Below, piece after piece: positions 1-64,000 of a DNA stretch of 64,000 bases. The notes below the pieces were generated by a model, which had not been told where the DNA came from, searched no databases, and worked only from the letters and a program-made list of their open reading frames with translations. The position numbers and the translations under genes were made by a program. This stretch comes from Leptolyngbya sp. FACHB-8 (GTDB taxonomy: Bacteria > Cyanobacteriota > Cyanobacteriia > Elainellales > Elainellaceae). Where the stretch lies: positions 1 to 64,000 of the forward strand of contig NZ_JACJOO010000087.1 in assembly GCF_014695575.1 (NCBI RefSeq). Direction: 5' to 3'. The stretch's first letter is position 1. Every line of letters begins with the position of its first letter.

Positions 1-65
1 GTTTTTCTGAAACCGTTGATTTTGCGTGCGCGAAGCGCACGCAAAATCAACGGTTTCAGAAAAAC
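1..65. repeat. Long perfect palindrome (family F), cut by window edge
   Basis: A 31-bp perfect inverted repeat with a 3-nt GAA loop. The tip reads GCGTGCGC-gaa-GCGCACGC. A near-identical copy with a TTC loop lies at 42431-42507, where the stem extends to 37 bp and starts TGGACAG. The right flank here continues TGTCC, so the left end is probably truncated by the window edge. It has no coding capacity. Confidence 0.85.
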
Positions 66-88
66 TGTCCAGAATATTGAAAATTAGA

Positions 89-152
89 CGTTGTTAAATA
101 GGGGATGGGAACAAACTACAGGGCGTTTCATTTCATCCCCTATTTAGCAACG
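89..152. repeat. Imperfect palindrome related to family E
   Basis: Positions 89-107 pair with 134-152 over 19 bp with one T-G wobble. The right end GCAACG matches the end of other family E hairpins (19785-19797, 23914-23924). It is a hairpin of unknown function, with no T-run that would suggest a terminator. Confidence 0.65.
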
Positions 153-155
153 CCA

Positions 156-795
156 GAATTTGAATCAATTACTGAGTATTAAAAGTCCGCTATTTTGAAA
201 GATGCTAGGCTTAGCTCTCAAAAGTCAGGTGGTATGAAAATTTTTTGTATCTCAAAAGGTACTACAGATTTATGTAGAAATAATGTAACGGTTGGTATCA
301 GTTACCTGGAGCTGGCATAAGCTCTTTTTTGAAGTGCTAGTCATCCTAAGATCGCCTGAAATAGTTGCACCCAATACGTTTTTAACAAAAGACAAAATAA
401 ATACTTTAGCTTGGTTAAGCAACAGTTAGTAAGGATTTATATTGAAGCGTTAAGATAGGGGTTGGCAAAGTGGAAGATGTGTTCTACTATAAAACCTAAC
501 TAAATAATTTTCGTTACTTTCATAATCATCAAAAATTTTCTGGGTTTATAACTTCATCCCTTTGTTCGTTGCCTGACGGTTTGTCAAACAGCATCAAGCC
601 TGATTCGTTCAAGATTCATCTTGCTAAAAGGCTTGTCAAATTTTCCATACTCCACAAGCTGTTTGCTCTTCCGAAGTAATTTATCAATGGCTCTGCTTAA
701 TCATTCGTGTTCAACATTAGCAATAGATGTGCAGGTTTGGTGTTTCTGTTGCGATAGCTGAACTGCCGATCTGATCTTCATTTGGTGTTTGGCCT
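156..795. other. AT-rich non-coding stretch upstream of response regulator
   Basis: I find no intact gene. On the minus strand, 584-700 reads as about 38 open codons rich in Lys, Arg and Leu and ending in TGA, but a stop precedes it and no start or RBS is visible. It may be a gene remnant. The promoter of the response regulator at 796 should lie near 700-790, but no clear -35/-10 pair stands out. Confidence 0.4.
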
Positions 796-1341
796 ATGAA
801 CAGCGATCGCGTGCGAATTCTAGTTGTCGATGATGAGCCAGATCATCGACTTCTCATTCAAACCATCCTTAATGAATTCATTTCCCAAAAACTTGACTTA
901 GCTGAGGCCTGTGATGGATTGGAGGCCCTGAAGCTTTTTCAAACCTGGCGCCCCGATCTGATTCTGATGGATTTGTGGATGCCTCATATGAATGGAGAAA
1001 CTGCAATTCGACAAATTCGTGCCCTTGAAAGCCAGTGGTGCAAGGCAGACTCTCTATCCTTCCGCTACCCTTCTGTACGCATTCTGGTAGTGACAGCGGC
1101 AACCTTTGAGTCCGATCGCGCCTCTGCTTTTACAGCAGGTTGTGATGGCTTCATCCGTAAACCTTTAGACCTTGATGACTTTTTGTACAAACTTACGCAG
1201 CACTTGGATAGCCTTAACTCTGGCTTTTCAAAAGCTTTTCAACATCCATGGCCGGCCCCCCAAATCAATTCCCAAGCGGGTCTATGTAGCCAGTTAAAGC
1301 CCAATTCAGGAGATGTCCGCTGTACAGCAGGCATTTTCTGA
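796..1341 (+). CDS. Single-domain response regulator with odd C-terminal tail
   Basis: This is a CheY-like receiver protein that takes a phosphoryl group from a partner histidine kinase. Residues 5-135 form the receiver: acidic pair D12-D13, phospho-acceptor D59 in LILMDLWMP, switch threonine T100 and K122 in RKPLD. No output domain follows. A loop of about 12 residues near 80-92 is longer than usual. The last 45 or so residues have low complexity, and the final codons lie inside an inverted repeat (1294-1353), so the tail may come from an inserted palindrome rather than from the ancestral gene. No kinase gene is adjacent, so the partner is unknown. The ATG at 796 is the first start in frame. 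Confidence 0.88.
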   Translation: MNSDRVRILVVDDEPDHRLLIQTILNEFISQKLDLAEACDGLEALKLFQTWRPDLILMDLWMPHMNGETAIRQIRALESQWCKADSLSFRYPSVRILVVTAATFESDRASAFTAGCDGFIRKPLDLDDFLYKLTQHLDSLNSGFSKAFQHPWPAPQINSQAGLCSQLKPNSGDVRCTAGIF

Positions 1342-1353
1342 ATTGGGCTTTAA
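1294..1353. repeat. Inverted repeat spanning the 3' end of the response regulator gene
   Basis: Positions 1294-1309 and 1338-1353 are perfect 16-bp inverted copies (TTAAAGCCCAATTCAG and its complement). The stop codon TGA at 1339-1341 lies inside the right arm. It could act as a transcription terminator, but no T-run follows. It could equally be a palindromic element that replaced the end of the gene. Confidence 0.75.
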
Positions 1354-1456
1354 CTTACATCGTGCACCTTCTCTGTCTGCGATATTGCATCAGGTGTGGC
1401 TGGCTTACGTCAGTCCTCCGGTTATGAAGTGTATACCTTTGGGGCCTGTTTCAAAT

Positions 1457-1512
1457 GTGGATGGGGTGTGGTGAAAGGGGCACTTCGTGTCCTTTCACCG
1501 CACCCCATCCAC
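1457..1512. repeat. GC-rich hairpin, near-perfect
   Basis: Positions 1457-1512 fold into a hairpin of about 26 bp with one or two wobble pairs and a TTC loop. It starts GTGGATGGGGTG and ends CACCCCATCCAC. The tip core GGGGCACTTCGTG resembles the core of the family D hairpins at 23819 and 39591. Confidence 0.75.
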
Positions 1513-1534
1513 GTGTTTAGAACACTACCAGATT

Positions 1535-1574
1535 CTCATTACGGCCTGGAGATTATCTTCAGGCCGTAATCGAG
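1535..1574 (-). terminator. Hairpin downstream of the 181-residue gene
   Basis: ATTACGGCCTG at 1538-1548 pairs with CAGGCCGTAAT at 1560-1570. It sits about 10 bp past the stop of the minus-strand gene at 1584, a position that suits a terminator. No clear T-run follows on either strand, so the role is inferred from position. Confidence 0.45.
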
Positions 1575-1583
1575 TTTAATCTG

Positions 1584-2129
1584 TTACACAGATGGATAGA
1601 CTTGCAGCAGCACCTCGGCAATGTAGCCATAACCCAGAATGAACTGGCTGCACTTGTTCTGTGCAGGGCCAACTTCAGCCGTAGCAGATACCACATACAG
1701 GCCAGGGTCCATATTCCACTTCCGAGCAGTGCCGGGAAGTTGGACGGTGTAATTAAACACGTCCTTTTGGGTGTAGATCGCGATCGCCTGATCCACTTCG
1801 TCTGCGATATTACCTTGACCTTCGAAGTGGAAGTTCATGGTGATTTTGGTTTCTAGACACATCAGTAGAGCAGACAAAGGTGACTTATTGAATGCGATTT
1901 TCACACTAGCAATAACCTCTTCGTCTTCTGCCACAATGTGGGGAGATTGTTTGGGGGCCACGAAGTCAGGGTACAGGGGATCTCCAGCGGTACCATCAAC
2001 TCTCAAGTCGGACAGGGTAAAGAACACAGGACCCAGAATATTCCGGGAGTAAAGTTCTGAATCTGTAACCTGTTCGCGTTGAGCTCTAGCAGCGGCCATA
2101 GCGGGGGAGAGCGTTGTTGTGTTAGCCAT
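1584..2129 (-). CDS. Conserved-looking protein of unknown function
   Basis: A 181-residue protein I do not recognise. It has no signal peptide, membrane segment or nucleotide-binding motif. The first 25 residues are small and polar. Residues 28-181 alternate hydrophobic and polar positions, suggesting a beta-rich soluble fold (for example FFTLSDLRV, TMNFHFEGQ, YVVSATAEVG). Two cysteines (near residues 110 and 158) could be structural. The ATG at 2129 has an RBS-like AGAGGA about 9 nt upstream, so the start is well supported. It stands alone between palindrome clusters, so neighbours give no hint of function. Confidence 0.75.
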   Translation of the reverse strand: MANTTTLSPAMAAARAQREQVTDSELYSRNILGPVFFTLSDLRVDGTAGDPLYPDFVAPKQSPHIVAEDEEVIASVKIAFNKSPLSALLMCLETKITMNFHFEGQGNIADEVDQAIAIYTQKDVFNYTVQLPGTARKWNMDPGLYVVSATAEVGPAQNKCSQFILGYGYIAEVLLQVYPSV

Positions 2130-2314
2130 GAATCATGTCCTCTTAGGTGATGTTTGTTCGTGTATTTATTGACAGCACTGCCAGTATTCGTTGGGCTTAT
2201 TTCGAATACTTTGCTTGCCAACTGAACCTACTATGGCATCCTAATTTTTCTGAGGCAGTCCTCACTGTGGGTACTATTTGTTCTTTGAAGTTATTTCAGC
2301 CAGAACTTATGTAA

Positions 2315-2436
2315 ACCTGAGTTCGGGCTAAGGACTTTTTCGAGGGGCGCGCTTTGCGCGCCCCTCGAAAAAGTCCATTTTGTAGTGCGTGAAGCGCACT
2401 ACAAAATGGACTTTTGAGCTTATCCCGAATTGAGGT
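2315..2436. repeat. Family A three-way palindromic element, copy 1
   Basis: Outer arms ACCTGAGTTCGGG (2315-2327) and its imperfect partner (CCCGAATTGAGGT, 2424-2436) enclose two perfect hairpins. Arm 1 is 2332-2376 (21 bp, TTT loop) and arm 2 is 2377-2407. The outer ends match the copies at 25080 and 49948, but arm 1 has a different sequence (GGGGCGCGC in place of GTGCCGCGC) while staying perfectly paired. Confidence 0.85.
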
Positions 2437-2440
2437 ATGT

Positions 2441-2551
2441 AACTTGGGTTTGGGTAAGTTTTTTTCGAGGGATGCGCAAAGCGCATCCCTCGAAAAAACA
2501 CTTTGGCGTGCGCAGACTGTATACAAAAACGGATGCTTCAGCTTATTTCTA
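2441..2551. repeat. Family A element, degenerate tandem copy
   Basis: Directly behind copy 1, the same order of parts can be followed: an outer arm at 2441-2458, a perfect 18-bp arm at 2460-2477/2481-2498, a decayed second arm starting CTTTGGCGTGCGC, and a decayed outer arm near 2539-2551. It is read as an older, mutated copy. Confidence 0.6.
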
Positions 2552-2553
2552 AC

Positions 2554-2642
2554 GGGTGCATCCCACTTTTGTAAGTGAGGCGGGCTTAGCCCGCCTCACT
2601 TACAAAAGTGGGTTTCCAAATCTGCAAAAGTGGGATGCACCC
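2554..2642. repeat. Nested palindrome with two competing folds
   Basis: Positions 2562-2585 pair perfectly with 2589-2612 (24 bp, TTA loop). The flanking GGGTGCATCCCACTTTTG (2554-2571) also pairs perfectly with 2625-2642. The segment CCCACTTTTG is shared, so the inner and outer folds exclude each other. It lies 25 bp past the stop of the TpsB gene and may also end its transcript. Confidence 0.75.
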
Positions 2643-2667
2643 TTTCTAACTGACGTTGAATCAGCAA

Positions 2668-4482
2668 TCAGAATGGGGTGTAGATAATCGAGAAGTAGAT
2701 TCCCTCTTCTTGCAAAGAGTCGCCCCGTGACTCGACATCGGTTAATGGAAGGCCCCAGTCAACGCGAGCCGTAAAATTGTCGCCCATCTGCCACAGCAAG
2801 CCTAGTCCTAACCCCATTAATAAATTGGGATCTGGGTCTTCGGTGCGGTTATTCCAACCCAGGCCGACATCGAAGAAAGGGGCCACTTGCAGCAGGCCGT
2901 CTACCTCAGGAACCCGCAGTACCGGCCAGCGTAACTCCGCTGTCAAGACAGCACCGTTGTCGGTTAAGAGAGTATCCTGGCGATAGCCGCGCACAGTGTC
3001 CTGGCCACCCATACCAATTTGCTCAAGGGAAAGCAGATCATCCCCGGTAAGTTGCACATCGCCCCGTACTAGTAGCAAAGTATCCCTGTCTAGCAGACGT
3101 ACCCACTGCCCCTGCCCCCGCCAACTAAAGAAGCGGCTATCGGGTTGATCTTCGTTGACAGTAGAGCCCAGCAAATCAAGCCCCAGGTTGAATTGCGATC
3201 GCGCGGCCAGTACATGACGGCTGCTGCGCTCCACCCACTCCTGGTAGAACCGTAGGGCTGAAACGCGGGTACGTCCTTCCTCGTCAGCACCGGGGGACAG
3301 GGGAAAGGGGCCAATGTCTTCAATCCCCAGTTCCGTCTGGCTAGCCTGGCGCGAAGCCGTTAGCCCCAGTACCACTTCCTCTGTGGGAGATTGAAAGACG
3401 GGTTGGCGCACTCCCAGTTCGAAATAGCTGGAGTCAGAGTTGATCTCCAGGACATCAAAGGGTTCTTCAATCACATTGCTGTCAGTGAAACCGAGGGAAA
3501 GCTGGACGGTGCCGTTACGAGGATTAATGGGGACGCTGTAGCTGCTATCAATGCCGTTGCTGCCATCGGTGTTGGTGTATTCGAGACGGATGCGATCGCC
3601 AAACCCTAACAAGTTGCCCTCCTGGACCGCGATCCGGCGACGGATGCTACCAACACTGGGCGATCGATTGTTATCGAGGGTGAGAGTTGCGTCAAAACTA
3701 TCCGCTTCCACTACGGCTACTTCGAGTCGGTTCGTGCCGGGCTCAACGCCCTCTTGCAGGTCAGCGGAGATGGTCTCAATCAGAGGGTCGAGTTGCAGCA
3801 GTTGCAGCCCTTCTAACAGGCGGGGCACATTTAGAGGGGAACGTCCAGCCAGACGCAGACGACTGCGGATGTAGCTATCATTTAGCCGTCGATTGCCAGT
3901 GATATTAATGTCTTCCAGGCGGCCTTCAACCACCTGAATTCTGACCACGTTGTTCTCTAGGGATTGGGGGGGAATGAAAGCCCCAGACGTGAGGTAACCA
4001 TTGTCTGTGTAGAGGGCAGTGACGGCAGATCGGGCCTGCAACAGGTCGGTAAAGGAAACCTCAGGGCCGGTGAAGGGGCGTGTTACCGCTTCTAATTCTT
4101 CCTCGTCAAAGACGGTGCTACCAACAACCTCGTAGCGATCGACTTGAATAGTGCCTGGTAGATCTGAGGGCAGTTCCGGGGAGGTCGGTTGCTCGGCGGG
4201 GCTGGGGAGTAACTCGCTGGGGGGCGGCAGGGGGGGGAGGGGGGCATCGGGAAGGGGAGGCAGGGGGGGGGGGTCAGTCGGGAGGGATGGCTCTGGGACG
4301 TCAGGGGTAACGCGTTGTTTAGAACGAATATCAGCCGGATTAGAAAAGGGCCTGGTGGACAGTGAGGCTGGGGATTGGGGGGCAGCAGTGGCGATCGCAG
4401 GCCACAGGGAAGGAATAGGTATGGCAATTCCCAAAGCAATAACCAGACGAACCGTTCGTAAACCAGATGTAGCCATAGCCAT
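2668..4482 (-). CDS. ShlB/FhaC/TpsB-type outer-membrane transporter
   Basis: This is the outer-membrane pore of two-partner secretion, which moves a large TpsA exoprotein across the outer membrane. I start at ATG 4482 because the following residues form a signal peptide (MAMATSGLRTVRLVIALG..., cleaved after ATAAP); an in-frame ATG at 4578 would bury it behind 32 extra residues. After a Pro-rich linker come two POTRA-type domains (about residues 110-270). A 16-strand barrel follows, with the family signature VRGYRQ in loop 6, and the chain ends in aromatic F as outer-membrane barrels do. Length is about 604 residues. No TpsA substrate gene is adjacent, so the cargo is unknown. The divergent neighbours are a CHASE2 receptor and a DUF928 protein, families often found near TpsB genes in cyanobacteria. 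Confidence 0.9.
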   Translation of the reverse strand: MAMATSGLRTVRLVIALGIAIPIPSLWPAIATAAPQSPASLSTRPFSNPADIRSKQRVTPDVPEPSLPTDPPPLPPLPDAPLPPLPPPSELLPSPAEQPTSPELPSDLPGTIQVDRYEVVGSTVFDEEELEAVTRPFTGPEVSFTDLLQARSAVTALYTDNGYLTSGAFIPPQSLENNVVRIQVVEGRLEDINITGNRRLNDSYIRSRLRLAGRSPLNVPRLLEGLQLLQLDPLIETISADLQEGVEPGTNRLEVAVVEADSFDATLTLDNNRSPSVGSIRRRIAVQEGNLLGFGDRIRLEYTNTDGSNGIDSSYSVPINPRNGTVQLSLGFTDSNVIEEPFDVLEINSDSSYFELGVRQPVFQSPTEEVVLGLTASRQASQTELGIEDIGPFPLSPGADEEGRTRVSALRFYQEWVERSSRHVLAARSQFNLGLDLLGSTVNEDQPDSRFFSWRGQGQWVRLLDRDTLLLVRGDVQLTGDDLLSLEQIGMGGQDTVRGYRQDTLLTDNGAVLTAELRWPVLRVPEVDGLLQVAPFFDVGLGWNNRTEDPDPNLLMGLGLGLLWQMGDNFTARVDWGLPLTDVESRGDSLQEEGIYFSIIYTPF

Positions 4483-4642
4483 TTTTATGAGGACAGAAGA
4501 TTCTGGATGCGGTACGCTCAGTATCTTCTGTCTAAATAAAAATAGTTGAGAGCGCAGAAAACGAGGACCCCGAATCACGGCAATCTCCTGATAGACGGAA
4601 CGGACGCAACCATACTGTACTGTGTTGGGGGCTTGTTTGAAC

Positions 4643-4752
4643 CTTAAGGAGATTTCTGAGAAACAATATCCCCATTATTTGGAAAAAAGGCGCGGCGAAG
4701 CCGCTCCTTTTTCCCAAATAATGGGGAAGTTCTTATCTGGAAATCTCCTAAG
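4643..4752. repeat. Palindromic element with outer and inner arms
   Basis: Outer arms CTTAAGGAGATTTC (4643-4656) and GAAATCTCCTAAG (4740-4752) flank a long inner hairpin. In the inner hairpin, CCCCATTATTTGG (4670-4682) pairs with 4714-4726 and the stem continues to a GGC-gaa-GCC tip. It lies between the divergent TpsB and TIR genes. It shares the GAA-loop style of the other elements but not their outer sequence. Confidence 0.7.
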
Positions 4753-4947
4753 TAGGTTGATGGATTGATATAGAGAATGGTTAGGATTTGTTGCGGCAGG
4801 TATTAGGCGATCGCTCAATACCCCTAATATCAACCTCACCCTGCTTCACCCCCAAAGATTGCTGTTTCCGTAATTTTTCTCGTGGCTTAGATAATTGTTG
4901 ATATAGTCATGGTCAACAGGATGCAGAACCCCCTATAAAGAGTCGGT

Positions 4948-7900
4948 ATGACTGAGTTCCAGGATGCATTTATCTCCTACGGACGGATCGATAGCAAAGA
5001 GTTCGTGATTCGGCTGCATGAGCGCTTGCAACAGGAAGGCGTGACAGCCTGGTTTGATCAGACCGACATTCCTCTCGGGGTCAACTTTCAAACCCAAATT
5101 GATACCGGCATTGAGCAGGCTGATAGCTTCCTGTTCATCATTTCGCCCCATGCCGTCAACTCACCCTACTGCCTGAAAGAAATTCAAATGGCAGTGTTGC
5201 AAAATAAGCGTATTATTCCACTGCTGCACGTTGAGGAGATTTCCCGCGATACCTGGCAGGAGCGTTATCCCACAGGCACGGGTGAGGAGTGGGATGCTTA
5301 CCGAGCAAAGGGGTTGCACTCCTCCTCGAATATGCATCCAGAAATTAGCAAGATTAACTGGGTTTATTTTCGGGAAGGGGTGGATGATTTTGAGCGATCG
5401 CTCCGAGGCCTACTCGACCTTTTCCACCGTCATCAAGACTACGTGCATCAGCACACCGTATTGCTAACCAAAGCGCTGGAATGGGAACGCCACCAGAAGC
5501 AAAGCCAATACCTTCTGGTGGAAGAGGAGCGCATGGAGGCAGAGTTCTGGCTAACCCATCGCTTTAAGGGTGAGCAACCTCCTTGCGAACCGACCGATTT
5601 ACATTGCGAGTTCATTTGTGAAAGCATCAAAAATGCCAATAATTTAATGACTCAGGTATTCCTCTGCCACACGTCAGAGGAATACGACATTGCCGATAGC
5701 GTTAGCAAAACCCTGATGCGTGAGCGGTTCACTATTTGGGCTAGCGACCTCAGCCGTAGAGGCCGCATTAATCCCTGGAATGATGTGCGCCAGGGCATTG
5801 AGCGAGCCGATCACGTCGTGTGTTTCCTCTCCCCCAGCTTCAATGACTCGGAGGACTGCTTAAAGCAGATGGCCTATGCCTTCGAGTTGAATAAGCCCAT
5901 CATTGCCATTCGGTTGCGATCAACCACGTTATCTGCCCAACGCAAACGAGGCATGGTTGACATCTACAACCGTCTGGGGGTTGGAGATGAAAACTCTGTG
6001 CTGAATCGTTTGAAATCCCTGCCCGTGATTCATCTGGTACCCCAGGAAATTGATGCAGCCGAGTACCAGACGGGGATCGATATGCTGTTGTGTGAATTGA
6101 ATAAGGAATCGGCTTATCACGAACAGCATAAGATGTTGCTGGTGCGAGCGTTACGCTGGCACGAACAGGGTCGTCAACCCAGCCTGTTGCTGCGGGGACA
6201 CAATTTGCAAAAAGCCAAGGCGTGGCTGGCCTCTTCTAAAAGCTCTGACTTGCAACCCCCCGTTGCTTTGCAGGAGGAGCTCATTGCGACCAGTTTGGAA
6301 CAGCCTCCCCAGATTTCTACAGCAGCATTCCTCAGCTACTCTCCAGTAGATTCTGACTTTGCCCGCAAGCTGAACAATGCCCTGCAGGATCAGGGTAGGA
6401 GCACCTGGTTTGATCAGGACGCCATCGTTTCTGGAAGCGATATTGAGAAAGAGCGGAAAACCGGTATTGAAACCGCCGATAACTTTGTGATTGTGCTGTC
6501 CCCCAGTGCAGTGCGATCGCCCCGCTGTCAGGAGGAACTGGCCTATGCGGAGGCGTTAAATAAGCGAATTGTGCCCCTTTTCTACCAAGCGGTTGAGCCT
6601 GATGGTCTACCGTCTGCGGTCGCCAACCGCCATGCGATTGACTTCACGAAGAAGACGAATTTTCTGGTAAATCTAGGGTCATTAATGACCAGCCTGGATA
6701 CAGACCAGGAATACCTCCGGATGCACACCCGGCTTCAGGTGCGTGCCATGGAATGGAAGGCGGAGGGGCGGGATAACAGCTTTTTGCTGCGGGGGAAAGA
6801 CCTGGCCGGTGCGGCCCGGTGGTTTGAGCAGTCGGCGACGCAATCGCCCCCCGCTACTGCACTGCAAACAGAGTTTATTGCAGCCAGCCAATCGCTTCCG
6901 TCTCGGCGTGTCAAACTGCGTACAGTAGCCGTTACGAGCGTTGCAGCGACCGCTCTGGTGGCGATCGCCCGATTTATGGGCATGTTGCAAGGCGTAGAAC
7001 TGGCAGCCTACGACGCATTCCTGCGGGCCCGTCCCAGCGAACCTCAGGATGAACGGTTTTTAATGATTGGGGTGGATGAACCGACGTTGCAGTTTTTGCA
7101 GAACCAGTATGAACCGGGACGCGGTACCATTCCCGATGGTGCGCTGGCCGATATGTTGAAGGCATTAGAACCCGGTCAACCCCGCATGATTGGGCTAGAT
7201 TTCTATCGCGATTTTGCAGCCGAGCCAGAGCTGAATGGCCTCCTTGCACAGACCCCAAATTTGATCACTGTTTGCAAAAGTAGTTACCGGGGTTGGAGTA
7301 ACCAGACGGTAGATGCGATCGCCTATCCTCCTGAGGTGAAACGGGAACAGGTCGGCTTCAGCGACTTACTGGATGACGACCAGGGCGATCGCTATGTGCG
7401 CCGTCATTACCTGATGCAACAATCGGGTGATATGGGGGTGTGTGACACCAAGGAAGCCTTTAGCCTGGTCTTAGCTCGTCGTTACCTGGAGGCCGAAGGG
7501 ATGCCGTTCACTTCTCCTGAGAATGCGCAGGGAACGGCCTATCAGCAAGACATGGTACTGGGCGATCGCCCCATTCCTCAACTGCTGGGTACCGGAGCCG
7601 CCTACCAATATATGGACAATCAACTACGGGGCTACCAAACCATGCTCAACTATCGCACCCATAATGGCAGTGCCCCTGGGTTTGCTTCCATGGTTAGCCT
7701 GAAGGATGTGATTCAGGGCAAGGTGCCTGCTGAGCAGATCCGCGATCGCATTGTCTTGGTTGGTTTTACGGCACCATCTTCTACCGCTGCTGATTTTTGG
7801 AATACTCCTTTTGGGGAACTGCCTGGGGTAATTTTGCAGGGCCAAAAGACGAGCCAATTGATCAGTACTGTGCTGGATAATCGGCCGCTGATCTGGTGGT

Positions 7901-8148
7901 GGCCTTTGGGGCTCGAAACCGTGTGGACGCTGGCTTGGGGGTGTGTAGGTGGAGTGGTCGTGTGGAAAATAAGCCGGGTCAAACTGCTAGCCTTAAGCCT
8001 GGGGTTAGCTCTAGCCAGCTTATATGGGATTAGTTATGTTGTGTTTGTCTTTGGCAGTGGCTGGCTACCCCTTGTGCCCCCGGCGATCGCTCTACTCATG
8101 GCCGGAGCAGTCGTAGGGTACTTAAATTATCGTCTCCGCAAAATTTGA
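4948..8148 (+). CDS. Triple TIR domain membrane receptor with CHASE2 sensor
   Basis: A 1066-residue protein. Three TIR domains lie at about residues 5-95, 234-322 and 457-548. Each is followed by a related helical module of about 60 residues ending in E-F-I-x-x-S. A membrane helix lies at about 655-675, an extracytoplasmic CHASE2 sensor at about 680-955, and a C-terminal set of about three membrane helices ends the protein. TIR1 and TIR3 keep the glutamate equivalent to the NADase catalytic residue (E78 in YCLKEI; E530 in RCQEEL). TIR2 has glutamine there (Q307 in DCLKQM), so it is probably inactive. The layout suggests an outside signal sensed by CHASE2 and passed to cytoplasmic TIR domains that may cleave NAD+ or act as assembly platforms. 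That function is inferred. The DUF928 gene starts 24 bp downstream. Confidence 0.92.
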   Translation: MTEFQDAFISYGRIDSKEFVIRLHERLQQEGVTAWFDQTDIPLGVNFQTQIDTGIEQADSFLFIISPHAVNSPYCLKEIQMAVLQNKRIIPLLHVEEISRDTWQERYPTGTGEEWDAYRAKGLHSSSNMHPEISKINWVYFREGVDDFERSLRGLLDLFHRHQDYVHQHTVLLTKALEWERHQKQSQYLLVEEERMEAEFWLTHRFKGEQPPCEPTDLHCEFICESIKNANNLMTQVFLCHTSEEYDIADSVSKTLMRERFTIWASDLSRRGRINPWNDVRQGIERADHVVCFLSPSFNDSEDCLKQMAYAFELNKPIIAIRLRSTTLSAQRKRGMVDIYNRLGVGDENSVLNRLKSLPVIHLVPQEIDAAEYQTGIDMLLCELNKESAYHEQHKMLLVRALRWHEQGRQPSLLLRGHNLQKAKAWLASSKSSDLQPPVALQEELIATSLEQPPQISTAAFLSYSPVDSDFARKLNNALQDQGRSTWFDQDAIVSGSDIEKERKTGIETADNFVIVLSPSAVRSPRCQEELAYAEALNKRIVPLFYQAVEPDGLPSAVANRHAIDFTKKTNFLVNLGSLMTSLDTDQEYLRMHTRLQVRAMEWKAEGRDNSFLLRGKDLAGAARWFEQSATQSPPATALQTEFIAASQSLPSRRVKLRTVAVTSVAATALVAIARFMGMLQGVELAAYDAFLRARPSEPQDERFLMIGVDEPTLQFLQNQYEPGRGTIPDGALADMLKALEPGQPRMIGLDFYRDFAAEPELNGLLAQTPNLITVCKSSYRGWSNQTVDAIAYPPEVKREQVGFSDLLDDDQGDRYVRRHYLMQQSGDMGVCDTKEAFSLVLARRYLEAEGMPFTSPENAQGTAYQQDMVLGDRPIPQLLGTGAAYQYMDNQLRGYQTMLNYRTHNGSAPGFASMVSLKDVIQGKVPAEQIRDRIVLVGFTAPSSTAADFWNTPFGELPGVILQGQKTSQLISTVLDNRPLIWWWPLGLETVWTLAWGCVGGVVVWKISRVKLLALSLGLALASLYGISYVVFVFGSGWLPLVPPAIALLMAGAVVGYLNYRLRKI

Positions 8149-8172
8149 CAATACAGCTCAGGAGCCTGAGAC

Positions 8173-8973
8173 ATGAAACGCCTGAATTCGTCGTTACGCG
8201 TACAACGCCCGCTATATACTTGCTTGAGGTCGTCCCGCCTGTGGGGTCGGGCGATCGCCGTTATCATTTGTGGAGCTATGGTGTTCCCGGTTGTACCTGC
8301 TCCAGCGGAAGCTCAAAGCTTGAGTGAACGGATTCAAGCGCTCTTTACTCGCAATCGTGAAGTGGGTCGTGCTTCCGGGAGGGCACGAGGTGGAGCGATT
8401 CGGTCGGGGTGCCAGACATTGGACGTGGAGGGCGATCGCCCTCTGTTGGCATTGATTCCAGCTAGCAACTTGGGAAAGACATCTGAAGATTACCCCACCT
8501 TCTGGTTCTACTCGCCATTTACAGCTTCCAACACAAACCTCTCGGCGCTCTTCACGCTGTTAGATAAGGATCGTAACCCGGTGTTGCAATCGATTTCTAT
8601 CCCCGTTAGTCTTCCTGAAACGCCTGGGCTTGTCAGCTTTCAGTTACCTAGTACAGAGGCCCCGCTGCAAACCGGCGAAACGTATAATTGGTATTTCACC
8701 ATCGTCTGCAATTTACCCTCGGGTGGCGAACAGGATCTGACGGAAGTGAGTGGTTGGGTTGAGCGAGCTCAACTTTCGCCTGAAGCCGCTCAGCAACTGA
8801 CCGAGACTGCCGACCCATACCCCATCTACGCAGATAACGATTTCTGGTACGAAGCTGTAACACAACTGGCTCAAAATCGTACTACCTATGCTGGTGACTG
8901 GAATGCCCTGCTAAGTCTGTTTGAATTACAAGATTTGGCGAGCAGTTCAGTTACACCGTTACGGTCTGAGTAA
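8173..8973 (+). CDS. Exported DUF928 family protein
   Basis: A 266-residue protein with a long basic N-terminus, a hydrophobic segment at about 26-42 and a likely cleavage after PAEA, so it should be exported. The core matches DUF928: LLALIPASNLGKTSEDYPTF and FWFYSPF, followed by a beta-rich domain with ETYNWYFTIVCNLP. DUF928 has no known biochemical role. In cyanobacteria it is commonly encoded beside CHASE2, CHAT or two-partner secretion genes, and here it follows the TIR-CHASE2 gene by 24 bp, so the two are probably co-transcribed. AGGAG at 8159-8163 supports the ATG at 8173. A plausible reading is a periplasmic partner or ligand-binding subunit for CHASE2, but nothing in the sequence proves it. 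Confidence 0.82.
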   Translation: MKRLNSSLRVQRPLYTCLRSSRLWGRAIAVIICGAMVFPVVPAPAEAQSLSERIQALFTRNREVGRASGRARGGAIRSGCQTLDVEGDRPLLALIPASNLGKTSEDYPTFWFYSPFTASNTNLSALFTLLDKDRNPVLQSISIPVSLPETPGLVSFQLPSTEAPLQTGETYNWYFTIVCNLPSGGEQDLTEVSGWVERAQLSPEAAQQLTETADPYPIYADNDFWYEAVTQLAQNRTTYAGDWNALLSLFELQDLASSSVTPLRSE

Positions 8974-9007
8974 ATCCCAGGACATAAGGCAAAAATGGCT
9001 GTAGCTA

Positions 9008-9088
9008 ACCTCAGTTCGGGATAAGCTGAAGTGCTCATTTTGTCGTGCGCTTTGGGCACTCGAAAACGCCCTTAACCCGAACTCAGGT
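9008..9088. repeat. Family A element, internally deleted copy with target duplication
   Basis: The outer arms ACCTCAGTTCGGG and CCCGAACTCAGGT are intact, but the left half of arm 1 (CATTTTGTCGTGCGC) is joined to the right half of arm 2 (GGGCACTCGAAAACG). The element is 81 bp instead of 122. TAGCTA lies on both sides (9002-9007 and 9089-9094). This repeat is itself palindromic, so it is weaker evidence for a target duplication than at the other copies. Confidence 0.8.
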
Positions 9089-9118
9089 TAGCTATTAGTA
9101 CTTAGCGCTCTTCAGCTA

Positions 9119-9165
9119 AAAACCAGAGCCTTGATTTCGACCTTCGAAATCAAGGCTCTGGTTTT
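9119..9165. terminator. Bidirectional terminator hairpin
   Basis: A perfect 22-bp stem (9119-9140 with 9144-9165, CCT loop) lies between the ends of two convergent genes. It begins AAAA and ends TTTT, so a U-run follows the stem on both strands. It should end both the DUF928 transcript and the minus-strand operon ending at 9192. Confidence 0.7.
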
Positions 9166-9191
9166 GTTTGGGCAAGGGGTAAGGGCTCAGG

Positions 9192-11039
9192 TTACGGAGT
9201 AGCTCGAGGGGGTTTGCCTGGTTTCGGGGCGCTTTGTTTTAGCAAACAGGTAGTGTTTAGAAGTTGCAGAACGTGCTTTGAGGAAGCGCTTTCTGCAACC
9301 ACACATTTTTTGCTAATCACCGCTAGTGCAGGTCGATACCCCTTAAGTATCCGCTCTTTCAGGGGTTTGCGGAACTCCGGAAACTGTGCGAAGACCTCAT
9401 TCTGAAGGTAATCAACAGTGGCAAAATCACGGTCGATGAGCCAGTAATCAATACCTGTACGCCGAATCATCTTTTTGATTTGGTTCAGGTTGTTGCTGTA
9501 TTGCGTATTCAGAACATCCAGCAATCGCGTTTGGGCCTCCTGGAAGTAACCCTTGTGGTAGGGCAAAACGTAGCCACCTCCACCTACATACACGGGGCGT
9601 TCTGCAAAGCTGGGAATATTGTTGACTTCATTATCAATAGAGGCGATCAGCGTGTCTTTAGGCTTAGAGAGCAAAAATTCATAAATTTCTGGGTAAAGCC
9701 CCTTCTCATAACGAGCGATGGGAAACCGCTCACGTTCGAAAGTGAGCTGGTAAGGATTTGCCAACAGGATTGTAACCAGTAGTGCTGTTAAACTAAGGGC
9801 TCCAAAAGAACGAATTTTTAGGCTAGGCTTTGCCTGACTCTGAATCCAACTCAGTAACCGATCGCCAAGAATGACAAGGGTAACCCCTGCCGATAACGCC
9901 ATGATGATGCGTAGGCTATGTTCTCCGTAACGATTGGGCAGGTGCATCCGAAATAGCAACATGTGGGCCAGCAAGAATAACCCGAAGGATGCCACCAGAG
10001 TTTGAGGCACCACTAGGGATTCTGGACTAACCCGCTTTGCCAGCGGAAACCGCTGTCGTTCAAGGATCAGGAGTGGCAGGAGGAACCCCAGACCGATCTG
10101 GGGCAGCGAGAACGATAAATCACACCATTCAGAGGGCAAAAAACCACTACGTTTGCCACAAATCCAATATCGGCTGAAGTAACTTTCAAAAAAGCGTGAC
10201 CATCCATTGCGCCCCATAGCTGTCATGTTGAGCGCTTCGGCACGGCTTAGTACCGGGCCATAGGGTGACGATTCGACGGCATAGGGGATCAGTAACAGAA
10301 AAACCGTTCCTAATCCCATCAAGTAAAAGCGTAGATCGGATGAGGGAGCGAACCCCAAGCGTCCATTTTTGAACGAGAACAACCGCAAGCAGAGAACGCC
10401 ACTGGCTATCAACATTACCTGGGGGTAGAACAACCCTAAAAGTACCAGGGAGATCAGGAAGGGGATGAGCGATCGCCGCATCAAGTAATAGAAAAATGCG
10501 GTGAAGAATGGGTACACAAACGCAACGGGCGTTGCCGAAACAATGTCATCCCGCAACCACAGGTTCTGGTTCATCAGCGTGGCCGAGATGAAGGCCGCAA
10601 CAGGAGACGGCAGAAACTGCATCGTTCCTAAGAAGATGTAGACCGTTGTGACCAGTGCCAGAATAGGGGGCAAGAGCTTACTGAGGACGATCGGATCAAC
10701 GCCGACCTGGCTAAACAGATGGTAGAACGTGCTGTAGCCCCAGGGAGCAACAGACTGAAAATAGTCCGCCATCAGGTCGTTAGGGTAGATGTCGGGGTCT
10801 AGAAAACGCCGCATCCAGGAGACATGTTGCCGCGCGTCATCTTGAATGATGAAGCGAGAACTCAGTGCCCTCAACATAACGGGTAAGCTGTAGCTCAGCG
10901 ATATCAGTAGACTCAGCCCTAACCACAGGTAGCGCTGAAACTGGCTGACTTCAGTCGTGATGTACTTACGGAGATAGGCCAGATCCATGATTGAGAAGCG
11001 GGATGGAGATGCCGTCGAGCCGGAATACGTTTGAGTCAC
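9192..11039 (-). CDS. Polytopic membrane protein, possibly a GT-C type glycosyltransferase
   Basis: A 615-residue protein with roughly 10-12 hydrophobic segments. The first long loop after the N-terminal helix carries IIQDDARQHVSWMRRF; an acidic pair in the first outer loop is typical of GT-C glycosyltransferases that use lipid-linked sugars. A C-terminal soluble part (about 455-600) has alternating beta and alpha segments such as RRTGIDYWLIDRDF. I do not recognise a named family. It follows the LPG-synthase-like gene by 48 bp in the same direction, so the pair probably forms an operon for making or moving a lipid-linked envelope component. Function is inferred from architecture only. Confidence 0.72.
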   Translation of the reverse strand: MTQTYSGSTASPSRFSIMDLAYLRKYITTEVSQFQRYLWLGLSLLISLSYSLPVMLRALSSRFIIQDDARQHVSWMRRFLDPDIYPNDLMADYFQSVAPWGYSTFYHLFSQVGVDPIVLSKLLPPILALVTTVYIFLGTMQFLPSPVAAFISATLMNQNLWLRDDIVSATPVAFVYPFFTAFFYYLMRRSLIPFLISLVLLGLFYPQVMLIASGVLCLRLFSFKNGRLGFAPSSDLRFYLMGLGTVFLLLIPYAVESSPYGPVLSRAEALNMTAMGRNGWSRFFESYFSRYWICGKRSGFLPSEWCDLSFSLPQIGLGFLLPLLILERQRFPLAKRVSPESLVVPQTLVASFGLFLLAHMLLFRMHLPNRYGEHSLRIIMALSAGVTLVILGDRLLSWIQSQAKPSLKIRSFGALSLTALLVTILLANPYQLTFERERFPIARYEKGLYPEIYEFLLSKPKDTLIASIDNEVNNIPSFAERPVYVGGGGYVLPYHKGYFQEAQTRLLDVLNTQYSNNLNQIKKMIRRTGIDYWLIDRDFATVDYLQNEVFAQFPEFRKPLKERILKGYRPALAVISKKCVVAESASSKHVLQLLNTTCLLKQSAPKPGKPPRATP

Positions 11040-11087
11040 GTTGTAGGAAGGGGGAGACAGATGAAGTTGCTTGTTATTGTAAGGGGA

Positions 11088-12053
11088 CTATTTTGTAGCC
11101 GTACGAACGTCCTGGGCAAGTTTGATGTACTGTCCCAAAAACGGTAGACCCCCAACGGCCGGTAATAGATAGCGTGAGGTGCATAACAAACCCAGAGCCG
11201 CACCAACGGTTGCTGGAAAGTAGGGTTGGTAAAGGGCAATTAAGGCGGCATCACGGGTACCCACCCCAGCGAATGTGAGGGGTAGAAGCCCAGCCAGAAT
11301 AGCTAGAGGAGAAAGGGCTAAATTTGTCAGGAACGGTGCCCAGGCATTGAGGGCCAGGATGAAGAACCAGATCTGCAACAGATGCAGAAACCAGATAAAG
11401 ACCGAGGTGAGAGAAACAATCAGCAATCGGCGGCGATCGCCCCAAAAATAATCATGCATTTCCTTCCAGGAATAGCTGAGCTTGTTGATTTTCAGCTTCA
11501 GCTTTTTAGGAGCGATAGCATGGGCTTTGCCAAAGAAAAACTGGGCAAAAGCAGGCGACCCAAGGAGCATGAGGCCCAGCCCCAGGCCGAGGGCAACACA
11601 TAAGGTCATGCCCCAGAAAAAGGCATCCTTTTGGGGGTAGAGCAACAGGCCAAATGCACACCACAGCAGCAACGAGAGCATGTCGCAGGCTTTCTCAAAG
11701 ACCACCAGGGAAAGCGCCAGGGAACCGCTGAGGTGACCGCGATCGCGCATGAAGTAGGCTTTGGCGATGTCTCCCATTTTGGAGGGCAACACCATATTGA
11801 GACTGCTGGCAGCCAGGATGAGCTTATTGGCCTCCCAAAACCCAAGATTGCGGGTGGTATCCGGAGAGCTGGGCATCAATTGCTGCAAGCGCCAGGCCGT
11901 AAACAGGGTAATAGGGATAACCATGCCGAGGCTGACGGGCATCCAGAGGCGATCGCAATCTTGAAAGACCTTTACTAGACCGGCAAAATCAATCTTCCAG
12001 TAGATCAGCAGCAATATGACCAGGCTGACCGCGATGGAAATGAGTCGCTTCAT
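11088..12053 (-). CDS. Lysylphosphatidylglycerol synthase transmembrane-like protein (UPF0104)
   Basis: A 321-residue membrane protein with about eight helices that matches the membrane domain shared by MprF and AglD-type proteins. Family hallmarks are LPSKMGDIAKAYFM near residue 90 and PLTFAGVGTRDAALIAL near residue 260. There is no soluble aminoacyl-transferase domain, so it should not make lysyl-PG itself. Stand-alone members are thought to move lipids or to assist lipid-linked glycosylation. It is the first gene of a probable two-gene operon with the GT-C-like gene downstream, which fits a lipid-linked sugar role. The ATG at 12053 gives a normal MKRLISIAVSLVILLLIYW membrane start. Confidence 0.85.
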   Translation of the reverse strand: MKRLISIAVSLVILLLIYWKIDFAGLVKVFQDCDRLWMPVSLGMVIPITLFTAWRLQQLMPSSPDTTRNLGFWEANKLILAASSLNMVLPSKMGDIAKAYFMRDRGHLSGSLALSLVVFEKACDMLSLLLWCAFGLLLYPQKDAFFWGMTLCVALGLGLGLMLLGSPAFAQFFFGKAHAIAPKKLKLKINKLSYSWKEMHDYFWGDRRRLLIVSLTSVFIWFLHLLQIWFFILALNAWAPFLTNLALSPLAILAGLLPLTFAGVGTRDAALIALYQPYFPATVGAALGLLCTSRYLLPAVGGLPFLGQYIKLAQDVRTATK

Positions 12054-12150
12054 GCCAACACCTCCTCAACGGATACACAGTAGCACGGCAGGGGGGACAT
12101 CCGGTTCTTCTAAAACCCCACAGCATCGTATTGCTGGCTACAAATTGATT

Positions 12151-12242
12151 AGGCCATTAGAGGCGATGGGAGGCTAATCCTCCCATCGCCTCTAATGGCC
12201 TTCAGCTTACATAACTAGAGGAGGGCGATCGCCCTCCTCTAG
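12151..12242. terminator. Two hairpins behind the glucoamylase gene
   Basis: A perfect 23-bp stem (12151-12173 with 12179-12201) is followed by a loop-free 28-bp palindrome, 12215-12242, built around a HIP1 octamer. They lie between the stop of the GH15 gene and the start of the next minus-strand gene. Position suggests transcription termination; the sequence shows only strong hairpins. Confidence 0.55.
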
Positions 12243-12303
12243 CTCGTTCGCTCTTTAGTTACCTAATCATCGGTTGTGCAAAGCAGGGTTGCTAAAGAAC
12301 CGA

Positions 12304-15075
12304 TTAAATGGGTGCTACATTTGCTTCCTGGTCAATGTTGACCTGAAAGTCCCGCCCCTCCCACTGGTTCGTATCGATCCAATAGAAGGTGAAACGGATG
12401 GGTGTTTCCTGGCCGAAGGGGATGGGGACATCGACGTAATGAATGCCAGCCGGGGTAGACTTTGCAGTTGCGTCGTGAATGTCTGCCCACTCGGTATGGG
12501 TGCAACGCAGGCGGAAGGGCCGAGGGGCCTGAACCCGCAGTAGCTCCTGGGGAGTGATAGCCTCAATCGGAGAATCGATGCTCCAGGTGCGGAGCGCCTC
12601 TAGACGAATTTCGGGGGTGCTGTTTTGCTGAATCATAGTGGGTGTGGGGGTGAGAACTTCGGTTGTGTGAACGTTGACTTGAAAATCGCGTCCTTCCCAT
12701 TGCTCCGTATCCAACCAGTAGAAGGTAAAGCGGATGGGCTTTTTCTGACCGCACGGCACGGGGATATCGACATAATGAACGCCAAGGTCGGTGGGCTTTG
12801 CAGTCGTGTCGTGGGTATCGTCCCAGTCGGAATAGGTGCAGCGCAGACGGAACGGGCGTGAAGCCTGGATGCGCAGTAGTTCTTGCTGGGTAACCTCTGC
12901 CATTTGAAAATGGGTGCTCCAAATCTGGGGTGCTCTGGGGCGTCCCTCCTGGCTACCGTACCGCTGAGCCACTGCGGGAATGAAGTTGAATACCTGACCA
13001 TCCATCGTTGAGCGAAGCAACGTCAAATACTCTGCGTGAGCCCAGGCCAGGGGCATCGCTGAACCTGTAGGGCCACCTAGATACATGTGGGCTTCGGGTA
13101 GATCAGGGGCATCCCAAATTTGTTCGGGCAGGAGACCTGTGGATGAGGCAAAGCCTTCCATTGCAGAGATGTAGGGTTGAGGGTCCTGGTGGGCCGCGAT
13201 CGCATAATGCCCCCGTTCTCCTGTCAACAGCGGCCAGGCTCGGCCCTGGCCCCATTCCTGCCAGGGGCTACCATCGGCCCGTTGACCATAGCCATCATGG
13301 CTGTACCGTCGCCAGCAGGGACCAAAGGGCGTATCCACTTTCAGGTCTGCATCAACGACCCGTAATGAATCGACAATGAGTGGGTCATCAGCTTGACGAA
13401 TGCCATAACGAACCAATTCCAAAAAGCCGGCATCGACCACTTCGCTGGCTCGCAACTCCTGGGGCTTGCCGGGGCCTTGATGGGGCAGGAAGACAATGCC
13501 CCGGTTGGGGTCAGGAATGGCATCAGGGGTAGCAGGGTCGATCGGGGCAATATGAACGAAATGTCGGGAGATGCCGGGTACCCGGCTACCCTCGCGAGTC
13601 ACCGTCCAGGCTTCAATGTGAGATTCTAAAAAGTCAGCATAGTCCTCAACGAATTGGGCCGTTTGATGGTCGCCGCGATCGCGCATCATCTCGGCTGCTG
13701 CAATCAGCGCTGCAATGGTTACCGCCAGCGTCGCGGGGGAGTAACCACCGCTTTGTTCCCAACGATCTTGCTGTGTGACGGGGCCATGGTTGATCAGGTA
13801 GCGTACGGCTTGTTGCACCATCGGATAGGGGTCGAACTGCCGCAGTGCTTTTTCTTGATGCAGGTGCCAGGTCAGCAAGATGGGGAAGGCGACCTGATCG
13901 AGCTGCACGCCATCCTGTAGGGGTTCACCATTGAGCCAGGTGACCTGGGCAAAACTCCCATCGGGGAGCTGACTGGTCGCCAGGTAGATGAGCGATCGCA
14001 GAGGGGTTTCTTGATTTCCAGCGGCCAGTAAGCCCAGGGCACAGTGGACGAGATCTCGAATCCAGACCGCATGGTAGCCCCGTTGGTGGGGGTCAGATGA
14101 GCCTTTGCTGGATGGATCGCCTTTTGTTTCTCCCCAAGGTATCGCTAGAGATGCAATCATTGCCCCCTGGTAGCGCTTGTCTTCATGGGCCAGTAACGTG
14201 CTGATGCTGCTGGCGCAAAGGTTGCCGCCATCTGTTGCGACCTGAGCCAGGGGCAGCACATTGTGGCAAGGGCGCTCCCACTGTTCCATGTAGCGCTTCT
14301 GCTGATCCACAAAGGGCACATCTAAGGATTGCAGCAAAGCGGTGATGGCTTTGGAGAGGCAGTCACCAAAGGCCAATCCAACCGTGAAGGGCACATCCAT
14401 TTCGGGCTGAAGCTCTCCAGTGAGGGCAACATTGCCATCTAATGCACAATCGAATTCCCAATCCATTTGAAAGTCGTTGTGCAAATCTGTCCAACCATCA
14501 CTCTGCCCAACATAACCGCAGGAAAGACGGGTAAAAGGTAAGGTTGCTCCCAACGCTAACCACTGTCCCTGTTTCTCCGCGACCAGCAGTTCACGCCCTG
14601 CCACAGTCACCACGTGGGCATTGTTACCCCACCCTCCCACTTCTAGATGGGGAGCGCAGAGCAGATATAGCCGCAAGTCGGGCAAATTACCCGTAACCCT
14701 GGTCTGTTGAAGCAGACACGGCAGGTGCGGATCAACAATAATTTCTTTGGTGATGCGATATTGCCCGTTAGGGTCAGAATTGGTGACACTGTATCCCAAC
14801 GCGTATTGCCACAGGCGTTTGGTTTCAGAATGGAGATGCGCTTTTTCTTCATGAAAAAAGCTTTTGCCATCCGTAATTAAAAACTGCAAATCGCGCAGTT
14901 GAGGCCAGTCAATTGTGGGGTGATACACCTCTGTGATGACTCCATTCCACAGAGTAGACCAGACCTGGCTGGAGGTTGAGTAGGCTGTACCGATACCCGC
15001 CTTATTGCCCTGAGTCCAGCGGGGCTCGATGCCAGGTTGACCAAAGGCCTGGGTCTGTCCGCGAAATTGGGTCAT
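12304..15075 (-). CDS. GH15 glucoamylase/glucodextranase-like protein with duplicated C-terminal domain
   Basis: A protein of about 923 residues. The N-terminal beta-sandwich (about 1-270, opening with the glucodextranase-type PRWTQGNKAGIGTAYST) precedes an (alpha/alpha)6 GH15 catalytic domain (about 280-700). Visible catalytic-region motifs are RGYHAVWIRDLVH, GQGRAWPLLTGERGHY and LLPEQIWD; the Glu of PEQ matches the family general base. It should release glucose from alpha-glucan ends. Two tandem copies of a domain of about 95 residues follow (each contains ELLR-QA-RPFRLRCT and FTFYWxDTxQWEGRDFQVN), possibly for glucan binding. No signal peptide is seen, so it may act on intracellular glycogen. 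I start at ATG 15075; a GTG at 15132 adds residues unlike the family. Confidence 0.9.
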   Translation of the reverse strand: MTQFRGQTQAFGQPGIEPRWTQGNKAGIGTAYSTSSQVWSTLWNGVITEVYHPTIDWPQLRDLQFLITDGKSFFHEEKAHLHSETKRLWQYALGYSVTNSDPNGQYRITKEIIVDPHLPCLLQQTRVTGNLPDLRLYLLCAPHLEVGGWGNNAHVVTVAGRELLVAEKQGQWLALGATLPFTRLSCGYVGQSDGWTDLHNDFQMDWEFDCALDGNVALTGELQPEMDVPFTVGLAFGDCLSKAITALLQSLDVPFVDQQKRYMEQWERPCHNVLPLAQVATDGGNLCASSISTLLAHEDKRYQGAMIASLAIPWGETKGDPSSKGSSDPHQRGYHAVWIRDLVHCALGLLAAGNQETPLRSLIYLATSQLPDGSFAQVTWLNGEPLQDGVQLDQVAFPILLTWHLHQEKALRQFDPYPMVQQAVRYLINHGPVTQQDRWEQSGGYSPATLAVTIAALIAAAEMMRDRGDHQTAQFVEDYADFLESHIEAWTVTREGSRVPGISRHFVHIAPIDPATPDAIPDPNRGIVFLPHQGPGKPQELRASEVVDAGFLELVRYGIRQADDPLIVDSLRVVDADLKVDTPFGPCWRRYSHDGYGQRADGSPWQEWGQGRAWPLLTGERGHYAIAAHQDPQPYISAMEGFASSTGLLPEQIWDAPDLPEAHMYLGGPTGSAMPLAWAHAEYLTLLRSTMDGQVFNFIPAVAQRYGSQEGRPRAPQIWSTHFQMAEVTQQELLRIQASRPFRLRCTYSDWDDTHDTTAKPTDLGVHYVDIPVPCGQKKPIRFTFYWLDTEQWEGRDFQVNVHTTEVLTPTPTMIQQNSTPEIRLEALRTWSIDSPIEAITPQELLRVQAPRPFRLRCTHTEWADIHDATAKSTPAGIHYVDVPIPFGQETPIRFTFYWIDTNQWEGRDFQVNIDQEANVAPI

Positions 15076-15211
15076 GATGGTTGCTTCAGCGCGACGGCGA
15101 GGACAGGGAAGCTGTAATGGATCAACTTCCACCCTTTGAGGTTAGCGATCGCAGCAAACGCCAAACACTTTCCTACGGAAGATTCAAAAGATTTAGATAT
15201 CTAAACAAAGA

Positions 15212-15238
15212 TAGGTGTGGCGCTTTGCACCACACCTA
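15212..15238 (-). terminator. Hairpin behind the coiled-coil gene
   Basis: TAGGTGTGG (15212-15220) pairs with CCACACCTA (15230-15238) six bases past the stop of the minus-strand gene at 15244. The sequence after it on that strand is TCTTTGTTT, a weak U-run. Confidence 0.5.
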
Positions 15239-15243
15239 CTTTT

Positions 15244-15555
15244 TTATGCACGCTCAAATGAAGCGATCGCCCTCAAATAAGCATCATTTAACTCATTCCA
15301 GGCTTGTTCAAAATCCTGTTGCAGTTCATTCCAGTGAGCATTGTTTGCCTGTTGTAACCGTTGTAGCTTCCGTTGTACCGTATTTCGTTTCACCGATAGA
15401 TGCTCTAACTCAACCTGATATACGGCTGAGAATGTTGCTTTGGCATGTTGTGCTCGCTTACGATAGGCATCCACTTGTTGGCTCAGGCGAGAAAATTCTG
15501 TTTCAGCATTTTGTAAGTAGTTTTGATGCTGTGTTGTATCAATGGAAGTGCTCAT
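15244..15555 (-). CDS. Small coiled-coil protein
   Basis: A 103-residue protein that is almost wholly helical, with heptad-like spacing of Leu and aromatic residues (LSQQVDAYRKRAQHAK, VQRKLQRLQQANNAHWNELQ). It has no membrane segment or known enzyme motif. GGGAGAT about 4 nt before the ATG at 15555 is a good ribosome site. It could be a structural or scaffold protein. I do not recognise a named family. The 120-codon gene at 61257 is another short helical protein, but I see no clear homology between them. Confidence 0.75.
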   Translation of the reverse strand: MSTSIDTTQHQNYLQNAETEFSRLSQQVDAYRKRAQHAKATFSAVYQVELEHLSVKRNTVQRKLQRLQQANNAHWNELQQDFEQAWNELNDAYLRAIASFERA

Positions 15556-15947
15556 TTTGATCTCCCTTTTTCATAACTGTGAAAAAGTTTTTAGGATGCT
15601 AATTTGGCGTGGTTTATGCAGGAAAAATCAACACCACCACAAAAACTTTTCAGAAGTTGCTTGAGAAAATCCCATATAAGAACTAATTTTCCGCAGATCT
15701 GGATCTACGGAAAATTAGTGTTTTCAGTACCTGCTCAAGTTCTGTGAAAGCCTGTTATTTAGGATTTAGGAGTCCACTCAACAAGCTGTTCCGTTGAACA
15801 CGCCAGAATTGAAATTCTTACCCCTCTCTTATACTTTGCCGAATGCGTAGGGAGATTGGATCTGCCTTTTGCTTGAGATTGCGATCGCCCGAAATTGAAA
15901 CCGCTAATTTTCAGTTTCTTATAAGTAGATACCTTTTCAACCAGCCT
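15556..15947. other. Non-coding stretch with hairpins between coiled-coil gene and znuA
   Basis: ACTAATTTTCCG (15682-15693) pairs with CGGAAAATTAGT (15708-15719), with further pairing AGATC/GATCT inside. A weaker outer pairing of AAAAAGTTTTT-type sequence lies at 15583-15652. Otherwise I see no gene. The right part must hold the end of the znuA transcript. Confidence 0.5.
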
Positions 15948-17024
15948 CTAGGGTACTGCAGGTGCATCTTCGGGCTTACAGGTTCCTCCAAGCGCGTTGA
16001 CGATGGTGCAGGTATTGGTCACCAACATGGTCTGATAATGATCTACGGCTGTGTTGGGACCGGTTGGGCCTTCGACATAGAGGGGTTGAGGGGCAACGGT
16101 GACTCCGGCGTTTCGGGCGATCGCCTCGATGCTTTTAGGATTGGTGGTTGCTTCAGCAAAAATGGCTGGGACACCTGCCGATTTCACCTCATCCACCAGG
16201 TCTGTCAGATTTCCTGCGGCGACCTCTTCAGATGTGCTGAGGCCACTTAAGGTTCCTCCCACAGAAAAGCCATAGGCGGCTGCGAAATAGTGAAACGCAT
16301 CGTGAGGCGTCACTAATTTGCGATTTGCTGGGGGAACTGTGCTGACTTGCGCTTTAATCCAGGTATGAATTCCTGACAATTGCTCCGTCAGCTTAGCGGC
16401 ATTGGCTTCGTACTGAGCGGCATGGGTTGGGGCGATCGCTGCCAGGTTTTCTTCAAGCACCTTGACGATAGCCACCCCATTCTCGGCGTCGTGCCAAACG
16501 TGCGGGTCTGGGGTTTCAACGTCTCCAGCGTTTGCTGTGTCAGTTTCATGACCATGCTCGTCTTCGGCTTCTGCGTGGCCTGGTTCGTCTGCCTCATGCT
16601 CATGGTCATGACCCTGACCCATCAAGGGTTTGGGTACGGCTTCTTCATAAACCGCCACTTTCGGAGCCGAGTTGGTGGTTGATGTCACCAGTCGAATAAT
16701 GTCAGGGGCGTAGTTGTACCCCTCGTAAAGAATCAAGTCGGCATCATCAATGGCACGGCGGTCAGAAGGCGTCGGCTCGTAAGTATGGGGGTCTTGTCCC
16801 GGGTCAATCAGACAGGTGAGCTGAATCGTATCCTGGGCGAGTTGCTGGACTAAATCGCAGACAACGCTTGAGCTCGCAACGACATCAGGGCGATCCTCTT
16901 GAGTGGAGGACGCGGCTTCTCCGGACGTGCTGGAGGTTGGCGTGCAACTGGTGGCTAGAGTCACGATGAGCGCGATCGCTGTCCATTTCCAGGCTTGGGC
17001 GGGCCGATATAAGAAGTGCTGCAT
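15948..17024 (-). CDS. znuA: Zinc ABC transporter substrate-binding lipoprotein
   Basis: A cluster 9 metal-binding protein that captures Zn2+ in the periplasm for ZnuBC. A lipobox (LATSC) gives a lipidated N-terminus after the signal peptide. The family motif DPGQDPHTYEPTPSDRRAI is present. A His/Asp/Glu-rich loop at about 137-170 (GHDHEHE..., DEHGHETD) is the zinc-specific feature that separates ZnuA from manganese MntC. Likely ligands lie in DPHTYEP, PDPHVWH, TPHDAFHYF and the FAEATTNP region. It is 68 bp from the divergent ATPase gene, with a Zur-type palindrome between them. Zinc is therefore favoured over manganese, although MntC-like sequence features are also present. Confidence 0.9.
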   Translation of the reverse strand: MQHFLYRPAQAWKWTAIALIVTLATSCTPTSSTSGEAASSTQEDRPDVVASSSVVCDLVQQLAQDTIQLTCLIDPGQDPHTYEPTPSDRRAIDDADLILYEGYNYAPDIIRLVTSTTNSAPKVAVYEEAVPKPLMGQGHDHEHEADEPGHAEAEDEHGHETDTANAGDVETPDPHVWHDAENGVAIVKVLEENLAAIAPTHAAQYEANAAKLTEQLSGIHTWIKAQVSTVPPANRKLVTPHDAFHYFAAAYGFSVGGTLSGLSTSEEVAAGNLTDLVDEVKSAGVPAIFAEATTNPKSIEAIARNAGVTVAPQPLYVEGPTGPNTAVDHYQTMLVTNTCTIVNALGGTCKPEDAPAVP

Positions 17025-17062
17025 GATCTTTGCCGCTTCCGAGAGGGTCTGCTATGATCTTG

Positions 17063-17077
17063 TGAGAATGATTCTCA
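17063..17077. promoter_or_regulatory. Zur (Fur family) operator
   Basis: TGAGAATGATTCTCA is a perfect 7-1-7 palindrome, close to the cyanobacterial Zur box TGATAATxATTATCA. It lies in the 68-bp gap between divergent znuA and znuC, so one repressor dimer could control both promoters under zinc repletion. Confidence 0.8.
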
Positions 17078-17092
17078 TCCCAACTCGGGTTC

Positions 17093-17836
17093 ATGTTAGA
17101 AGTTCAAAATTTGTCTGTCAACTATCGAAGCGTTCAGGCGCTTGAAAACGTACAGTTCAAGCTGCATCCCGGTGAGCTGGTAGGGCTGATTGGTCCCAAT
17201 GGTGCCGGTAAAAGCACGCTGCTAAAGGCGCTTCTTGGGCTGATTCCGGTCAACGACGGGCAAATTTTGTTTCATGAGCATCCAGTACGACGACTGCGGC
17301 ATCGGATCGCCTATGTGCCCCAGCGATCGCAAATTGATTGGGATTATCCCATCACAGCCTGGAACGTAGTGATGATGGCTCAAACGCCGTCTCTAGGATG
17401 GTTTCGTTCTCCCAGCCCGTCAGCCCAACGGCGCGCCCTGGAAGCGCTAGATCGGGTGGAAATGTTGCAGCTGCGTAACCGCCAAATTGGTGAGCTTTCG
17501 GGTGGGCAGCAACAGCGTGTTTTCCTCGCCCGAGCCCTGGCCCAAGAGGCTGATTTGTTTTTCTTTGACGAGCCTTTCACGGGCATTGATCGTAAAACCG
17601 AGGCGATCATGCTTCGTGTGTTTGACGAGCTGAAGAGTTTGGGTAAAACCTTGCTGGTGTGCAGCCACGAGTGGGGTGATGCGTTGCGTCGATACGATCG
17701 CCTCCTGCTCCTCAACCGCCAGCTACTGGCCAACGATCATCCTGATCAAGTGATGACCCTGGAAAACATTCAGCGGGCCTATGGTTCTAATTTGACTCCT
17801 GCTCAGCGAGCGGAAGAAGCTTTTTTGTTCTGTTAA
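17093..17836 (+). CDS. znuC: Zinc ABC transporter ATP-binding protein
   Basis: A 247-residue ABC ATPase that powers metal uptake with the permease downstream. Walker A is GPNGAGKST (near residue 38), the signature is LSGGQQQR, Walker B is LFFFDEP, and the switch His is in VCSHEWGD. Length and the HRIAYVPQRSQIDWDYPIT segment are typical of MntA/ZnuC proteins. The ATG at 17093 lies just 15 bp past the Zur-type operator. The permease gene begins 99 bp after the stop. Confidence 0.9.
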   Translation: MLEVQNLSVNYRSVQALENVQFKLHPGELVGLIGPNGAGKSTLLKALLGLIPVNDGQILFHEHPVRRLRHRIAYVPQRSQIDWDYPITAWNVVMMAQTPSLGWFRSPSPSAQRRALEALDRVEMLQLRNRQIGELSGGQQQRVFLARALAQEADLFFFDEPFTGIDRKTEAIMLRVFDELKSLGKTLLVCSHEWGDALRRYDRLLLLNRQLLANDHPDQVMTLENIQRAYGSNLTPAQRAEEAFLFC

Positions 17837-17935
17837 CTCTGGAGGTCGGTTGGCCGCCTCTGCAAAACTTAATCAGGCGAATGTCCATTTGCCTTTACCG
17901 TATTCGAACCTCGTCTAAGGGCAATCGTTTCTGCA

Positions 17936-18796
17936 ATGCTAAACCTGCTGCTTGACCCCTTCGCTTATGAATTCATGCGAAACGCGCTTCTGGTAGGGGT
18001 CTTAGTTGGTTTCCTCTGCCCGGTAGTGGGTAGTTATTTGATTGTGTTGCGAATGGCCTTGTTGGGAGATGTGATTGCCCATGCAGTCATGCCAGGCTTG
18101 GCGATCGCTCACTTCCTAAACGTGCAGCTGGCAATTGGGGCCTTTATCTCTGGTCTACTCAGTACCTTTTTAATCAATTGGATTCGCCATCAAACACGAG
18201 TCAAGGCGGATGCTGCGATGGCGCTCATCTTTTCCAGCTTTTTTGGTCTGGGAATTCTCTTGCTCACGACCCTCCGTACCCGCTTGGATCTGGAGGGGTT
18301 GCTATTTGGTGACATTCTCAGCGTTACGTTGGTAGATGCTTTGCGCACAGGGGCGATCGCTGCGGTTGTGCTGCTGCTCATTAAGTTGTTTTATAAAGAG
18401 CTTCTCTTTTTTACCTTTGACCGGTCTGGAGCAGAGGCTATGGGACTTCCGGTAAGCCTGCTGAACACGGGTTTGATGGCCGGAATTACCATGACCATCA
18501 TTGCTGGAATGCATACGGTGGGTGTAATTCTGGTTATTGCGTTAATGATCGGGCCTGCGATTGCGGCTTACCTGCTGGTTAAAGAGCTACACCTGATGAT
18601 GATTTTAGGGGGTGTGTTAGGGGCGATCGCGACTGTGATCGGAATGTATGCCAGCTATTATTTCGACTGGCCATCAGGTCCGGCGATCGCCCTGGTTGTG
18701 TTCAGCTTTTTCATCCTGGCTCTGCTGTTCAGCCCTAGCCAGGGTGTGCTGACACAGAAATGGAAGCGTATGCAAACGCATGTTCGGTCTAATTAA
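17936..18796 (+). CDS. znuB: Zinc ABC transporter permease
   Basis: A 286-residue membrane protein of the ABC-3 family with eight or nine helices, forming the channel for zinc uptake with ZnuC and ZnuA. Family features are the N-terminal LLDPFAYEFMRNALLVGVL, GDVIAHAVMPGLA and the later GMHTVGVILVIALMIGPA. It follows the ATPase gene in the same direction. The 99-bp gap between them has no obvious terminator, so one transcript is likely. Confidence 0.9.
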   Translation: MLNLLLDPFAYEFMRNALLVGVLVGFLCPVVGSYLIVLRMALLGDVIAHAVMPGLAIAHFLNVQLAIGAFISGLLSTFLINWIRHQTRVKADAAMALIFSSFFGLGILLLTTLRTRLDLEGLLFGDILSVTLVDALRTGAIAAVVLLLIKLFYKELLFFTFDRSGAEAMGLPVSLLNTGLMAGITMTIIAGMHTVGVILVIALMIGPAIAAYLLVKELHLMMILGGVLGAIATVIGMYASYYFDWPSGPAIALVVFSFFILALLFSPSQGVLTQKWKRMQTHVRSN

Positions 18797-18802
18797 ATAA
18801 CT

Positions 18803-18838
18803 ATGAAATTAGGCAGTGCTTTGGACTGCCCAATTTCA
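18803..18838 (+). terminator. Hairpin behind znuB
   Basis: TGAAATTAGGCAGT pairs with ACTGCCCAATTTCA with one bulge and a GCTTTGG loop, starting 7 bp past the znuB stop. Its place suits termination of the znuCB transcript; no strong T-run follows. Confidence 0.55.
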
Positions 18839-18937
18839 TCGCTTAAATGAGAAACCGCAGCAAAATCAGCTGATTGGAAGACTCATTAATCGCGGAATTT
18901 AGCCAAGCTAGAGATTAATTGGATCCTGGCTTGACCC

Positions 18938-19711
18938 ATGTTTGCGATCGCGGCCGAAGCTCCAGTAGCTTCCATCAACTTAATTCCTATAACAGGCCTG
19001 TTTGCCGTAACCCTGGCTCTCGTTCACCTCTTTTCAGGGCGATTGCGATTCTTGGGTACGGTTCCTCGAAGCCGCTGGCTATCGATTGGCAGTGGTGTAT
19101 CCGTTGCCTATGTATTTGTGCATGTCTTGCCAGATTTGAGCGAGGCCCAGGAATCCGTTCAACGCAGCCTGGATGAAAACCTGGCCTATTTGGAGCATCA
19201 CGTTTATTTGGTCGCGTTGCTTGGGTTGATTATTTTTTATGGGTTAGAACGCGTGGCTAAAGTATCGCGGCGGCGCAATCGTGATACAGGCCATGGCGAC
19301 ACCACCAGTGCCGGAGTGTTCTGGCTTCACATAGCGTCTTTTACAGCCTATAACATGCTCATCGGTTATCTTCTAGTCCATCGGGAAGTGCCAGGGCTGA
19401 TGAGCCTGTTGTTCTTTGCGATCGCCATGGCCCTACATTTTGTTGTGAATGATCATGGATTGCGTGAACACCACAAAAAAATGTACGACCATACCGGTCG
19501 CTGGATTTTAGCCGCTGCCATCATCGCCGGATGGGTGATTGGCAGTGCAACTGAGCTTTCGGAGGCAGCGATCGCAATGCTATTCGCATTTCTTGCAGGA
19601 GGTGTCGTGCTCAACGTGTTGAAGGAAGAACTCCCCGAAGAAAGAGAAAGTCGCTTCTGGTCGTTTGTTCTTGGAGCCGGTGGATATACAGCGTTGCTGC
19701 TGGTGCTATAG
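18938..19711 (+). CDS. ZIP-like integral membrane protein
   Basis: A 257-residue protein with about eight hydrophobic helices. The segment VAYVFVHVLPDLSEAQ and the closing AFLAGGVVLNVLKEELPEE resemble helices of ZIP metal transporters. His-rich stretches occur at LREHHKKMYDH and near RDTGHGD. The canonical HNxPEG motif of helix IV is not present, so transport activity is uncertain. Its place right after znuCB supports a role in metal handling. ATG at 18938 is the first start; there is no strong RBS. Confidence 0.65.
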   Translation: MFAIAAEAPVASINLIPITGLFAVTLALVHLFSGRLRFLGTVPRSRWLSIGSGVSVAYVFVHVLPDLSEAQESVQRSLDENLAYLEHHVYLVALLGLIIFYGLERVAKVSRRRNRDTGHGDTTSAGVFWLHIASFTAYNMLIGYLLVHREVPGLMSLLFFAIAMALHFVVNDHGLREHHKKMYDHTGRWILAAAIIAGWVIGSATELSEAAIAMLFAFLAGGVVLNVLKEELPEERESRFWSFVLGAGGYTALLLVL

Positions 19712-19734
19712 CTTATCCTCATTACCGATTTGCT

Positions 19735-19784
19735 AGCAATGAAATGAGATGTGGAACCGCAGTTCCACATCTCATTTCATTGCT
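19735..19784. repeat. Family E hairpin
   Basis: A 23-bp perfect stem (19735-19757 with 19762-19784, CGCA loop) followed by CCATTCAGCAACG. Related ends occur at 134-152, 23801-23818/23914-23924 and 61091-61163. It lies 23 bp past the stop of the ZIP-like gene. Confidence 0.8.
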
Positions 19785-19871
19785 CCATTCAGCAACGCCC
19801 CAATTTGTATAGCAATAGCCATTGTGGTTGGGCCATCCCCCTCTTCCTTCTAATAGCAATGGCTGGAGTTA

Positions 19872-19955
19872 TATAGCGCTATGCGCGCTGATTAAGTCCA
19901 GTTGGGTGTTTCGTTCCCATCCCACTGGACTTAATGCACTTGCACATTGCTGTAA
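19872..19955. repeat. Family D palindromic element, copy 4 (diverged)
   Basis: Outer ends TATAGCGCTATGCGCG and CACTTGCACATTGCTGTA match the other D copies. The core stem here is ATTAAGTCCAGT(T)GGG, paired with CCCACTGGACTTAAT. The core sequence differs from D1 and D2, which have GGTGGTGTGGGGC. Confidence 0.7.
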
Positions 19956-19966
19956 GCTTTGTAAGC

Positions 19967-22900
19967 TTAGGCGATCGCGAAATTACGACTTGTGAGTTGG
20001 CCCACTCGAACATTTTCCAAGGTTGCCAAAGTCACAAATGTGGTGCCAGCCCCAACACCATCCTGATCGATTTGTATACGGGTAGAGGTACCTGATGCCG
20101 ATAGCCGCACATAGCGGTCAAACCGGGCAAAGGGTGTACCCGTACGGAACGGAGTTGTACGGAACAACGGTGACAAATCAATGACATCCTGCCCTACCTG
20201 GAAGCCACGGATAATATCACCTTTTTCAGTCAGGCTGTTGTAACGGAAAGCATCGGTTCCCAATCCGCCTGTTAAGGTATCGGTTCCCAAACCACCGACG
20301 AGAATATCGTTACCATCTCCGCCATTCAATAGGTCATTTCCAGCATCCCCCTGAAGCAGATCATTTCCAGCATCGCCTGAGAGCTGATCGTTACCTACTC
20401 TGGCAAGCAGTCGATCGTTGCCGGCTCCACCGAAGATTACATCTGAACCAATCTCACCATTTAGAAGGTCATTGCCCTCTAATCCTCGGATTGTATCGTT
20501 ACCCCCTGCTCCAGAAAGAGTGTCATTCGCCCGCGTACCCAGGATGGTTTCATTACCTGACTTTCCCGTGAAACGGCGACCTACAGACCCTCCAGAGAAA
20601 TTGATGTTGGCAGGAGCCAAGGCCATTGTGCCTCGCTTCCAGGAAACGGCCGCTCCTGTAGCCAAAAGATTGCCTGCCAAATCGGCAATACCAGAGCTTG
20701 TTGCCAGAATACTGAGCGTGTACGAACCATCCAGAGTGGTTAGACCTGTCAGATTGCTCAGGGTATAGCTTGTCTGGCTGCTGTTAGCAGTTAAGGTTGC
20801 TCCTGCCAGGTTAAGGGCGACTCCATTACGAGTGAGAGATACATCTGCAATGTCAACCCCTGTCACCGATTCATTGAATGTAAAGCTCAGGCTGCTGGTT
20901 GCAACATTGTCGCGCCCATCTTGTACAACCGGGGAAACAGCTACCACACTAACTGTAGGAGCGGTCGTATCGATAAGAATGCCACTGGTATTCGGGCTTC
21001 CAGGAAGTGTCAGGACGGCATTATGATTTGATGCGTCCTGAAGGGTTGCGCCATTCAGATTAAGGGTGTCCAGGGTGATGCCATCAGTATCTGAATCTGT
21101 ACTGGCTACGGTGTAACGGAAGACCAGTTGCTTAGTACCTGTACCTGAAACGTAGACAGCATTGGCTAGCCCGCTATTCAAGTTCAGTCCTAACGATGGG
21201 ATACCGTTATCAGTATTGACATTCACCACTTCACTGAAATTGAGCGTAAAATCAAGAGCCTGATCGGCCCGGTAACGGCCTGCATTCGGTGCTTCCACCA
21301 ATAAGATACTGGGTTCATCAGATCCAATTAGAATACCGCTTGTGGAAGGAATTCCATTTAAAGCCAGAGACGCGTTATTGCCGTTCGCATCACGGATGGT
21401 ACTTCCATCCAATACAAGGGCTGTACCCAAAACAATACCATCACTATCTAAATCACCTTCAGCCACGGTGTAGCGGAACAGTAATGTGTTGCTACCGTTT
21501 CCGGAGATGTAGGTTGCGTTGACGGCACGGTTTGCCAGAATCAGGGAAAGTTTCGGTGTTCCGTTGCTCGTATTCAGCGTTACGGCTTCTGAAAAGGTAA
21601 TGGTAAAGTTCAGGTTTTGCCCCACCTGATAAATGTTATTAGCGGGTAAGGCAACACCCGTAACGCTAGGAGCTATACCATCGATTTGAATACCCGCAGT
21701 GGTTCCCAAAGGGGGGAACGTGAGAGGGCTATTGGTGTTTGCGCTATCACGAACTGTGGCATTACCGGTTAACTCCAGGCTAGTTCCTACGGTAATACCA
21801 TTAGTGTCTAACTGGCCGTTGCTGACGGTGTACCGGAAGGTATGTCTGGTCGCCGATGTACCATCTCCTACGAGCGTAGCGTAGACAACCTCACCACTAT
21901 CGAGAGTAATGGGAATACGAACGCTCCCACCACCTAAGTTAATGGTGACTGCTTTTGAAAAGGTAACGGTAAAGTCCAGGTTTTCCCCGATGGTATAGGT
22001 GCGATCGCCTGGCAAACTCACACTATCAATGCCGAGCCTGTCCAACAGTTGGTAAAGTTCTACATCACCATTGGTATCTGTAGCTTGAAAGAATAGGTTG
22101 TCGTTGACAACTGTAAATCCCTTTGGAGAAGAACTGGCAGATTGATTGATATCAATTTTGACTGGGTTGTTATTCGTATCTAAGTAATACAGTTCGGTGT
22201 CGCCATCAACTGTTGCTTGAAAGAATAACTTACCGTTGAAGCTTGTTAGGAATTTAGGTGTAGAACTTCCTGTTGCACTGATATCAAGTTTAACGGGTGT
22301 ATTGTCTGGCCTTAAGTAATACAGTTCTATATCCCCGTTATCATCCGTACCCTGAAAGAATAGCCGACCTTCTACATTCGCCAAATATTGAGGAAAAGAA
22401 CTGCCTGTAGGATTGATATCAATCTTGGTGGGAACTTTGTTGGCGTCTAAATAATAAAGTTCATAATCGCCTGTCGTGTCAACAGCCTGGAAAAATAGAG
22501 TGCCATTAACGTTAGTCAAGAACTGGGGAAAAGAGCTACCACTCTGGTTAATGCCAATTGCGACTGGGTTGTTGGAACTATCAAGGTAATACAACTCATA
22601 ATCATTATTGACGTTTGCTGAGAAATATAAAGTGTTATTGACATTGACGAAAGAGGTGGGAAATGAGCTACCTGCAGGATTGATATCAATTTCTACAGGG
22701 GTACCATTAGCGTTTAAATACCAAAGCTCATAGTCTTCATTTTCATTCACGTCAGTCGCTTGAAAAAATAAGGTGCCGTTATAGTTAAACAGCTGGTTTG
22801 GATAAGAGCTACCTGTTAAGTTGGCGTCAATCTTGATGGGGCTCTTATTTTCGTCTAGATAGTAAAGTTCCCAATCACGAGTGACACCAACACCACTAAA

Positions 22901-23128
22901 AAATACCGCGTCATTAATACTTACAAAGGAACGAGCATAGGAACTACCGATAGGGTTCACATCAATCTTTACAGGAGTATTGGTGCTGTCCAAATAATAC
23001 AATTCATAATCTTCTACACCATTAACAGTATCTACAGCTCCAAAGAAAAGAGTACCGTTAGCACTTGCCAAATAGCTTGGAAAGGAACTGCCGTTTCCAA
23101 CAACATCAATCTTTTGCAACTCAATGAC
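19967..23128 (-). CDS. Large RTX calcium-binding repeat protein
   Basis: About 1053 residues. Eight repeats of about 45 residues come first (core GTLFFQA..ELYYLD..N.PVKIDIN..GSS), a variant of the ELWxxDGT repeat in which W is mostly Y. Three Ig-like modules of about 118 residues follow (LDFTVTFSKAVT..FRYTV..GI), then a fourth diverged one ending AVSWKRGT. Next come about nine RTX nonapeptides (GGAGNDRL, GDAGNDLL) that bind Ca2+, and a C-terminal RTX-type tail that acts as a type I secretion signal. It should be exported by an ABC/TolC system; none is encoded here. I start at ATG 23128, with an AG-rich ribosome site; an in-frame ATG at 23179 adds 17 residues without one. Adhesion or surface-layer roles are possible but unproven. 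Confidence 0.88.
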   Translation of the reverse strand, partial: VIELQKIDVVGNGSSFPSYLASANGTLFFGAVDTVNGVEDYELYYLDSTNTPVKIDVNPIGSSYARSFVSINDAVFFSGVGVTRDWELYYLDENKSPIKIDANLTGSSYPNQLFNYNGTLFFQATDVNENEDYELWYLNANGTPVEIDINPAGSSFPTSFVNVNNTLYFSANVNNDYELYYLDSSNNPVAIGINQSGSSFPQFLTNVNGTLFFQAVDTTGDYELYYLDANKVPTKIDINPTGSSFPQYLANVEGRLFFQGTDDNGDIELYYLRPDNTPVKLDISATGSSTPKFLTSFNGKLFFQATVDGDTELYYLDTNNNPVKIDINQSASSSPKGFTVVNDNLFFQATDTNGDVELYQLLDRLGIDSVSLPGDRTYTIGENLDFTVTFSKAVTINLGGGSVRIPITLDSGEVVYATLVGDGTSATRHTFRYTVSNGQLDTNGITVGTSLELTGNATVRDSANTNSPLTFPPLGTTAGIQIDGIAPSVTGVALPANNIYQVGQNLNFTITFSEAVTLNTSNGTPKLSLILANRAVNATYISGNGSNTLLFRYTVAEGDLDSDGIVLGTALVLDGSTIRDANGNNASLALNGIPSTSGILIGSDEPSILLVEAPNAGRYRADQALDFTLNFSEVVNVNTDNGIPSLGLNLNSGLANAVYVSGTGTKQLVFRYTVASTDSDTDGITLDTLNLNGATLQDASNHNAVLTLPGSPNTSGILIDTTAPTVSVVAVSPVVQDGRDNVATSSLSFTFNESVTGVDIADVSLTRNGVALNLAGATLTANSSQTSYTLSNLTGLTTLDGSYTLSILATSSGIADLAGNLLATGAAVSWKRGTMALAPANINFSGGSVGRRFTGKSGNETILGTRANDTLSGAGGNDTIRGLEGNDLLNGEIGSDVIFGGAGNDRLLARVGNDQLSGDAGNDLLQGDAGNDLLNGGDGNDILVGGLGTDTLTGGLGTDAFRYNSLTEKGDIIRGFQVGQDVIDLSPLFRTTPFRTGTPFARFDRYVRLSASGTSTRIQIDQDGVGAGTTFVTLATLENVRVGQLTSRNFAIA

Positions 23129-24041
23129 CATTTCTCTAGCCTTCAAAATTTTTCTTGAGGAAATTTCAAAACAACGCATGAACCATCTTGAAGGGCCGGA
23201 TAATCGGGTTATGCTGCTCTTAAGTGTCTATACAGATGTTTTCAGGTGCTGCTATGAAGTAAAACCCATGAGTTACCTACGTACCCATAGTTTATCTATG
23301 TAAACCCCCTTAGGTCGTTCTTTAATGTAAGAATTCACAAGTACTTTGTAATATGTTTCTTTAATCTAAAGAACGAGTAAAAAGCTTCCCTGAAGCCCCT
23401 AAAACTGCAAGAATTCCGGTACTAATTTCTCGAAAATACTTTAATAAAACTTTTCCGTGTATTTACATAAGCCCGTTTTATGTCAGTCCTAAATAACTTG
23501 TAAGATGGGTTTTGAGAAGTGGAGTCGGTGCAGATCAATCTATCTCTCAAAACCTTTTGAAATTGCTATATTTCCGATCACTGGATGCAACAGGAACAGT
23601 CCTGATTTGCTCAGATTTTGTATGTAAAGTCAGTATTACAGTGGTCTAAAATTTATTTTGGAGAGCTATAAAACTCATGATTTAACTCGTAAAAATACTG
23701 AAAGTTTGTATTTTTCTATTTCATTTTAAGGTTGAGAAACGTGGCATGGCTCATATCTTACATCTGTTCATAGACAGTCCCAACAATCTGGTAGGACATA
23801 CATCTCATTTCATAGCTCTATAGCGATGTGCAAGTGCGTTAAGTACAGCAACGGTGGTGTGGGGCACTTCGTGCCCCACACCACCGTACTTAATCAACGT
23901 GCACAGCGCTATATTCAGCAACGGAGAAAATTGAGTTTTAGAGATGGTGTTTTTCGGGGAGTAATTTCTGCCCGAGTTAATGCTGGTGTTCCAGATGTGT
24001 GAAGGAACACTTTATGCCCCGTCACACTCCATCCACATATT
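23129..24041. other. Non-coding region between RTX gene and family B element
   Basis: About 680 bp of AT-rich sequence upstream of the RTX gene without an open frame or recognisable RNA, then a family D element inserted in a family E half-hairpin (23801-23924). The RTX promoter should lie in the first 200 bp, but I cannot place -35/-10 boxes with confidence. A decayed relative of the 1457-1512 hairpin is visible near 23994-24036. Confidence 0.45.
23819..23913. repeat. Family D palindromic element, copy 2, nested in family E
   Basis: A 95-bp element from TATAGCGATG to CAGCGCTATA. Its core is a perfect hairpin, CGGTGGTGTGGGGCAC-ttc-GTGCCCCACACCACCG. It is the inverse of the copy at 39591-39685 and has the same length. 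The left flank ACATCTCATTTCATAGCTC and right flank TTCAGCAACG join into a family E sequence (compare 19767-19797), so D appears to have inserted into E. Confidence 0.82.
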
Positions 24042-24173
24042 CAGCAATTCTCAGTACGGGCTTCAAAGCTGAGAGTTCGTGCCCGAAGGGCACGAACTCT
24101 CAGCTTTGAAGCCCGAAAATAGCCCGCCGAAGGTGGGCTATTTTCGGGTTGGATTCCAAAATGAGAATTGCTG
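24042..24173. repeat. Family B two-armed element, copy 1, with 9-bp target duplication
   Basis: 132 bp with terminal inverted repeats CAGCAATTCTCA and TGAGAATTGCTG. Two perfect internal hairpins: arm 1 is 27 bp with GAA loop (starts GGGCTTCAAAGC), and arm 2 is 17 bp (starts CCCGAAAATAGC). The direct repeat CCACATATT flanks it at 24033-24041 and 24174-24182. There is no coding capacity. It reads as a MITE-like mobile element. Confidence 0.9.
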
Positions 24174-24206
24174 CCACATATTTGAGAAACCCAATTTAAT
24201 CCCCGA

Positions 24207-24962
24207 TCAGCCACCTAGCTTGCTCAAGGCAAATGCAGCCAGAAAACCGCATACGGTGATCAAACCTGTAAACTCATGAGCTTTTTCAAAGGCTTCGGGC
24301 ATCATCGTATCGGCAATCATTGCCAGGATGCCACCAGCAGCGATCGCAATCGTGGCTGCAATAACTTCTGCTGAAAAATGGCTGAAGACAGCATCCCCCA
24401 ACAATGCGGCAAGTCCTGACAGAATTGCAATACTGCCCCAAACACCGAAGACGTACTTCAGCGATCGCCCGGCCCGCTTCATCCCTGCTGCACTGGACAG
24501 CCCTTCGGGCACATTGGAGAGAAAAACTGCTGCTACCGTTACCCAACTGACCACGCCCCCCTCAATCATGCTGATGCCAATGGCAATCGATTCAGGAATA
24601 CCGTCGAGAAGGGCGCCTACGGCGATCGCCAGACCACTTCCCTCTTGCTCATCCTCCTGGGCTTGGTGGCCGCCTGAACGCTTGCGGTGCTTTGCCCCGC
24701 GCTGCTCCAGGTAAAGGTTTACTGCGGTGTAAATTGCTGCCCCTAAGAGGAACCCGATCGCTGTGGAGTCAAAGCCACCCCGGCTAAAGGCTTCATCCAT
24801 CAGCTCAAAGGCCAGAGCCGAGATTAATACCCCGGCACCGAAGGCCATAATAGCCGCAATCACTCGTTGGGAAATTCTAGTGTAATACCCTACGGCTGCA
24901 CCCAGTAGTAGCGCTGATCCGGCCAAGAGCCCCCACAAACCTGCTTGTAACCAAAGTGGCAT
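24207..24962 (-). CDS. ZIP family metal transporter
   Basis: About 251 residues and eight helices. Helix IV has LLDGIPESIAIGI and helix V has LSNVPEGLSSA, the paired ZIP motifs that bind the metal in the pore. A polar loop with HRKRSGGHQAQEDEQEGSG between helices III and IV is a typical metal-sensing loop. It should move Zn2+ or a similar divalent ion. I start at ATG 24962 because the frame upstream (to 25064) lacks a membrane signal and the family begins with this first helix. A Zur box was not seen upstream; a family A element lies 117 bp from the start. Confidence 0.88.
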   Translation of the reverse strand: MPLWLQAGLWGLLAGSALLLGAAVGYYTRISQRVIAAIMAFGAGVLISALAFELMDEAFSRGGFDSTAIGFLLGAAIYTAVNLYLEQRGAKHRKRSGGHQAQEDEQEGSGLAIAVGALLDGIPESIAIGISMIEGGVVSWVTVAAVFLSNVPEGLSSAAGMKRAGRSLKYVFGVWGSIAILSGLAALLGDAVFSHFSAEVIAATIAIAAGGILAMIADTMMPEAFEKAHEFTGLITVCGFLAAFALSKLGG

Positions 24963-25079
24963 AACTGTCTTTCCTGCCCATTCACTGATGAGTTGCCTGA
25001 AATGGTGCGATCGCAACCCCACTTTGAGTGAATCGCCTTTGCTAGAAAAAACACACTGCCTCAAGCATTAATTCACTTA

Positions 25080-25201
25080 ACCTCAGTTCGGGATAAGCTG
25101 AAGTGCCCATTTTGGCGTGCGCAAAGCACACGCCAAAATGAGCGTTTTCGAGTGCCGCGCAGCGCGCGGCACTCGAAAATGCCCTTAACCCGAACTCAGG
25201 T
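25080..25201. repeat. Family A three-way element, complete copy with target duplication
   Basis: 122 bp from ACCTCAGTTCGGG to CCCGAACTCAGGT. Arm 1 is 25108-25140 (15 bp with one wobble) and arm 2 is 25142-25182 (19 bp with one wobble). The direct repeat TCACTTA lies at 25073-25079 and 25202-25208. It is the same length as the copy at 49948. It sits between the ZIP start and the HMG-CoA reductase gene. Confidence 0.88.
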
Positions 25202-25388
25202 TCACTTAGGGCCTACAAATTTTGGTTTTGTTATGGGCAGATACTTTGTGAACTTGTGCAAAGCGCCTGCTGTCAAACCCTAGGTACAGTGTTCAGTTTG
25301 AGGAATTGGTACCTGACCCGACCGTATTTCAGTTTGAAGGGAATACCTTAGACATATCTCCTCTCAAACTTTTGTCCTACGCTCGGTT

Positions 25389-26672
25389 ATGTCTACTCAC
25401 TACCGTCAGGCTGCCCATTATTTAGATGAATTGCTGAAAGTTGGTAACTTTGAGCAACTCGAAGAACGTTTGCAACCCCGAGTTGCAGAAGTCACATCCC
25501 GAATACCCGGGGGGGCTCGCATGACTCCCGAGGCGATCGCTAAGCGTTGGCAGGTTTTGAATGCATCAGCGGAGGTGCAGGGGGCGATCGCTGACCCCAT
25601 CACGATTGGCCACATGGACTGCTATCGCCGCCATATTGAAAATTTCATTGGCACCGTCAAAATCCCTGTTGGTATTGCAGGGCCTTTGCAGGTAAATGGG
25701 CTCTATGCGCAGGGGAGTTATTACATTCCTCTCGCTACAACGGAAGCAGCGTTGGTGGCTTCCTACAATCGAGGGGCGCAACTGATGACAGCAGCAGGCG
25801 GTTGCTCGTCGCTGTTACTGACAGAAGGGGTGACCCGTGCGCCAGGCTTTGCGTTTCGCAGCTTATCAGAAGCCGGGAAGTTTATGATGTGGGCGATCGC
25901 CCAACAACCTACCTTTAAGCAAATTGCTGAGTCCACTACCCGCCACGGCGAACTGGTCGATATACGTTTGACGGTGGAAGGCAACCACGTTTACCTGGAA
26001 TTCCAGTTCACCACGGGTGATGCGGCCGGGCAAAATATGGTGACGATCGCCACGGAAGCCATCTGTCATTACATCCATGAAAATACTCCCATTCAACCCC
26101 AATACAGCTTTGTAGAGGCCAATTTATCTGGAGATAAGAAGGCCAGTGCCCAATCATTCCTATCGGTGCGGGGCAAAAAGGTAACGGCAGAGGTGTTGTT
26201 GCCTGGAGCCCTGGTGGAGAAGCACCTGCATACGACGCCTCGGGCGATGGAAAATTATTGGCGGATGTCAGCGATCGGTGGTACTCTTACAGGCACCATT
26301 GGGGTGCAGGGGCACTACGCCAACGGTCTGGCGGCGTTGTATCTGGCCTGTGGTCAAGATGTGGCCTGTGTGGCGGAGTCGGCAATTGGGGTGACTCGGT
26401 TTGAGGTAACGGCAGCCGACGACCTGTATGCCTGTGTAACCGTGCCTAATTTGATTGTGGGAACGGTTGGCGGTGGCACCAGTCTTCCCAGCCAACAGGC
26501 TTGTTTACAATTGATGGGCCTGGCAGGTAGTGGTCATGCCCGCGCCTTTGCAGAAGTGTGTGCAGGCTTGTTGCTGGCTGGGGAACTGTCCATTATTGGT
26601 GCGCTGGCTTCGGGAGAGTTTACCCGAGCCCACCAACGGTTAGCCCGTGGACGTGAGCCTGAACAGGAATAG
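25389..26672 (+). CDS. Class I 3-hydroxy-3-methylglutaryl-CoA reductase
   Basis: A 427-residue protein that should reduce HMG-CoA to mevalonate with NADPH. The four catalytic residues of class I enzymes are all present: E84 in ENFIGTVKIPVG, K250 in SGDKK, D324 in CGQDVA and H415 in FTRAHQ. The nucleotide and substrate loops TTEAALVAS, GDAAGQNM and GTVGGGT are also seen. There are no membrane helices, as in prokaryotic forms. This is unusual, since cyanobacteria are expected to make isoprenoids by the MEP route and no other mevalonate gene is in the window. A UbiA-type prenyltransferase (40 bp downstream) and a dikinase follow in the same direction, so a dedicated isoprenoid-linked product is likely. 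Confidence 0.93.
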   Translation: MSTHYRQAAHYLDELLKVGNFEQLEERLQPRVAEVTSRIPGGARMTPEAIAKRWQVLNASAEVQGAIADPITIGHMDCYRRHIENFIGTVKIPVGIAGPLQVNGLYAQGSYYIPLATTEAALVASYNRGAQLMTAAGGCSSLLLTEGVTRAPGFAFRSLSEAGKFMMWAIAQQPTFKQIAESTTRHGELVDIRLTVEGNHVYLEFQFTTGDAAGQNMVTIATEAICHYIHENTPIQPQYSFVEANLSGDKKASAQSFLSVRGKKVTAEVLLPGALVEKHLHTTPRAMENYWRMSAIGGTLTGTIGVQGHYANGLAALYLACGQDVACVAESAIGVTRFEVTAADDLYACVTVPNLIVGTVGGGTSLPSQQACLQLMGLAGSGHARAFAEVCAGLLLAGELSIIGALASGEFTRAHQRLARGREPEQE

Positions 26673-26711
26673 GCATATAAAAAGTATTACATTGCAGGAT
26701 TGACTGCTCCT

Positions 26712-27632
26712 ATGGCTGAGTCGTCACGCTGGTGGATTTATTTACAAGAGCGATTTCCACCTTTCAAAAATGGATTATTAATTGCGGTGTTTGCAGCTTC
26801 AGCGGTTGGGTATACCGCGTTGCTTTTACCGAGCTCTAACACGTCTTTTTCTCTTACAAGCTCTATCCTGATTGCGTTTGTCGTTCTATTTCTATTCTTT
26901 TTTCAATTACGGGTTTGCGATGAGTTTAAAGATTATGCCGATGATCTACGGTATCGTCCTTATCGTGCAGTACCTCGGGGTTTGGTGAGTTTACAGGAAT
27001 TGGGGGTGGCGGCGATCGCTGCAGCGGTCATCCAGTTTGGTTTCGCGATAACGTTGGGGCGATCGCTCGTATTTCTGCTGCTCCTGGTGTGGGGCTACAT
27101 GCTGCTCATGCGGCAAGAGTTTTTTGTCCCGCACTGGTTGAAAGTACATCCGGTCATCTACATGCTGTCACACATGGTCATTATGCCCTTGATGGCGTTG
27201 TTCGCCAGTGCGTGCTATTGGGTGCCGGACAAAATTACACCGTCGTTAGCGTTGGGTGGTTTTTGGGCAGTCAGCTTTTTTAATGGATTGGTAATTGAGC
27301 TGGGCCGAAAAATCCGTGCGCCCCAGGATGAGGAAAAGGGAGTCGAGACTTATACGGCCTTGTGGGGAAGGTCTGCGGCGGTATTGGCATGGTTGGGGGC
27401 GATGGCAGGAATGGCGATCGCCACTCTAGGAGCTGCCTGGCCCATTCAAGAACTACCGTTGGTGGCATTGGCTTTGTTGTTCTTGTTAACGGCAGCGATG
27501 GTCGTGAGTTGGCGGTTTTTGAGTTACCCCGTGAAGGCCTGGGCAAAGGGATTTGAGCTGCTTGCAGGGGTGGGGACGTTAGTCGTGTATGCCGGTTTGG
27601 GAATCGTCCCCTGGGTGTTGAGCGTTCGATAA
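26712..27632 (+). CDS. UbiA family prenyltransferase
   Basis: About 306 residues with eight or nine membrane helices. The first Asp-rich motif is DEFKDYADDLRYRP (near residue 70), with RAVPRGLVS behind it. The second region, ELGRKIRAPQDEEKGVETY, is near residue 200. These bind the prenyl diphosphate through Mg2+. The DEFKDY form and the RYRPYRAVPRGL stretch place it in the UbiA superfamily but not in a subgroup I can name. The acceptor is unknown. I start at ATG 26712 rather than at the TTG four codons upstream. It lies between HMG-CoA reductase and a dikinase, so it probably uses isoprenoid made or diverted by that operon. Confidence 0.85.
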   Translation: MAESSRWWIYLQERFPPFKNGLLIAVFAASAVGYTALLLPSSNTSFSLTSSILIAFVVLFLFFFQLRVCDEFKDYADDLRYRPYRAVPRGLVSLQELGVAAIAAAVIQFGFAITLGRSLVFLLLLVWGYMLLMRQEFFVPHWLKVHPVIYMLSHMVIMPLMALFASACYWVPDKITPSLALGGFWAVSFFNGLVIELGRKIRAPQDEEKGVETYTALWGRSAAVLAWLGAMAGMAIATLGAAWPIQELPLVALALLFLLTAAMVVSWRFLSYPVKAWAKGFELLAGVGTLVVYAGLGIVPWVLSVR

Positions 27633-27665
27633 TGCTCGTTTGCTGAACTCTATCTTTTAAGTTGA

Positions 27666-30278
27666 ATGGGTATGAAAAATACTATCCCGGGTCTTGATTC
27701 TTCAGCATTGATACTTTCGTCTCATCAAGCTTCTGAGGCATTATCCCAATTGGGAGGAAAAGCCCGATCGCTCGCCCTTCTTTCCCAAGCAAACTTGCCT
27801 ATTCCTGAATGGTTTGTTGTCACAACAGCAGCGTTTGAAGCGTGTTTAACAGAGGCACAAGTATGGGGGCAGGGCGATCGCTCTAAAGTACCGGCTCAGG
27901 TAAATTGGCCCGTAGCGATACGGGCAGAGTTGGTAGGAGCATTGGGGCACTTATGCCCCAATGGGGAATTAGTGGCGGTACGTTCATCTGCTCTAGATGA
28001 GGATGGATTGGCTCATTCCTTTGCTGGGCAATTGGAGAGTTTCCTAAACGTTGAGCTGGAGGATGTGCCGGAGAAAATTGTGGAGGTGTGGCGTTCGGGG
28101 TTTAGCGATCGCCTTCTAGCCTACCGACTGGAGCATGGTTTATCAGAGGTACCACAACCTCCCGCAGTGCTGGTACAGCGGATGGTACAGGCCGAGTGCG
28201 CCGGGGTAGCGTTTAGTGCAGATCCGGTGACGGGACGGCGAGGGGTGGCGCTGGTGTCGGCAGTGCGTGGTCTGGGGGATGCTCTGGTGTCCGGGGAGGC
28301 TGATGCGGAAACCTGGCAGGTGAGCCGTGATGGAGAAATTCTTTCCCATCAGGCATTAGTGGATGAGCGGGTGTTGACAGCAGAGCAAGCCCAGGCGATC
28401 GCAGCCCTTGCCCGTCATACGGCCCAGCATTTTGGCCGTCCTCAGGATGTTGAGTGGGCGATTGATGGCAGCGGTCAACTCTGGCTCCTGCAGTCACGCC
28501 CGATCACGACCCTGGCACAGATGGCAGATCCGGATGGCCCACTCCAAATTTGGGATAACAGCAATATTGCCGAGAGCTACGGCGGTATTACGACGCCACT
28601 GACATTTTCTTTTGCTCGTCGTGCCTATGAAGCGGTATACCGCGAATTTTGCCGACTGATGCGGGTGCCTGAGGGAGCGATCGCCCGTCATGACACCACG
28701 TTTCGTTGTATGTTGGGCCTGGTGCGGGGTCGCATCTATTACAACCTGTTGAATTGGTACCGAGTTTTGGCGCTGCTCCCTGGCTTCCGGGTGAATCGGC
28801 GGTTTATGGAGCAGATGATGGGGGTGCGGGAGGAACTTCCGGCAGATGTGTTGCGATCGCTCGAATCCAGCACTTTCCGCGACAAAGTACAGGACAGCAT
28901 ACGGCTCCTCAACACCTTGATGGGTCTGGTGAGCAATTATCGTACTCTACCCCGCCAGATTCAGCAGTTCTACCACCGCCTAAACGACGCCCTGGAGCTA
29001 CCCCCCAACACCCTTGCCCAATGGCGTCTGGATGAATTAATTGCCTACTACCAGACCCTTGAACAAAAGCTCCTCACCCGCTGGGATGCACCTCTGGTGA
29101 ATGACTTTTTCGCCATGATTTTCTACGGTGTGCTGCGAAAGCTAACGGTTGCCTGGTGTGGCGATACAGCAGGTACCCTACAGAATGACTTGGTGAGCGG
29201 CGAAGGCGGTATGATTAGCGCCGAGCCCGCCCAACGGGTGCGCCAAATGGCAGATCTGGCCGCCCTTCATCCCAACTTTGTCGAAACTCTGCTGTGTGGC
29301 TCCCAATTCCAAATTGAGCAAGCCATGACAACTCTACCCGGCTTCCAATCAGCCTATAAGGAATATCTGGAGAAATTTGGCGATCGCTGTCTGGAGGAAC
29401 TCAAACTCGAAAGCCCTACCCTCCACGACGATCCCCTCATGCTTCTCCGTTCTATCGGCCACCTGGCCCGCCATACCTCTCACTCCTCTGCGCCCCTGCG
29501 CCCTCGTCCCCCTGTCTCCCTCCGCGAACAAGCTGAAATTCTCGTTCATCAACATCTGCGCTCCCGCCCCCTCCGACGACGCCTTTTTAATTGGGTGTTG
29601 CGAAATGCTCGGGATCGGGTGCGCGATCGCGAAAACCTTCGGTTCGAGCGCACCCGAGTGTTTGGTCGCGTTCGCCGTATCTTTGTAGAAATAGGTCAGC
29701 GTCTCTTCGCCCTGGATGTCCTTGATCACCCCCGCGACATCTTCTACCTCAACCTGGAGGAAATTCTCGGCTACAACGACGGTACTGCCACCTGCACCGA
29801 CCTGAAGGGGATGGTCGCCCTCCGCAAAGCCGAGTTTGACCGTTATCATCAAATGCCATCAGCGGGCGATCGCTTTACGACCTACGGCCCCGTTCACCCG
29901 CTGCCCCTGACCCCGTTCACTCAGCCAACCAGCCAGCCAGCTACCTCCTCACTTACTTACCAGGGCCTCGGCTGTTGCCCCGGTATTGTTCGTGCTCCTG
30001 TTCAGGTCATCACCGATCCTAAAAATGCGGTGCTACAACCCGGCCGTATTCTGGTCGCCGAACGAACGGATCCGGGCTGGATTCTGCTGTTTCCTGGAGC
30101 AGCTGGGTTGCTGGTAGAGCGAGGTAGCCTATTGTCACACTCGGCTATTGTGTCTCGGGAAATGGGAATTCCGGCGATCGTATCGATTCCTGGTTTGATC
30201 CAATGGCTGAAGGATGGAGATTGGGTTGAGATGGATGGCAGCACAGGGCACATTAAACGGATTGATGAGCCTGCTTAA
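27666..30278 (+). CDS. PEP-synthase / rifampin-phosphotransferase-like dikinase
   Basis: 870 residues in three parts. Residues 1-290 form an ATP-grasp PPDK/PEP-synthase domain (GGKARSLALL, AVRSSALDEDG, SFAGQLESFLNV, CAGVAFSADPVTG, QDVEWAIDGSGQLWLLQSRP). Residues 300-760 are a helical substrate domain (starts WDNSNIAESYGGITTPLTF). Residues 770-865 are a swivelling domain with the phospho-accepting histidine in SLLSHSAIVSREMGIPAIV. The PEP-binding barrel of true PEP synthase is absent. This order is that of rifampin phosphotransferase, which moves the beta-phosphate of ATP onto a small molecule. Here the acceptor could be an isoprenoid or other alcohol, given the neighbours; that is inference. 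Confidence 0.85.
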   Translation: MGMKNTIPGLDSSALILSSHQASEALSQLGGKARSLALLSQANLPIPEWFVVTTAAFEACLTEAQVWGQGDRSKVPAQVNWPVAIRAELVGALGHLCPNGELVAVRSSALDEDGLAHSFAGQLESFLNVELEDVPEKIVEVWRSGFSDRLLAYRLEHGLSEVPQPPAVLVQRMVQAECAGVAFSADPVTGRRGVALVSAVRGLGDALVSGEADAETWQVSRDGEILSHQALVDERVLTAEQAQAIAALARHTAQHFGRPQDVEWAIDGSGQLWLLQSRPITTLAQMADPDGPLQIWDNSNIAESYGGITTPLTFSFARRAYEAVYREFCRLMRVPEGAIARHDTTFRCMLGLVRGRIYYNLLNWYRVLALLPGFRVNRRFMEQMMGVREELPADVLRSLESSTFRDKVQDSIRLLNTLMGLVSNYRTLPRQIQQFYHRLNDALELPPNTLAQWRLDELIAYYQTLEQKLLTRWDAPLVNDFFAMIFYGVLRKLTVAWCGDTAGTLQNDLVSGEGGMISAEPAQRVRQMADLAALHPNFVETLLCGSQFQIEQAMTTLPGFQSAYKEYLEKFGDRCLEELKLESPTLHDDPLMLLRSIGHLARHTSHSSAPLRPRPPVSLREQAEILVHQHLRSRPLRRRLFNWVLRNARDRVRDRENLRFERTRVFGRVRRIFVEIGQRLFALDVLDHPRDIFYLNLEEILGYNDGTATCTDLKGMVALRKAEFDRYHQMPSAGDRFTTYGPVHPLPLTPFTQPTSQPATSSLTYQGLGCCPGIVRAPVQVITDPKNAVLQPGRILVAERTDPGWILLFPGAAGLLVERGSLLSHSAIVSREMGIPAIVSIPGLIQWLKDGDWVEMDGSTGHIKRIDEPA

Positions 30279-30311
30279 TTCCCTTTAAGTGACAGGCATC
30301 ATCCAACATCC

Positions 30312-30366
30312 AACCCAGATTTTTTCGTTGTAAAGGCTTCGCTTCTACAACGAAAAAATCTGGGTT
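30312..30366 (+). terminator. Strong hairpin behind the dikinase gene
   Basis: A perfect 21-bp stem (30312-30332 with 30346-30366) with TTTTAG at its 3' end begins 34 bp past the stop. It likely ends the HMGR-UbiA-dikinase transcript. Confidence 0.6.
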
Positions 30367-30582
30367 TTAGAGTTTTTTCTAGTACTGCGCTTGAAGTGAG
30401 TTGAGCCGCGTACAAAAATTCCCATAGGGAAGTAGGGCTCAACCCAGAGCGATATCTGGAGCAACCCGCATTCTCTATGGGAAGAGGTGAACATCAGGCA
30501 TTCTGCTAGGAACTACCGCATAGAAAATAATTATTCCGCACAAGATATAGAATTCTGTTCAGGAGCACTAAAGCCTCCTCCA

Positions 30583-30703
30583 GGCTTCGGGTTAAGGGCT
30601 TTTTCGAGTGCCGCGCGAAGCGCGGCACTCGAAAAAGCCCATTATTGCGTGCGCGTCGCGCACGCAATAATGGGCGGTTCGGCTTATCTCGAACTGACGT
30701 TAA
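30583..30703. repeat. Family A element, inverted copy
   Basis: This copy lies in the opposite orientation to that at 25080. Arm GGGCTTTTTCGAGTGCCGCGC (30596-30616) pairs perfectly with 30620-30640 around GAA. The second arm, 30638-30654 with 30658-30674, is perfect around GTC. The outer arms are diverged (TTCGGGTTAAG and CTTATCTCGAA). I see no clear target duplication. Confidence 0.8.
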
Positions 30704-30793
30704 AAAAGTCCTTGATACACGATTAAGTGATTGAATTTTGAGTATTTCAATTGCTAAGTTCGCTTTATCAAGCTCAGCTATTTTGCTGCGAAA

Positions 30794-30844
30794 AACCCAG
30801 GATCTTGCCCTTATCCCTCTAGGATAAGTCAGAATTCCTGGGTT
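30794..30844. repeat. Two-step hairpin
   Basis: AACCCAGGA (30794-30802) pairs with TCCTGGGTT (30836-30844), and inside CTTATCC pairs with GGATAAG. It lies 51 bp beyond the stop of the minus-strand gene at 30895, so it could be its terminator. Confidence 0.5.
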
Positions 30845-30894
30845 CCTAAGTCCGCTTTAAGTGTGTGTTAATCAGCGGATGGGTGCTTGAAAAA

Positions 30895-31218
30895 CTATCG
30901 CTGATCGGTATCTGAAACCAGTTTTTCAGCGTGCAGAAGAGATTCTAAATCCTTCTTAGACCACGACTGCATTGGGTAAGCAACGGCTGTAATTTCTGAT
31001 AGCTTGATGAGCCAAACAGTCCGTGCATAGGGGCTTTCATCTCGTGCATCAGCTTCGCTGACATGTAGATAAACCACTTCAACGAACTCTTCATCGAGAT
31101 GAATGGGAATTCCTACGAATCCTGTTTCCCGTGTACGAATGCGAATTTCATTACCATTTTGCAGAGATTCGGATAGCCGTTGGTACAACAGATTTGGAAT
31201 TGATTTCAGTCCCATCAT
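30895..31218 (-). CDS. Small protein of unknown function
   Basis: About 107 residues. I do not recognise it. The chain has helical ends and a beta-rich middle (EIRIRTRETGFVGIPIHLDEEFVEVVYLHV, shown here in parts), suggesting a compact small-barrel domain such as those that bind RNA or small ligands; this is a guess from pattern only. The start is one of two adjacent ATGs at 31218 and 31215, with AGGAA 7 nt upstream; an in-frame start at 31329 would add 37 residues without a ribosome site. It stands alone. Confidence 0.65.
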   Translation of the reverse strand: MMGLKSIPNLLYQRLSESLQNGNEIRIRTRETGFVGIPIHLDEEFVEVVYLHVSEADARDESPYARTVWLIKLSEITAVAYPMQSWSKKDLESLLHAEKLVSDTDQR

Positions 31219-31599
31219 GTGCGTTCCTGTAGAGAAGGGTTTAAATTCTGACGAAAGGCCGGTTCTATTCAGTTGTATATACGACAGGCCCCTTTTCAGA
31301 AAGAGTTCCCATAACCCACTCTTTCCCATCAGAAATCCTCGAAGTTGTCTAGAAGGCGTTAGGCAGTCCGGATTTTTTGATGCAAAGGGTATCGAGAGCC
31401 TGGAAACGGATGAGCTTGCTTAAGTAGAAGCGGTTAACGGGGTAGACCTTGTATTCTACATGTCATCCCCCCCATGATAGAAGAATTACCGATCAGGTTC
31501 ATAGGGTGGTATAAATTTTATTCAAGTATTTTTATAACCTTTCCGGTTGGATAAGGTCTGAAAGATAGGAGGACTTTGTCTAACGCCCCTATTTTAGGC
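31219..31599. other. Non-coding stretch upstream of family B copy 2
   Basis: AT-rich region holding the promoter side of the small gene ending at 30895. I see no gene, RNA or repeat other than the target duplication ATTTTAGGC at its right end. Confidence 0.4.
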
Positions 31600-31731
31600 C
31601 AGCAATTCTCGGTATGGGCATCAAAGCCAAGAGTTCACACCCGTAGGGCGTGAACTCTTGGCTTTGATGCTCGAAAACCGCGCGCCTTTGGCGTGCGGTT
31701 TTCGGGCCTAATTTCAAAATGAGAATTGCTG
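31600..31731. repeat. Family B two-armed element, copy 2, with 9-bp target duplication
   Basis: 132 bp with the same terminal repeats as copy 1. Arm 1 starts GGCATCAAAGCCAAGAG and has a GTA loop; arm 2 starts TCGAAAACCGCGCGCC with a TTT loop. The direct repeat ATTTTAGGC flanks it exactly at 31591-31599 and 31732-31740. Confidence 0.9.
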
Positions 31732-31900
31732 ATTTTAGGCTTCACTCACTAGGAAAATACCAGATGATTGTATTCAGTCTGGGTTGGCAAAAGGGGTGTT
31801 TAGTGCTTAACTTCACGCGTTACCGCAATAGGATCGAACACAGCAATAACTCATGGGTCAGACTATTAGTTAAACCCTTATCTTGCACCTTTGCAAAACC

Positions 31901-31960
31901 AAAACTCAGAACCCCTATTTTTTCGTCGTACAGTCACGAAAAATAGAGGTTTTGAGTTCT
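31901..31960. repeat. Imperfect hairpin related to 43203-43256
   Basis: Positions 31901-31926 pair with 31936-31960 with a few mismatches. The right flank GATGCAAGGTTTGAGTA matches that of the hairpin at 43203-43256 (AATGCAAGTTTTGAGTA), so the two share a frame while their stems differ. Confidence 0.6.
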
Positions 31961-32108
31961 GATGCAAGGTTTGAGTAAAACGATTGATTTTGTGTGAGTG
32001 GGCGTAAAAACAGGAACTTTAGACACGTAGCCTGAGCTGAGCTGAACAATTGTTTTTGCAGCGGTTGATATTTTAAAAGCCTACTGCTCAGCTACAACAT
32101 CTTCTAAT

Positions 32109-32163
32109 CTGATGAGGTACGAGGAATATAGCCCACTAGCCCATATTCCTCGTACCTCATCAG
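32109..32163. repeat. Perfect 21-bp hairpin
   Basis: Positions 32109-32129 pair perfectly with 32143-32163, with a 13-nt loop. It lies in the 1-kb non-coding block upstream of the ABC importer operon, 14 bp before a family D element. The region 31741-31900 shows no gene. Confidence 0.7.
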
Positions 32164-32176
32164 GCCGGAAAGGGTG

Positions 32177-32276
32177 ATATGCAGCACTGTGTGAGTTGAT
32201 TAAGTACAGAAGGGAGTGTGTGGTGCCACGTGCCATACACTCCCTTCTGTACTTAATCAACTTGGATACCGCTATA
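32177..32276. repeat. Family D palindromic element, copy 3
   Basis: Outer ends TATGCAGCACTGTG and GGATACCGCTATA enclose a perfect 26-bp stem, 32194-32219 with 32237-32262. The stem shares GTTGATTAAGTAC with other D copies, but its inner part AGAAGGGAGTGT is different. It ends 33 bp before the permease start and could affect transcription of the importer operon. Confidence 0.8.
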
Positions 32277-32309
32277 AGTGCTATCGTAAATCGGCAGTTT
32301 CCTGGAGGG

Positions 32310-33245
32310 ATGGCCGTACCTGCAATGATCCCGATATTTCGTCAGCCACAGGAGAATCATTGGCTGAGTGCGCTATTGCAGCGATCGCAGCCCTATCTAC
32401 TCCTCCTTCCGGCTCTAAGCATCATAGGCGTTCTGTTTGGGGGTGGCCTCATCCTGGCTCTGCTTCAGAGCTTGGGGTTCTTTACCCTACTAGGGCCGGG
32501 AGAATTGAGCCTGGACGCTTATCAGGCCGCTTTCTCTAACTCCGAATTTTGGCAATCGCTCCTGCAAAGCTTTTACATTGCGATCGTGGCGACTGCACTT
32601 TCCACCTTGCTCAGCATTGCCCTGGCGCTACTGTTGCGCTCTGCCGGGCGGTGGGCAACCCTGGCCTGCCAAATTACGCTACCGATCCCCCATTTGGTTG
32701 GAGTCGTTGGAATTTTGCTGCTGCTAGCCCCTAGTGGTTTACTGGCCCGTATTTTTCTCGGGCTGGGGTGGATTCAGTCAGATCAAGACTTTCCGCTGCT
32801 GGTCAACGATGGAGCCAGTATGGGCGTCCTCATTCATTTTCTCTGGAAGGAAATTCCCTTCATTACGCTAATACTGCTGGCGGTGCTACGCGGACTTAAC
32901 CCAGCCTATGAACAGCAAGCTCGGGCTTTGGGTGCAACTCCCTGGCAATGCTTCTGGAACATCACATTGCCGCTGATGAAACCGGGGATTTTGTCGGCCA
33001 GCCTCATCGTCTTTGGCTTCATATTTTCCTCGTTTGAAGTGCCCTTTTTGCTGGGAGCCATCCAGTCGCGCACCCTGCCTGTATATGTCTATCGGGCCTT
33101 CACCGATACCGATTTAGCGCGGCGGCCTGAGGCGATCGCCCTTGGCCTCACCCTCTCGGCTATCTCCATTGCTGTGATTGCCCTATACCTGTGGGTTACA
33201 ACCGCATCGCGTGCCGCCATTGCCCCTAAACTCCCCAACCGTTGA
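32310..33245 (+). CDS. ABC transporter permease, first subunit (YnjC-like half)
   Basis: About 311 residues with six or seven helices. The EAA loop is PAYEQQARALGATPWQCFWNITLP, the contact site for the ATPase. It is half of a permease pair; in E. coli ynjC the two halves are fused. It should form the channel for the solute bound by the protein encoded at 35170. The start is uncertain: ATG 32310 has GGAGG only 1 nt away and ATG 32325 has it 16 nt away. The frame is open further upstream, but there it runs through a family D palindrome and is unlikely to be coding. The stop overlaps the next gene's upstream region by a few bases. Confidence 0.85.
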   Translation: MAVPAMIPIFRQPQENHWLSALLQRSQPYLLLLPALSIIGVLFGGGLILALLQSLGFFTLLGPGELSLDAYQAAFSNSEFWQSLLQSFYIAIVATALSTLLSIALALLLRSAGRWATLACQITLPIPHLVGVVGILLLLAPSGLLARIFLGLGWIQSDQDFPLLVNDGASMGVLIHFLWKEIPFITLILLAVLRGLNPAYEQQARALGATPWQCFWNITLPLMKPGILSASLIVFGFIFSSFEVPFLLGAIQSRTLPVYVYRAFTDTDLARRPEAIALGLTLSAISIAVIALYLWVTTASRAAIAPKLPNR

Positions 33246-33247
33246 GT

Positions 33248-34048
33248 ATGCCTCTATCCGTTCGTCAGCCTTTACTGCTGCTTGTGATTCTGGCTCTGCT
33301 GCTGCCCTTTTTGCCCCTGCTGTTCTGGTCGGTGGCGAAGGGCTGGTTCTTTCCGCAGATTGTGCCTCAGCAATGGACACTGGAGCACTGGCAGCAGATT
33401 TTCGCCACCAGTTCCCGTGTTGGTCAGGGGATTGTGCAAAGCTTGGCGATCGCCCTCATCACGACTCTCCTGGCTCTGCTGGTGGGCCTCCCTGCAGGTC
33501 GCGCTATGGGCCTTATGGAGTTTCCCGGTAAACCTATTCTGAAATTGTTTTTATTGACCCCCATTATCGTCTCTCCCCTGGCTACGCTGATGGGCATTCA
33601 GTTCGTGTTGATTCGTTTAGGGCTGAGCGGAACTTTGCTGGGGGTTGTGCTGGTGCATCTGATGCCCACAATTCCCTATATGACCCTGGTGCTGTCCAGT
33701 GTCTTTGCCAATTTTGATGTGGGCTATGAAATTCAGGCGCGATCGCTCGGCGCTTCCCCCTTCAAGGTCTTCTCCCAGGTCACCCTCCCGCTGATTGCGC
33801 CGGGCATCGCGGTAGGGGCGCTATTCGCCTTTCTGATTTCCTGGAATGAATTTCTAATGACTTTTTTTGTGGGAGCAGGGAAAGTTTTTACCCTCCCAAT
33901 GGTACTGTTCACCTTGCTACAAGGGGGCAACAATGGGTTGATCGCGGCCGTAGCTATTACGTCCGTGATTCCAGGTTTTATATTTCTAGTTGTAGCGAGT
34001 AAAACGTTGCAGAACGATGCGACTTTGGGTGGTTTAGGAAGCGTTTGA
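33248..34048 (+). CDS. ABC transporter permease, second subunit
   Basis: About 266 residues with six helices and the EAA loop DVGYEIQARSLGASPFKVFSQ followed by VTLPLIAPGIAVG. It pairs with the upstream permease. The start ATG 33248 lies 2 bp past the upstream stop, so translation is probably coupled. It resembles the second half of spermidine/thiamine-type permeases. Confidence 0.88.
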   Translation: MPLSVRQPLLLLVILALLLPFLPLLFWSVAKGWFFPQIVPQQWTLEHWQQIFATSSRVGQGIVQSLAIALITTLLALLVGLPAGRAMGLMEFPGKPILKLFLLTPIIVSPLATLMGIQFVLIRLGLSGTLLGVVLVHLMPTIPYMTLVLSSVFANFDVGYEIQARSLGASPFKVFSQVTLPLIAPGIAVGALFAFLISWNEFLMTFFVGAGKVFTLPMVLFTLLQGGNNGLIAAVAITSVIPGFIFLVVASKTLQNDATLGGLGSV

Positions 34049-34058
34049 AACGAGAAGA

Positions 34059-35129
34059 ATGAGTCATCTAGTTCTGCAAAATCTGACGAAGTACTTTCAT
34101 ACGATTGCTGCCGTGCGCGATCTCTGGTTAGAGGTTCGCTCGGGGGAAGTTCTGTCGTTATTGGGGCCATCGGGGTGTGGCAAATCCACCACCTTGCAAA
34201 TGGTGGCGGGGGTGTTGCGGCCAGACTCTGGCGTCATTCAGTTGGATGGCAAGACGCTCAATGCCATTCCCCCGGAAAAGCGTGACGTGGCGCTGGTGCT
34301 GCAACGGGGCCTGCTGTTTCCTCACCTGACCGTTGGGGAAAACGTGGCGTTTGGTTTGAAAATGCGGGGGATAGGCCGAGCTGAGCGCGATGCACAGGCG
34401 GCGGAGATGTTGCGACAGGTGCAGTTGGAGGGATTTGGCGATCGCAAATCCTCCGAGCTTTCTGGTGGGCAGGCTCAGCGGGTTGCCCTAGCTCGTTCCC
34501 TGGTCATCGCCCCTAAACTCCTGTTGTTGGACGAACCCCTGTCAGCCCTGGATGCAAACCTGCGCGAGGAAATGCAGGATCTAATCCTGCGCTTGCAGGC
34601 TCAAACTGGGGTGACTATGCTGGTCGTAACACATGATCAGGCGGAAGCGGTGGTACTTTCGGATCGCATTGCCCTGATGTTTGAGGGCCGTTTGCGCCAG
34701 GTGGCTACCCCAGAGCAACTCTATCGCCAACCCTGCGATGAGAGTACAGCTCGGTTTATGGGGGGGGTTAACTTCTTCCCGGCCCAGGCCTACGGCCATC
34801 GATGGCAACTGGCCACTGGGGAAACCCTCAGTAGCGCCACGGCCCAGGAAGGGACCGTTCACGTCACGATCCGACCCGAACAGGTGCGTGTGTTGAACCA
34901 CCCGTCCTCCGGAACCAATACCTTCGCTGCAAAAATTATGGGCCAACGGTTTACTGGGACGCAGCGGCGGCTTACGCTGTCTCTGGCGTCGGAACTCGTA
35001 ATACAGGCTTGGGTGAACCCGGTGCACGAGTGGGCGATCGCTCAGCAAGTCTGGGTTCACCTTCCTCCCGAAGCCCTCTGGAGTTTCCCGACAGCAGAGC
35101 CTGCCGGTACGCCCTTACATGTGTCCTGA
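34059..35129 (+). CDS. ABC transporter ATP-binding protein (YnjD / PotA type)
   Basis: 356 residues. Walker A is GPSGCGKST, the signature is LSGGQAQR, Walker B is LLLLDEPLSALDANLREEM and the switch His is in VVTHDQAEAV. A C-terminal beta domain of about 120 residues (TOBE-like) extends beyond the ATPase, as in spermidine and iron importers. It starts 10 bp after the second permease, and its 3' end overlaps the leader of the binding-protein gene, which fits a single operon. Confidence 0.9.
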   Translation: MSHLVLQNLTKYFHTIAAVRDLWLEVRSGEVLSLLGPSGCGKSTTLQMVAGVLRPDSGVIQLDGKTLNAIPPEKRDVALVLQRGLLFPHLTVGENVAFGLKMRGIGRAERDAQAAEMLRQVQLEGFGDRKSSELSGGQAQRVALARSLVIAPKLLLLDEPLSALDANLREEMQDLILRLQAQTGVTMLVVTHDQAEAVVLSDRIALMFEGRLRQVATPEQLYRQPCDESTARFMGGVNFFPAQAYGHRWQLATGETLSSATAQEGTVHVTIRPEQVRVLNHPSSGTNTFAAKIMGQRFTGTQRRLTLSLASELVIQAWVNPVHEWAIAQQVWVHLPPEALWSFPTAEPAGTPLHVS

Positions 35130-35169
35130 CCTACCCGTTTTTGACGAATACCCTTCGATTTTCTTTCGT

Positions 35170-36426
35170 ATGACTCTCTATCTACCTCGTCGTCGTTTTT
35201 TAACCCTTTCCGCGGGTGCCTGTCTCGCCACGCTGGTTACGAACTGTGCTTCCAATGGCTCGTCTCAATCTCAGGAGTCAGCCTTCGACCCTAAGACGGC
35301 TACCTGGGACGAGATTGTCGCCGCTGCCAGGGGAACTACGGTCAACTGGGCCATGTGGGGAGGCAGTGACAACATCAACAAGTTTGCCGATGATTGGGTC
35401 GGGTCGAAATTGCAGAGTGAGTACAGTGTCACCCTGAACCGGGTTCCTCTGAATGACACGGTGGAGGCGGTGAACAAGGTTGTCAGCGAGGTGCAGGCGG
35501 GCCTCAAATCAGGTGGCAGTATTGACCTGATCTGGATCAATGGCGAAAACTTTCGCACGATGAAGCAGGGCAACTTGCTCTACGGTCCCTTCACGGATAA
35601 ACTGCCTGCGATGCAGCATTATGACCTGAGCAATCCTGCTGTTCTGTCTGATTTTGGTCTACCTATCGACGGTTACGAAGCGCCCTACACGGGGTCTTAT
35701 TATGTAATGGCTGTGAATGGCGATCGCGTCCCCCAGCCCCCGCAAAACTTTCAGGAATTGTTAGCCTGGGCTCAGGCCAATCCCGGCCGTTTTGCCTATG
35801 TCGCTCCACCCGCTTTTGATGGCAGCCGCTTCCTTCTAACGGCGCTTTATGGCACCACGGGCGGCTATGACCAGTATGCCGGGGCCGAATTTCAGGAAAC
35901 CCTCTGGAATGAAAAATCACCCCAGCTCGTGGAATATCTGAAACAACTGGAACCCCACCTCTGGCGTAAAGGTGAAACCTACCCACCTACAGCGAATCGC
36001 TTAACTGAATTATTTGCCAACGGTGAAATCTGGATGATGCCTATCTTTGTCTCTAGCGTGGCAGAAGGGCTGGCCACGGGGCAACTCCCTCCAAGTACTC
36101 GCGCCTTCACGATGCCCGGCATTTCCCTCAATGACCCTTCGTTTACGGCCATTCCAGTTAATGCAAACAATCCGGCCGGAGCCATGATTCTTGCCAATAT
36201 TCTCGCTAGCCCAGAGGGACAACTGCAAAAATTTAAGCCCGATGTCTGGGGTGACCCGCCATTACTAGATGTCAGCAAAATCTCTCCAGAATTGCAGAAG
36301 CAATTTACGGCTACGGAAACCAGTTATGGTATGCCGCTCAAAACCCTAACACAAGACACAGTTCCGGTTGTCAATGCTGAATACACAACCCGTTTGGAAC
36401 AGATTTGGGAGCAAGAGATCGCCTGA
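35170..36426 (+). CDS. YnjB-like ABC substrate-binding lipoprotein with Tat signal
   Basis: About 418 residues, closely resembling E. coli YnjB. Shared blocks are WAMWGGSDNINKFADDWV, SIDLIWINGENFRTMKQGNLL, HLWRKGETYPP, AIPVNANNPAGA and the VWGDPPLLD stretch. The N-terminus has RRRFLTLSAG (twin-arginine) and LVTNC (lipobox), so it is probably a Tat-exported lipoprotein. I start at ATG 35170 for that signal; ATG 35119 would put 17 unsuitable residues before it. The natural ligand of YnjB-type proteins is not settled; thiamine-like compounds have been suggested. A radical SAM gene follows 55 bp downstream, which suggests the ligand is modified or made by it. Confidence 0.88.
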   Translation: MTLYLPRRRFLTLSAGACLATLVTNCASNGSSQSQESAFDPKTATWDEIVAAARGTTVNWAMWGGSDNINKFADDWVGSKLQSEYSVTLNRVPLNDTVEAVNKVVSEVQAGLKSGGSIDLIWINGENFRTMKQGNLLYGPFTDKLPAMQHYDLSNPAVLSDFGLPIDGYEAPYTGSYYVMAVNGDRVPQPPQNFQELLAWAQANPGRFAYVAPPAFDGSRFLLTALYGTTGGYDQYAGAEFQETLWNEKSPQLVEYLKQLEPHLWRKGETYPPTANRLTELFANGEIWMMPIFVSSVAEGLATGQLPPSTRAFTMPGISLNDPSFTAIPVNANNPAGAMILANILASPEGQLQKFKPDVWGDPPLLDVSKISPELQKQFTATETSYGMPLKTLTQDTVPVVNAEYTTRLEQIWEQEIA

Positions 36427-36481
36427 CATCTTTCGGCATAAATGGATACCAGTTCCCCCTACTCTAAAGCCCCATTGATCT

Positions 36482-37315
36482 ATGATTTTTAAGGAACGTC
36501 CTCCTCGTGATAAAGGCGAAATCCATGAAAACCGCCTGGTGGAGTTACACCTCTATCCTGGCAATCAGTGCAACCGTGACTGTTCATTTTGCACGGTGTT
36601 CGGCAGCCCCAAAGGATGGTTAGTGGAATACACCACAGAACACCTGGATGCTGCCTTGCGTACTGTGATGACGAATGCGTTGGGTGCCATCAAGTTTTAT
36701 GGTGGTGAACCCACGCTGAATCATGAAAATGTCTTATGGGCGATCGCCTATCTCCGTCAGCATGGATACTCTGGAGTGGTCGTGATCTATTCCAATGGTA
36801 TTCAAGCAGAACGCTTATTACAAATTCTTGAATTCGATCCGCTGCACAAAACTACAGCCTCTCTCAACTATTCCATTACCACGGGAGATGGGGCTCCTCA
36901 AATGCCCCGCAAGTCTCTGGAGTTGTTGGAGCAGTATGAGCGGGAACATGAGGGGGCGATCGCGATTGGTCACCCTGATGTGGTTGATTCGGGGCGGGGT
37001 GTTGATCCGTTTACAGGAGAGGCCGAGCGAGCGAAAGAAAGCGCTCGCTGTCCCCATTGCTATCCTGTGCTGACCACCGAAGGTAAGTTTCATGCCTGTC
37101 CTTTTGCGATCGAAAACCCATCTCCTCACTTTCAACTCGGTACAGTAGAGAGTGATGCGGAAACGATCGCCCACAACTTTCGCGCTTTCTTTGACTGGCT
37201 TGACACAGTTCACCAACCCTACGCCGAAGGTCATAACCTCCCGGCTTGCACGGTCTGCTGGAAGCATTTAGCCGAACTGCCTCTGCCCGAGTTCCAGAAG
37301 GATCCTGTTGCCTGA
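36482..37315 (+). CDS. Radical SAM protein with SPASM-like cysteines
   Basis: 277 residues. The 4Fe-4S site is C30, C34 and C37 in CNRDCSFC, followed by GGEP (74-77), which binds SAM. Further cysteines at C190, C193, C206, C256 and C259 (CPHCYP, HACPF, CTVCW) look like a SPASM or twitch cluster for an auxiliary Fe-S centre. Such enzymes use a 5'-deoxyadenosyl radical, often on peptides or small cofactors. The specific reaction is unknown. It is the last gene of the YnjBCD-like run and in the same direction, 55 bp behind the binding protein. No small precursor peptide was seen nearby. Confidence 0.85.
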   Translation: MIFKERPPRDKGEIHENRLVELHLYPGNQCNRDCSFCTVFGSPKGWLVEYTTEHLDAALRTVMTNALGAIKFYGGEPTLNHENVLWAIAYLRQHGYSGVVVIYSNGIQAERLLQILEFDPLHKTTASLNYSITTGDGAPQMPRKSLELLEQYEREHEGAIAIGHPDVVDSGRGVDPFTGEAERAKESARCPHCYPVLTTEGKFHACPFAIENPSPHFQLGTVESDAETIAHNFRAFFDWLDTVHQPYAEGHNLPACTVCWKHLAELPLPEFQKDPVA

Positions 37316-37413
37316 GTGGCTTAAAATTGCTCTAAAGCTTGTGCATAACGCAGTGACGAATCGTTAGGCCAGGTTGCAGTGCGTAATGCTATATGGATGT
37401 TATAACAAGTAAA

Positions 37414-37479
37414 GTTAAATGCTTAAGATAAAAAGTGGCGCGGCGCTTTGCACCGCGCCACTTTTTATCTTAATTTAAC
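37414..37479 (+). terminator. Strong hairpin behind the radical SAM gene
   Basis: TTAAGATAAAAAGTGGCGCGG (37423-37443) pairs perfectly with 37453-37473, with short outer arms GTTAAAT and ATTTAAC. The tip GCTTTGC is like other palindromes here. It may end the importer operon; the remaining gap to 37604 shows only a likely promoter region. Confidence 0.6.
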
Positions 37480-37603
37480 CCGACATGATATTAGTGAGGA
37501 GATGTAAATAAGCCTAACGCTAAGTAAAGATACGCAGCACAAAAAGACGGGCACCTTAAACTAGGATCACAACCCTCTTTGCGATCCGAGTAAGGTCAAT
37601 TTT

Positions 37604-39505
37604 ATGCAGTTCTCCGCATTGGGCCTGAATCAGGATGATGACCAAAACCAAGAGGAACTTCGAGCTGAGCTTGCGAAACTGCGCCGCCAGGTTAGCCGTC
37701 TTAAAAGCTTAAAGACTGCCCACCCGCCGACAAAAGAACAGTGGGAGCGATCGCTTCTCGACATTCAGAATCAAGTTCTAGAGCTAATTGCTACTGCAGC
37801 CCCCCTGCCCCAAATCCTATCCCTTCTAGCTCAGGAGGTTGAAGAACTCTCCGACCTGGGCCTATGTTCGATTTTGTTATTAGCCCCTGATGGGCAAATC
37901 CTGTTTTTAGGTGCTGCTCCGAGCTTTCCCGAGCACTACCAGCAGGTATTGCGGAATGGTATTCCTGTCGGTGAAGGGGAAGGCTCGTGTGGGTCAGCGG
38001 TTTTTCGTCGTCAGTCTGTGATTACGCTTGATGTGCAGACAGATGCGGCCTGGAATCAATACCGTGAATTGGCCCTACAGTATGGCTACCGCTCCTACTG
38101 GTCAAACCCCATTTTTTCTAGCCATGGTGATGTATTGGGTTCTTTGGGCATAGCCTGTGCTAAAACCTGTCGTCCCACCTCCCAAGATCTTCGGCTGATT
38201 CAACTGTCTACCTACTTGGCTGGAATTGCTATCGAGCGGCAGCAGTCTGATAGAGCCCTGAAAGCGAGTGAGGAGAAGCTGCGCTTACTTAATGCCGACT
38301 TGGAAAATCAGGTACGTCAGCGAACGGCAGCTTTGGAGCGATCGCTCATCCATGAAGCCTTGCTCAAGCGCATCACAGATCGAGTTCGCGATAGCCTCGA
38401 CGAAAATCACATTTTGCAATCAGCTGTTCTGGAACTGGGTACGGTTCTGGCTACATTAGCCTGTGAAGCTGGAATCTATAGCCCTGATCAAGCAAGCCGA
38501 ACTGTTTGTTACGAGTACTCAATTCTGCCATCCCGCTTAGGACGGGTGGAAGAGGTTCTGGCGTTTCCTGAAGGAAGTGTTTGCATGGTGGAACGGACGC
38601 CCAGCGGGGGAGCCGTATTCGCCTGTCCAATTCGCGACCAGCAGGATGTATTGGGTGACTTATGGTTGTTTAAGCCGGTAAGTTCTGGCTTTGATGAGTT
38701 AGAAATTCGACTGATTCAGCAGGTGGCTAGCCAGTGTGCGATCGCCCTTCGCCAGGCCCGTCTCTACCAGGCGATCCAGGCCCAGGTCGCGACTCTAGCC
38801 GAACTGAATTACCTCAAAGACGACTTCCTTAACACCGTCTCCCACGAACTTCGCACCCCCATCTCCAATATGAAGATGGCTATCCATCTGCTCAAGGTAG
38901 CCCCAACACCGGCACGGCAGCAACAATACCTCGAAATTCTACAAAACGAATGTGAGCGGGAAGCCAACCTGATCAATGACCTACTTGATCTGCAACGGTT
39001 GGATGCAACGACCGATAACTTACCCCTGGACGATGAAGTAGATCTGATAGCCTGGCTATCTGTCATTACCGAAGCTTTTGAAGGTCGAATTCAATCGCGC
39101 CAGCAATGCTTTAGCTTATACCTGCCTGAAAGCCTACCAACCTTACGAACTCACCAAAACAGCCTGGAACGTATTCTGACTGAACTGTTAAATAATGCCT
39201 GTAAATATACTCCCGCTTTCGGTCAGATTGAACTCTATGTGTTTCCTTTAATTGAACATCCTGCCAGGATCGGAATTACTATCCGTAATCAAGCCAGCAT
39301 TCCCACAGATGATTTATCGCGTATTTTTGAAAAGTTTTATCGCATTCCTCAAAGCGACCACTGGAAGCAGGGCGGTACGGGATTGGGCCTCTCCCTTGTG
39401 CAGAAATTGGTATATCGCTTACGAGGTAGCATTCAAGTAAGCAGTGATCAGGGCTGGACAGAGTTTCAAATTCAATTAACATTTGGAACAAACCTCGAAA
39501 GTTAA
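37604..39505 (+). CDS. GAF-domain sensor histidine kinase
   Basis: 633 residues. A short coiled coil (10-45) leads to GAF 1 (about 50-210), a coiled-coil linker (215-250), GAF 2 (about 255-385), HisKA and HATPase. The phospho-acceptor is H414 in VSHELRTPISN. The ATP-binding boxes are LTELLNNACKYTP and GTGLGLSLVQKLV. No membrane segments, so it should be a soluble kinase. GAF 1 has EGEGSCGSAV, a common ligand-pocket stretch; I see no clear bilin-binding Cys. No response regulator is adjacent. Autophosphorylation and transfer to an unknown regulator are inferred from the family. Confidence 0.9.
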   Translation: MQFSALGLNQDDDQNQEELRAELAKLRRQVSRLKSLKTAHPPTKEQWERSLLDIQNQVLELIATAAPLPQILSLLAQEVEELSDLGLCSILLLAPDGQILFLGAAPSFPEHYQQVLRNGIPVGEGEGSCGSAVFRRQSVITLDVQTDAAWNQYRELALQYGYRSYWSNPIFSSHGDVLGSLGIACAKTCRPTSQDLRLIQLSTYLAGIAIERQQSDRALKASEEKLRLLNADLENQVRQRTAALERSLIHEALLKRITDRVRDSLDENHILQSAVLELGTVLATLACEAGIYSPDQASRTVCYEYSILPSRLGRVEEVLAFPEGSVCMVERTPSGGAVFACPIRDQQDVLGDLWLFKPVSSGFDELEIRLIQQVASQCAIALRQARLYQAIQAQVATLAELNYLKDDFLNTVSHELRTPISNMKMAIHLLKVAPTPARQQQYLEILQNECEREANLINDLLDLQRLDATTDNLPLDDEVDLIAWLSVITEAFEGRIQSRQQCFSLYLPESLPTLRTHQNSLERILTELLNNACKYTPAFGQIELYVFPLIEHPARIGITIRNQASIPTDDLSRIFEKFYRIPQSDHWKQGGTGLGLSLVQKLVYRLRGSIQVSSDQGWTEFQIQLTFGTNLES

Positions 39506-39590
39506 TTCGTGTACATAATACATACCAATCGACTTTCCAGATTTGGTCAATGAGTCGTGTTCTAGAACGGGCTTTAAACAGGCCCTATTT

Positions 39591-39685
39591 TATAGCGCTG
39601 TGCGGGTTGATTAAGTACGGTGGTGTGGGGCACTTCGTGCCCCACACCACCGTTGCTGTACTCAACGCACTTGCACATTGCTATA
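39591..39685. repeat. Family D palindromic element, copy 1
   Basis: 95 bp from TATAGCGCTG to CATTGCTATA. The core hairpin is CGGTGGTGTGGGGCAC-ttc-GTGCCCCACACCACCG, identical to that of the inverted copy at 23819-23913. A further short hairpin, TTGTTTTTTCA with TGAAAAAACAA (about 39689-39724), lies directly behind it. Confidence 0.82.
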
Positions 39686-39737
39686 GGGGTTGTTTTTTCA
39701 TGCGCTTCGTGTGAAAAAACAATCCTTCCAGCAAGCT

Positions 39738-39844
39738 TTACAGCGCTTTTCAAGCGCTTAAAATCTGGTTGTTTTTGTGAGAGCCGTGCAGAGCGCGACT
39801 CTCACAAAAACAACCGTGGCTGATTCAAGCGCAAAGCGCTGTAA
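39738..39844. repeat. Family C palindromic element, copy 1
   Basis: Outer arms TTACAGCGCTTT (39738-39749) and AAAGCGCTGTAA (39833-39844). The inner arm GGTTGTTTTTGTGAGAG (39767-39783) pairs with 39799-39815. Short CAAGCGCTT/AAGCG segments could form a third pairing. A sister copy is at 42601-42704. Confidence 0.8.
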
Positions 39845-39852
39845 AATGCGCT

Positions 39853-40449
39853 TTAGTTTGGAAGAAGACGGTGAAGGCGATCGCCCACTTCCGCCAAGGT
39901 TTCCCCAAAGGCGATAATGCCATCCTCATGCCCAGCCATGATCAGGATTTTCTGTTGAGGCAAATCACTGGCTTCCATAAGTCGCCACATTTCATGCGCC
40001 ATCTCCGGTGTACCGTAGGGAACGGTCGCGTCTGTAGTGGGTAAAACATACTGGTAAGTACGCCAGAGCGCTGAATGATGGATGTGAATAATAGCCTGAA
40101 TTTCAGGGGAATACTCGTACAGTGCGGCGTGGGTTAGAGACTCCGACGAGGCTTTCACGGGGCCAATGCAGTGGAGAGAATTTTGCTCAATATCCCAGTT
40201 ATCAACAACGGTGTAATGACTGGAGGAGGTGTGGGCTAAATGTCCTGTTTGAGTACCCGATATGACAAAAGACGTTTCAGTTTGCTTCTGGCTAATGTTG
40301 CCGTAACCAATGCCATTGGGATATGTGCCAATGAAATCGAGAGTGAACATGCGATCGCGCCACTCAATCAGGGTTGCCAGTTCCTCGGCTCCCATTGGTG
40401 GCCCCTGTTCCCAGTTACAAACAAACTTAATAACCCCCTCATCCAGCAC
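39853..40449 (-). CDS. Class II aldolase/adducin family protein
   Basis: 198 residues of the zinc-dependent class II aldolase fold (fuculose-phosphate aldolase, RhaD, ribulose-phosphate epimerase and MtnB relatives). The metal-binding histidines are in AIIHIHHSALW, a third is in IMAGHEDGII, and the family acid lies in SSESLTHAALYEY. NGIGYGNISQK is the phosphate-binding N-terminal stretch. The substrate is not clear: it could cleave a sugar phosphate or dehydrate methylthioribulose phosphate. It starts at GTG 40449 with AGGA 9 nt upstream; an ATG just before is in another frame. It stands alone. Confidence 0.85.
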   Translation of the reverse strand: MLDEGVIKFVCNWEQGPPMGAEELATLIEWRDRMFTLDFIGTYPNGIGYGNISQKQTETSFVISGTQTGHLAHTSSSHYTVVDNWDIEQNSLHCIGPVKASSESLTHAALYEYSPEIQAIIHIHHSALWRTYQYVLPTTDATVPYGTPEMAHEMWRLMEASDLPQQKILIMAGHEDGIIAFGETLAEVGDRLHRLLPN

Positions 40450-40723
40450 AGTTGTTGTCCTTCATTCGCAAAAAGTTCGCAGAGTTTGGTAGATGAAAAC
40501 CACAAAATTAACCTAATTTAAGCAGGTATTAGCAGTTGTCTCCAAAATTGATTAGTCCGGCTCTAATTTCAGAGACTAATTTACCCGATGCCTACATCAT
40601 GCTGTGCTGTTCGCTTTGCTAGTTGCACAGCATTCTGCGCCTCACGTTCAGTTATGCCTGCCTATCTAATAACTCATCCCCATTGATAGAGGTTAAGCAT
40701 TTCTCTTATTTGGAAGCTTAGGA

Positions 40724-41452
40724 ATGAAGATGAGTTTCTCCAAGACTATGGGTAGACGGGCTGTACTTTGGGTGATTTGGATTGGGTTTGTTGCTTACAC
40801 ATTATGGTTGGCCCCGTTAGATCGGCCTTACACATGGTATGTGGCACGTAAACTCCTAACCTTGCAATGGGGTGACCTCAATGCATATTTGCCTGCCATC
40901 TTCAGTTTGATGGGAGTGTGGCCCATGATTTATGCCTGTCTCATGTTTGCCGATGGGCGAATGCAGGGGTTTCGGAGCTGGCCATACTTTTTAGGATCCA
41001 ACTTCACCGGGGTGATCTGTTTATTGCCGTACTTGTTGTTTCGGAAGCGAAATCAAGAGTTTCAGGGTGAAAAAGATCAATGGTTGAGACTCTTAGAACG
41101 AAAGTCTACCGCGATCGCCTTATTAATTTCAACGATTCTGATCATTGCCTATGCGCTCATTTTGGGTGATTGGAATGATTACGTAGAACAGTTTCAAACT
41201 CGTAATTTTGTTCATCTAATCTCCTTAGACTTCTGCCTGATGTGTTTGGTTTTTCCCATCACGTCATTGCTGGATGATGATATGGCACGACGGGGGATTA
41301 GAAGTTCAGTAGCTTTTTGGGCGATCGCCCTGGTTCCCCTATTTGGGCCGCTTGTGTACCTATGCTTGCGTCCAAAGTTACTCGACAATTCGGTGCAGGG
41401 TCATCCTGCTCAAACAGCATCCAACTTTGTTCCTTATCCTGTGCCAAACTAA
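40724..41452 (+). CDS. Cyanobacterial membrane protein of unknown function
   Basis: 242 residues with about six hydrophobic helices (WVIWIGFVAYTLWLAPL, YLPAIFSLMGVWPMIYACLM, TGVICLLPYLLF, IALLISTILIIAYALIL, LISLDFCLMCLVFPI, FWAIALVPLFGPLVYL). The first half resembles integral membrane proteins shared by cyanobacteria and plastids, but I cannot name a family with confidence. It starts at ATG 40724 with TTAGGA close upstream. There is no obvious operon partner. Confidence 0.75.
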   Translation: MKMSFSKTMGRRAVLWVIWIGFVAYTLWLAPLDRPYTWYVARKLLTLQWGDLNAYLPAIFSLMGVWPMIYACLMFADGRMQGFRSWPYFLGSNFTGVICLLPYLLFRKRNQEFQGEKDQWLRLLERKSTAIALLISTILIIAYALILGDWNDYVEQFQTRNFVHLISLDFCLMCLVFPITSLLDDDMARRGIRSSVAFWAIALVPLFGPLVYLCLRPKLLDNSVQGHPAQTASNFVPYPVPN

Positions 41453-41532
41453 ACCCTCAATCTTGTATTTGGGATACTCTTCTAAGCATTGGGTCGATTT
41501 TTCACGCCTAGTACAGTACGGCTTAAGTTTGC

Positions 41533-41579
41533 CCATGTTTTAAGGTGGAGGTGCGAAGCACTCTCACCTTAAAACATGG
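41533..41579 (+). terminator. Hairpin behind the membrane protein gene
   Basis: CCATGTTTTAAGGTG (41533-41547) pairs with CACCTTAAAACATGG (41565-41579), with GTGCGAAGCAC at the tip. It lies 80 bp past the stop. Confidence 0.5.
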
Positions 41580-41614
41580 ATTGATTGCTGCTGCTTAGTC
41601 CTGGTTGCCTCTTT

Positions 41615-41693
41615 TATAGACAGGATTTACGCATTCTTGTTGTGTATAGTGTACTTCGCACGCCACACATAACAAGAATGCGTAAGTCCTATA
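41615..41693. repeat. Palindromic element ending in GGACTTACGCATTC-type arms
   Basis: TATAGACAGGATTTACGCATTC (split across 41615-41636) pairs with GAATGCGTAAGTCCTATA (41676-41693) with a few mismatches, and TTGTT..AACAA extends the stem. The loop carries GTGTACTTCGCAC. The same AAGTCCTA end is seen at 42732-42739. Confidence 0.65.
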
Positions 41694-41808
41694 GAGTTTG
41701 ATTTGCCGATCATAGAAAAAACTCTATGTGAAATTCACGGCGAATTCATACCCATTGGAGATAGTAGAAGGTGATGAACGGCCTGAAGCATATTCCAGGA
41801 GGTTTCTG

Positions 41809-42390
41809 ATGAGTTCTGAGGCAGCACCCCAGGTACCCGTACCCAAAGGACGAATTAATGCAGCCTTCAAACAATTACGGCTCATGCATTGGGTGATGGC
41901 AGCCTGTTATGTCGTTGTGTTTATAGTCGGTGTCCTGATGGCTCATGCACCCATTGACCCCGTTAGGGCTAATTTCTACACCTTCCATCGCTCAATGGGG
42001 GCATTGACTATAGCTTTACTGACGGCACGCATCTTTTTCCTACAGCAGGTATGGTGGCGTAAGTTTATCCGCCAACGTCCCAAAATGACAGGTGCATGGT
42101 TACGTGGCGTGCTGTTACACACAGCTCTCTATGTGTTTATGATAATTGTTCCTTTATCAGGCTTTTTTCTATCCAATTCTTTCCGCAGTGGTGTCGTTTC
42201 CTTTTTTTGGCTTGTGACATTACCAGATTTATTCCCACAAAATGCGGAAGTCGTTGGTTTAGCGCGTAGTCTCCACTTCTGGTTAGTCTATACGTTCTTT
42301 GCTTTTGTACTCGTGCATCTTTTGGAACAGCGAAAGTTTGTGCAGTCACAATGGCGAAGATTCACAAAAGCCTCGCGCAAAGCGGTTTAA
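41809..42390 (+). CDS. Cytochrome b561-type membrane protein
   Basis: About 193 residues with four or five helices. Candidate haem histidines lie in LRLMHWVMAACYVVVF (helix 1), TFHRSMGALTIALLT (helix 2), VLLHTALYVFMIIVPLSGFF (helix 3) and SLHFWLVYTFFAFVLVHLL (helix 4), the pattern of prokaryotic di-haem b561 proteins. It should pass electrons through the membrane, donor and acceptor unknown. I start at ATG 41809, which has a strong AGGAGG at 41797-41802; an upstream ATG at 41728 would add 27 polar residues and is less likely. Confidence 0.85.
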   Translation: MSSEAAPQVPVPKGRINAAFKQLRLMHWVMAACYVVVFIVGVLMAHAPIDPVRANFYTFHRSMGALTIALLTARIFFLQQVWWRKFIRQRPKMTGAWLRGVLLHTALYVFMIIVPLSGFFLSNSFRSGVVSFFWLVTLPDLFPQNAEVVGLARSLHFWLVYTFFAFVLVHLLEQRKFVQSQWRRFTKASRKAV

Positions 42391-42430
42391 CGACCGCATG
42401 AATTTTACAGTCCTATTCCAGACAATACTC

Positions 42431-42507
42431 TGGACAGTTTTTCTGAAACCTTTGATTTTGCGTGCGCTTCGCGCACGCAAAATCAAAGGTTTCAGAAAAA
42501 CTGTCCA
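42431..42507. repeat. Family F long perfect palindrome, complete copy
   Basis: 77 bp: a 37-bp perfect stem around TTC. It begins TGGACAGTTTTTCTG and the tip is GCGTGCGC-ttc-GCGCACGC. It is the full version of the element at 1-65. One inner base pair differs between the two (CCTTTG here, CCGTTG there) and both strands carry the matching change. Loops are complementary (TTC here, GAA there). Confidence 0.9.
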
Positions 42508-42600
42508 AACTAATGCCAGAGAACTGGCTTACAAAGGCTGATTTCTCACGCCCGAAGGGTACGGAAAATCAACCTTTGCAATCATTTCTCAAATCATTTC

Positions 42601-42704
42601 TTACAGCGCTTTTCAAGCGCTTAAAATCTGGTTTTTGTGAGAGCCTTGCTCCGCGAGGTTCTCACAAAAACAACCATGGCTAATTCAAGCGCAAAGCGCT
42701 GTAA
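42601..42704. repeat. Family C palindromic element, copy 2
   Basis: 104 bp from TTACAGCGC to GCGCTGTAA. The inner arm GGTTTTTGTGAGAGCC pairs with the GGTTCTCACAAAAAC side. The outer 20 bp at each end match copy 1. Direct repeats AATCATTTCT lie just left of it. Confidence 0.8.
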
Positions 42705-42761
42705 GCGAGACACACCGTACCTAACAAAAATGTATAAGTCCTAACACCTTTTTATCAGCTC

Positions 42762-43049
42762 TTAGCCTCTGGACGATTTTGGTACTGCCGTCCTTTGTGA
42801 CTCAACATCTGCCAGAAATTGAGCCCGTTCTAAAAGCTCAAGATCTTCAATTAAATCCTTGCTGGTGTGGAACGTAAATCGACGTTTACCTCCAACCCTA
42901 TTCCATGTCTGCTGAAGTTGTATATCTGGATAATTTCCTTGGTTGAGCTGAGCCAGAGCAGGCTTCCAACGCTGCTCTAGATGATGTACCTCTCCTATAT
43001 AAAGGCGATATGAGCCAATAGTAACAACGGCAAAGATTCCAGATTGCAT
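42762..43049 (-). CDS. Small GIY-YIG-like domain protein
   Basis: 95 residues. It shows the GIY-YIG layout: GIFAVVTIG, then YRLYIGEVHHLEQRW with the key YIG and Arg, then LNQGNYPDIQLQQTWNRVG and FTFHTSKDL. A Glu that could bind the metal lies in the C-terminal helix (DLELLERA). It could be a small nuclease or a binding domain left from one; length is just that of the bare domain. There is no other nuclease part nearby. It starts at ATG 43049 with only a weak ribosome site. It sits among palindromic elements, but I see no link to their movement. Confidence 0.72.
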   Translation of the reverse strand: MQSGIFAVVTIGSYRLYIGEVHHLEQRWKPALAQLNQGNYPDIQLQQTWNRVGGKRRFTFHTSKDLIEDLELLERAQFLADVESQRTAVPKSSRG

Positions 43050-43202
43050 AGGCCAAGGGAAGGTGGGGGTCAGTTAGAACAGACATCAAACTTTTCTTTT
43101 CTTTTTCCAGATAGAGCAATAATCCTTTTCAGTAACTTTTTAACGATTAGTTGCAAGAAAGTGAATTTCTAGAGGTTTGAATCTTGCCCCTTTCTAAAAT
43201 CA

Positions 43203-43256
43203 GAACTCCGAAGGGTAATTTTGCTTAGACTATAGCAAAATTACCCTTCGGAGTTC
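43203..43256. repeat. Perfect 22-bp hairpin
   Basis: 43203-43224 pairs perfectly with 43235-43256 (starts GAACTCCGAAGGG). Flanks match those of the hairpin at 31901-31960, and both have TTGC..CCTTT to the left and GCAAGTTTTGAG-type sequence to the right. Confidence 0.75.
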
Positions 43257-43330
43257 CAATGCAAGTTTTGAGTAGGCTGAAGCCACGGTAATTGGCTCCT
43301 TCCAAATGGTTTTTAAGAATCACAAATAAA

Positions 43331-43399
43331 GCAACCTGTCATTCTTTCTATGGGAATGGTGGCTTTACCACCATTCCCATAGAAAGAATGACAGGTTGC
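43331..43399 (-). terminator. Perfect 32-bp hairpin
   Basis: 43331-43362 pairs perfectly with 43368-43399 (CTTTA loop). It lies 13 bp beyond the stop of the minus-strand gene at 43413, so it probably ends that transcript, although it is far longer than a normal terminator. Confidence 0.6.
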
Positions 43400-43412
43400 C
43401 AGATGCACGACC

Positions 43413-43985
43413 CTAAGCCCAAACTGTTAAGACATATACAAAATAAGCCAAGTAACAAACGCCAATCAGCCCGATAGCAATTTTTCCAGGTAATGAACTG
43501 TACAAATTGAACAAGATGACGCAGCCAACTATCACAAACACAATTTCCAAGGCTGAGACAAGATGCCCGTAATGTCGGGGATCCCAATAGGAAACTGGGC
43601 TCTGAAATCGCCAGTTTGAAAAGGGGAGGAAATGGCGATGGGCATCATCATGGTGCAACGGCAAGTCTCCAGCCATGTGCAACATCATGCTGCCAAACAG
43701 TAATGTTCCAAACTGCGAACCGGCCCATAGTGCCAGAACCAACCCTAATAGAATCAGCGGAATTGAGTTGAAAAAATCAATGAAATTTTGCCAATGGGGC
43801 TGATAGTAGGCCTGTCTCCAGATGATTGCTTCTGGAGTTTTATACAAGACTTTTTCCACGAAGTAGAACACAAACATTGGCGCGTCGGGCAAGATAGCTC
43901 CTATGATTACCGGGGTTAACGTCAGAGCCTGATCTTGTCTTCCCAGGAATAAGAGGCTTGCTACAACATGAGCAGGTGTGTTCAT
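43413..43985 (-). CDS. Membrane protein with His-rich motifs (YdjM/DUF457-like)
   Basis: 190 residues with about four helices. The N-terminal NTPAHVVASLLFLG and ILPDAPMFVFYF, the central MLHMAGDLPLHHDDAHRHFLPF, and YGHLVSALEIV are the His/Asp stations of membrane-bound metal-dependent hydrolase-like proteins. It probably binds a metal at the membrane; the substrate is unknown. It resembles in style the DUF2227-like protein at 46612, but the two do not align in detail. ATG 43985 gives a good family start. Confidence 0.75.
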   Translation of the reverse strand: MNTPAHVVASLLFLGRQDQALTLTPVIIGAILPDAPMFVFYFVEKVLYKTPEAIIWRQAYYQPHWQNFIDFFNSIPLILLGLVLALWAGSQFGTLLFGSMMLHMAGDLPLHHDDAHRHFLPFSNWRFQSPVSYWDPRHYGHLVSALEIVFVIVGCVILFNLYSSLPGKIAIGLIGVCYLAYFVYVLTVWA

Positions 43986-44126
43986 GGGCTTGCTTTTTGA
44001 GTCAGGTTCAATATGTCCATTAAAAATGGAAGATAAACATTGTTTGTTGTGAAACCCTCCTTATGAAATGACGGGGAGAAAGTTACACCACCAACGTAGG
44101 ACGGCTACGACGATCCCCATATACAG

Positions 44127-44172
44127 AACCCCAGATTTCGCCGCTACAAACTAACGGTAAAATCCGGGGTTT
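44127..44172 (-). terminator. Imperfect hairpin behind the 109-residue gene
   Basis: AACCCCAGATTT pairs with AAATCCGGGGTT with one mismatch. It lies 34 bp past the stop of the minus-strand gene at 44206. Confidence 0.4.
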
Positions 44173-44205
44173 GTTAAAAGAGCCAATTTCAAAGCCTTAC
44201 ACGGC

Positions 44206-44535
44206 TTAGAAAAGGTCAGATTCAATCTGATTCAAAGGGATGAAGCATTCTTGGGGAAGAAGCACAGGCTTCGTGCCAAAAATGAGCTTGCCGCGATGGG
44301 TGTAGCGATCGATCGCCATCCCAATAGGCCGACGCACCTCTTCAGGATGCACTTCATAAAAAGTTCGGTAAATGTTACGGGCAGAATGCAAAAGGGCGGG
44401 ATCCAGAAGCGCCGAAAAACTCATCGACTCATGATGAGTCGAGTCCATCGGTAGGCCAGTGCTGGGTTGATTCTGTGTGTATTGTGAGGTGTACACCAAC
44501 GCTTTCTCCAATTGCGATCGCCAATAGTCTATCAA
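44206..44535 (-). CDS. Small protein of unknown function
   Basis: 109 residues if it starts at TTG 44535, or 80 from ATG 44448. The C-terminal half is distinctive (ARNIYRTFYEVHPEEVRRPI, GMAIDRYTHRGKLIFGTKP), with no known motif, signal or membrane segment. A stop lies five codons before the TTG, so the N-terminus cannot be longer. I do not recognise a family. Confidence 0.55.
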   Translation of the reverse strand: MIDYWRSQLEKALVYTSQYTQNQPSTGLPMDSTHHESMSFSALLDPALLHSARNIYRTFYEVHPEEVRRPIGMAIDRYTHRGKLIFGTKPVLLPQECFIPLNQIESDLF

Positions 44536-44754
44536 CGTACTTCCGAGCTACCCAACGGACTTACCCCGCCAAGTTGCCTAATAGCATAGCGAAAAAGCCA
44601 GGGAACGAACCAAATTTATCAGGAGTCTCGATAAATTGATAAAGCAGAGCAGGGGAATAAGGGGGCAGGGGAGCGAATGAGTAGGGGGAGCAAGGAAATC
44701 ATGACCCAACCAGCGCCCCATCCACTCGCCCACCTATACACTCTACCCTTTGCC

Positions 44755-45837
44755 TTAGCTCAGCGCCTTCAACAACGCATCACCCATGGCCTGACAACCC
44801 ACCAGAGTCATCCCCTCTGAGTAGATGTCACCTGTGCGGTAACCCTGATCCAGAACTTTTTGAACCGCTTGTTCTAAACGATTGGCGGCTTCGGGTTCGC
44901 TGAGGCCGTAGCGTAGCATCATAGCTGCACTGAGCACTTGCGCAAGGGGATTGGCCTTATCCTGGCCTGCGATGTCGGGGGCGGAACCATGAACAGGCTC
45001 GAATACACCAGGGCCGCTGGCACCCAGGCTAGCGGAAGGCAGCATCCCAATACTCCCGGTTAGCATCGCTGCCGCATCGGAAAGGATGTCGCCGAACAGG
45101 TTGCCCGTTACGATGGTGTCAAACTGCTTGGGGTTACGCAGCAATTGCATTGCCGCGTTGTCCACGTACATATGGCTCAATTCCACATCGGGGTACTCGG
45201 AAGCCAGGAGGGTGATGCGATCGCGCCACAACTGCGACACCTCAAGCACATTAGACTTATCTACCGAGCACAGCCGTTTGCTGCGCTTTTGGGCGGCTTC
45301 AAAGGCGACTCGGCCAATCCGGTCAATTTCGGCCTCGGTGTAAACCATGGTATTGACACCACGTTTGGCTCCGTTCTCATCGGTAAAGATCCCGCGTGGC
45401 TGTCCGAAGTAAATTCCTCCTGTGAGTTCGCGCACGACCATGATGTCGACCCCTTCCACTACCTCACGCTTGAGGCTGGAAGCATCGATTAACTGGGGCA
45501 GAATCGTGGCTGGCCGCAAGTTGGCGAAGGCACCCAAACCAGCTCGCAGACCCAGCAATCCCCGTTCCGGGCGTTGCGCGTTGGGCAGTGTATCCCACTT
45601 GTAGCCACCGATCGCCGCTAACAGTACCGCATCGCTATCCTTACAGATCGCCAGGGTTTCATCAGGCAAGGGGTTACCTGTCGCGTCGATGGCGGCTCCA
45701 CCAATTAGGGCTTCTTTGAAATCAAACTGAATCCCCAATTGCTGGCCCACCTCCTTCAATACGGTCACGGTGACCGCCAAAATCTCAGGGCCGATGCCGT
45801 CGCCAGGAAGGAGAGTGATGCGATATTGCTTGGTCAT
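44755..45837 (-). CDS. leuB: 3-isopropylmalate dehydrogenase
   Basis: 360 residues. It oxidises and decarboxylates 3-isopropylmalate with NAD+ in leucine synthesis. GDGIGPEI opens the fold. The substrate arginines lie in [13 protein letters not shown] and [17 protein letters not shown]; the metal-binding Asp residues are in [10 protein letters not shown]; the NAD site is [22 protein letters not shown]. Length is normal for bacteria. No other leu gene is next to it, as is usual in cyanobacteria. ATG 45837. Confidence 0.96.
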
Positions 45838-45887
45838 GATGAATAAGGAAACAGAACTGCGGTTAAAGCTAAGGTTATGAACTCAGT

Positions 45888-45949
45888 CAATTGTGGGGTG
45901 GGTGCCCTCACCCGCCCGGACAGGCAAAATGCCCATCCCACAAGAATTG
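45888..45949. repeat. Imperfect hairpin upstream of leuB
   Basis: CAATTGTGGGGTGGGTGC pairs with GCCCATCCCACAAGAATTG with small bulges. It lies 51 bp upstream of the leuB start. It might lie within the leuB leader. I see no leader peptide rich in Leu codons, so attenuation is not supported. Confidence 0.45.
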
Positions 45950-46029
45950 CAGTTGAATAATGCACGCTCCTGCGCAAGCTAGCATTGTATAACGCTAGAG
46001 GCGCACTTCTAAGGTGCAATCGTCTTGGG

Positions 46030-46160
46030 CAGCCAATTCTCATTGTGAGCTTCAAATCCGAGAGTCGTGCCCTATGGGCACGACTCTCGGATTTGAAGCC
46101 GGAAAACTGCTCGCCTCAGGCGAGCAGTTTTCCGGTTGGATTCCAAAATGAGAATTGCTG
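46030..46160. repeat. Family B element, copy 3, without target duplication
   Basis: 131 bp with ends CAGCCAATTCTCA and TGAGAATTGCTG. Arm 1 (starts AGCTTCAAATCCGAGAG) and arm 2 (CCGGAAAACTGCTCGCC with GGCGAGCAGTTTTCCGG) are paired but differ from the other copies. Flanks do not match each other, which suggests an older copy or recombination between copies. Confidence 0.85.
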
Positions 46161-46166
46161 GATTTA

Positions 46167-46199
46167 GGGGGAGAGAATAGCTTTGCTACTCTCTCCTCC
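46167..46199 (-). terminator. Hairpin behind the 100-residue gene
   Basis: GGGGGAGAGAATAG pairs with CTACTCTCTCCTCC with one mismatch and a CTTTG loop, ending 7 bp from the stop of the minus-strand gene at 46206. It suits a terminator. Confidence 0.55.
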
Positions 46200-46205
46200 T
46201 AACCT

Positions 46206-46508
46206 TTACTCAATGGTAAGAAATTCCACTGTGGGGATTAGCGGATCTTTCACCACCCCAATGCCTCGATAGCCCCACCGCTTGAGTAATGCCCCCAACT
46301 GGCTCCCTGGAATTGTTTCAACGGAGAAGCGATCGCTCGCCTCCGCTGCATGGGTGTTTAAGTAACTCAGGGCGTCTGCATACTCCCCAAATAACAGTAA
46401 AAACTGGATAGGAGCCGTATCAGGATCGGCATCTGCCGTACGAGCGCGGGCAACGAGGTACTGGCCATCCTGACGGGAGCGGAGGAGGTGGTGAGTTTGG
46501 GAGTACAT
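46206..46508 (-). CDS. Small protein of unknown function
   Basis: 100 residues. The frame is open further upstream (to 46745), but that part is Lys/Pro-rich and overlaps the next gene in another frame, so I start at ATG 46508. The chain reads as one compact alpha/beta domain: YLVARARTADADPDTAPIQF, LLLFGEYADALSYLNTH, LLKRWGYRGIGVVKDP. No known motif. It lies 103 bp behind the DUF2227-like gene in the same direction and could share its transcript. Confidence 0.7.
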   Translation of the reverse strand: MYSQTHHLLRSRQDGQYLVARARTADADPDTAPIQFLLLFGEYADALSYLNTHAAEASDRFSVETIPGSQLGALLKRWGYRGIGVVKDPLIPTVEFLTIE

Positions 46509-46611
46509 AGGGGGTGGATAAGTGGATGGGTAGGAAGTACGAGGGCAAGAGAGGATGGTAGAGGTCTTGAGTTCTTTTTGTTCTTTGTTGTCTGTCTTGT
46601 GCTCTCTGCCT

Positions 46612-47205
46612 TTATGGGCGACGGCTACGGGGTGTGGGCGATCGCTTTCGACTACTTTTTCGGCGGGTTTTCTTCTGCTTGGGAAGAACGGCTTTCCATC
46701 CTTCAGTTTTGTAGCGACGACGGGTGGTGGTGGCCCAGTCGGCAAGGATATGGCTGAGGGCTCCGAGCTCGATCCCTATGACCAGGGTGAACCAATGGGT
46801 GCGGTATTGGGAGAGCGATCGCCCCATTCCTCCAAAAATATCGCCCCAGCTCCAGCCCAGTTGCCCGATCTGGTTCACCATCGCTAGCCCCAAAAATGTG
46901 AAGAAGCCCAACAACACCAGCAAGTAGAGAATGCGCAGGGCTGTGCCAGTGATGGGGGAATGGGAAAGGGGCGATCGGTGGGAGAGGCTCCCCTGATACG
47001 GAATCCAGATCCAGCGAAACCATCCCCATCGCTTGAACTGGACAGAGTGAATATCCAGGTCAGGCCCAAACATAAGCCCCCCAAATAGATAACCGCCTGC
47101 CATCAGCAGAGTAGAGGTACTGCTGGCGGTGGCAAGCAGGGTTCCTATCCCAACCAGGGGAAGTGTCCAGAGAGTGATGCGATCGTGGGTGTGGCCGGAG
47201 GGCAT
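46612..47205 (-). CDS. DUF2227-like metal-binding membrane protein
   Basis: 197 residues. MPSGHTHDRITLW at the start, LMFGPDLDIHSVQFKRWGWFRWIW, YQGSLSHRSPLSHSPITG and GALSHILADW carry the ordered His/Asp positions of putative metal-binding integral membrane proteins. Three or four helices are visible. The tail is very basic (KKTRRKSSRKRSPTPRSRR). The function of this family is not known. The ATG at 47205 is the family start. Confidence 0.82.
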   Translation of the reverse strand: MPSGHTHDRITLWTLPLVGIGTLLATASSTSTLLMAGGYLFGGLMFGPDLDIHSVQFKRWGWFRWIWIPYQGSLSHRSPLSHSPITGTALRILYLLVLLGFFTFLGLAMVNQIGQLGWSWGDIFGGMGRSLSQYRTHWFTLVIGIELGALSHILADWATTTRRRYKTEGWKAVLPKQKKTRRKSSRKRSPTPRSRRP

Positions 47206-47408
47206 GGGGCAGCCCAGTAGAACATTCGTATTTTTAGAATCCTAGCAGGGAGTGAGAATGGGGGAAAGGCAGGAGGCAGACGGCAGACGGCAGAAGCAGG
47301 TAATGGGCGAAGGTGAATACGAATGAATCATGAAGTTCGCGTCCGTCGGTTGCGAACTCTCTCAGGTTTAAAGCTCGAGATGAGAATTGCTGGCTTTTCT
47401 CAAAAAAC

Positions 47409-47436
47409 TTGCATCTCCCGTAAAGTCTGCTACATT
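47409..47436 (+). promoter_or_regulatory. Promoter of first tRNA-Val gene
   Basis: TTGCAT, 16 bp, then TACATT, ending 31 bp before the tRNA. The second copy has TTGCAG-16-TACATT before the tRNA at 47854. The third keeps TACATT with no good -35 at 16 bp. All three leaders between the -10 box and the tRNA are nearly identical. Confidence 0.7.
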
Positions 47437-47446
47437 AATAAATCGT

Positions 47447-47465
47447 GCTCCAGATGAAGTGGAAC
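47447..47465 (+). promoter_or_regulatory. Conserved leader hairpin before tRNA-Val copy 1
   Basis: GCTCCA-gatgaag-TGGAAC ends 2 nt before the mature tRNA. Copies 2 (47833-47851) and 3 (48041-48059) have GCTCCG-ga(t)...-CGGAAC: the A-T pair at the top of the stem has become G-C on both sides. This paired change suggests the RNA fold matters, perhaps for 5' processing. Confidence 0.6.
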
Positions 47466-47467
47466 GC

Positions 47468-47540
<73 letters not shown>

Positions 47541-47557
47541 TTTTTTAATAACAAGCG

Positions 47558-47583
47558 AACTGCACCGCTATAGCGGTGCAGTT
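47558..47583 (+). terminator. Terminator of tRNA-Val copy 1
   Basis: AACTGCACCGCTATAGCGGTGCAGTT is a perfect 26-bp palindrome followed by TCTTTCT, 18 bp past the tRNA. A related stem with the same CACCGC core follows copy 2. Confidence 0.75.
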
Positions 47584-47621
47584 TCTTTCTGGGTTCCAAC
47601 CACAATTTTCACAATGAGCTT

Positions 47622-47644
47622 TATTCCAAAATGAGAATTGCTGT
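47622..47644. repeat. Remnant of a family B end
   Basis: ATTCCAAAATGAGAATTGCTG is the right end of a family B element without the rest. The full copy 4 begins at the next base, and the last nine bases (AATTGCTGT) form its target duplication. Confidence 0.75.
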
Positions 47645-47776
47645 CAGCAATTCTCAGTATGGGCATCAAAGCCAAGAGTTCACGCCCTACGGGCGTGAAC
47701 TCTTGGCTTTGATGCCCGAAAACCGCGCGCCGAAGGCGCGCGGTTTTCGGGCCTAATTTCAAAATGAGAATTGCTG
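47645..47776. repeat. Family B two-armed element, copy 4, with 9-bp target duplication
   Basis: 132 bp. Arm 1 is a 27-bp perfect stem (47661-47687 with 47691-47717, TAC loop), arm 2 a 17-bp perfect stem (47715-47731 with 47735-47751, GAA loop). AATTGCTGT lies at 47636-47644 and 47777-47785. It separates tRNA-Val copies 1 and 2 and was inserted in an older family B end. Confidence 0.92.
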
Positions 47777-47853
47777 AATTGCTGTATTTTTTGTTTGCAG
47801 TGTTGCGATCATCTGCTACATTAATAAATCGTGCTCCGGATGAAGCGGAACGC

Positions 47854-47926
<73 letters not shown>

Positions 47927-47937
47927 TTCATTTCATA

Positions 47938-47977
47938 AAACATAAATTGCACCGCTACTGCGGTGCAATTTATGTTT
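47938..47977 (+). terminator. Terminator of tRNA-Val copy 2
   Basis: 18-bp perfect stem AAACATAAATTGCACCGC with its complement, TACT loop, then TTTCAACC. It shares TGCACCGCTA with the terminator of copy 1. Confidence 0.75.
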
Positions 47978-48061
47978 CAACCTTTTTTTGGCATTTTTTG
48001 CACATAAAAGTCGCGATTATCTGCTACATTAGTAAATCGTGCTCCGGATAAAGCGGAACGC

Positions 48062-48134
<73 letters not shown>

Positions 48135-48162
48135 TTTGTTAGCACCTTAATGGGTTGGCATC

Positions 48163-48235
48163 ATTAAACACAAAACCTGAAACGCTTTAACATCCGTGAA
48201 GCGGATACCGCAGCATTTCAGGTTTTGTGTTTAAT
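48163..48235 (+). terminator. Long hairpin behind tRNA-Val copy 3
   Basis: ATTAAACACAAAACCTGAAA (48163-48182) pairs perfectly with 48216-48235. The loop has further pairing (ATCCGTGAAGCGGAT). It differs from the terminators of copies 1 and 2. Confidence 0.65.
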
Positions 48236-48494
48236 CGAATTGAGTGGCTTAGATAAAAGTCCTAATTAACGAAAACAAAAAAACTCGTGATCACGTGCAT
48301 CCACGTAATTGGTTAGCAATGATTCCAATCCCGGTCGATGTGAATTTGGGTAGAATCTTCCATTCTTATCATCGGGATTTCAACATAAATGATGTGTCAG
48401 CTAGAGGCTCTGTCTCTTCTAATGAGGCAGAGCCTCGCGATCGCATCTAACCCGAAGTAGCCAACCGGAAGCTATTTCCAATTGAATGATTGGC
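48236..48494. other. Non-coding gap
   Basis: AT-rich sequence with a short hairpin AGGCTCTGTCTCTT/AATGAGGCAGAGCCT at 48404-48433 past the stop of the minus-strand gene at 48495, a possible terminator. I see no gene. Confidence 0.4.
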
Positions 48495-48803
48495 TTATCG
48501 GCAGACTTCCAGGCAAGATTTTGCGCCAGGTTGTCGCTGTTGCAGCTCAACCCACTGACGTACTTCACTTTCCGAGGCATTGTGGATAGCTCGACCTGTG
48601 CGAGTGTCGTAGCCATGCCACACGGCCTCGCCGGAGCGATCGCGCGTCAACCAAACTTGCAACGCAGTGTCATCCTCTCTCAAACTCATCACCATGCGGC
48701 GCCAAAGATGCTGAATCTTTTCGCGGATTGGGTGATGCTGTAACGGCTTGGAAGCCGCAAGGAAACCTGCCCTGTCTCTAGGGCTTTGTGTCGTAAATCT
48801 CAT
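48495..48803 (-). CDS. Small protein, paralogue of the one at 63654
   Basis: 102 residues, unknown function. The core VWLTRDRSGEAVWHGYDTRT and ASESEVRQWVELQQR matches the protein at the window's right end (FRGIDDAGVLYWRVHDPVTR and DESEVRSWLEERY), giving a shared pattern D-x-x-G-x-x-x-W-x-x-x-D-x-x-T then E-S-E-V-R-x-W. The N-terminal half is a basic helical stretch (REKIQHLWRRMVMSL) that also has a counterpart there. There is no membrane segment. The two copies are 15 kb apart, both on the minus strand. Confidence 0.72.
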   Translation of the reverse strand: MRFTTQSPRDRAGFLAASKPLQHHPIREKIQHLWRRMVMSLREDDTALQVWLTRDRSGEAVWHGYDTRTGRAIHNASESEVRQWVELQQRQPGAKSCLEVCR

Positions 48804-48960
48804 ACGGTTGGTTCTATTTTTTGTGTATAGGTCTACTGTATAAACGGCTCAGAATGAAATCAAAATACTCTACCTATCGCCTCCATCGGTTTTACCGATG
48901 GATCGGAAGGCTGTTTATGGGAAGGGTTTTCTCCCTCACCCTGCTGTTTCTGGTGCCATC

Positions 48961-49866
48961 ATGAAACGCAAATCGCGTACCTCCATGACCCTATCCCAAT
49001 TGCAGACGTTGCTGGCTGTTGCAGAGCGCAGTAGCTTCAGCGATGCTGCGTTGCAGTTGGGCCTTTCGCAATCGTCGGTCAGTGGGGCGATCGCGATGCT
49101 CGAAGAGCAATTGGGGGTGGTGCTGTTCTCCCGGGGGCGCTACGGGGCCCATCTGACGCCCATTGGTGAACGGATGGTGGCCTATGCCCAGCAGATTGTG
49201 AAACTTCAGGAAGATATGTTTACCGAAGCCCGCCTTTCCAATAGTCTGCGGGGCGGTGACCTGCGCATTACGTCCTTTCGCAGTGTAACGACGCATATTT
49301 TGTCAAATGTATTGGCCCGCTTTCGTCAGCAGTTTCCCAATGTAGCGATTCGCATTTCTGACAACTGGAATAACCAGGTGATTGAAGAGGATTTACGCCG
49401 AGGTCGTGCAGATGTTGGCTTTATTGACAGCCCTCTCGGTGATGAGTTCGAAAAGTGGAAAGTGTTCGAGGATGAATATGTCGTGCTGATTCCGATGCCG
49501 TTCCAGCACCCAGGAGTAACATTAACTTGGGAGCAGTTGAGTCGTTATCCATTGATCATGTTTGCGGAAGGGGATATGCACGATGAGGAGGTATACGCCC
49601 ACTGCGAGGCCCACGGCGTAACGCTCAATGTTGACTACTATGTCAACGCAGACTCCAGCATTGTTAGCATGATGGCGCAGGGTTTGGGGGTGACGATTAT
49701 GCCCCGCCTTGCAGCGGAACCCATTCCAGAGAATGTACAGGTTTACAGTCTTCCTGTACCGCTCTATCGCGAGATCTGGATGGCGGTACTGGCCAGTGCG
49801 CTTTTATCACCGCCAGTTTTTGCGTTTCTAGATATGGTTAAAGCGCAGGGAATGTTCAAGAAGTAA
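48961..49866 (+). CDS. LysR family transcriptional regulator
   Basis: About 301 residues. The N-terminal winged helix-turn-helix is clear: LSQLQTLLAVAERSSFSDAA, LQLGLSQSSVSGAIAMLEEQ, LGVVLFSRGRYGAHLTPIG. A co-inducer-binding domain of two alpha/beta lobes follows (about 95-295, with LRITSFRSVTTHILSNVL and ADVGFIDSPLGDEFEKWKV). The start is ATG 48961 or 48985; an earlier ATG at 48898 precedes any family homology. The target genes are unknown: the neighbour upstream is a small unknown gene on the other strand, which is the usual place for a LysR target. Confidence 0.9.
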   Translation: MKRKSRTSMTLSQLQTLLAVAERSSFSDAALQLGLSQSSVSGAIAMLEEQLGVVLFSRGRYGAHLTPIGERMVAYAQQIVKLQEDMFTEARLSNSLRGGDLRITSFRSVTTHILSNVLARFRQQFPNVAIRISDNWNNQVIEEDLRRGRADVGFIDSPLGDEFEKWKVFEDEYVVLIPMPFQHPGVTLTWEQLSRYPLIMFAEGDMHDEEVYAHCEAHGVTLNVDYYVNADSSIVSMMAQGLGVTIMPRLAAEPIPENVQVYSLPVPLYREIWMAVLASALLSPPVFAFLDMVKAQGMFKK

Positions 49867-49947
49867 GCCTCTTCCGTTTCAAGCAAGCATCCTCCCATGC
49901 GGAGTTGGTTCACCGTCTCGTTGGTTCGCTGGGATGTACAGTATTTA

Positions 49948-50069
49948 ACCTCAGTTCGGGATAAGCTGCAGTGCTCATTTTGGCGTGCGCAAAGCGCACG
50001 CCAAAATGAGCGTTTTCGAGTGCCGCGCAACGCGCGGCACTCGAAAACGCTCTTAACCCGAACTCAGGT
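49948..50069. repeat. Family A three-way element at the end of cheR, with target duplication
   Basis: 122 bp from ACCTCAGTTCGGG to CCCGAACTCAGGT. Arm 1 CATTTTGGCGTGCGC-aaa-GCGCACGCCAAAATG and arm 2 (GCGTTTTCGAGTGCCGCGC side) are perfect. TATTTA lies at 49942-49947 and 50070-50075. The cheR stop TAA (read on the minus strand) is inside the right duplication. Confidence 0.9.
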
Positions 50070-50072
50070 TAT

Positions 50073-50903
50073 TTATTGCGATGAATTGCGTAGTCGATGG
50101 TAAAGGCTTGTCTTGCCGTGGACTGCTTCAAATCTAGGATCGAGGTAAAACGTTGTCTCACCACTACCGAGAAACAAAAACCCATCTTCTCGTAAATAGC
50201 GTTGCACCTTATTCAAAATGGACTGTTTGGTATCGCTATTGAAATAAATGAGGACGTTCCTGAGAAAGATAACATCGAGTTCAGGGAGCGTATCCCAGGA
50301 ATGGAGCAGGTTGAGTTGCTGAAATTCAACCATCTGTCGAATGTCATCATTAATTTGCCAGGATTGCCCGGTTTTGTGAAAATAGCGATCGCGCATCACC
50401 GGCGTCAGTCCCCGGTTAATTTCCAGATTGCTGTAGATTCCCTGGCGCGCCCGGTCAAGCGATCGGGTTGATAAATCACTGGCAATCAAACGAACTGTCC
50501 AGTTTGCTAACTCTGGAAACGATTCGCGGATGAGCATGGCAATACTGTAAGGCTCCTGTCCAGTCGAACAACCAGCACTCCAAATATTGAGCATTCGATT
50601 GCTGGAACGTGACTGAATGAGAGGGGGGAGAATCGAGGTGCAGAGGGCTTCGAAGGGGTAGTGATCGCGGAAGAAGGAGGTTTCGCTAATCAGTAGCGCT
50701 TCGACGGCTTGAGTATGCAGGGTACTCAATGGAATGGTTTTAAGATGTTCGGTAAAGGCGGCGATCGACTCAAATCCAGTCTGAGTAGCCAGTTTATCCA
50801 GGTGCAGTTCCGCAAGGTAATCCTTGTGAGCTTCCAAAACAACTCCAGACTGCTCAAACACCAGGGTTCGGAGATAGTTAAAATCTAGGGCTCGTTGTGT
50901 CAT
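50073..50903 (-). CDS. cheR: Chemotaxis protein methyltransferase CheR
   Basis: About 276 residues. It methylates glutamates of the chemoreceptor with SAM. The N-terminal helical domain (DFNYLRTLVFEQSGVVLEAHK) is followed by the catalytic domain: ETSFFRDHYPFEAL, NIWSAGCSTGQEPYSIAMLI (SAM-binding loop), VIFLRNVLIYFNSDTKQSIL and LFLGSGETTF. I start at ATG 50903; the frame extends to 50984 inside cheB but without homology. The gene lies 4 bp behind cheB and is the last of the operon. Its stop codon overlaps the target duplication of a palindromic element. Confidence 0.92.
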   Translation of the reverse strand: MTQRALDFNYLRTLVFEQSGVVLEAHKDYLAELHLDKLATQTGFESIAAFTEHLKTIPLSTLHTQAVEALLISETSFFRDHYPFEALCTSILPPLIQSRSSNRMLNIWSAGCSTGQEPYSIAMLIRESFPELANWTVRLIASDLSTRSLDRARQGIYSNLEINRGLTPVMRDRYFHKTGQSWQINDDIRQMVEFQQLNLLHSWDTLPELDVIFLRNVLIYFNSDTKQSILNKVQRYLREDGFLFLGSGETTFYLDPRFEAVHGKTSLYHRLRNSSQ

Positions 50904-50907
50904 CCCC

Positions 50908-51975
50908 TCATCCCCCAACGAAAGAGGCGCGGCTGACCCGCCGCAAAATCTCTGGCATGATCTGGTCGAGAGGCAACACGGCATCGGCTAAGCCTGCATT
51001 TGCCACAAATCCTGGCATTCCCCAAACGACACTGCTGTCCTCATCCTGAGCCAAAATTTGCCCATTGCGATCGCGAATCTGCTCACATCCCCGCAGCCCA
51101 TCCTGCCCCATGCCCGTCAGGATAACGCCGAGGGTGCGATCGCCATAAACCTGGGCTACCGATTCGAATAGCACATCGACGGAGGGGCGGCAGGAATTTT
51201 TGGGAGGGGTTTGCTCGGTAGCAAGTTGCACAACAGAATTAACCTGTTTTACGGTGAGATGGTAATCACCGGGAGCAATCCAGATGGTGCCAGGACTGAG
51301 GGTGGCTCCGGCGATCGCCTCTCGAACGGGTAGTGCGCATTTGGTTGTCAGACGCTCTGCCAGCAGTCGGGTAAACATGGGTGGCATGTGCTGCACAATG
51401 GCGATCGGCACAGGAAAATCGGGTGGTACATCTGCTAGTAAGGTTCCCAGTGCATTGGGACCACCGGTAGAAACTCCAATTGCAACGATCTCTACCATTT
51501 CTTTCGGCCGATTGAACTGGCGAAGAGGAACGGAGGTAAGGGGTGAGGTTTCCGCTTTGTGAGTAGCTTTTCTGCTCAGGGCTTTGATTTTCGAAATCAG
51601 GGTGTCTTTCAGGTATTGAGTAACGTCGTCTACGTTTCCGAGATGGCTGGGTTTCGTTACATAGTCAGAGGCCCCTAAGGTCAGGGCATCGAGGGTGACC
51701 GTTGCTCCCCTGGTTGTCATAGAGCTGAACATGATCACAGGCAGATGGGTATTATTCTGACGAATATGCGCCAGAATTTGTAAGCCATCCATATCGGGCA
51801 TTTCCATATCCAGGATGACCACATCCGGATTGAGTTGCGCCAATTTTGCTAAAGCAATCTGTCCTGTTGCGGCAACTCCCGCAATTTCAATAGCAGGATC
51901 GGTAGCCAGGACTTTGCTGAGACGGCTTCGCACCATCACCGCATCATCCACAATTAAAACCCGAATGGTTGGCAT
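50908..51975 (-). CDS. cheB: Chemotaxis protein-glutamate methylesterase CheB
   Basis: 355 residues. The receiver (1-125) has D10, D11 and phospho-acceptor D56 in VVILDMEMPDMDG. The methylesterase domain (about 165-350) has the triad in GVSTGGPNALG (Ser), VQHMPPMFTRLLAERL (His) and GMGQDGLRGCEQI (Asp). It removes receptor methyl groups after phosphorylation by CheA, so the system adapts. It is 203 bp behind the receptor gene, with hairpins between, and 4 bp before cheR. Confidence 0.94.
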   Translation of the reverse strand: MPTIRVLIVDDAVMVRSRLSKVLATDPAIEIAGVAATGQIALAKLAQLNPDVVILDMEMPDMDGLQILAHIRQNNTHLPVIMFSSMTTRGATVTLDALTLGASDYVTKPSHLGNVDDVTQYLKDTLISKIKALSRKATHKAETSPLTSVPLRQFNRPKEMVEIVAIGVSTGGPNALGTLLADVPPDFPVPIAIVQHMPPMFTRLLAERLTTKCALPVREAIAGATLSPGTIWIAPGDYHLTVKQVNSVVQLATEQTPPKNSCRPSVDVLFESVAQVYGDRTLGVILTGMGQDGLRGCEQIRDRNGQILAQDEDSSVVWGMPGFVANAGLADAVLPLDQIMPEILRRVSRASFVGG

Positions 51976-52080
51976 AATTTTGAGAGCATAATTTTTGGAG
52001 CCTGCCTCGATTAACTTTCTAGTGACCAGAAGTCACAGTCCCTTAAGAACTGCGGCTTCTGCGGCTGATATTGCCCACCT

Positions 52081-52161
52081 ATTGAAGGTAAACACGATAG
52101 AGCGTGCTTTCAATCTGGTCGAAAAGGTTATTTTTCCGTGTAAAGGGCAGGAAAAATAACC
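52081..52161. repeat. Two hairpins between the receptor gene and cheB
   Basis: GGTTATTTTTCC (52126-52137) pairs with GGAAAAATAACC (52150-52161), and ATTGAA..CGTG at 52081 pairs with CACG..TTTCAAT-type sequence to 52113. They may partly end transcription after the receptor gene or stabilise the mRNA there. Confidence 0.55.
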
Positions 52162-52178
52162 GTTGAGATGAGCAAGTT

Positions 52179-53738
52179 TCAAACACGAAATTGCCTGACG
52201 ATCGTTTGTAAGTTGGCAGCCATGTGGGCAAGTTCTGCCGCGGCCTCAGAGGTGTTGCTGGCTCCTGTGGTAGTTGTTTGAGCATTGAGCGCTACCACGC
52301 TAATATTCTTGGCAATGTCTGAGCTGCCTTTAGCGGCTTCCGAGACATTACGAGCAATTTCATTGGTTGTGGCTGTTTGTTCTTCAACGGAACTAGCAAT
52401 TGTATTTTGAATATCGTTAATTTGATTGATCACGGTTGTAATTTGAGTGATAGCCTCGATCGCACTCTTGGTATCCGTCTGAATGGCTTCAATCCGTTGG
52501 CTAATATCTTCCGTTGCGGCTGCGGTTTGTTTCGCTAATTCTTTGACTTCGTTGGCAACCACGGCAAATCCTCGGCCCGCATCCCCTGCGCGTGCGGCTT
52601 CGATTGTGGCATTCAACGCCAGCAGGTTCGTTTGTTGGGCGATCGAGGTAATGACTTTAATCACTTTACCAATTTCAATACTGCTCTGCCCCAGTTTTGT
52701 AATGTTCACGTTCGTTTCGTCAGAGGTTTTAACGGCATCTGCGGCCACTCTGGCCGCATCAGCGGCACTTTTTGCAATCTCTCGAATGCTGACGTTCATC
52801 TCCTCAATCGCGGTTGCAACGGTTGTAGCATTCTGGCTAACCTGTTCTGCCGATGCCGATGCAGAAGAGGCCTGCTCAGCAGTTTGACCCGCATTGTTGG
52901 TCATTTCACCACTGACGGCGGTTAGTTCTTCGGACGCCGTTGCAACAGTGGTTGCAATGTCTGCCATTTGGCGCATCGTGTTTTGCAGGTTTTTAATCAT
53001 TTGGTTCACGTTGCCTGTGAGCGCGCGGAACTCTCCAACGTTATCGGCCTCGATCTGGTTTGCCAGATCACCCTGGGCAACGGCAAGCACAATATCGGCA
53101 ATGCTCCGGACTTGTGCCGTTATCTGAGATGCCATGGCATTGACGCTATCAATGAGCTCTTGCCAGGTGCCGGCTGCACCTTCAACGGCTGCGGTCGTGC
53201 CTAAATGCCCCTCAGTGCCAATCTCTCTGGCAACGTGTATGACCTGATTCGTAAGGAGATGGAGCCGATTCGCCAGGTCGTTGACGATGGTGCCAAGGTG
53301 CTGCAGATCCCCTGCAAGGGGCTGTCCATCCATCTCCAGAGGCATGCGTTGCGTTAGATCACCCTGAGCGATCGCACTCAAAACCCTTTGGACTTCTGTT
53401 GTTGGCGTCACCAAATGGTGGATGAGGTGATTGATAGATTCGACACTGCTAGCCCAGGTTTCTGTTGCTCCGTCCAAGATTAACCGCTCTGTTAAATTTC
53501 CTTCAACGCCAACCCGCTGGCTAACTTCACTGATGCCCTGAGCAAAGGCTTGGTTACGGCTGACCCATTGATTAAACTCTCGAGCCACCTCACCCCAGCC
53601 ATTCGTCTCATCTAAACGAACGGAAAAGTCACCAGCATTGGCTGTTTGGAGCGCTGCAAGCAATTCTTGGAAGGATGCCTGGGTGATGGGTGTTGATTCC
53701 AACGGTTGTTCCGCAGTCTGTGTAGAATCAGAAGGCAT
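52179..53738 (-). CDS. Soluble poly-HAMP methyl-accepting chemotaxis protein
   Basis: 519 residues with no membrane segment or periplasmic domain. The first 260 residues are a chain of at least three HAMP-like units, each with the GDF/GDL hallmark ([56 protein letters not shown]). A coiled-coil signalling domain follows, with the hairpin tip [20 protein letters not shown] and [15 protein letters not shown]. It should control CheA through CheW from the cytoplasm. How it senses is unclear because no PAS, GAF or ligand domain is present. Its ATG overlaps the cheW stop (TAATG), with AGGAG upstream, so the two are translationally coupled. Confidence 0.93.
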
Positions 53739-54187
53739 TAGGATCTCCTGGTTAATGCTGGATCTAGAATCTTTTGAGTATTTAACAAGAGCAGAAAATC
53801 ATGTTCAAGTTTATAAGCACCTGTTAAAGACGATCGAATATAGGTATCAAGCGTGGCTGGAGGTGGCTCTAAGGTTTCTGTCGAGCACTCCAAAATATCT
53901 CCAATATCATCAACAATAAAACTGACAACATCATCCTCAGCACTCACAATGATGTTGTAAACGGTTTCTTTTTCACTTCCACAGGGTGCTGATCGTAGGC
54001 CTAAACGGCAGGGTAAATCCACCACCGGAATGACTTGTCCGCGAAGGTTCATCAAGCCGCAAACATCTGGAGCTGCAAGGGGAACTTGAGTGAGGGGTTG
54101 TTGTCGAATAATTTCCTGGACATGTTCAACCCCAATGCCAAACCGAGTGTTGTTGAGAAAGAAGGTACAAATTTGCTGGATTGCCAT
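53738..54187 (-). CDS. cheW: CheW coupling protein
   Basis: 149 residues of a single CheW domain that links the receptor and CheA. Features are [39 protein letters not shown] and [17 protein letters not shown] start at ATG 54187; a TTG at 54202 lies inside the end of cheA. The gap to the cheA stop is 4 bp. Confidence 0.92.
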
Positions 54188-54191
54188 GGTA

Positions 54192-56357
54192 TTACCCCCC
54201 AACTCCAGTCATCAACTCCTGGGACACCCGATAGGGATTGGCTAAATCGATCAGTGCCTCCAAATCCAACATTTCGGTGATCTGGCCCTGCACGGTTGCA
54301 TAGCACTGAACCCCCGGACGATTCGCCGCACCGGTTACTGTGAGAGATTCTTCGGCAATGTCGAGAATTTGATGCACCACCAGCCCGACCGTACGGTTGT
54401 CTTCTAACGAGATGACAACAACGGGGATAACGTCATCAAACTCCGGCAAAGGGCGCGCTACCCCGGTAAAGAGGGCTTCTAAATCAATCAATGAGGCAAT
54501 GCGATCGCGATATTGCATGACATACTGACCCGCAATCTGCTCAATCTTTTCGGCTGGGATCATCTCTAATCGAGTTGCATGAGAAAGACAAATTCCCAGG
54601 CGCGAATTTTGCGGTCCAAGCACTGTCAAGATCAATTGGCGATCGCTCTGTTCCACCTCAGAGGTAGTGAGGTTGATGTCAGACTGCCGTTGCACACCTG
54701 CATGTTGCGCTAACCCTGCCACATCTAAAATGAGTGCTGCTTTACCATCGCCTAAAACCGTCACTCCTGCAAACATCACGAGCGACTTTAACTGTTTGCT
54801 CAGAGGCTTTACGACGATATCTTGGGTATCAATAATTTGATCCACAATGAGTCCAAATCGGTATCCATCGATCGCCATGACCACAAAGTAAAGAACATCA
54901 TGTTCTATGTCAGAGGGTGTTAACTGTAGTACTGACGTGAGATTGACTAAAGGTAAAATTTGCCCTCGCAGTCGATATACAGGAACGTTCAGTAGGGTTT
55001 CGATACTCTTCTCAATCTGTTCGGTGCCTTCGATGCGAACTAACTCCTGCACACTGGCCTGGGGGATCGTAAATCGCTCGCCTCCAGCACAGACCAGCAG
55101 CGCTGGAAGAATAGCCAGGGTGAGGGGAATTTTCAGGCGAAAGGTCGTTCCACATCCCAGTTGGCTATCGATTTCAATGGTGCCATTTACCGACTCAAGA
55201 TTGCGCCGTACCACATCCATACCGACCCCACGACCCGATAGGCGGGTCACTTCATCAGAGGTCGAAAATCCAGGCAAAAAGATTAGATCTAAGGTTTCGC
55301 GATCGCTCAATGATTCAGCTTGCGTCGCAGTGATGAGCCCGATTTGTTGCGATCGCGCTTTAACCTGAGCCGCGTCAATACCGGCCCCATCATCTCGAAT
55401 TTCCAGGATGATCTGGCCGTTCTCCTGCAAGGCTCTAAGGGTTAAGGTGCCTGCTGCTGGTTTGCTATGGGCAACTCTTACGTGCGGTGCTTCAATGCCA
55501 TGGTCTATGCAATTGCGAACAAGATGGATAATCGGGTCTTTAATCGCGGCGATGAGACTCCGATCCAATTCTGTCTCGCTACCCTCTAGCTCCAGAATTA
55601 CTTCTTTATGGCAGGCGATCGCTGTTTCCCGCACAAGGCGCGGTAAATTGCGCCAGAGGACGCTGATGGGCTGCATTCGCGTCTGCATAACGCTATCTTG
55701 CAACTCATTTGTAATGAGATTAATTTGCTGACAAGTCGAGATCAGAGCCGGATTGTTGCTACCCGGCATTAATTGCAGCACTCGGTTACGAACGAGAACC
55801 AGCTCACTGACCAGATTCATCACGTGGTCCAGGAGATCAACGTGAACGCGAATCGTTGAATCGGGGGTGGAATCAGAGAATGTTTGGATTTGGGTACTGA
55901 ATGCTTCTGTAGAGGTCGGGGGGGCAGGGGAGTGGGGAAGCAGGGGAGAATGACCTGTAGTTGGGGTGCAGAGGGTGGTTAGGGTTGTGATTAGGGCGGC
56001 ATAATCCTGATCTCCTTCGGTTGCCGTGGCTTCGATCGTGTGTAGCGTTTGTCGAATGGCGTCCGTTAATTGGAGTAACGCTGTTGCAACACCTGGAGAA
56101 ATGTTTTGCTGAGTTGTTCGAAGGGTATCTAAGAGGGTTTCTCCAGCGTGGGCGATCGCTTCCAATTTGGGTAAAGGAAGAAATCCACAATTTCCTTTTA
56201 TTGTGTGTAATGCCCGATAGAGCTGGTTTAACCTTTGCTGGTCAAAAGAACCTTTTTCAAGGTTTAAAACATCCTGCTCAAACTGAGTCAAAATTTCGTG
56301 GCCTTCTACTATGAAGGCCATTAAATCTTCAGCATCAATTTCATTCAAAGACTCCAT
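54192..56357 (-). CDS. cheA: Chemotaxis histidine kinase CheA with two C-terminal CheW domains
   Basis: 721 residues. The Hpt domain has H51 in LYRALHTIKGNCGFLPL. There is a Pro/Ser-rich linker (about 130-165) and a dimerisation segment (HVDLLDHVMNLVSELVLVRN). The ATPase has LVRNCIDHGIEAP, IRDDGAGID and RLSGRGVGMDVVRR. Two CheW-like domains follow, near 420-550 and 570-715. No receiver or P2 domain is evident. It is the first gene of the operon. It should phosphorylate CheB and a CheY; the stand-alone receiver at 56775, divergently encoded 417 bp away, is a likely CheY. The output is unknown; in cyanobacteria such sets drive pili or gene control. Confidence 0.94.
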   Translation of the reverse strand: MESLNEIDAEDLMAFIVEGHEILTQFEQDVLNLEKGSFDQQRLNQLYRALHTIKGNCGFLPLPKLEAIAHAGETLLDTLRTTQQNISPGVATALLQLTDAIRQTLHTIEATATEGDQDYAALITTLTTLCTPTTGHSPLLPHSPAPPTSTEAFSTQIQTFSDSTPDSTIRVHVDLLDHVMNLVSELVLVRNRVLQLMPGSNNPALISTCQQINLITNELQDSVMQTRMQPISVLWRNLPRLVRETAIACHKEVILELEGSETELDRSLIAAIKDPIIHLVRNCIDHGIEAPHVRVAHSKPAAGTLTLRALQENGQIILEIRDDGAGIDAAQVKARSQQIGLITATQAESLSDRETLDLIFLPGFSTSDEVTRLSGRGVGMDVVRRNLESVNGTIEIDSQLGCGTTFRLKIPLTLAILPALLVCAGGERFTIPQASVQELVRIEGTEQIEKSIETLLNVPVYRLRGQILPLVNLTSVLQLTPSDIEHDVLYFVVMAIDGYRFGLIVDQIIDTQDIVVKPLSKQLKSLVMFAGVTVLGDGKAALILDVAGLAQHAGVQRQSDINLTTSEVEQSDRQLILTVLGPQNSRLGICLSHATRLEMIPAEKIEQIAGQYVMQYRDRIASLIDLEALFTGVARPLPEFDDVIPVVVISLEDNRTVGLVVHQILDIAEESLTVTGAANRPGVQCYATVQGQITEMLDLEALIDLANPYRVSQELMTGVGG

Positions 56358-56498
56358 ACCCCCAAACGTACCCGGTCCTTTATCGTGGCTATATATACCA
56401 GCCTAAGAAGGATGCGCACGCTACACAATCTATCTTAGAGTAGAAGTTTGTCTGGAAGGAATGCTGAACACTAATGATAACTTAGTGTCATTAGGTGT

Positions 56499-56738
56499 AT
56501 GGAATGTCCTACTTGCAGTTCAACTCAGTTGCAGCGCAATGGGTATCGCAACAAGGTTCAGTGCTACAAATGCAAACGCTGTGGTCGGCAATTCCTAGAG
56601 TCCTACAAGCAGGTTCGTTACTCAGAGGACATCAAGCAGCTTTGCATTCGAATGTATCAAAAGGGTATGAGTACACGAACGATCGAAAAAATGACCGATA
56701 TCCACCACACAACAATCTTGTCCTGGATTCGAGAGTGA
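56499..56738 (+). CDS. Orphan IS1 InsA-like zinc-ribbon/HTH protein
   Basis: 79 residues with a zinc ribbon (C3, C6, C25, C28 in MECPTC and CYKCKRCGRQF) and a helix-turn-helix (MYQKGMSTRTIEKMTDIHHT, then TILSWIRE). This is the N-terminal part of IS1-family transposases. No InsB catalytic part follows; the next gene starts 36 bp on. Imperfect inverted repeats flank the start (56467-56498). It is either the remnant of an IS1 element or a short protein kept as a DNA-binding regulator. It is in the same direction as, and just upstream of, the CheY-CheC-kinase genes. Confidence 0.8.
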   Translation: MECPTCSSTQLQRNGYRNKVQCYKCKRCGRQFLESYKQVRYSEDIKQLCIRMYQKGMSTRTIEKMTDIHHTTILSWIRE

Positions 56739-56774
56739 ATATAGATACTTTATATTTCTTCATAAAGGAAGCTC

Positions 56775-57149
56775 ATGAGCGATTTACATACGAATTCCGT
56801 CTTGATTGTGGACGATGCGGCTTTCTCGCGGCGAATGCTGCGTAAGTATCTGGAATCTGAAGGATGTAGCGTTCTGGAAGCAACAAATGGGCAAGAAGCT
56901 TTAGAAATGGTGCAAAAGCATCAGCCAGACTGCGTTTTAACAGATTTGCTTATGCCAGATGTGGATGGTTTCCAGTTATTGAAGACTCTACGGGAGCAGG
57001 GCTGGACAATGCCGATCGCGATTATTACAGCAGATATTCAAGAAACATCCCGCCAACGAGGGACAGAGCTTGGAGCTGCGAGATTTATTAACAAGCCTGT
57101 TAAAGAAAACGAAGTTCGTCAAACCGTTCGACAGCTCTTACAGAAATAA
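56775..57149 (+). CDS. CheY-like response regulator
   Basis: 124 residues, receiver only: D13-D14, phospho-acceptor D57 in CVLTDLLMPDVDGF, T85 and K107 in INKPVK. It is followed by a CheC-type phosphatase 14 bp downstream, which is strong context for CheY. It lies divergent to the cheA operon. It could also take phosphate from the hybrid kinase at 57807. Confidence 0.9.
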   Translation: MSDLHTNSVLIVDDAAFSRRMLRKYLESEGCSVLEATNGQEALEMVQKHQPDCVLTDLLMPDVDGFQLLKTLREQGWTMPIAIITADIQETSRQRGTELGAARFINKPVKENEVRQTVRQLLQK

Positions 57150-57163
57150 GGAAGCGATCGCTC

Positions 57164-57787
57164 ATGCCATTAATTACCGAGGAGCAGCTTGATGCACTTC
57201 AGGAGTTTATTAACATCGGAGTTGGACGTGCTGCTGGAATGCTGAATGAGATGGTCGAATCTCCTATTTTTCTGAATGTTCCAGTTCTAAAGGTTTTTAC
57301 TACTGAGGCGCTGAAACGAGAAGTTGTAGCCCGGTTCAGTAATCATTGCCTTTCCATCGTCAGGCTAAACTTTTCGGGTGTTTTTAGTGGTAGTGCAGAG
57401 CTTGTTTTTCCGACAGAAAGTGCTTCTGCCCTGGTGTCTCTTTTAACGGGTGAAGATCGGAATTCTCCTGATTTAGATGAGGTCAAAATTGGAACCCTCA
57501 CGGAAGTGGGAAATATTGTGATTAATGGTGTTTTGGGTTCGATCAGCAATTTACTGAAGCAACAGATGGATTACATGCTGCCTATCTATTTTGAAGATAC
57601 GATTGAAGGGTTATTGAACTCAAGTTATTCATTTGACGCCGATACCGTTTTTCTATTAGCACAAACTAAATTTGAAATTAAGCAGCTTGAGATTATGGGT
57701 GAAATTATTCTAATTTTCGAAATGTCTTCCTTCGGTGAGTTGCTTGGACGTATTGATGAGGAACTTAGCCTGCTCTCTCAATCTTGA
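57164..57787 (+). CDS. cheC: CheC family CheY-phosphate phosphatase
   Basis: 207 residues. Two copies of the CheC active-site helix are visible: DALQEFINIGVGRAAGMLNEM (near 10-29) and LTEVGNIVINGVLGSISN (near 110-127), each with the E and N that act on the aspartyl phosphate. It should shorten the life of CheY-P. It lies between the CheY-like regulator (14 bp) and the hybrid kinase (19 bp), so all three are probably one operon. CheD, its usual partner, is not in the window. Confidence 0.88.
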   Translation: MPLITEEQLDALQEFINIGVGRAAGMLNEMVESPIFLNVPVLKVFTTEALKREVVARFSNHCLSIVRLNFSGVFSGSAELVFPTESASALVSLLTGEDRNSPDLDEVKIGTLTEVGNIVINGVLGSISNLLKQQMDYMLPIYFEDTIEGLLNSSYSFDADTVFLLAQTKFEIKQLEIMGEIILIFEMSSFGELLGRIDEELSLLSQS

Positions 57788-57806
57788 GGGAAAGGAATGA
57801 TTTGAT

Positions 57807-60668
57807 ATGATGCCTGATAGTCAAAATCGCTTCAGCTTGCTCGATCAAATTCCGCTCGGTATCTGCGTTCTGCAATCAGATTACAGCGTTATATTTTGGA
57901 ATCGTTGTTTAGAGGATTGGACGAAGATTTCGCGCGATCGCATTCTCGGACGATCCATCCGTGAATTTTTCCCGCATCTCAGCCAGCCCCTATATGTCCA
58001 CCGGCTTGCGCCTATTTTCGCAGGTGGCCCCCCTACTATTTTTTCTTCGCAGCTCCACAAACATTTAATTCCTGCCACGCTTGCGAACGGCCAGAACCGT
58101 ATCCAGCACACAACGGTCACAGCAGTTCCGGCGGATGATGATGACAGCTTTTATGCGATGCTTTCGATTCAAGATGTGACAGACGTAACGTCGCTGGTGC
58201 AAAGCTATCGGCAGATGCGCGATCAGGCGGTTGCCAACGCTGAGGAAATTAAACGTTCAGCTGCCGCTTTACAAGATAGCGAAAAACGCTTCCGCACATC
58301 CGTTGAGAATATGTTGGATTGCTTTGCCATCTACCGTGCTCTGCGGAATGAAGCGGGAGAAATTGTCGATTTTCAGGCCGAATATGTAAACGATGCCGTT
58401 TGCCTCACCACTCAACTGACGCGGGAACAGCATCTCAGCCAGGGGCTATGTGAGTTATTGCCAGCCCATCAGAGCAATGGCTTATTTGCAGAGTACTGTC
58501 AGGTGGTAGAAACTGGGAAACCCCTGGTTAAAGATAGCCTGAACTATGAGGATCAGTTTGGGCACCAACACTTAACCAAAGCATTTGATATTCGAGTGGC
58601 TAAATTTGATGATGGCTATGTTGCGACCTGGCGAGATATTACCGATCGCAAACAGACCGAACAATCTCTGCGCGAAAGTGAAGAACGGCTGCAAATGGCT
58701 CTGGAAGGTTCCGGTGGAGGCTTTTGGGATTGGAACATTGTCAATAATGAAAATTACTTGAGCCCACGATGGTTGGAAATGTTGGGATATGAGAAGGGAG
58801 AACTGCCAGAAACCTTTAGCACCTGGAAGCAGCTGATTCACCCTGACGAGAAAGCCGAGGTGATCGATTGGCTGAATACCCACCTGCAAAACGATTCTGC
58901 ACCTTACAGATTTGAATACCGGATGTTGACCAAATCTGGAGAATGGAAATGGATCGCCAACTATGCAAAGGTGGTTACGCGGGATGAGCGAGGCAATCCG
59001 TTACGCATGGCCGGAATTCATCACGATATTAGCGATCGCAAACAAATCGAAGAAGCACTTCAGCAACGAGAAGAACAGTTTCGATTCATTACCAATACCA
59101 TTCCTCAAATTGTTTGGACAACGGATGCCCACGGTGTGACCGATTATGTCAATCAGCGGTGGATTGATTATACCGGATTACCTCTGGAGTCGGCTCTGAC
59201 AGTTGGCTGGAGAGATCTGATTCATCCTGATGACCTTCTCCCAGTGCAGGAGTTTTGGACAAAAGGCTGCGAAACGGCCTCGGATTACCGAATTGAATAT
59301 CGATTGCGCCGCTATGACGGCATGTATCGCTGGCATTTGGTTCAAGGTCTACCCATGTGCCAGAAGGGAAGGGTGGTCAAATGGTTTGGGACCTGCACCG
59401 ATATTCACGATGACAAGGAATTGGAGATTAAACGACGTACTCTGCTAGAACGCGAGCAGGCGGCCCGAGAAGCCGCTGAACGTGCCAATCGCATCAAAGA
59501 TGAATTTTTGGCGATTCTTTCCCATGAGTTGCGATCGCCTCTCAACCCCATCCTGGGTTGGACGAAGCTGATGCAGAACCGTAAATTCGACCCGGCAAAA
59601 ACGACTGAAGCTTTAGCTACCATTGAGCGCAACGCGAAACTCCAGACCCAATTGATTGATGATCTGCTAGATGTTGCCAAAATCCTCCGGGGCAAGCTCA
59701 GCATGGAGTCTACCCCCATTGATCTGGTGTTTGTGATTGAGTCGGCTATTGATACCGTCAGGTCAGCGGCCGTCGCTAAATCGATCCTTCTGCATCCTGT
59801 TTTACCTCAGGTTGGCCTGGTCTCGGGAGATGCAGCCCGCCTTCAGCAGATTGTGTGGAACTTGCTATCCAATGCCATCAAATTCACTCCCAATAACGGG
59901 CGGGTTGATATTCGTTTGGAGCGGGTGACGGGTCATGGAACGTCCTTCATGGGTGAGAAACCCACACAAAATTCTAGAACCCATAGTTCACTGCCCATGA
60001 CTTCCTACGCCCAAATTACGGTCACCGACACGGGCAAAGGGATCAATCCTACCTTTTTACCCCATATTTTTGAGTCTTTCCGGCAGGAAGATGCCTCAAC
60101 AACACGCAAGTTTGGAGGTCTGGGGTTGGGATTGGCGATTGTGTATTCGTTGGTTGAGGCTCATGGGGGAACTATTTGGGCTGATAGTCCGGGGGAAGGC
60201 ATGGGTTCTACATTTACCATTCGTTTACCCCTGTTAAATCTAGAGCCGGGAAAGACTGAGCCGAGCCGGTCATCTACGCAGGAACTTAATTTAAGCGGGG
60301 TACGAGTTCTTGCGGTGGATGATGACCCTGATGCCCGGGACTTACTAACTACCCTGTTAACCCAGTACGGAGCCGAGGTGTTAACGGTTGTTTCGGCGGG
60401 AGATGTATTAGCCAATTTAGAAACCTTCCAACCTCATGTGTTAGTGAGTGACGTTGGTATGCCTGAAGTGGATGGTTACTCTTTAATAGACAAAATTCGG
60501 ACGTTACCACCTGTGCAGGGCGGAAAGATTCCGGCGATCGCTCTCACTGCCTATGCGAGGGAGGATGATCGGGAGCAAGCAATAACCCGAGGCTTTCAAT
60601 GCCACATTACAAAACCCCTCGATCCGGAACAGCTTGTTCAAGCCGTCATAGCACTTGTACAGCGTTAA
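57807..60668 (+). CDS. PAS-rich hybrid sensor histidine kinase
   Basis: 953 residues. Four PAS-type domains lie at about 8-125, 160-280, 290-415 and 420-550, several with the PAC endings FDDGYVATWRDITDRK and MAGIHHDISDRKQIEE. The kinase core has H573 in ILSHELRSPLNPIL, the N box WNLLSNAIKFTPNNG and G boxes TDTGKGI and GGLGLGLAIVYSLV. A C-terminal receiver (about 830-950) has D882 in LVSDVGMPEVDGYS and K near 937 in HITKPLD. No membrane helices. It should pass phosphate from H573 to D882 and then to a further carrier. Genes just upstream encode CheY and CheC, so it may feed into the same output. Confidence 0.94.
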   Translation: MMPDSQNRFSLLDQIPLGICVLQSDYSVIFWNRCLEDWTKISRDRILGRSIREFFPHLSQPLYVHRLAPIFAGGPPTIFSSQLHKHLIPATLANGQNRIQHTTVTAVPADDDDSFYAMLSIQDVTDVTSLVQSYRQMRDQAVANAEEIKRSAAALQDSEKRFRTSVENMLDCFAIYRALRNEAGEIVDFQAEYVNDAVCLTTQLTREQHLSQGLCELLPAHQSNGLFAEYCQVVETGKPLVKDSLNYEDQFGHQHLTKAFDIRVAKFDDGYVATWRDITDRKQTEQSLRESEERLQMALEGSGGGFWDWNIVNNENYLSPRWLEMLGYEKGELPETFSTWKQLIHPDEKAEVIDWLNTHLQNDSAPYRFEYRMLTKSGEWKWIANYAKVVTRDERGNPLRMAGIHHDISDRKQIEEALQQREEQFRFITNTIPQIVWTTDAHGVTDYVNQRWIDYTGLPLESALTVGWRDLIHPDDLLPVQEFWTKGCETASDYRIEYRLRRYDGMYRWHLVQGLPMCQKGRVVKWFGTCTDIHDDKELEIKRRTLLEREQAAREAAERANRIKDEFLAILSHELRSPLNPILGWTKLMQNRKFDPAKTTEALATIERNAKLQTQLIDDLLDVAKILRGKLSMESTPIDLVFVIESAIDTVRSAAVAKSILLHPVLPQVGLVSGDAARLQQIVWNLLSNAIKFTPNNGRVDIRLERVTGHGTSFMGEKPTQNSRTHSSLPMTSYAQITVTDTGKGINPTFLPHIFESFRQEDASTTRKFGGLGLGLAIVYSLVEAHGGTIWADSPGEGMGSTFTIRLPLLNLEPGKTEPSRSSTQELNLSGVRVLAVDDDPDARDLLTTLLTQYGAEVLTVVSAGDVLANLETFQPHVLVSDVGMPEVDGYSLIDKIRTLPPVQGGKIPAIALTAYAREDDREQAITRGFQCHITKPLDPEQLVQAVIALVQR

Positions 60669-60733
60669 TGTCTTTTTGATGCAGGTTTTGCAAAACTGCA
60701 CTCCATTCTGCTTCTCAAAAATAATCTATTTTC

Positions 60734-60897
60734 ACTGTCCTAAGTATTTGAAATCAATCTAAGCCTAGTGTTGCAAACACCAAATTTTGCAACATGGGGG
60801 TTTGGGGGCTGTGCCCCCAAGAAGGGGTTCTACCCCTTCACTCCCTACAAAACTTTCGTTTTGCTGTACTAGATTGATTTCAAATACTTAGGATAGT
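60734..60897. repeat. Multi-armed palindromic element with 27-bp terminal repeats
   Basis: 60734-60760 pairs with 60871-60897 (one G-T wobble). Inside are four small hairpins in a row: TTGCAAA/TTTTGCAA, TTGGGGGCTGTGCCCCCAA, GAAGGGGTTCTACCCCTTC and CAAAACTTTCGTTTTG. It has no coding frame. It differs in sequence from the A to F families but has the same plan of outer stem plus inner arms. Confidence 0.8.
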
Positions 60898-61256
60898 TTG
60901 CAATTTTGTTCTTTTCTAATTCTCATATTTACTAAAAGATAGTTGTTTTTACGATATTTAGAATAGTTGTTTTAGTTTGCTCAATCACCTCTTTTTGTTT
61001 TCTAGATACCATAAAATTTAAATACTTCAATTTGCCGAAATCATGAAACATAGCAATATTTTCCTAGTCGTCCTGCTACCCTTGATTTCCCATTGCTGAA
61101 TGGAGCTTTGGGATGGTATGTGTTGCAGTTCTACATCCCATCTCAGAGCTCCATTCAATAACACCCTTGATTCTGTTGCCGCTTTAAGGTGGAGAAATGA
61201 TGGTTTTCAGTTTTGGTGCAAGATGTAAGTAGATTCGATTTATAGAAGTGCTGGCT
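60898..61256. other. Non-coding region with a family E hairpin
   Basis: AT-rich; a family E relative at 61091-61163 has TGAATGGAGCT (61097-61107) pairing with AGCTCCATTCA (61147-61157), with GGGATG/CATCCC inside. The promoter of the gene at 61257 should lie near 61170-61240. No other gene seen. Confidence 0.45.
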
Positions 61257-61610
61257 ATGCAACTGAACGAGTATCCAGAGGCGATCGCCCAAGCTCAACG
61301 CTCTCTTCTCCTACAGACGCAGCAAGTGCGCGAACTCAGAGTGGCACTCGCTGATATGGACGCTAACATCAAATACACCGTTGCGTTTGATATGGATTTG
61401 AAAAACGATCGCCAGCGAGAAGCCCAAATTCTGGAGCTGAAAGGCTCACCTGGATATTTGTCGTTAGTGCAAGAATTGCAAGAAGCCCAGGACAAACAAA
61501 GCAATCTGGAAATTGAATTAGAACGATTACGAAATCATTTTGCCGTCGCCAAATTAGAAATCCGCGAACGGATTGCCCACATGGAAGTGGGGGAGCGATC
61601 GCTAGATTAA
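61257..61610 (+). CDS. Small coiled-coil protein
   Basis: 117 residues, almost all helical with heptad patterns (AQAQRSLLLQTQQVRELRVA, LVQELQEAQDKQSNLEIELE, RLRNHFAVAKLEIRERI). A short non-helical turn, LKGSPGYLSL, lies in the middle, which suggests an antiparallel helical hairpin. It may be a structural or scaffold protein. I start at ATG 61257 with AGAAG 8 nt upstream; a GTG at 61248 is less likely. I do not recognise a family. Confidence 0.72.
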   Translation: MQLNEYPEAIAQAQRSLLLQTQQVRELRVALADMDANIKYTVAFDMDLKNDRQREAQILELKGSPGYLSLVQELQEAQDKQSNLEIELERLRNHFAVAKLEIRERIAHMEVGERSLD

Positions 61611-61651
61611 TTCCACAAGGCTTATATACACTTACCTCACCTTGCTCAAAC

Positions 61652-61775
61652 CACAACCCTCAATTTTGCGTGCGCGAAGTGTACGCAATAATGGGTTTTT
61701 TCGAGTGCCGCGCGAAGCGCGGCACTCGAAAAAAACCTTAACCCGAACTGAGGCTACGCAAAATTGAGGGTTGTG
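61652..61775. repeat. Truncated family A element inside another palindrome
   Basis: CACAACCCTCAATTTTGCGT (61652-61671) pairs perfectly with 61756-61775. Between them lies most of a family A element in inverted orientation: half of arm 1, a perfect second arm (GGTTTTTTCGAGTGCCGCGC side, GAA loop) and the end CTTAACCCGAACTGAGG. The outer stem is thus split by family A sequence at its tip. Confidence 0.78.
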
Positions 61776-61790
61776 CTGCAAGATATGAGT

Positions 61791-61826
61791 AGCGACAGGG
61801 CCTTTCTACAGAACGGCCCTGTCGCT
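61791..61826. terminator. Terminator between convergent genes
   Basis: AGCGACAGGGCC (61791-61802) pairs with GGCCCTGTCGCT (61815-61826), followed by TTTT on the plus strand. It lies 23 bp past the MATE stop on the minus strand, so it may serve both directions. Confidence 0.7.
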
Positions 61827-61848
61827 TTTGGGAGATGCAGATAAAGAC

Positions 61849-63258
61849 TTAGGATTGGGCGATCGCCTGCCGCTCATGGTGGCGACTGATCCGCCAAAAC
61901 CGCCAGGTTAAAAATAATGCAGCCCCGGCCAATCCGATCGCCAATCCCCACCAGAGCCCGACACTACCCATATGTTGGTGAAAACCGAGCCAGTAACCGC
62001 TGCTCAGACCGATGCCCCAGTAGCACAGAATGCCAACGAGCATGGGAACCCGAGTATCTTGAAGTCCTCGCAACGCGCCTGTGGCAGCAACCTGGATACC
62101 GTCGACCAGTTGGAACATAGCGGCAACGGCTAGCAAGCCTTCTGCCTGCATAACAACAGGAGTATTGCTCACCTCGTAAATGTCGAGATACAGGTCAACA
62201 ATAGTGGTGGGTATCGTCCAGATGGTAATGGCCATCACGAGCATGAACGCCATGCTGAGGCCAATGCCAACAAAGCCACTGATGCGAGCACCCCGGAAAT
62301 CTCGCTGGCCCAGCCTTTGACCTACCTGCACAGTCGTTGCCAGGGAGATGCCCATGGGCACAGTAAAGGTAATGGCAGCGGTTTGAATGGCGACTTGATG
62401 GGCAGCCAGGGCGACCGTTCCTAATTGCCCCACCAGGAACGTGGTGATGGTAAATAAACCTGCTTCCACCATAGCCAGCACGCCAATGGGAATGCCAATT
62501 TTCACGAGGCTGCCAAAAATCGCAGGTTCCCACTGCCCTAAGCGATGGAATATCCGATAGGGTTGGAAAACTGGATTCGTCAGGATAAAGATCACCAGAG
62601 CGACTAGCATGCCCCAGAAGGAAGCGGCACTGGCATAACCAATTCCCGCCAGCCCTAATTTCGGAAAGCCAAACTTACCAAACATGAGGATGTAGTTGCC
62701 CACAACATTCAGCGCTGTACCCAAAATGACGATGACCATGACAGGACGCGTCTGAGATAGGGCTGAGACGAAACTACGTAATACCCCAACCAGTAGACCG
62801 GGAACTATACCCCAGGCGATCGCCCGCAAATAAACCTGAGCCAAAACTGCGACGGATTCTTCTTGACCCAAAACTCGCAAAATGGGGGCCATGTTCCATA
62901 ACAGCAAAGTGACAGGGATGCCTAACAACAGCGCTAACCATAATCCCTGCCGCACGACAGATTGTACGGTAGCGTTGCGACCTGATCCAAAGGCTTCTGC
63001 TACCAGGGGGCTGACGGCAGAGACGATGGCTGTTGAAATGAGGAGTAGACAGATAAATACGGTTGCACCTAATCCCCCGGCAGCAATAACTTCACTGCCC
63101 AGCATCCCCATCATGACCGTATCAACAAATCCGGTGGCAGATTGGGCGAGCTGGGCTGCAGCCAGAGGGAGCGCAAGCCGGAAACAGCTTTCAAGTTCAG
63201 ACATCCACTTGGATTTCATGGATTCGGGGTTGTTTAAAGGATGCGATGGTAACGTCAT
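61849..63258 (-). CDS. MATE family multidrug/cation efflux protein (NorM-like)
   Basis: 469 residues with 12 membrane helices, in two related halves, of the Na+/H+-coupled multidrug exporter family. The N-terminal helix has LALPLAAAQLAQSATGFVDT and VMMGMLGSEVIAAGGLG; the second half starts GIPIGVLAMVEAGLFTITT with HQVAIQTAAITFTVPMGIS. Length is typical of NorM. The substrate cannot be predicted. The start is ATG 63258; internal ATGs at codons 14 and 19 are possible. It stands alone. Confidence 0.93.
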   Translation of the reverse strand: MTLPSHPLNNPESMKSKWMSELESCFRLALPLAAAQLAQSATGFVDTVMMGMLGSEVIAAGGLGATVFICLLLISTAIVSAVSPLVAEAFGSGRNATVQSVVRQGLWLALLLGIPVTLLLWNMAPILRVLGQEESVAVLAQVYLRAIAWGIVPGLLVGVLRSFVSALSQTRPVMVIVILGTALNVVGNYILMFGKFGFPKLGLAGIGYASAASFWGMLVALVIFILTNPVFQPYRIFHRLGQWEPAIFGSLVKIGIPIGVLAMVEAGLFTITTFLVGQLGTVALAAHQVAIQTAAITFTVPMGISLATTVQVGQRLGQRDFRGARISGFVGIGLSMAFMLVMAITIWTIPTTIVDLYLDIYEVSNTPVVMQAEGLLAVAAMFQLVDGIQVAATGALRGLQDTRVPMLVGILCYWGIGLSSGYWLGFHQHMGSVGLWWGLAIGLAGAALFLTWRFWRISRHHERQAIAQS

Positions 63259-63397
63259 AACCAGGGTTAAGGATCAACGGGTAGGCAGTCGATGTACTGG
63301 GTCGCAGTGAGAAAATTTCTTTAAGAAACGCCCCAGCCGTGCAGGTGTTGTGCCCAACGGACAGGACACTTTTGAGCGAGAAATTTTCTGGAAACAC

Positions 63398-63424
63398 AGG
63401 TTTTTCGTGAACAATGCTCACGAA
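63398..63424. repeat. Small hairpin upstream of MATE gene
   Basis: TTTTTCGTGA (63398-63407) pairs with TCACGAAAAA (63415-63424). It lies 140 bp upstream of the exporter start. Another stem, GATAATTCGTGC (63606-63617) with GCACGAATTATC (63625-63636), lies 18 bp past the stop of the gene at 63654 and could be its terminator. The remainder of 63259-63653 shows no gene. Confidence 0.55.
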
Positions 63425-63653
63425 AAATCACTGCTAGGGGGGTGCTAGCCCTCCTAAGGCAGGCCGTTTTCTAGCATGACAGGGATATTGTTACTTGGAC
63501 ACCTGCTATAGCAGGGTTGCCTAGGAAGGAAAGATTTGTTATGCGTAAAGTGCATAACCTATTAACTGTGCAAGCAGAGTCAGAATAAAGTTGCGCTGGA
63601 GCGTCGATAATTCGTGCAGGAAGCGCACGAATTATCAACATTTTGAGCCATGG

Positions 63654-64000
63654 CTAATGCCAGAGGCGATCGCTACCCAACCGAGACGCTGCTGTATTTG
63701 GCAGGGGTACTGTTGCGTTGCGACGGTTATGGTAACGTTCTTCCAACCAGCTCCGTACTTCGCTTTCGTCATAAAAGCGGGCCGAGCTGCGAGTGACGGG
63801 GTCATGGACGCGCCAATATAACACTCCGGCGTCATCTATACCGCGGAAGATGCGGGGTTCTCTGCTGTTGAGGGTGACGTCGGCAATCCATCGGGCGATC
63901 GCTCGAATTACACTCCAGCTTTTCCAACCATAGGAGTCCGGGTACAACTCAGCCGGAATCAGTTCTAATTCCCGATAGCGTTCAAGTTTGGAGGGTTTGG
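63654..64000 (-). CDS. Small protein, partial; paralogue of the one at 48495
   Basis: The frame is open to the window edge, so the start lies beyond 64000; a TTG at 63947 is the only start-like codon inside. At least 115 residues are seen. From 64000 inward the chain reads KPSKLERYRELELIPAEL, then YGWKSWSVIRAIARWIADVT, then FRGIDDAGVLYWRVHDPVTR and DESEVRSWLEERY. The last two blocks match the protein at 48495. The function is unknown. Confidence 0.7.
   Translation of the reverse strand, partial: KPSKLERYRELELIPAELYPDSYGWKSWSVIRAIARWIADVTLNSREPRIFRGIDDAGVLYWRVHDPVTRSSARFYDESEVRSWLEERYHNRRNATVPLPNTAASRLGSDRLWH

Follow-up and report, generated by a model that had tools for sequence, protein, structure and literature searches.

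The hydroxymethylglutaryl-CoA reductase (HMGR)-fold protein encoded in a 64,000-nucleotide stretch of the Leptolyngbya sp. FACHB-8 genome (the window) is probably a fatty acyl-CoA reductase of the FcrA type that works inside a seven-gene lipid pathway. The seven genes of the cassette encode this reductase, a UbiA-superfamily transferase, a dikinase, a DUF3419/BtaA-like transferase, a phytol-kinase-like membrane protein (C3), a GNAT protein, and an AMP-ligase. The enzyme class itself is already known, and the seven-gene pathway appears to be without a description in the literature searched. FcrA was assayed by Grossi et al. (2025, ISME J, PMC11948995), who found that fatty acyl-CoA is reduced, that HMG-CoA is not, and that a statin does not inhibit the enzyme. 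FcrA differs from true class I HMGRs at three substrate-pocket positions, 684, 735, and 862 (PMC11948995, where Lys735 is printed as Lys795).

Gene organisation in the window

The reductase, UbiA, and dikinase genes were initially claimed to be adjacent, and they are indeed three complete open reading frames (ORFs) on the same strand with matching Pfam domains. The gaps are 27 bases between reductase and UbiA and 33 bases between UbiA and dikinase.

25065..25388, no strand: intergenic region upstream of the reductase/UbiA/dikinase unit
25389..26672, + strand: HMGR-fold reductase, probably an FcrA-like fatty acyl-CoA reductase, 427 amino acids (ORF, Pfam, residue comparison)
26700..27632, + strand: UbiA-superfamily membrane transferase, 310 amino acids (Pfam PF01040, family alignment)
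27666..30278, + strand: PEP-synthase-like dikinase, 870 amino acids (Pfam, NCBIfam, PDB alignment)

The upstream intergenic region contains a large palindromic repeat at about 25100-25215. The three-gene order, whose loss the initial annotation had named as evidence against itself, is kept across two phyla, namely in most reductase-bearing cyanobacteria and in Verrucomicrobiota.

Fold and residues of the reductase

The reductase matches the Pfam family HMG-CoA_red with an E-value of 2e-114. In the alignment, E119 (codon 25743-25745), K250 (26136-26138), D324 (26358-26360), and H415 (26631-26633) are the equivalents of Glu559, Lys691, Asp767, and His866 (human numbering), and the class I HMGR fold and catalytic set that characterise FcrA are both present. 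K250, D324, and H415 had been recognised as catalytic from the start, together with E84; the latter corresponds to human Glu528 of the ENVIG motif and is a structural glutamate, the catalytic one being E119. The description of the protein as a complete class I HMG-CoA reductase holds for the fold and not for the function, as its score against the NCBI equivalog HMG_CoA_R_NADP is 341.3 bits, below the cut-off of 441.8, and the HMG-binding residues are replaced.

The specificity residues are E243 (26115-26117), M293 (26265-26267), and F411 (26619-26621), which correspond to the replacement of Ser684 by Glu, Lys735 by Met, and Leu862 by Phe in comparison with canonical HMGR. Equivalent changes at the three positions occur in 32/32 relatives compared, as far as the positions are covered by sequence. 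Within the clade, position 684 is Glu in all rows, position 735 is Met, Val, Ile, or Phe and never the Lys of the canonical rows, and position 862 is Phe in 32 of 33 rows, the remaining row being a fragment that ends before the site. Canonical class I HMGRs have Ser, Lys, and Leu at these positions in all 21-22 rows. Every clade member retains the catalytic Glu, Lys, Asp, and His. In the tree, the relatives form one clade apart from canonical HMGR with a support of 100/100, and the placement with the characterised FcrA clade is judged by the signature residues. An AlphaFold2 model of the reductase built from 15 sequences was poor (pLDDT 49.5) and was left unused.

The resemblance to FcrA (PMC11948995) comprises the HMGR fold, the catalytic Glu/Lys/Asp/His, the change of Ser684 to Glu, the replacement of Lys735, a bulky aromatic residue in place of Leu862, and carriers without a mevalonate pathway. 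The differences are that position 862 is Phe and not the Trp of archaeal FcrA, that 427 amino acids are too few for the N-terminal Lad domain, and that the gene sits in a UbiA/dikinase/DUF3419 cassette absent from that paper. With class I HMGRs (human 1DQ8, archaeal 6HR7, and the Verrucomicrobiota paralogues) the reductase shares the fold, the dimerisation motif ENxIG, the catalytic residues, and the NADPH loop, but it lacks Lys735 and Ser684, lies outside any mevalonate operon, and stays below the equivalog cut-off.

A substrate that is neither HMG-CoA nor free fatty acyl-CoA, for example an acyl-CoA that bears a prenyl group or an amino acid and comes from the AMP-ligase of the cassette, would agree with the presence of that ligase, which is of the OleC/fatty-acid-ligase type, with the close tie between the reductase and the other cassette families, and with a Phe at 862 that is less bulky than the archaeal Trp. 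Such a pathway-specific thioester is nevertheless decidedly unlikely. The specificity positions closely match the fatty acyl-CoA enzyme, and a close relative from Vibrio, which reads Asp/Met/Phe at these sites, is accompanied by none of the cassette genes in the 25 kb examined. As the Vibrio relative stands alone, the reductase can serve elsewhere.

Absence of a mevalonate pathway

HMG-CoA synthase is found in 0/18 carriers and diphosphomevalonate decarboxylase in 0/19 genomes (the 18 carriers and the relative G018), with the window's genome included and the controls detected in both searches. The mevalonate-kinase model yields only sub-cut-off GHMP matches in cyanobacterial carriers (in G000, 96 bits versus a cut-off of 163). 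The initial annotation had remarked that synthase, kinase, and decarboxylase are missing from the window; synthase and decarboxylase are likewise not found in its genome or the other carriers, and the kinase matches of the cyanobacterial carriers all stay below the cut-off. On the same grounds, a mevalonate pathway elsewhere in the genome is rejected. In Verrucomicrobiota, the canonical HMGR adjoins HMG-CoA synthase, type 2 IPP isomerase, or both, even in genomes with both kinds of reductase.

A true HMG-CoA reductase could in principle take HMG-CoA from leucine breakdown and form mevalonate for a natural product or a partial mevalonate route, and the HMGR fold, the catalytic residues, and the equivalents of Arg590, Asp690, Lys692, and Asn755 are all retained. 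However, Lys735, which in HMGR forms a salt bridge to the HMG carboxylate (PMC9500038), is replaced by a hydrophobic residue and Ser684 by an acid throughout the clade, and the score lies under the HMGR equivalog cut-off. The mevalonate-forming enzyme, the partial route, and the mevalonate-built product first proposed fail because of these lost residues, because synthase and decarboxylase are absent from the carriers, and because some Verrucomicrobiota carriers hold a separate canonical HMGR in a mevalonate operon. A true HMG-CoA reductase is thus very improbable, and the residues and gene content point to an enzyme that is very probably of the FcrA type and not HMGR. The database name "hydroxymethylglutaryl-CoA reductase" is probably wrong for this enzyme in cyanobacteria, Verrucomicrobia, and Vibrio (the Asp/Met/Phe variant), and mevalonate pathways assigned on the strength of this gene alone are therefore likely to be wrong in those groups.

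The UbiA and dikinase partners

The UbiA protein reaches 39.7 bits against Pfam PF01040 (cut-off 34.2; E 4.6e-10). The family alignment indicates that its first motif is kept (D74-x3-D78-x3-D82), and that the first Asp of its second motif is replaced (K204-x-R-x-P-x-D/E-E-E). Members that exceed 410 bits are confined to genomes that also carry the reductase or else the remaining cassette genes. Comparison of the UbiA and DUF3419 profiles with solved structures gave no match.

The dikinase matches the Pfam families PPDK_N (E 2.2e-55) and PEP-utilizers (E 4e-23). An ATP-grasp domain (PPDK_N) is followed by a long middle region and a swivelling His domain with an invariant histidine (H825 in the alignment), and a PEP/pyruvate barrel is lacking. 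This architecture is that of rifampin phosphotransferase (RPH) and PigC/RedH, also in a PDB alignment to rifampin phosphotransferase. In contrast to those enzymes, the dikinase scores far under the curated cut-offs, at 263-295 bits versus 999-1350 for the named NCBIfam families, none of which is reached.

Distribution of the seven-gene cassette

The cassette is a single operon in several Verrucomicrobiota genomes and on a plasmid of the alphaproteobacterium Roseinatronobacter. In cyanobacteria it is partly scattered, yet the genes still tend to be found in the same genomes (Fisher p between about 1e-9 and 1e-7). In the window's genome the first three genes are adjacent, and of the remaining four, at least three are on other contigs. 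Among 60 relatives, DUF3419, C3, and the dikinase are present in 12 of the 14 reductase carriers as compared with 1-2 of the 46 non-carriers, and the AMP-ligase in 11/14 as compared with 2/46. As a point against the proposed pathway, one relative, G018, whose genome is 99% complete, holds UbiA, dikinase, DUF3419, C3, GNAT, and ligase, and the reductase was not detected in it. The proposed link of the UbiA and dikinase neighbours to the reductase is borne out by an order conserved in two phyla and by co-inheritance even when the genes are scattered, so that a specialised lipid-like product is likely. The isoprenoid link proposed at first may hold, given the UbiA and phytol-kinase-like members of the set. 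The seven genes very probably form one pathway. A role in anti-phage defence was considered and rejected, as PADLOC gave no match.

FcrA could also supply fatty alcohols for wax esters, as it does in haloarchaea and some bacteria (PMC11948995), with UbiA and dikinase as unrelated neighbours. This is hardly credible, given that UbiA, dikinase, DUF3419, C3, and ligase are co-inherited with the reductase across phyla in a kept order and that none of the labelled or scanned neighbours was recognised as a wax synthase gene.

In the open-access papers searched, no account was found of DUF3419 with UbiA, nor of a cyanobacterial gene cluster that holds HMGR and UbiA, and the DUF3419 papers among them deal with other subjects, going by their titles and abstracts.

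Proposed pathway and product

The fold, catalytic and specificity residues, mevalonate absence, gene order, and co-occurrence were computed here, and from them we infer the following steps. A fatty acid would first be activated by the AMP-ligase. The acyl-CoA would then be reduced by FcrA, which would spend two NADPH on a long-chain acyl-CoA and yield the fatty alcohol via bound hemithioacetal and aldehyde. In the third step, the alcohol, or a prenol, may be phosphorylated by the phytol-kinase-like protein, to which the dikinase perhaps contributes. UbiA would move the chain to an acceptor to give an ether, the DUF3419/BtaA-like protein would add 3-amino-3-carboxypropyl from S-adenosylmethionine, and the GNAT protein would acylate the amine. 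The end product would be an alkyl or prenyl ether lipid with an amino-acid head. The exact order of these six steps is tentative and open to considerable doubt.

UbiA enzymes normally require an allylic diphosphate, and a saturated alkyl donor would therefore be unusual. Prenyl diphosphates are substrates of UbiA enzymes, and it is a real possibility that the compound is prenyl-linked, with the phytol-kinase-like protein making the prenyl diphosphate for UbiA from phytol or geranylgeraniol, and with the fatty alcohol as a second chain. Support comes from the homology between the N-half of C3 and the cyanobacterial phytol-kinase-type protein (hhalign 99.3%). On the other hand, the second UbiA motif is altered, and Verrucomicrobiota have the cassette although chlorophyll-derived phytol is unexpected there. 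The likeness of the C3 C-half to DUF92 (phytyl-phosphate kinase) was set aside, since the Pfam matches, with E-values between 0.0004 and 0.02, are weak and could not be confirmed by profile comparison. An AlphaFold2 model of C3 (pLDDT 71.5) resembles nothing in the PDB.

One version of the ether-lipid proposal is a previously undescribed cassette in which a fatty alcohol from the HMGR-fold reductase would be phosphorylated by the phytol-kinase-like enzyme and the dikinase, moved as a non-prenyl donor by the UbiA-fold enzyme, and given a BtaA-like amino-acid head, the cassette being horizontally shared among Verrucomicrobiota, cyanobacteria, and alphaproteobacteria. Taken as a whole, this version is rather unlikely.

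The fourth cassette gene encodes a full-length DUF3419 protein, as in BtaA of betaine lipid synthesis; unlike in the BtaA system, none of the cassette genes was recognised as coding for a BtaB-type N-methyltransferase, and a GNAT protein is present instead. The Myxococcales ether-lipid locus ElbD (cited in PMC11948995) likewise combines an acyl ligase with a fatty acyl-CoA reductase, which there supplies the fatty alcohol of the ether lipid, but ElbD is one multidomain protein with a different reductase family and is without UbiA, dikinase, or DUF3419. Conservation of the seven genes as a set suggests a lipid that is apparently undescribed. With all of them in one operon of about 9-10 kb, both Verrucomicrobiota and the plasmid of the cultured alphaproteobacterium offer a ready test set.

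The three-gene unit

Three complete open reading frames (ORFs), assigned by Pfam, follow one another in the window with short gaps between them:

25389-26672, + strand: ORF with HMG-CoA reductase (HMGR) fold
26700-27632, + strand: ORF of the UbiA family
27666-30278, + strand: ORF with PPDK_N and PEP-utilizers domains (dikinase)

They form an isolated unit, since the upstream neighbour, a ZIP-like gene, is divergent and the downstream gene lies on the opposite strand. Large palindromic hairpin repeats flank the unit at 25100-25215 and 30637-30675, the first sitting inside longer imperfect inverted repeats, and look like mobile palindromic repeat elements.

Residues and substrate pocket of the reductase

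The initial annotation described a mevalonate-forming HMG-CoA reductase with catalytic residues E84, K250, D324 and H415. The last three hold, but E84 corresponds to human 528, the glutamate in the dimerisation motif ENxIG, and E119 is the equivalent of catalytic Glu559. Two sets of rows were compared: 33 from the enzyme's clade (cyanobacteria and Verrucomicrobiota; 32 distinct sequences) and 22 canonical ones (human, one archaeal enzyme and Verrucomicrobiota enzymes). Glu559, Lys691, Asp767 and His866 (human numbering) are kept in every row long enough to cover them. Position 684 is Glu in 33/33 clade rows vs Ser in 22/22 canonical rows, position 735 is Met, Val, Ile or Phe vs Lys (22/22), and position 862 is Phe vs Leu. 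The tree recovers the clade as a fully supported monophyletic group, and the window reductase scores 341 bits, the NCBI equivalog cut-off for HMG-CoA reductase being 442 bits.

Ser684 to Glu, replacement of a conserved Lys, and Leu862 to a bulky residue are the pocket changes of FcrA, an HMGR-fold fatty acyl-CoA reductase (Grossi et al. 2025, PMC11948995), and all three are present here (E243, M293, F411). In all likelihood the window reductase is an FcrA under a wrong name, a member of an already known enzyme class. The replaced lysine is printed as Lys795 in that paper and is actually Lys735, because its own numbering equates Glu360 with 684 and Lys367 with 691, so that Gly411 is 735. The same authors report that the mevalonate pathway is missing in bacteria having an FcrA homologue without canonical HMGR, and name ether lipid synthesis as a possible role. 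Their main text contains neither UbiA nor the seven-gene cassette described below, and cyanobacteria occur in it solely within the title of one cited paper.

Mevalonate genes

HMG-CoA synthase was not found in 18/18 genomes carrying the clade reductase, nor diphosphomevalonate decarboxylase in 19/19 (the carriers plus G018, a relative); the same searches recovered the mevalonate organisms among the controls. The mevalonate kinase model retrieved only below-cut-off GHMP proteins in cyanobacterial carriers, as in ordinary bacteria. Several Verrucomicrobiota genomes (G403, G447, G551, G406 and others) hold both canonical HMGR and the Glu684 kind, the former serving as internal control for the latter. 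In G394, G403 and G447 canonical HMGR adjoins type 2 IPP isomerase, and in G394 also HMG-CoA synthase; the Glu684 kind sits in the seven-gene cassette in most Verrucomicrobiota genomes examined.

Seven-gene cassette and co-inheritance

Most cyanobacterial carriers have the order reductase, UbiA, dikinase, and so do two Verrucomicrobiota MAGs (L017, L018). Fuller loci add DUF3419 (BtaA family protein), C3 (membrane protein, about 480 aa), a GNAT and an AMP-ligase (OleC/fatty-acid-ligase type). Several Verrucomicrobiota genomes hold all seven in one cluster, in the same order or rearranged, as does a Roseinatronobacter sp. S2 plasmid, where the reductase gene spans the record's origin. All seven families share one locus in G138, from a different cyanobacterial family; its GNAT and AMP-ligase occupy one 903-codon open frame (L045:10592-13300), possibly a gene fusion. 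The dikinase frame is broken in two relatives (L022 of G034, L026 of G032), through assembly error or gene decay. The seven-gene pathway appears undescribed in the open-access papers searched.

In the window's genome, three cassette genes lie on other contigs:

contig C48, 99743-101113: C3
contig C19, 9471-10562: DUF3419
contig C69, 25865-27424: AMP-ligase

Even so, the unlinked genes are strikingly co-inherited. Among 60 relatives (14 reductase carriers, 46 others), full-length C3 occurs in 12/14 carriers vs 2/46 others, DUF3419 and dikinase each in 12/14 vs 1/46, and AMP-ligase in 11/14 vs 2/46. Fisher p is 8e-10 to 7e-8 (9e-7 to 4e-5 within the family), values that ignore shared ancestry and overstate independence. 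The carriers with incomplete sets (G024, G026, G028) are fragmented assemblies. No reductase was detected in G018 (99% complete), which has all six remaining families; its locus L076 (G018:C2:54000-73900) clusters UbiA, dikinase, DUF3419, C3 and GNAT, the ligase lying elsewhere.

Proposed pathway

Fold, residues, mevalonate gene absence, gene order and co-inheritance are observed; the steps below are proposed. By the FcrA precedent, the reductase would convert acyl-CoA to fatty alcohol. C3, and perhaps the dikinase, would phosphorylate; the N-half of C3 is homologous (hhalign 99.3%) to a standalone cyanobacterial protein that we take to be phytol-kinase-type from motifs that we recognised rather than from a tool match. 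UbiA would transfer the chain, DUF3419 would transfer 3-amino-3-carboxypropyl, and GNAT may acylate. Use of a saturated alkyl donor by UbiA is the weakest step, and the main alternative is a prenyl donor; the second UbiA motif is altered and favours neither.

Distribution and origin

Of 390 genomes sampled from the class, 16 carry the reductase clade; one family accounts for 14, and G084 and G138 make up the rest. Most cyanobacterial reductases form a clade adjoining the Chthoniobacteraceae sequence L017; this nesting inside Verrucomicrobiota diversity suggests acquisition from Verrucomicrobiota. The long-branched G138 reductase takes a separate position.

Vibrio and Photobacterium have a stand-alone relative, 57-59% identical to the window enzyme:

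records L215, L216, L217; 11965-13236 and equivalents: stand-alone 'hydroxymethylglutaryl-CoA reductase'

Given Asp/Met/Phe at 684/735/862, these are probably not HMG-CoA reductases either.

Other features of the window

47468-48134: three closely spaced tRNA-Val(TAC) genes
19967-23179, - strand: 1070-aa protein with C-terminal RTX-like GGxGxD repeats
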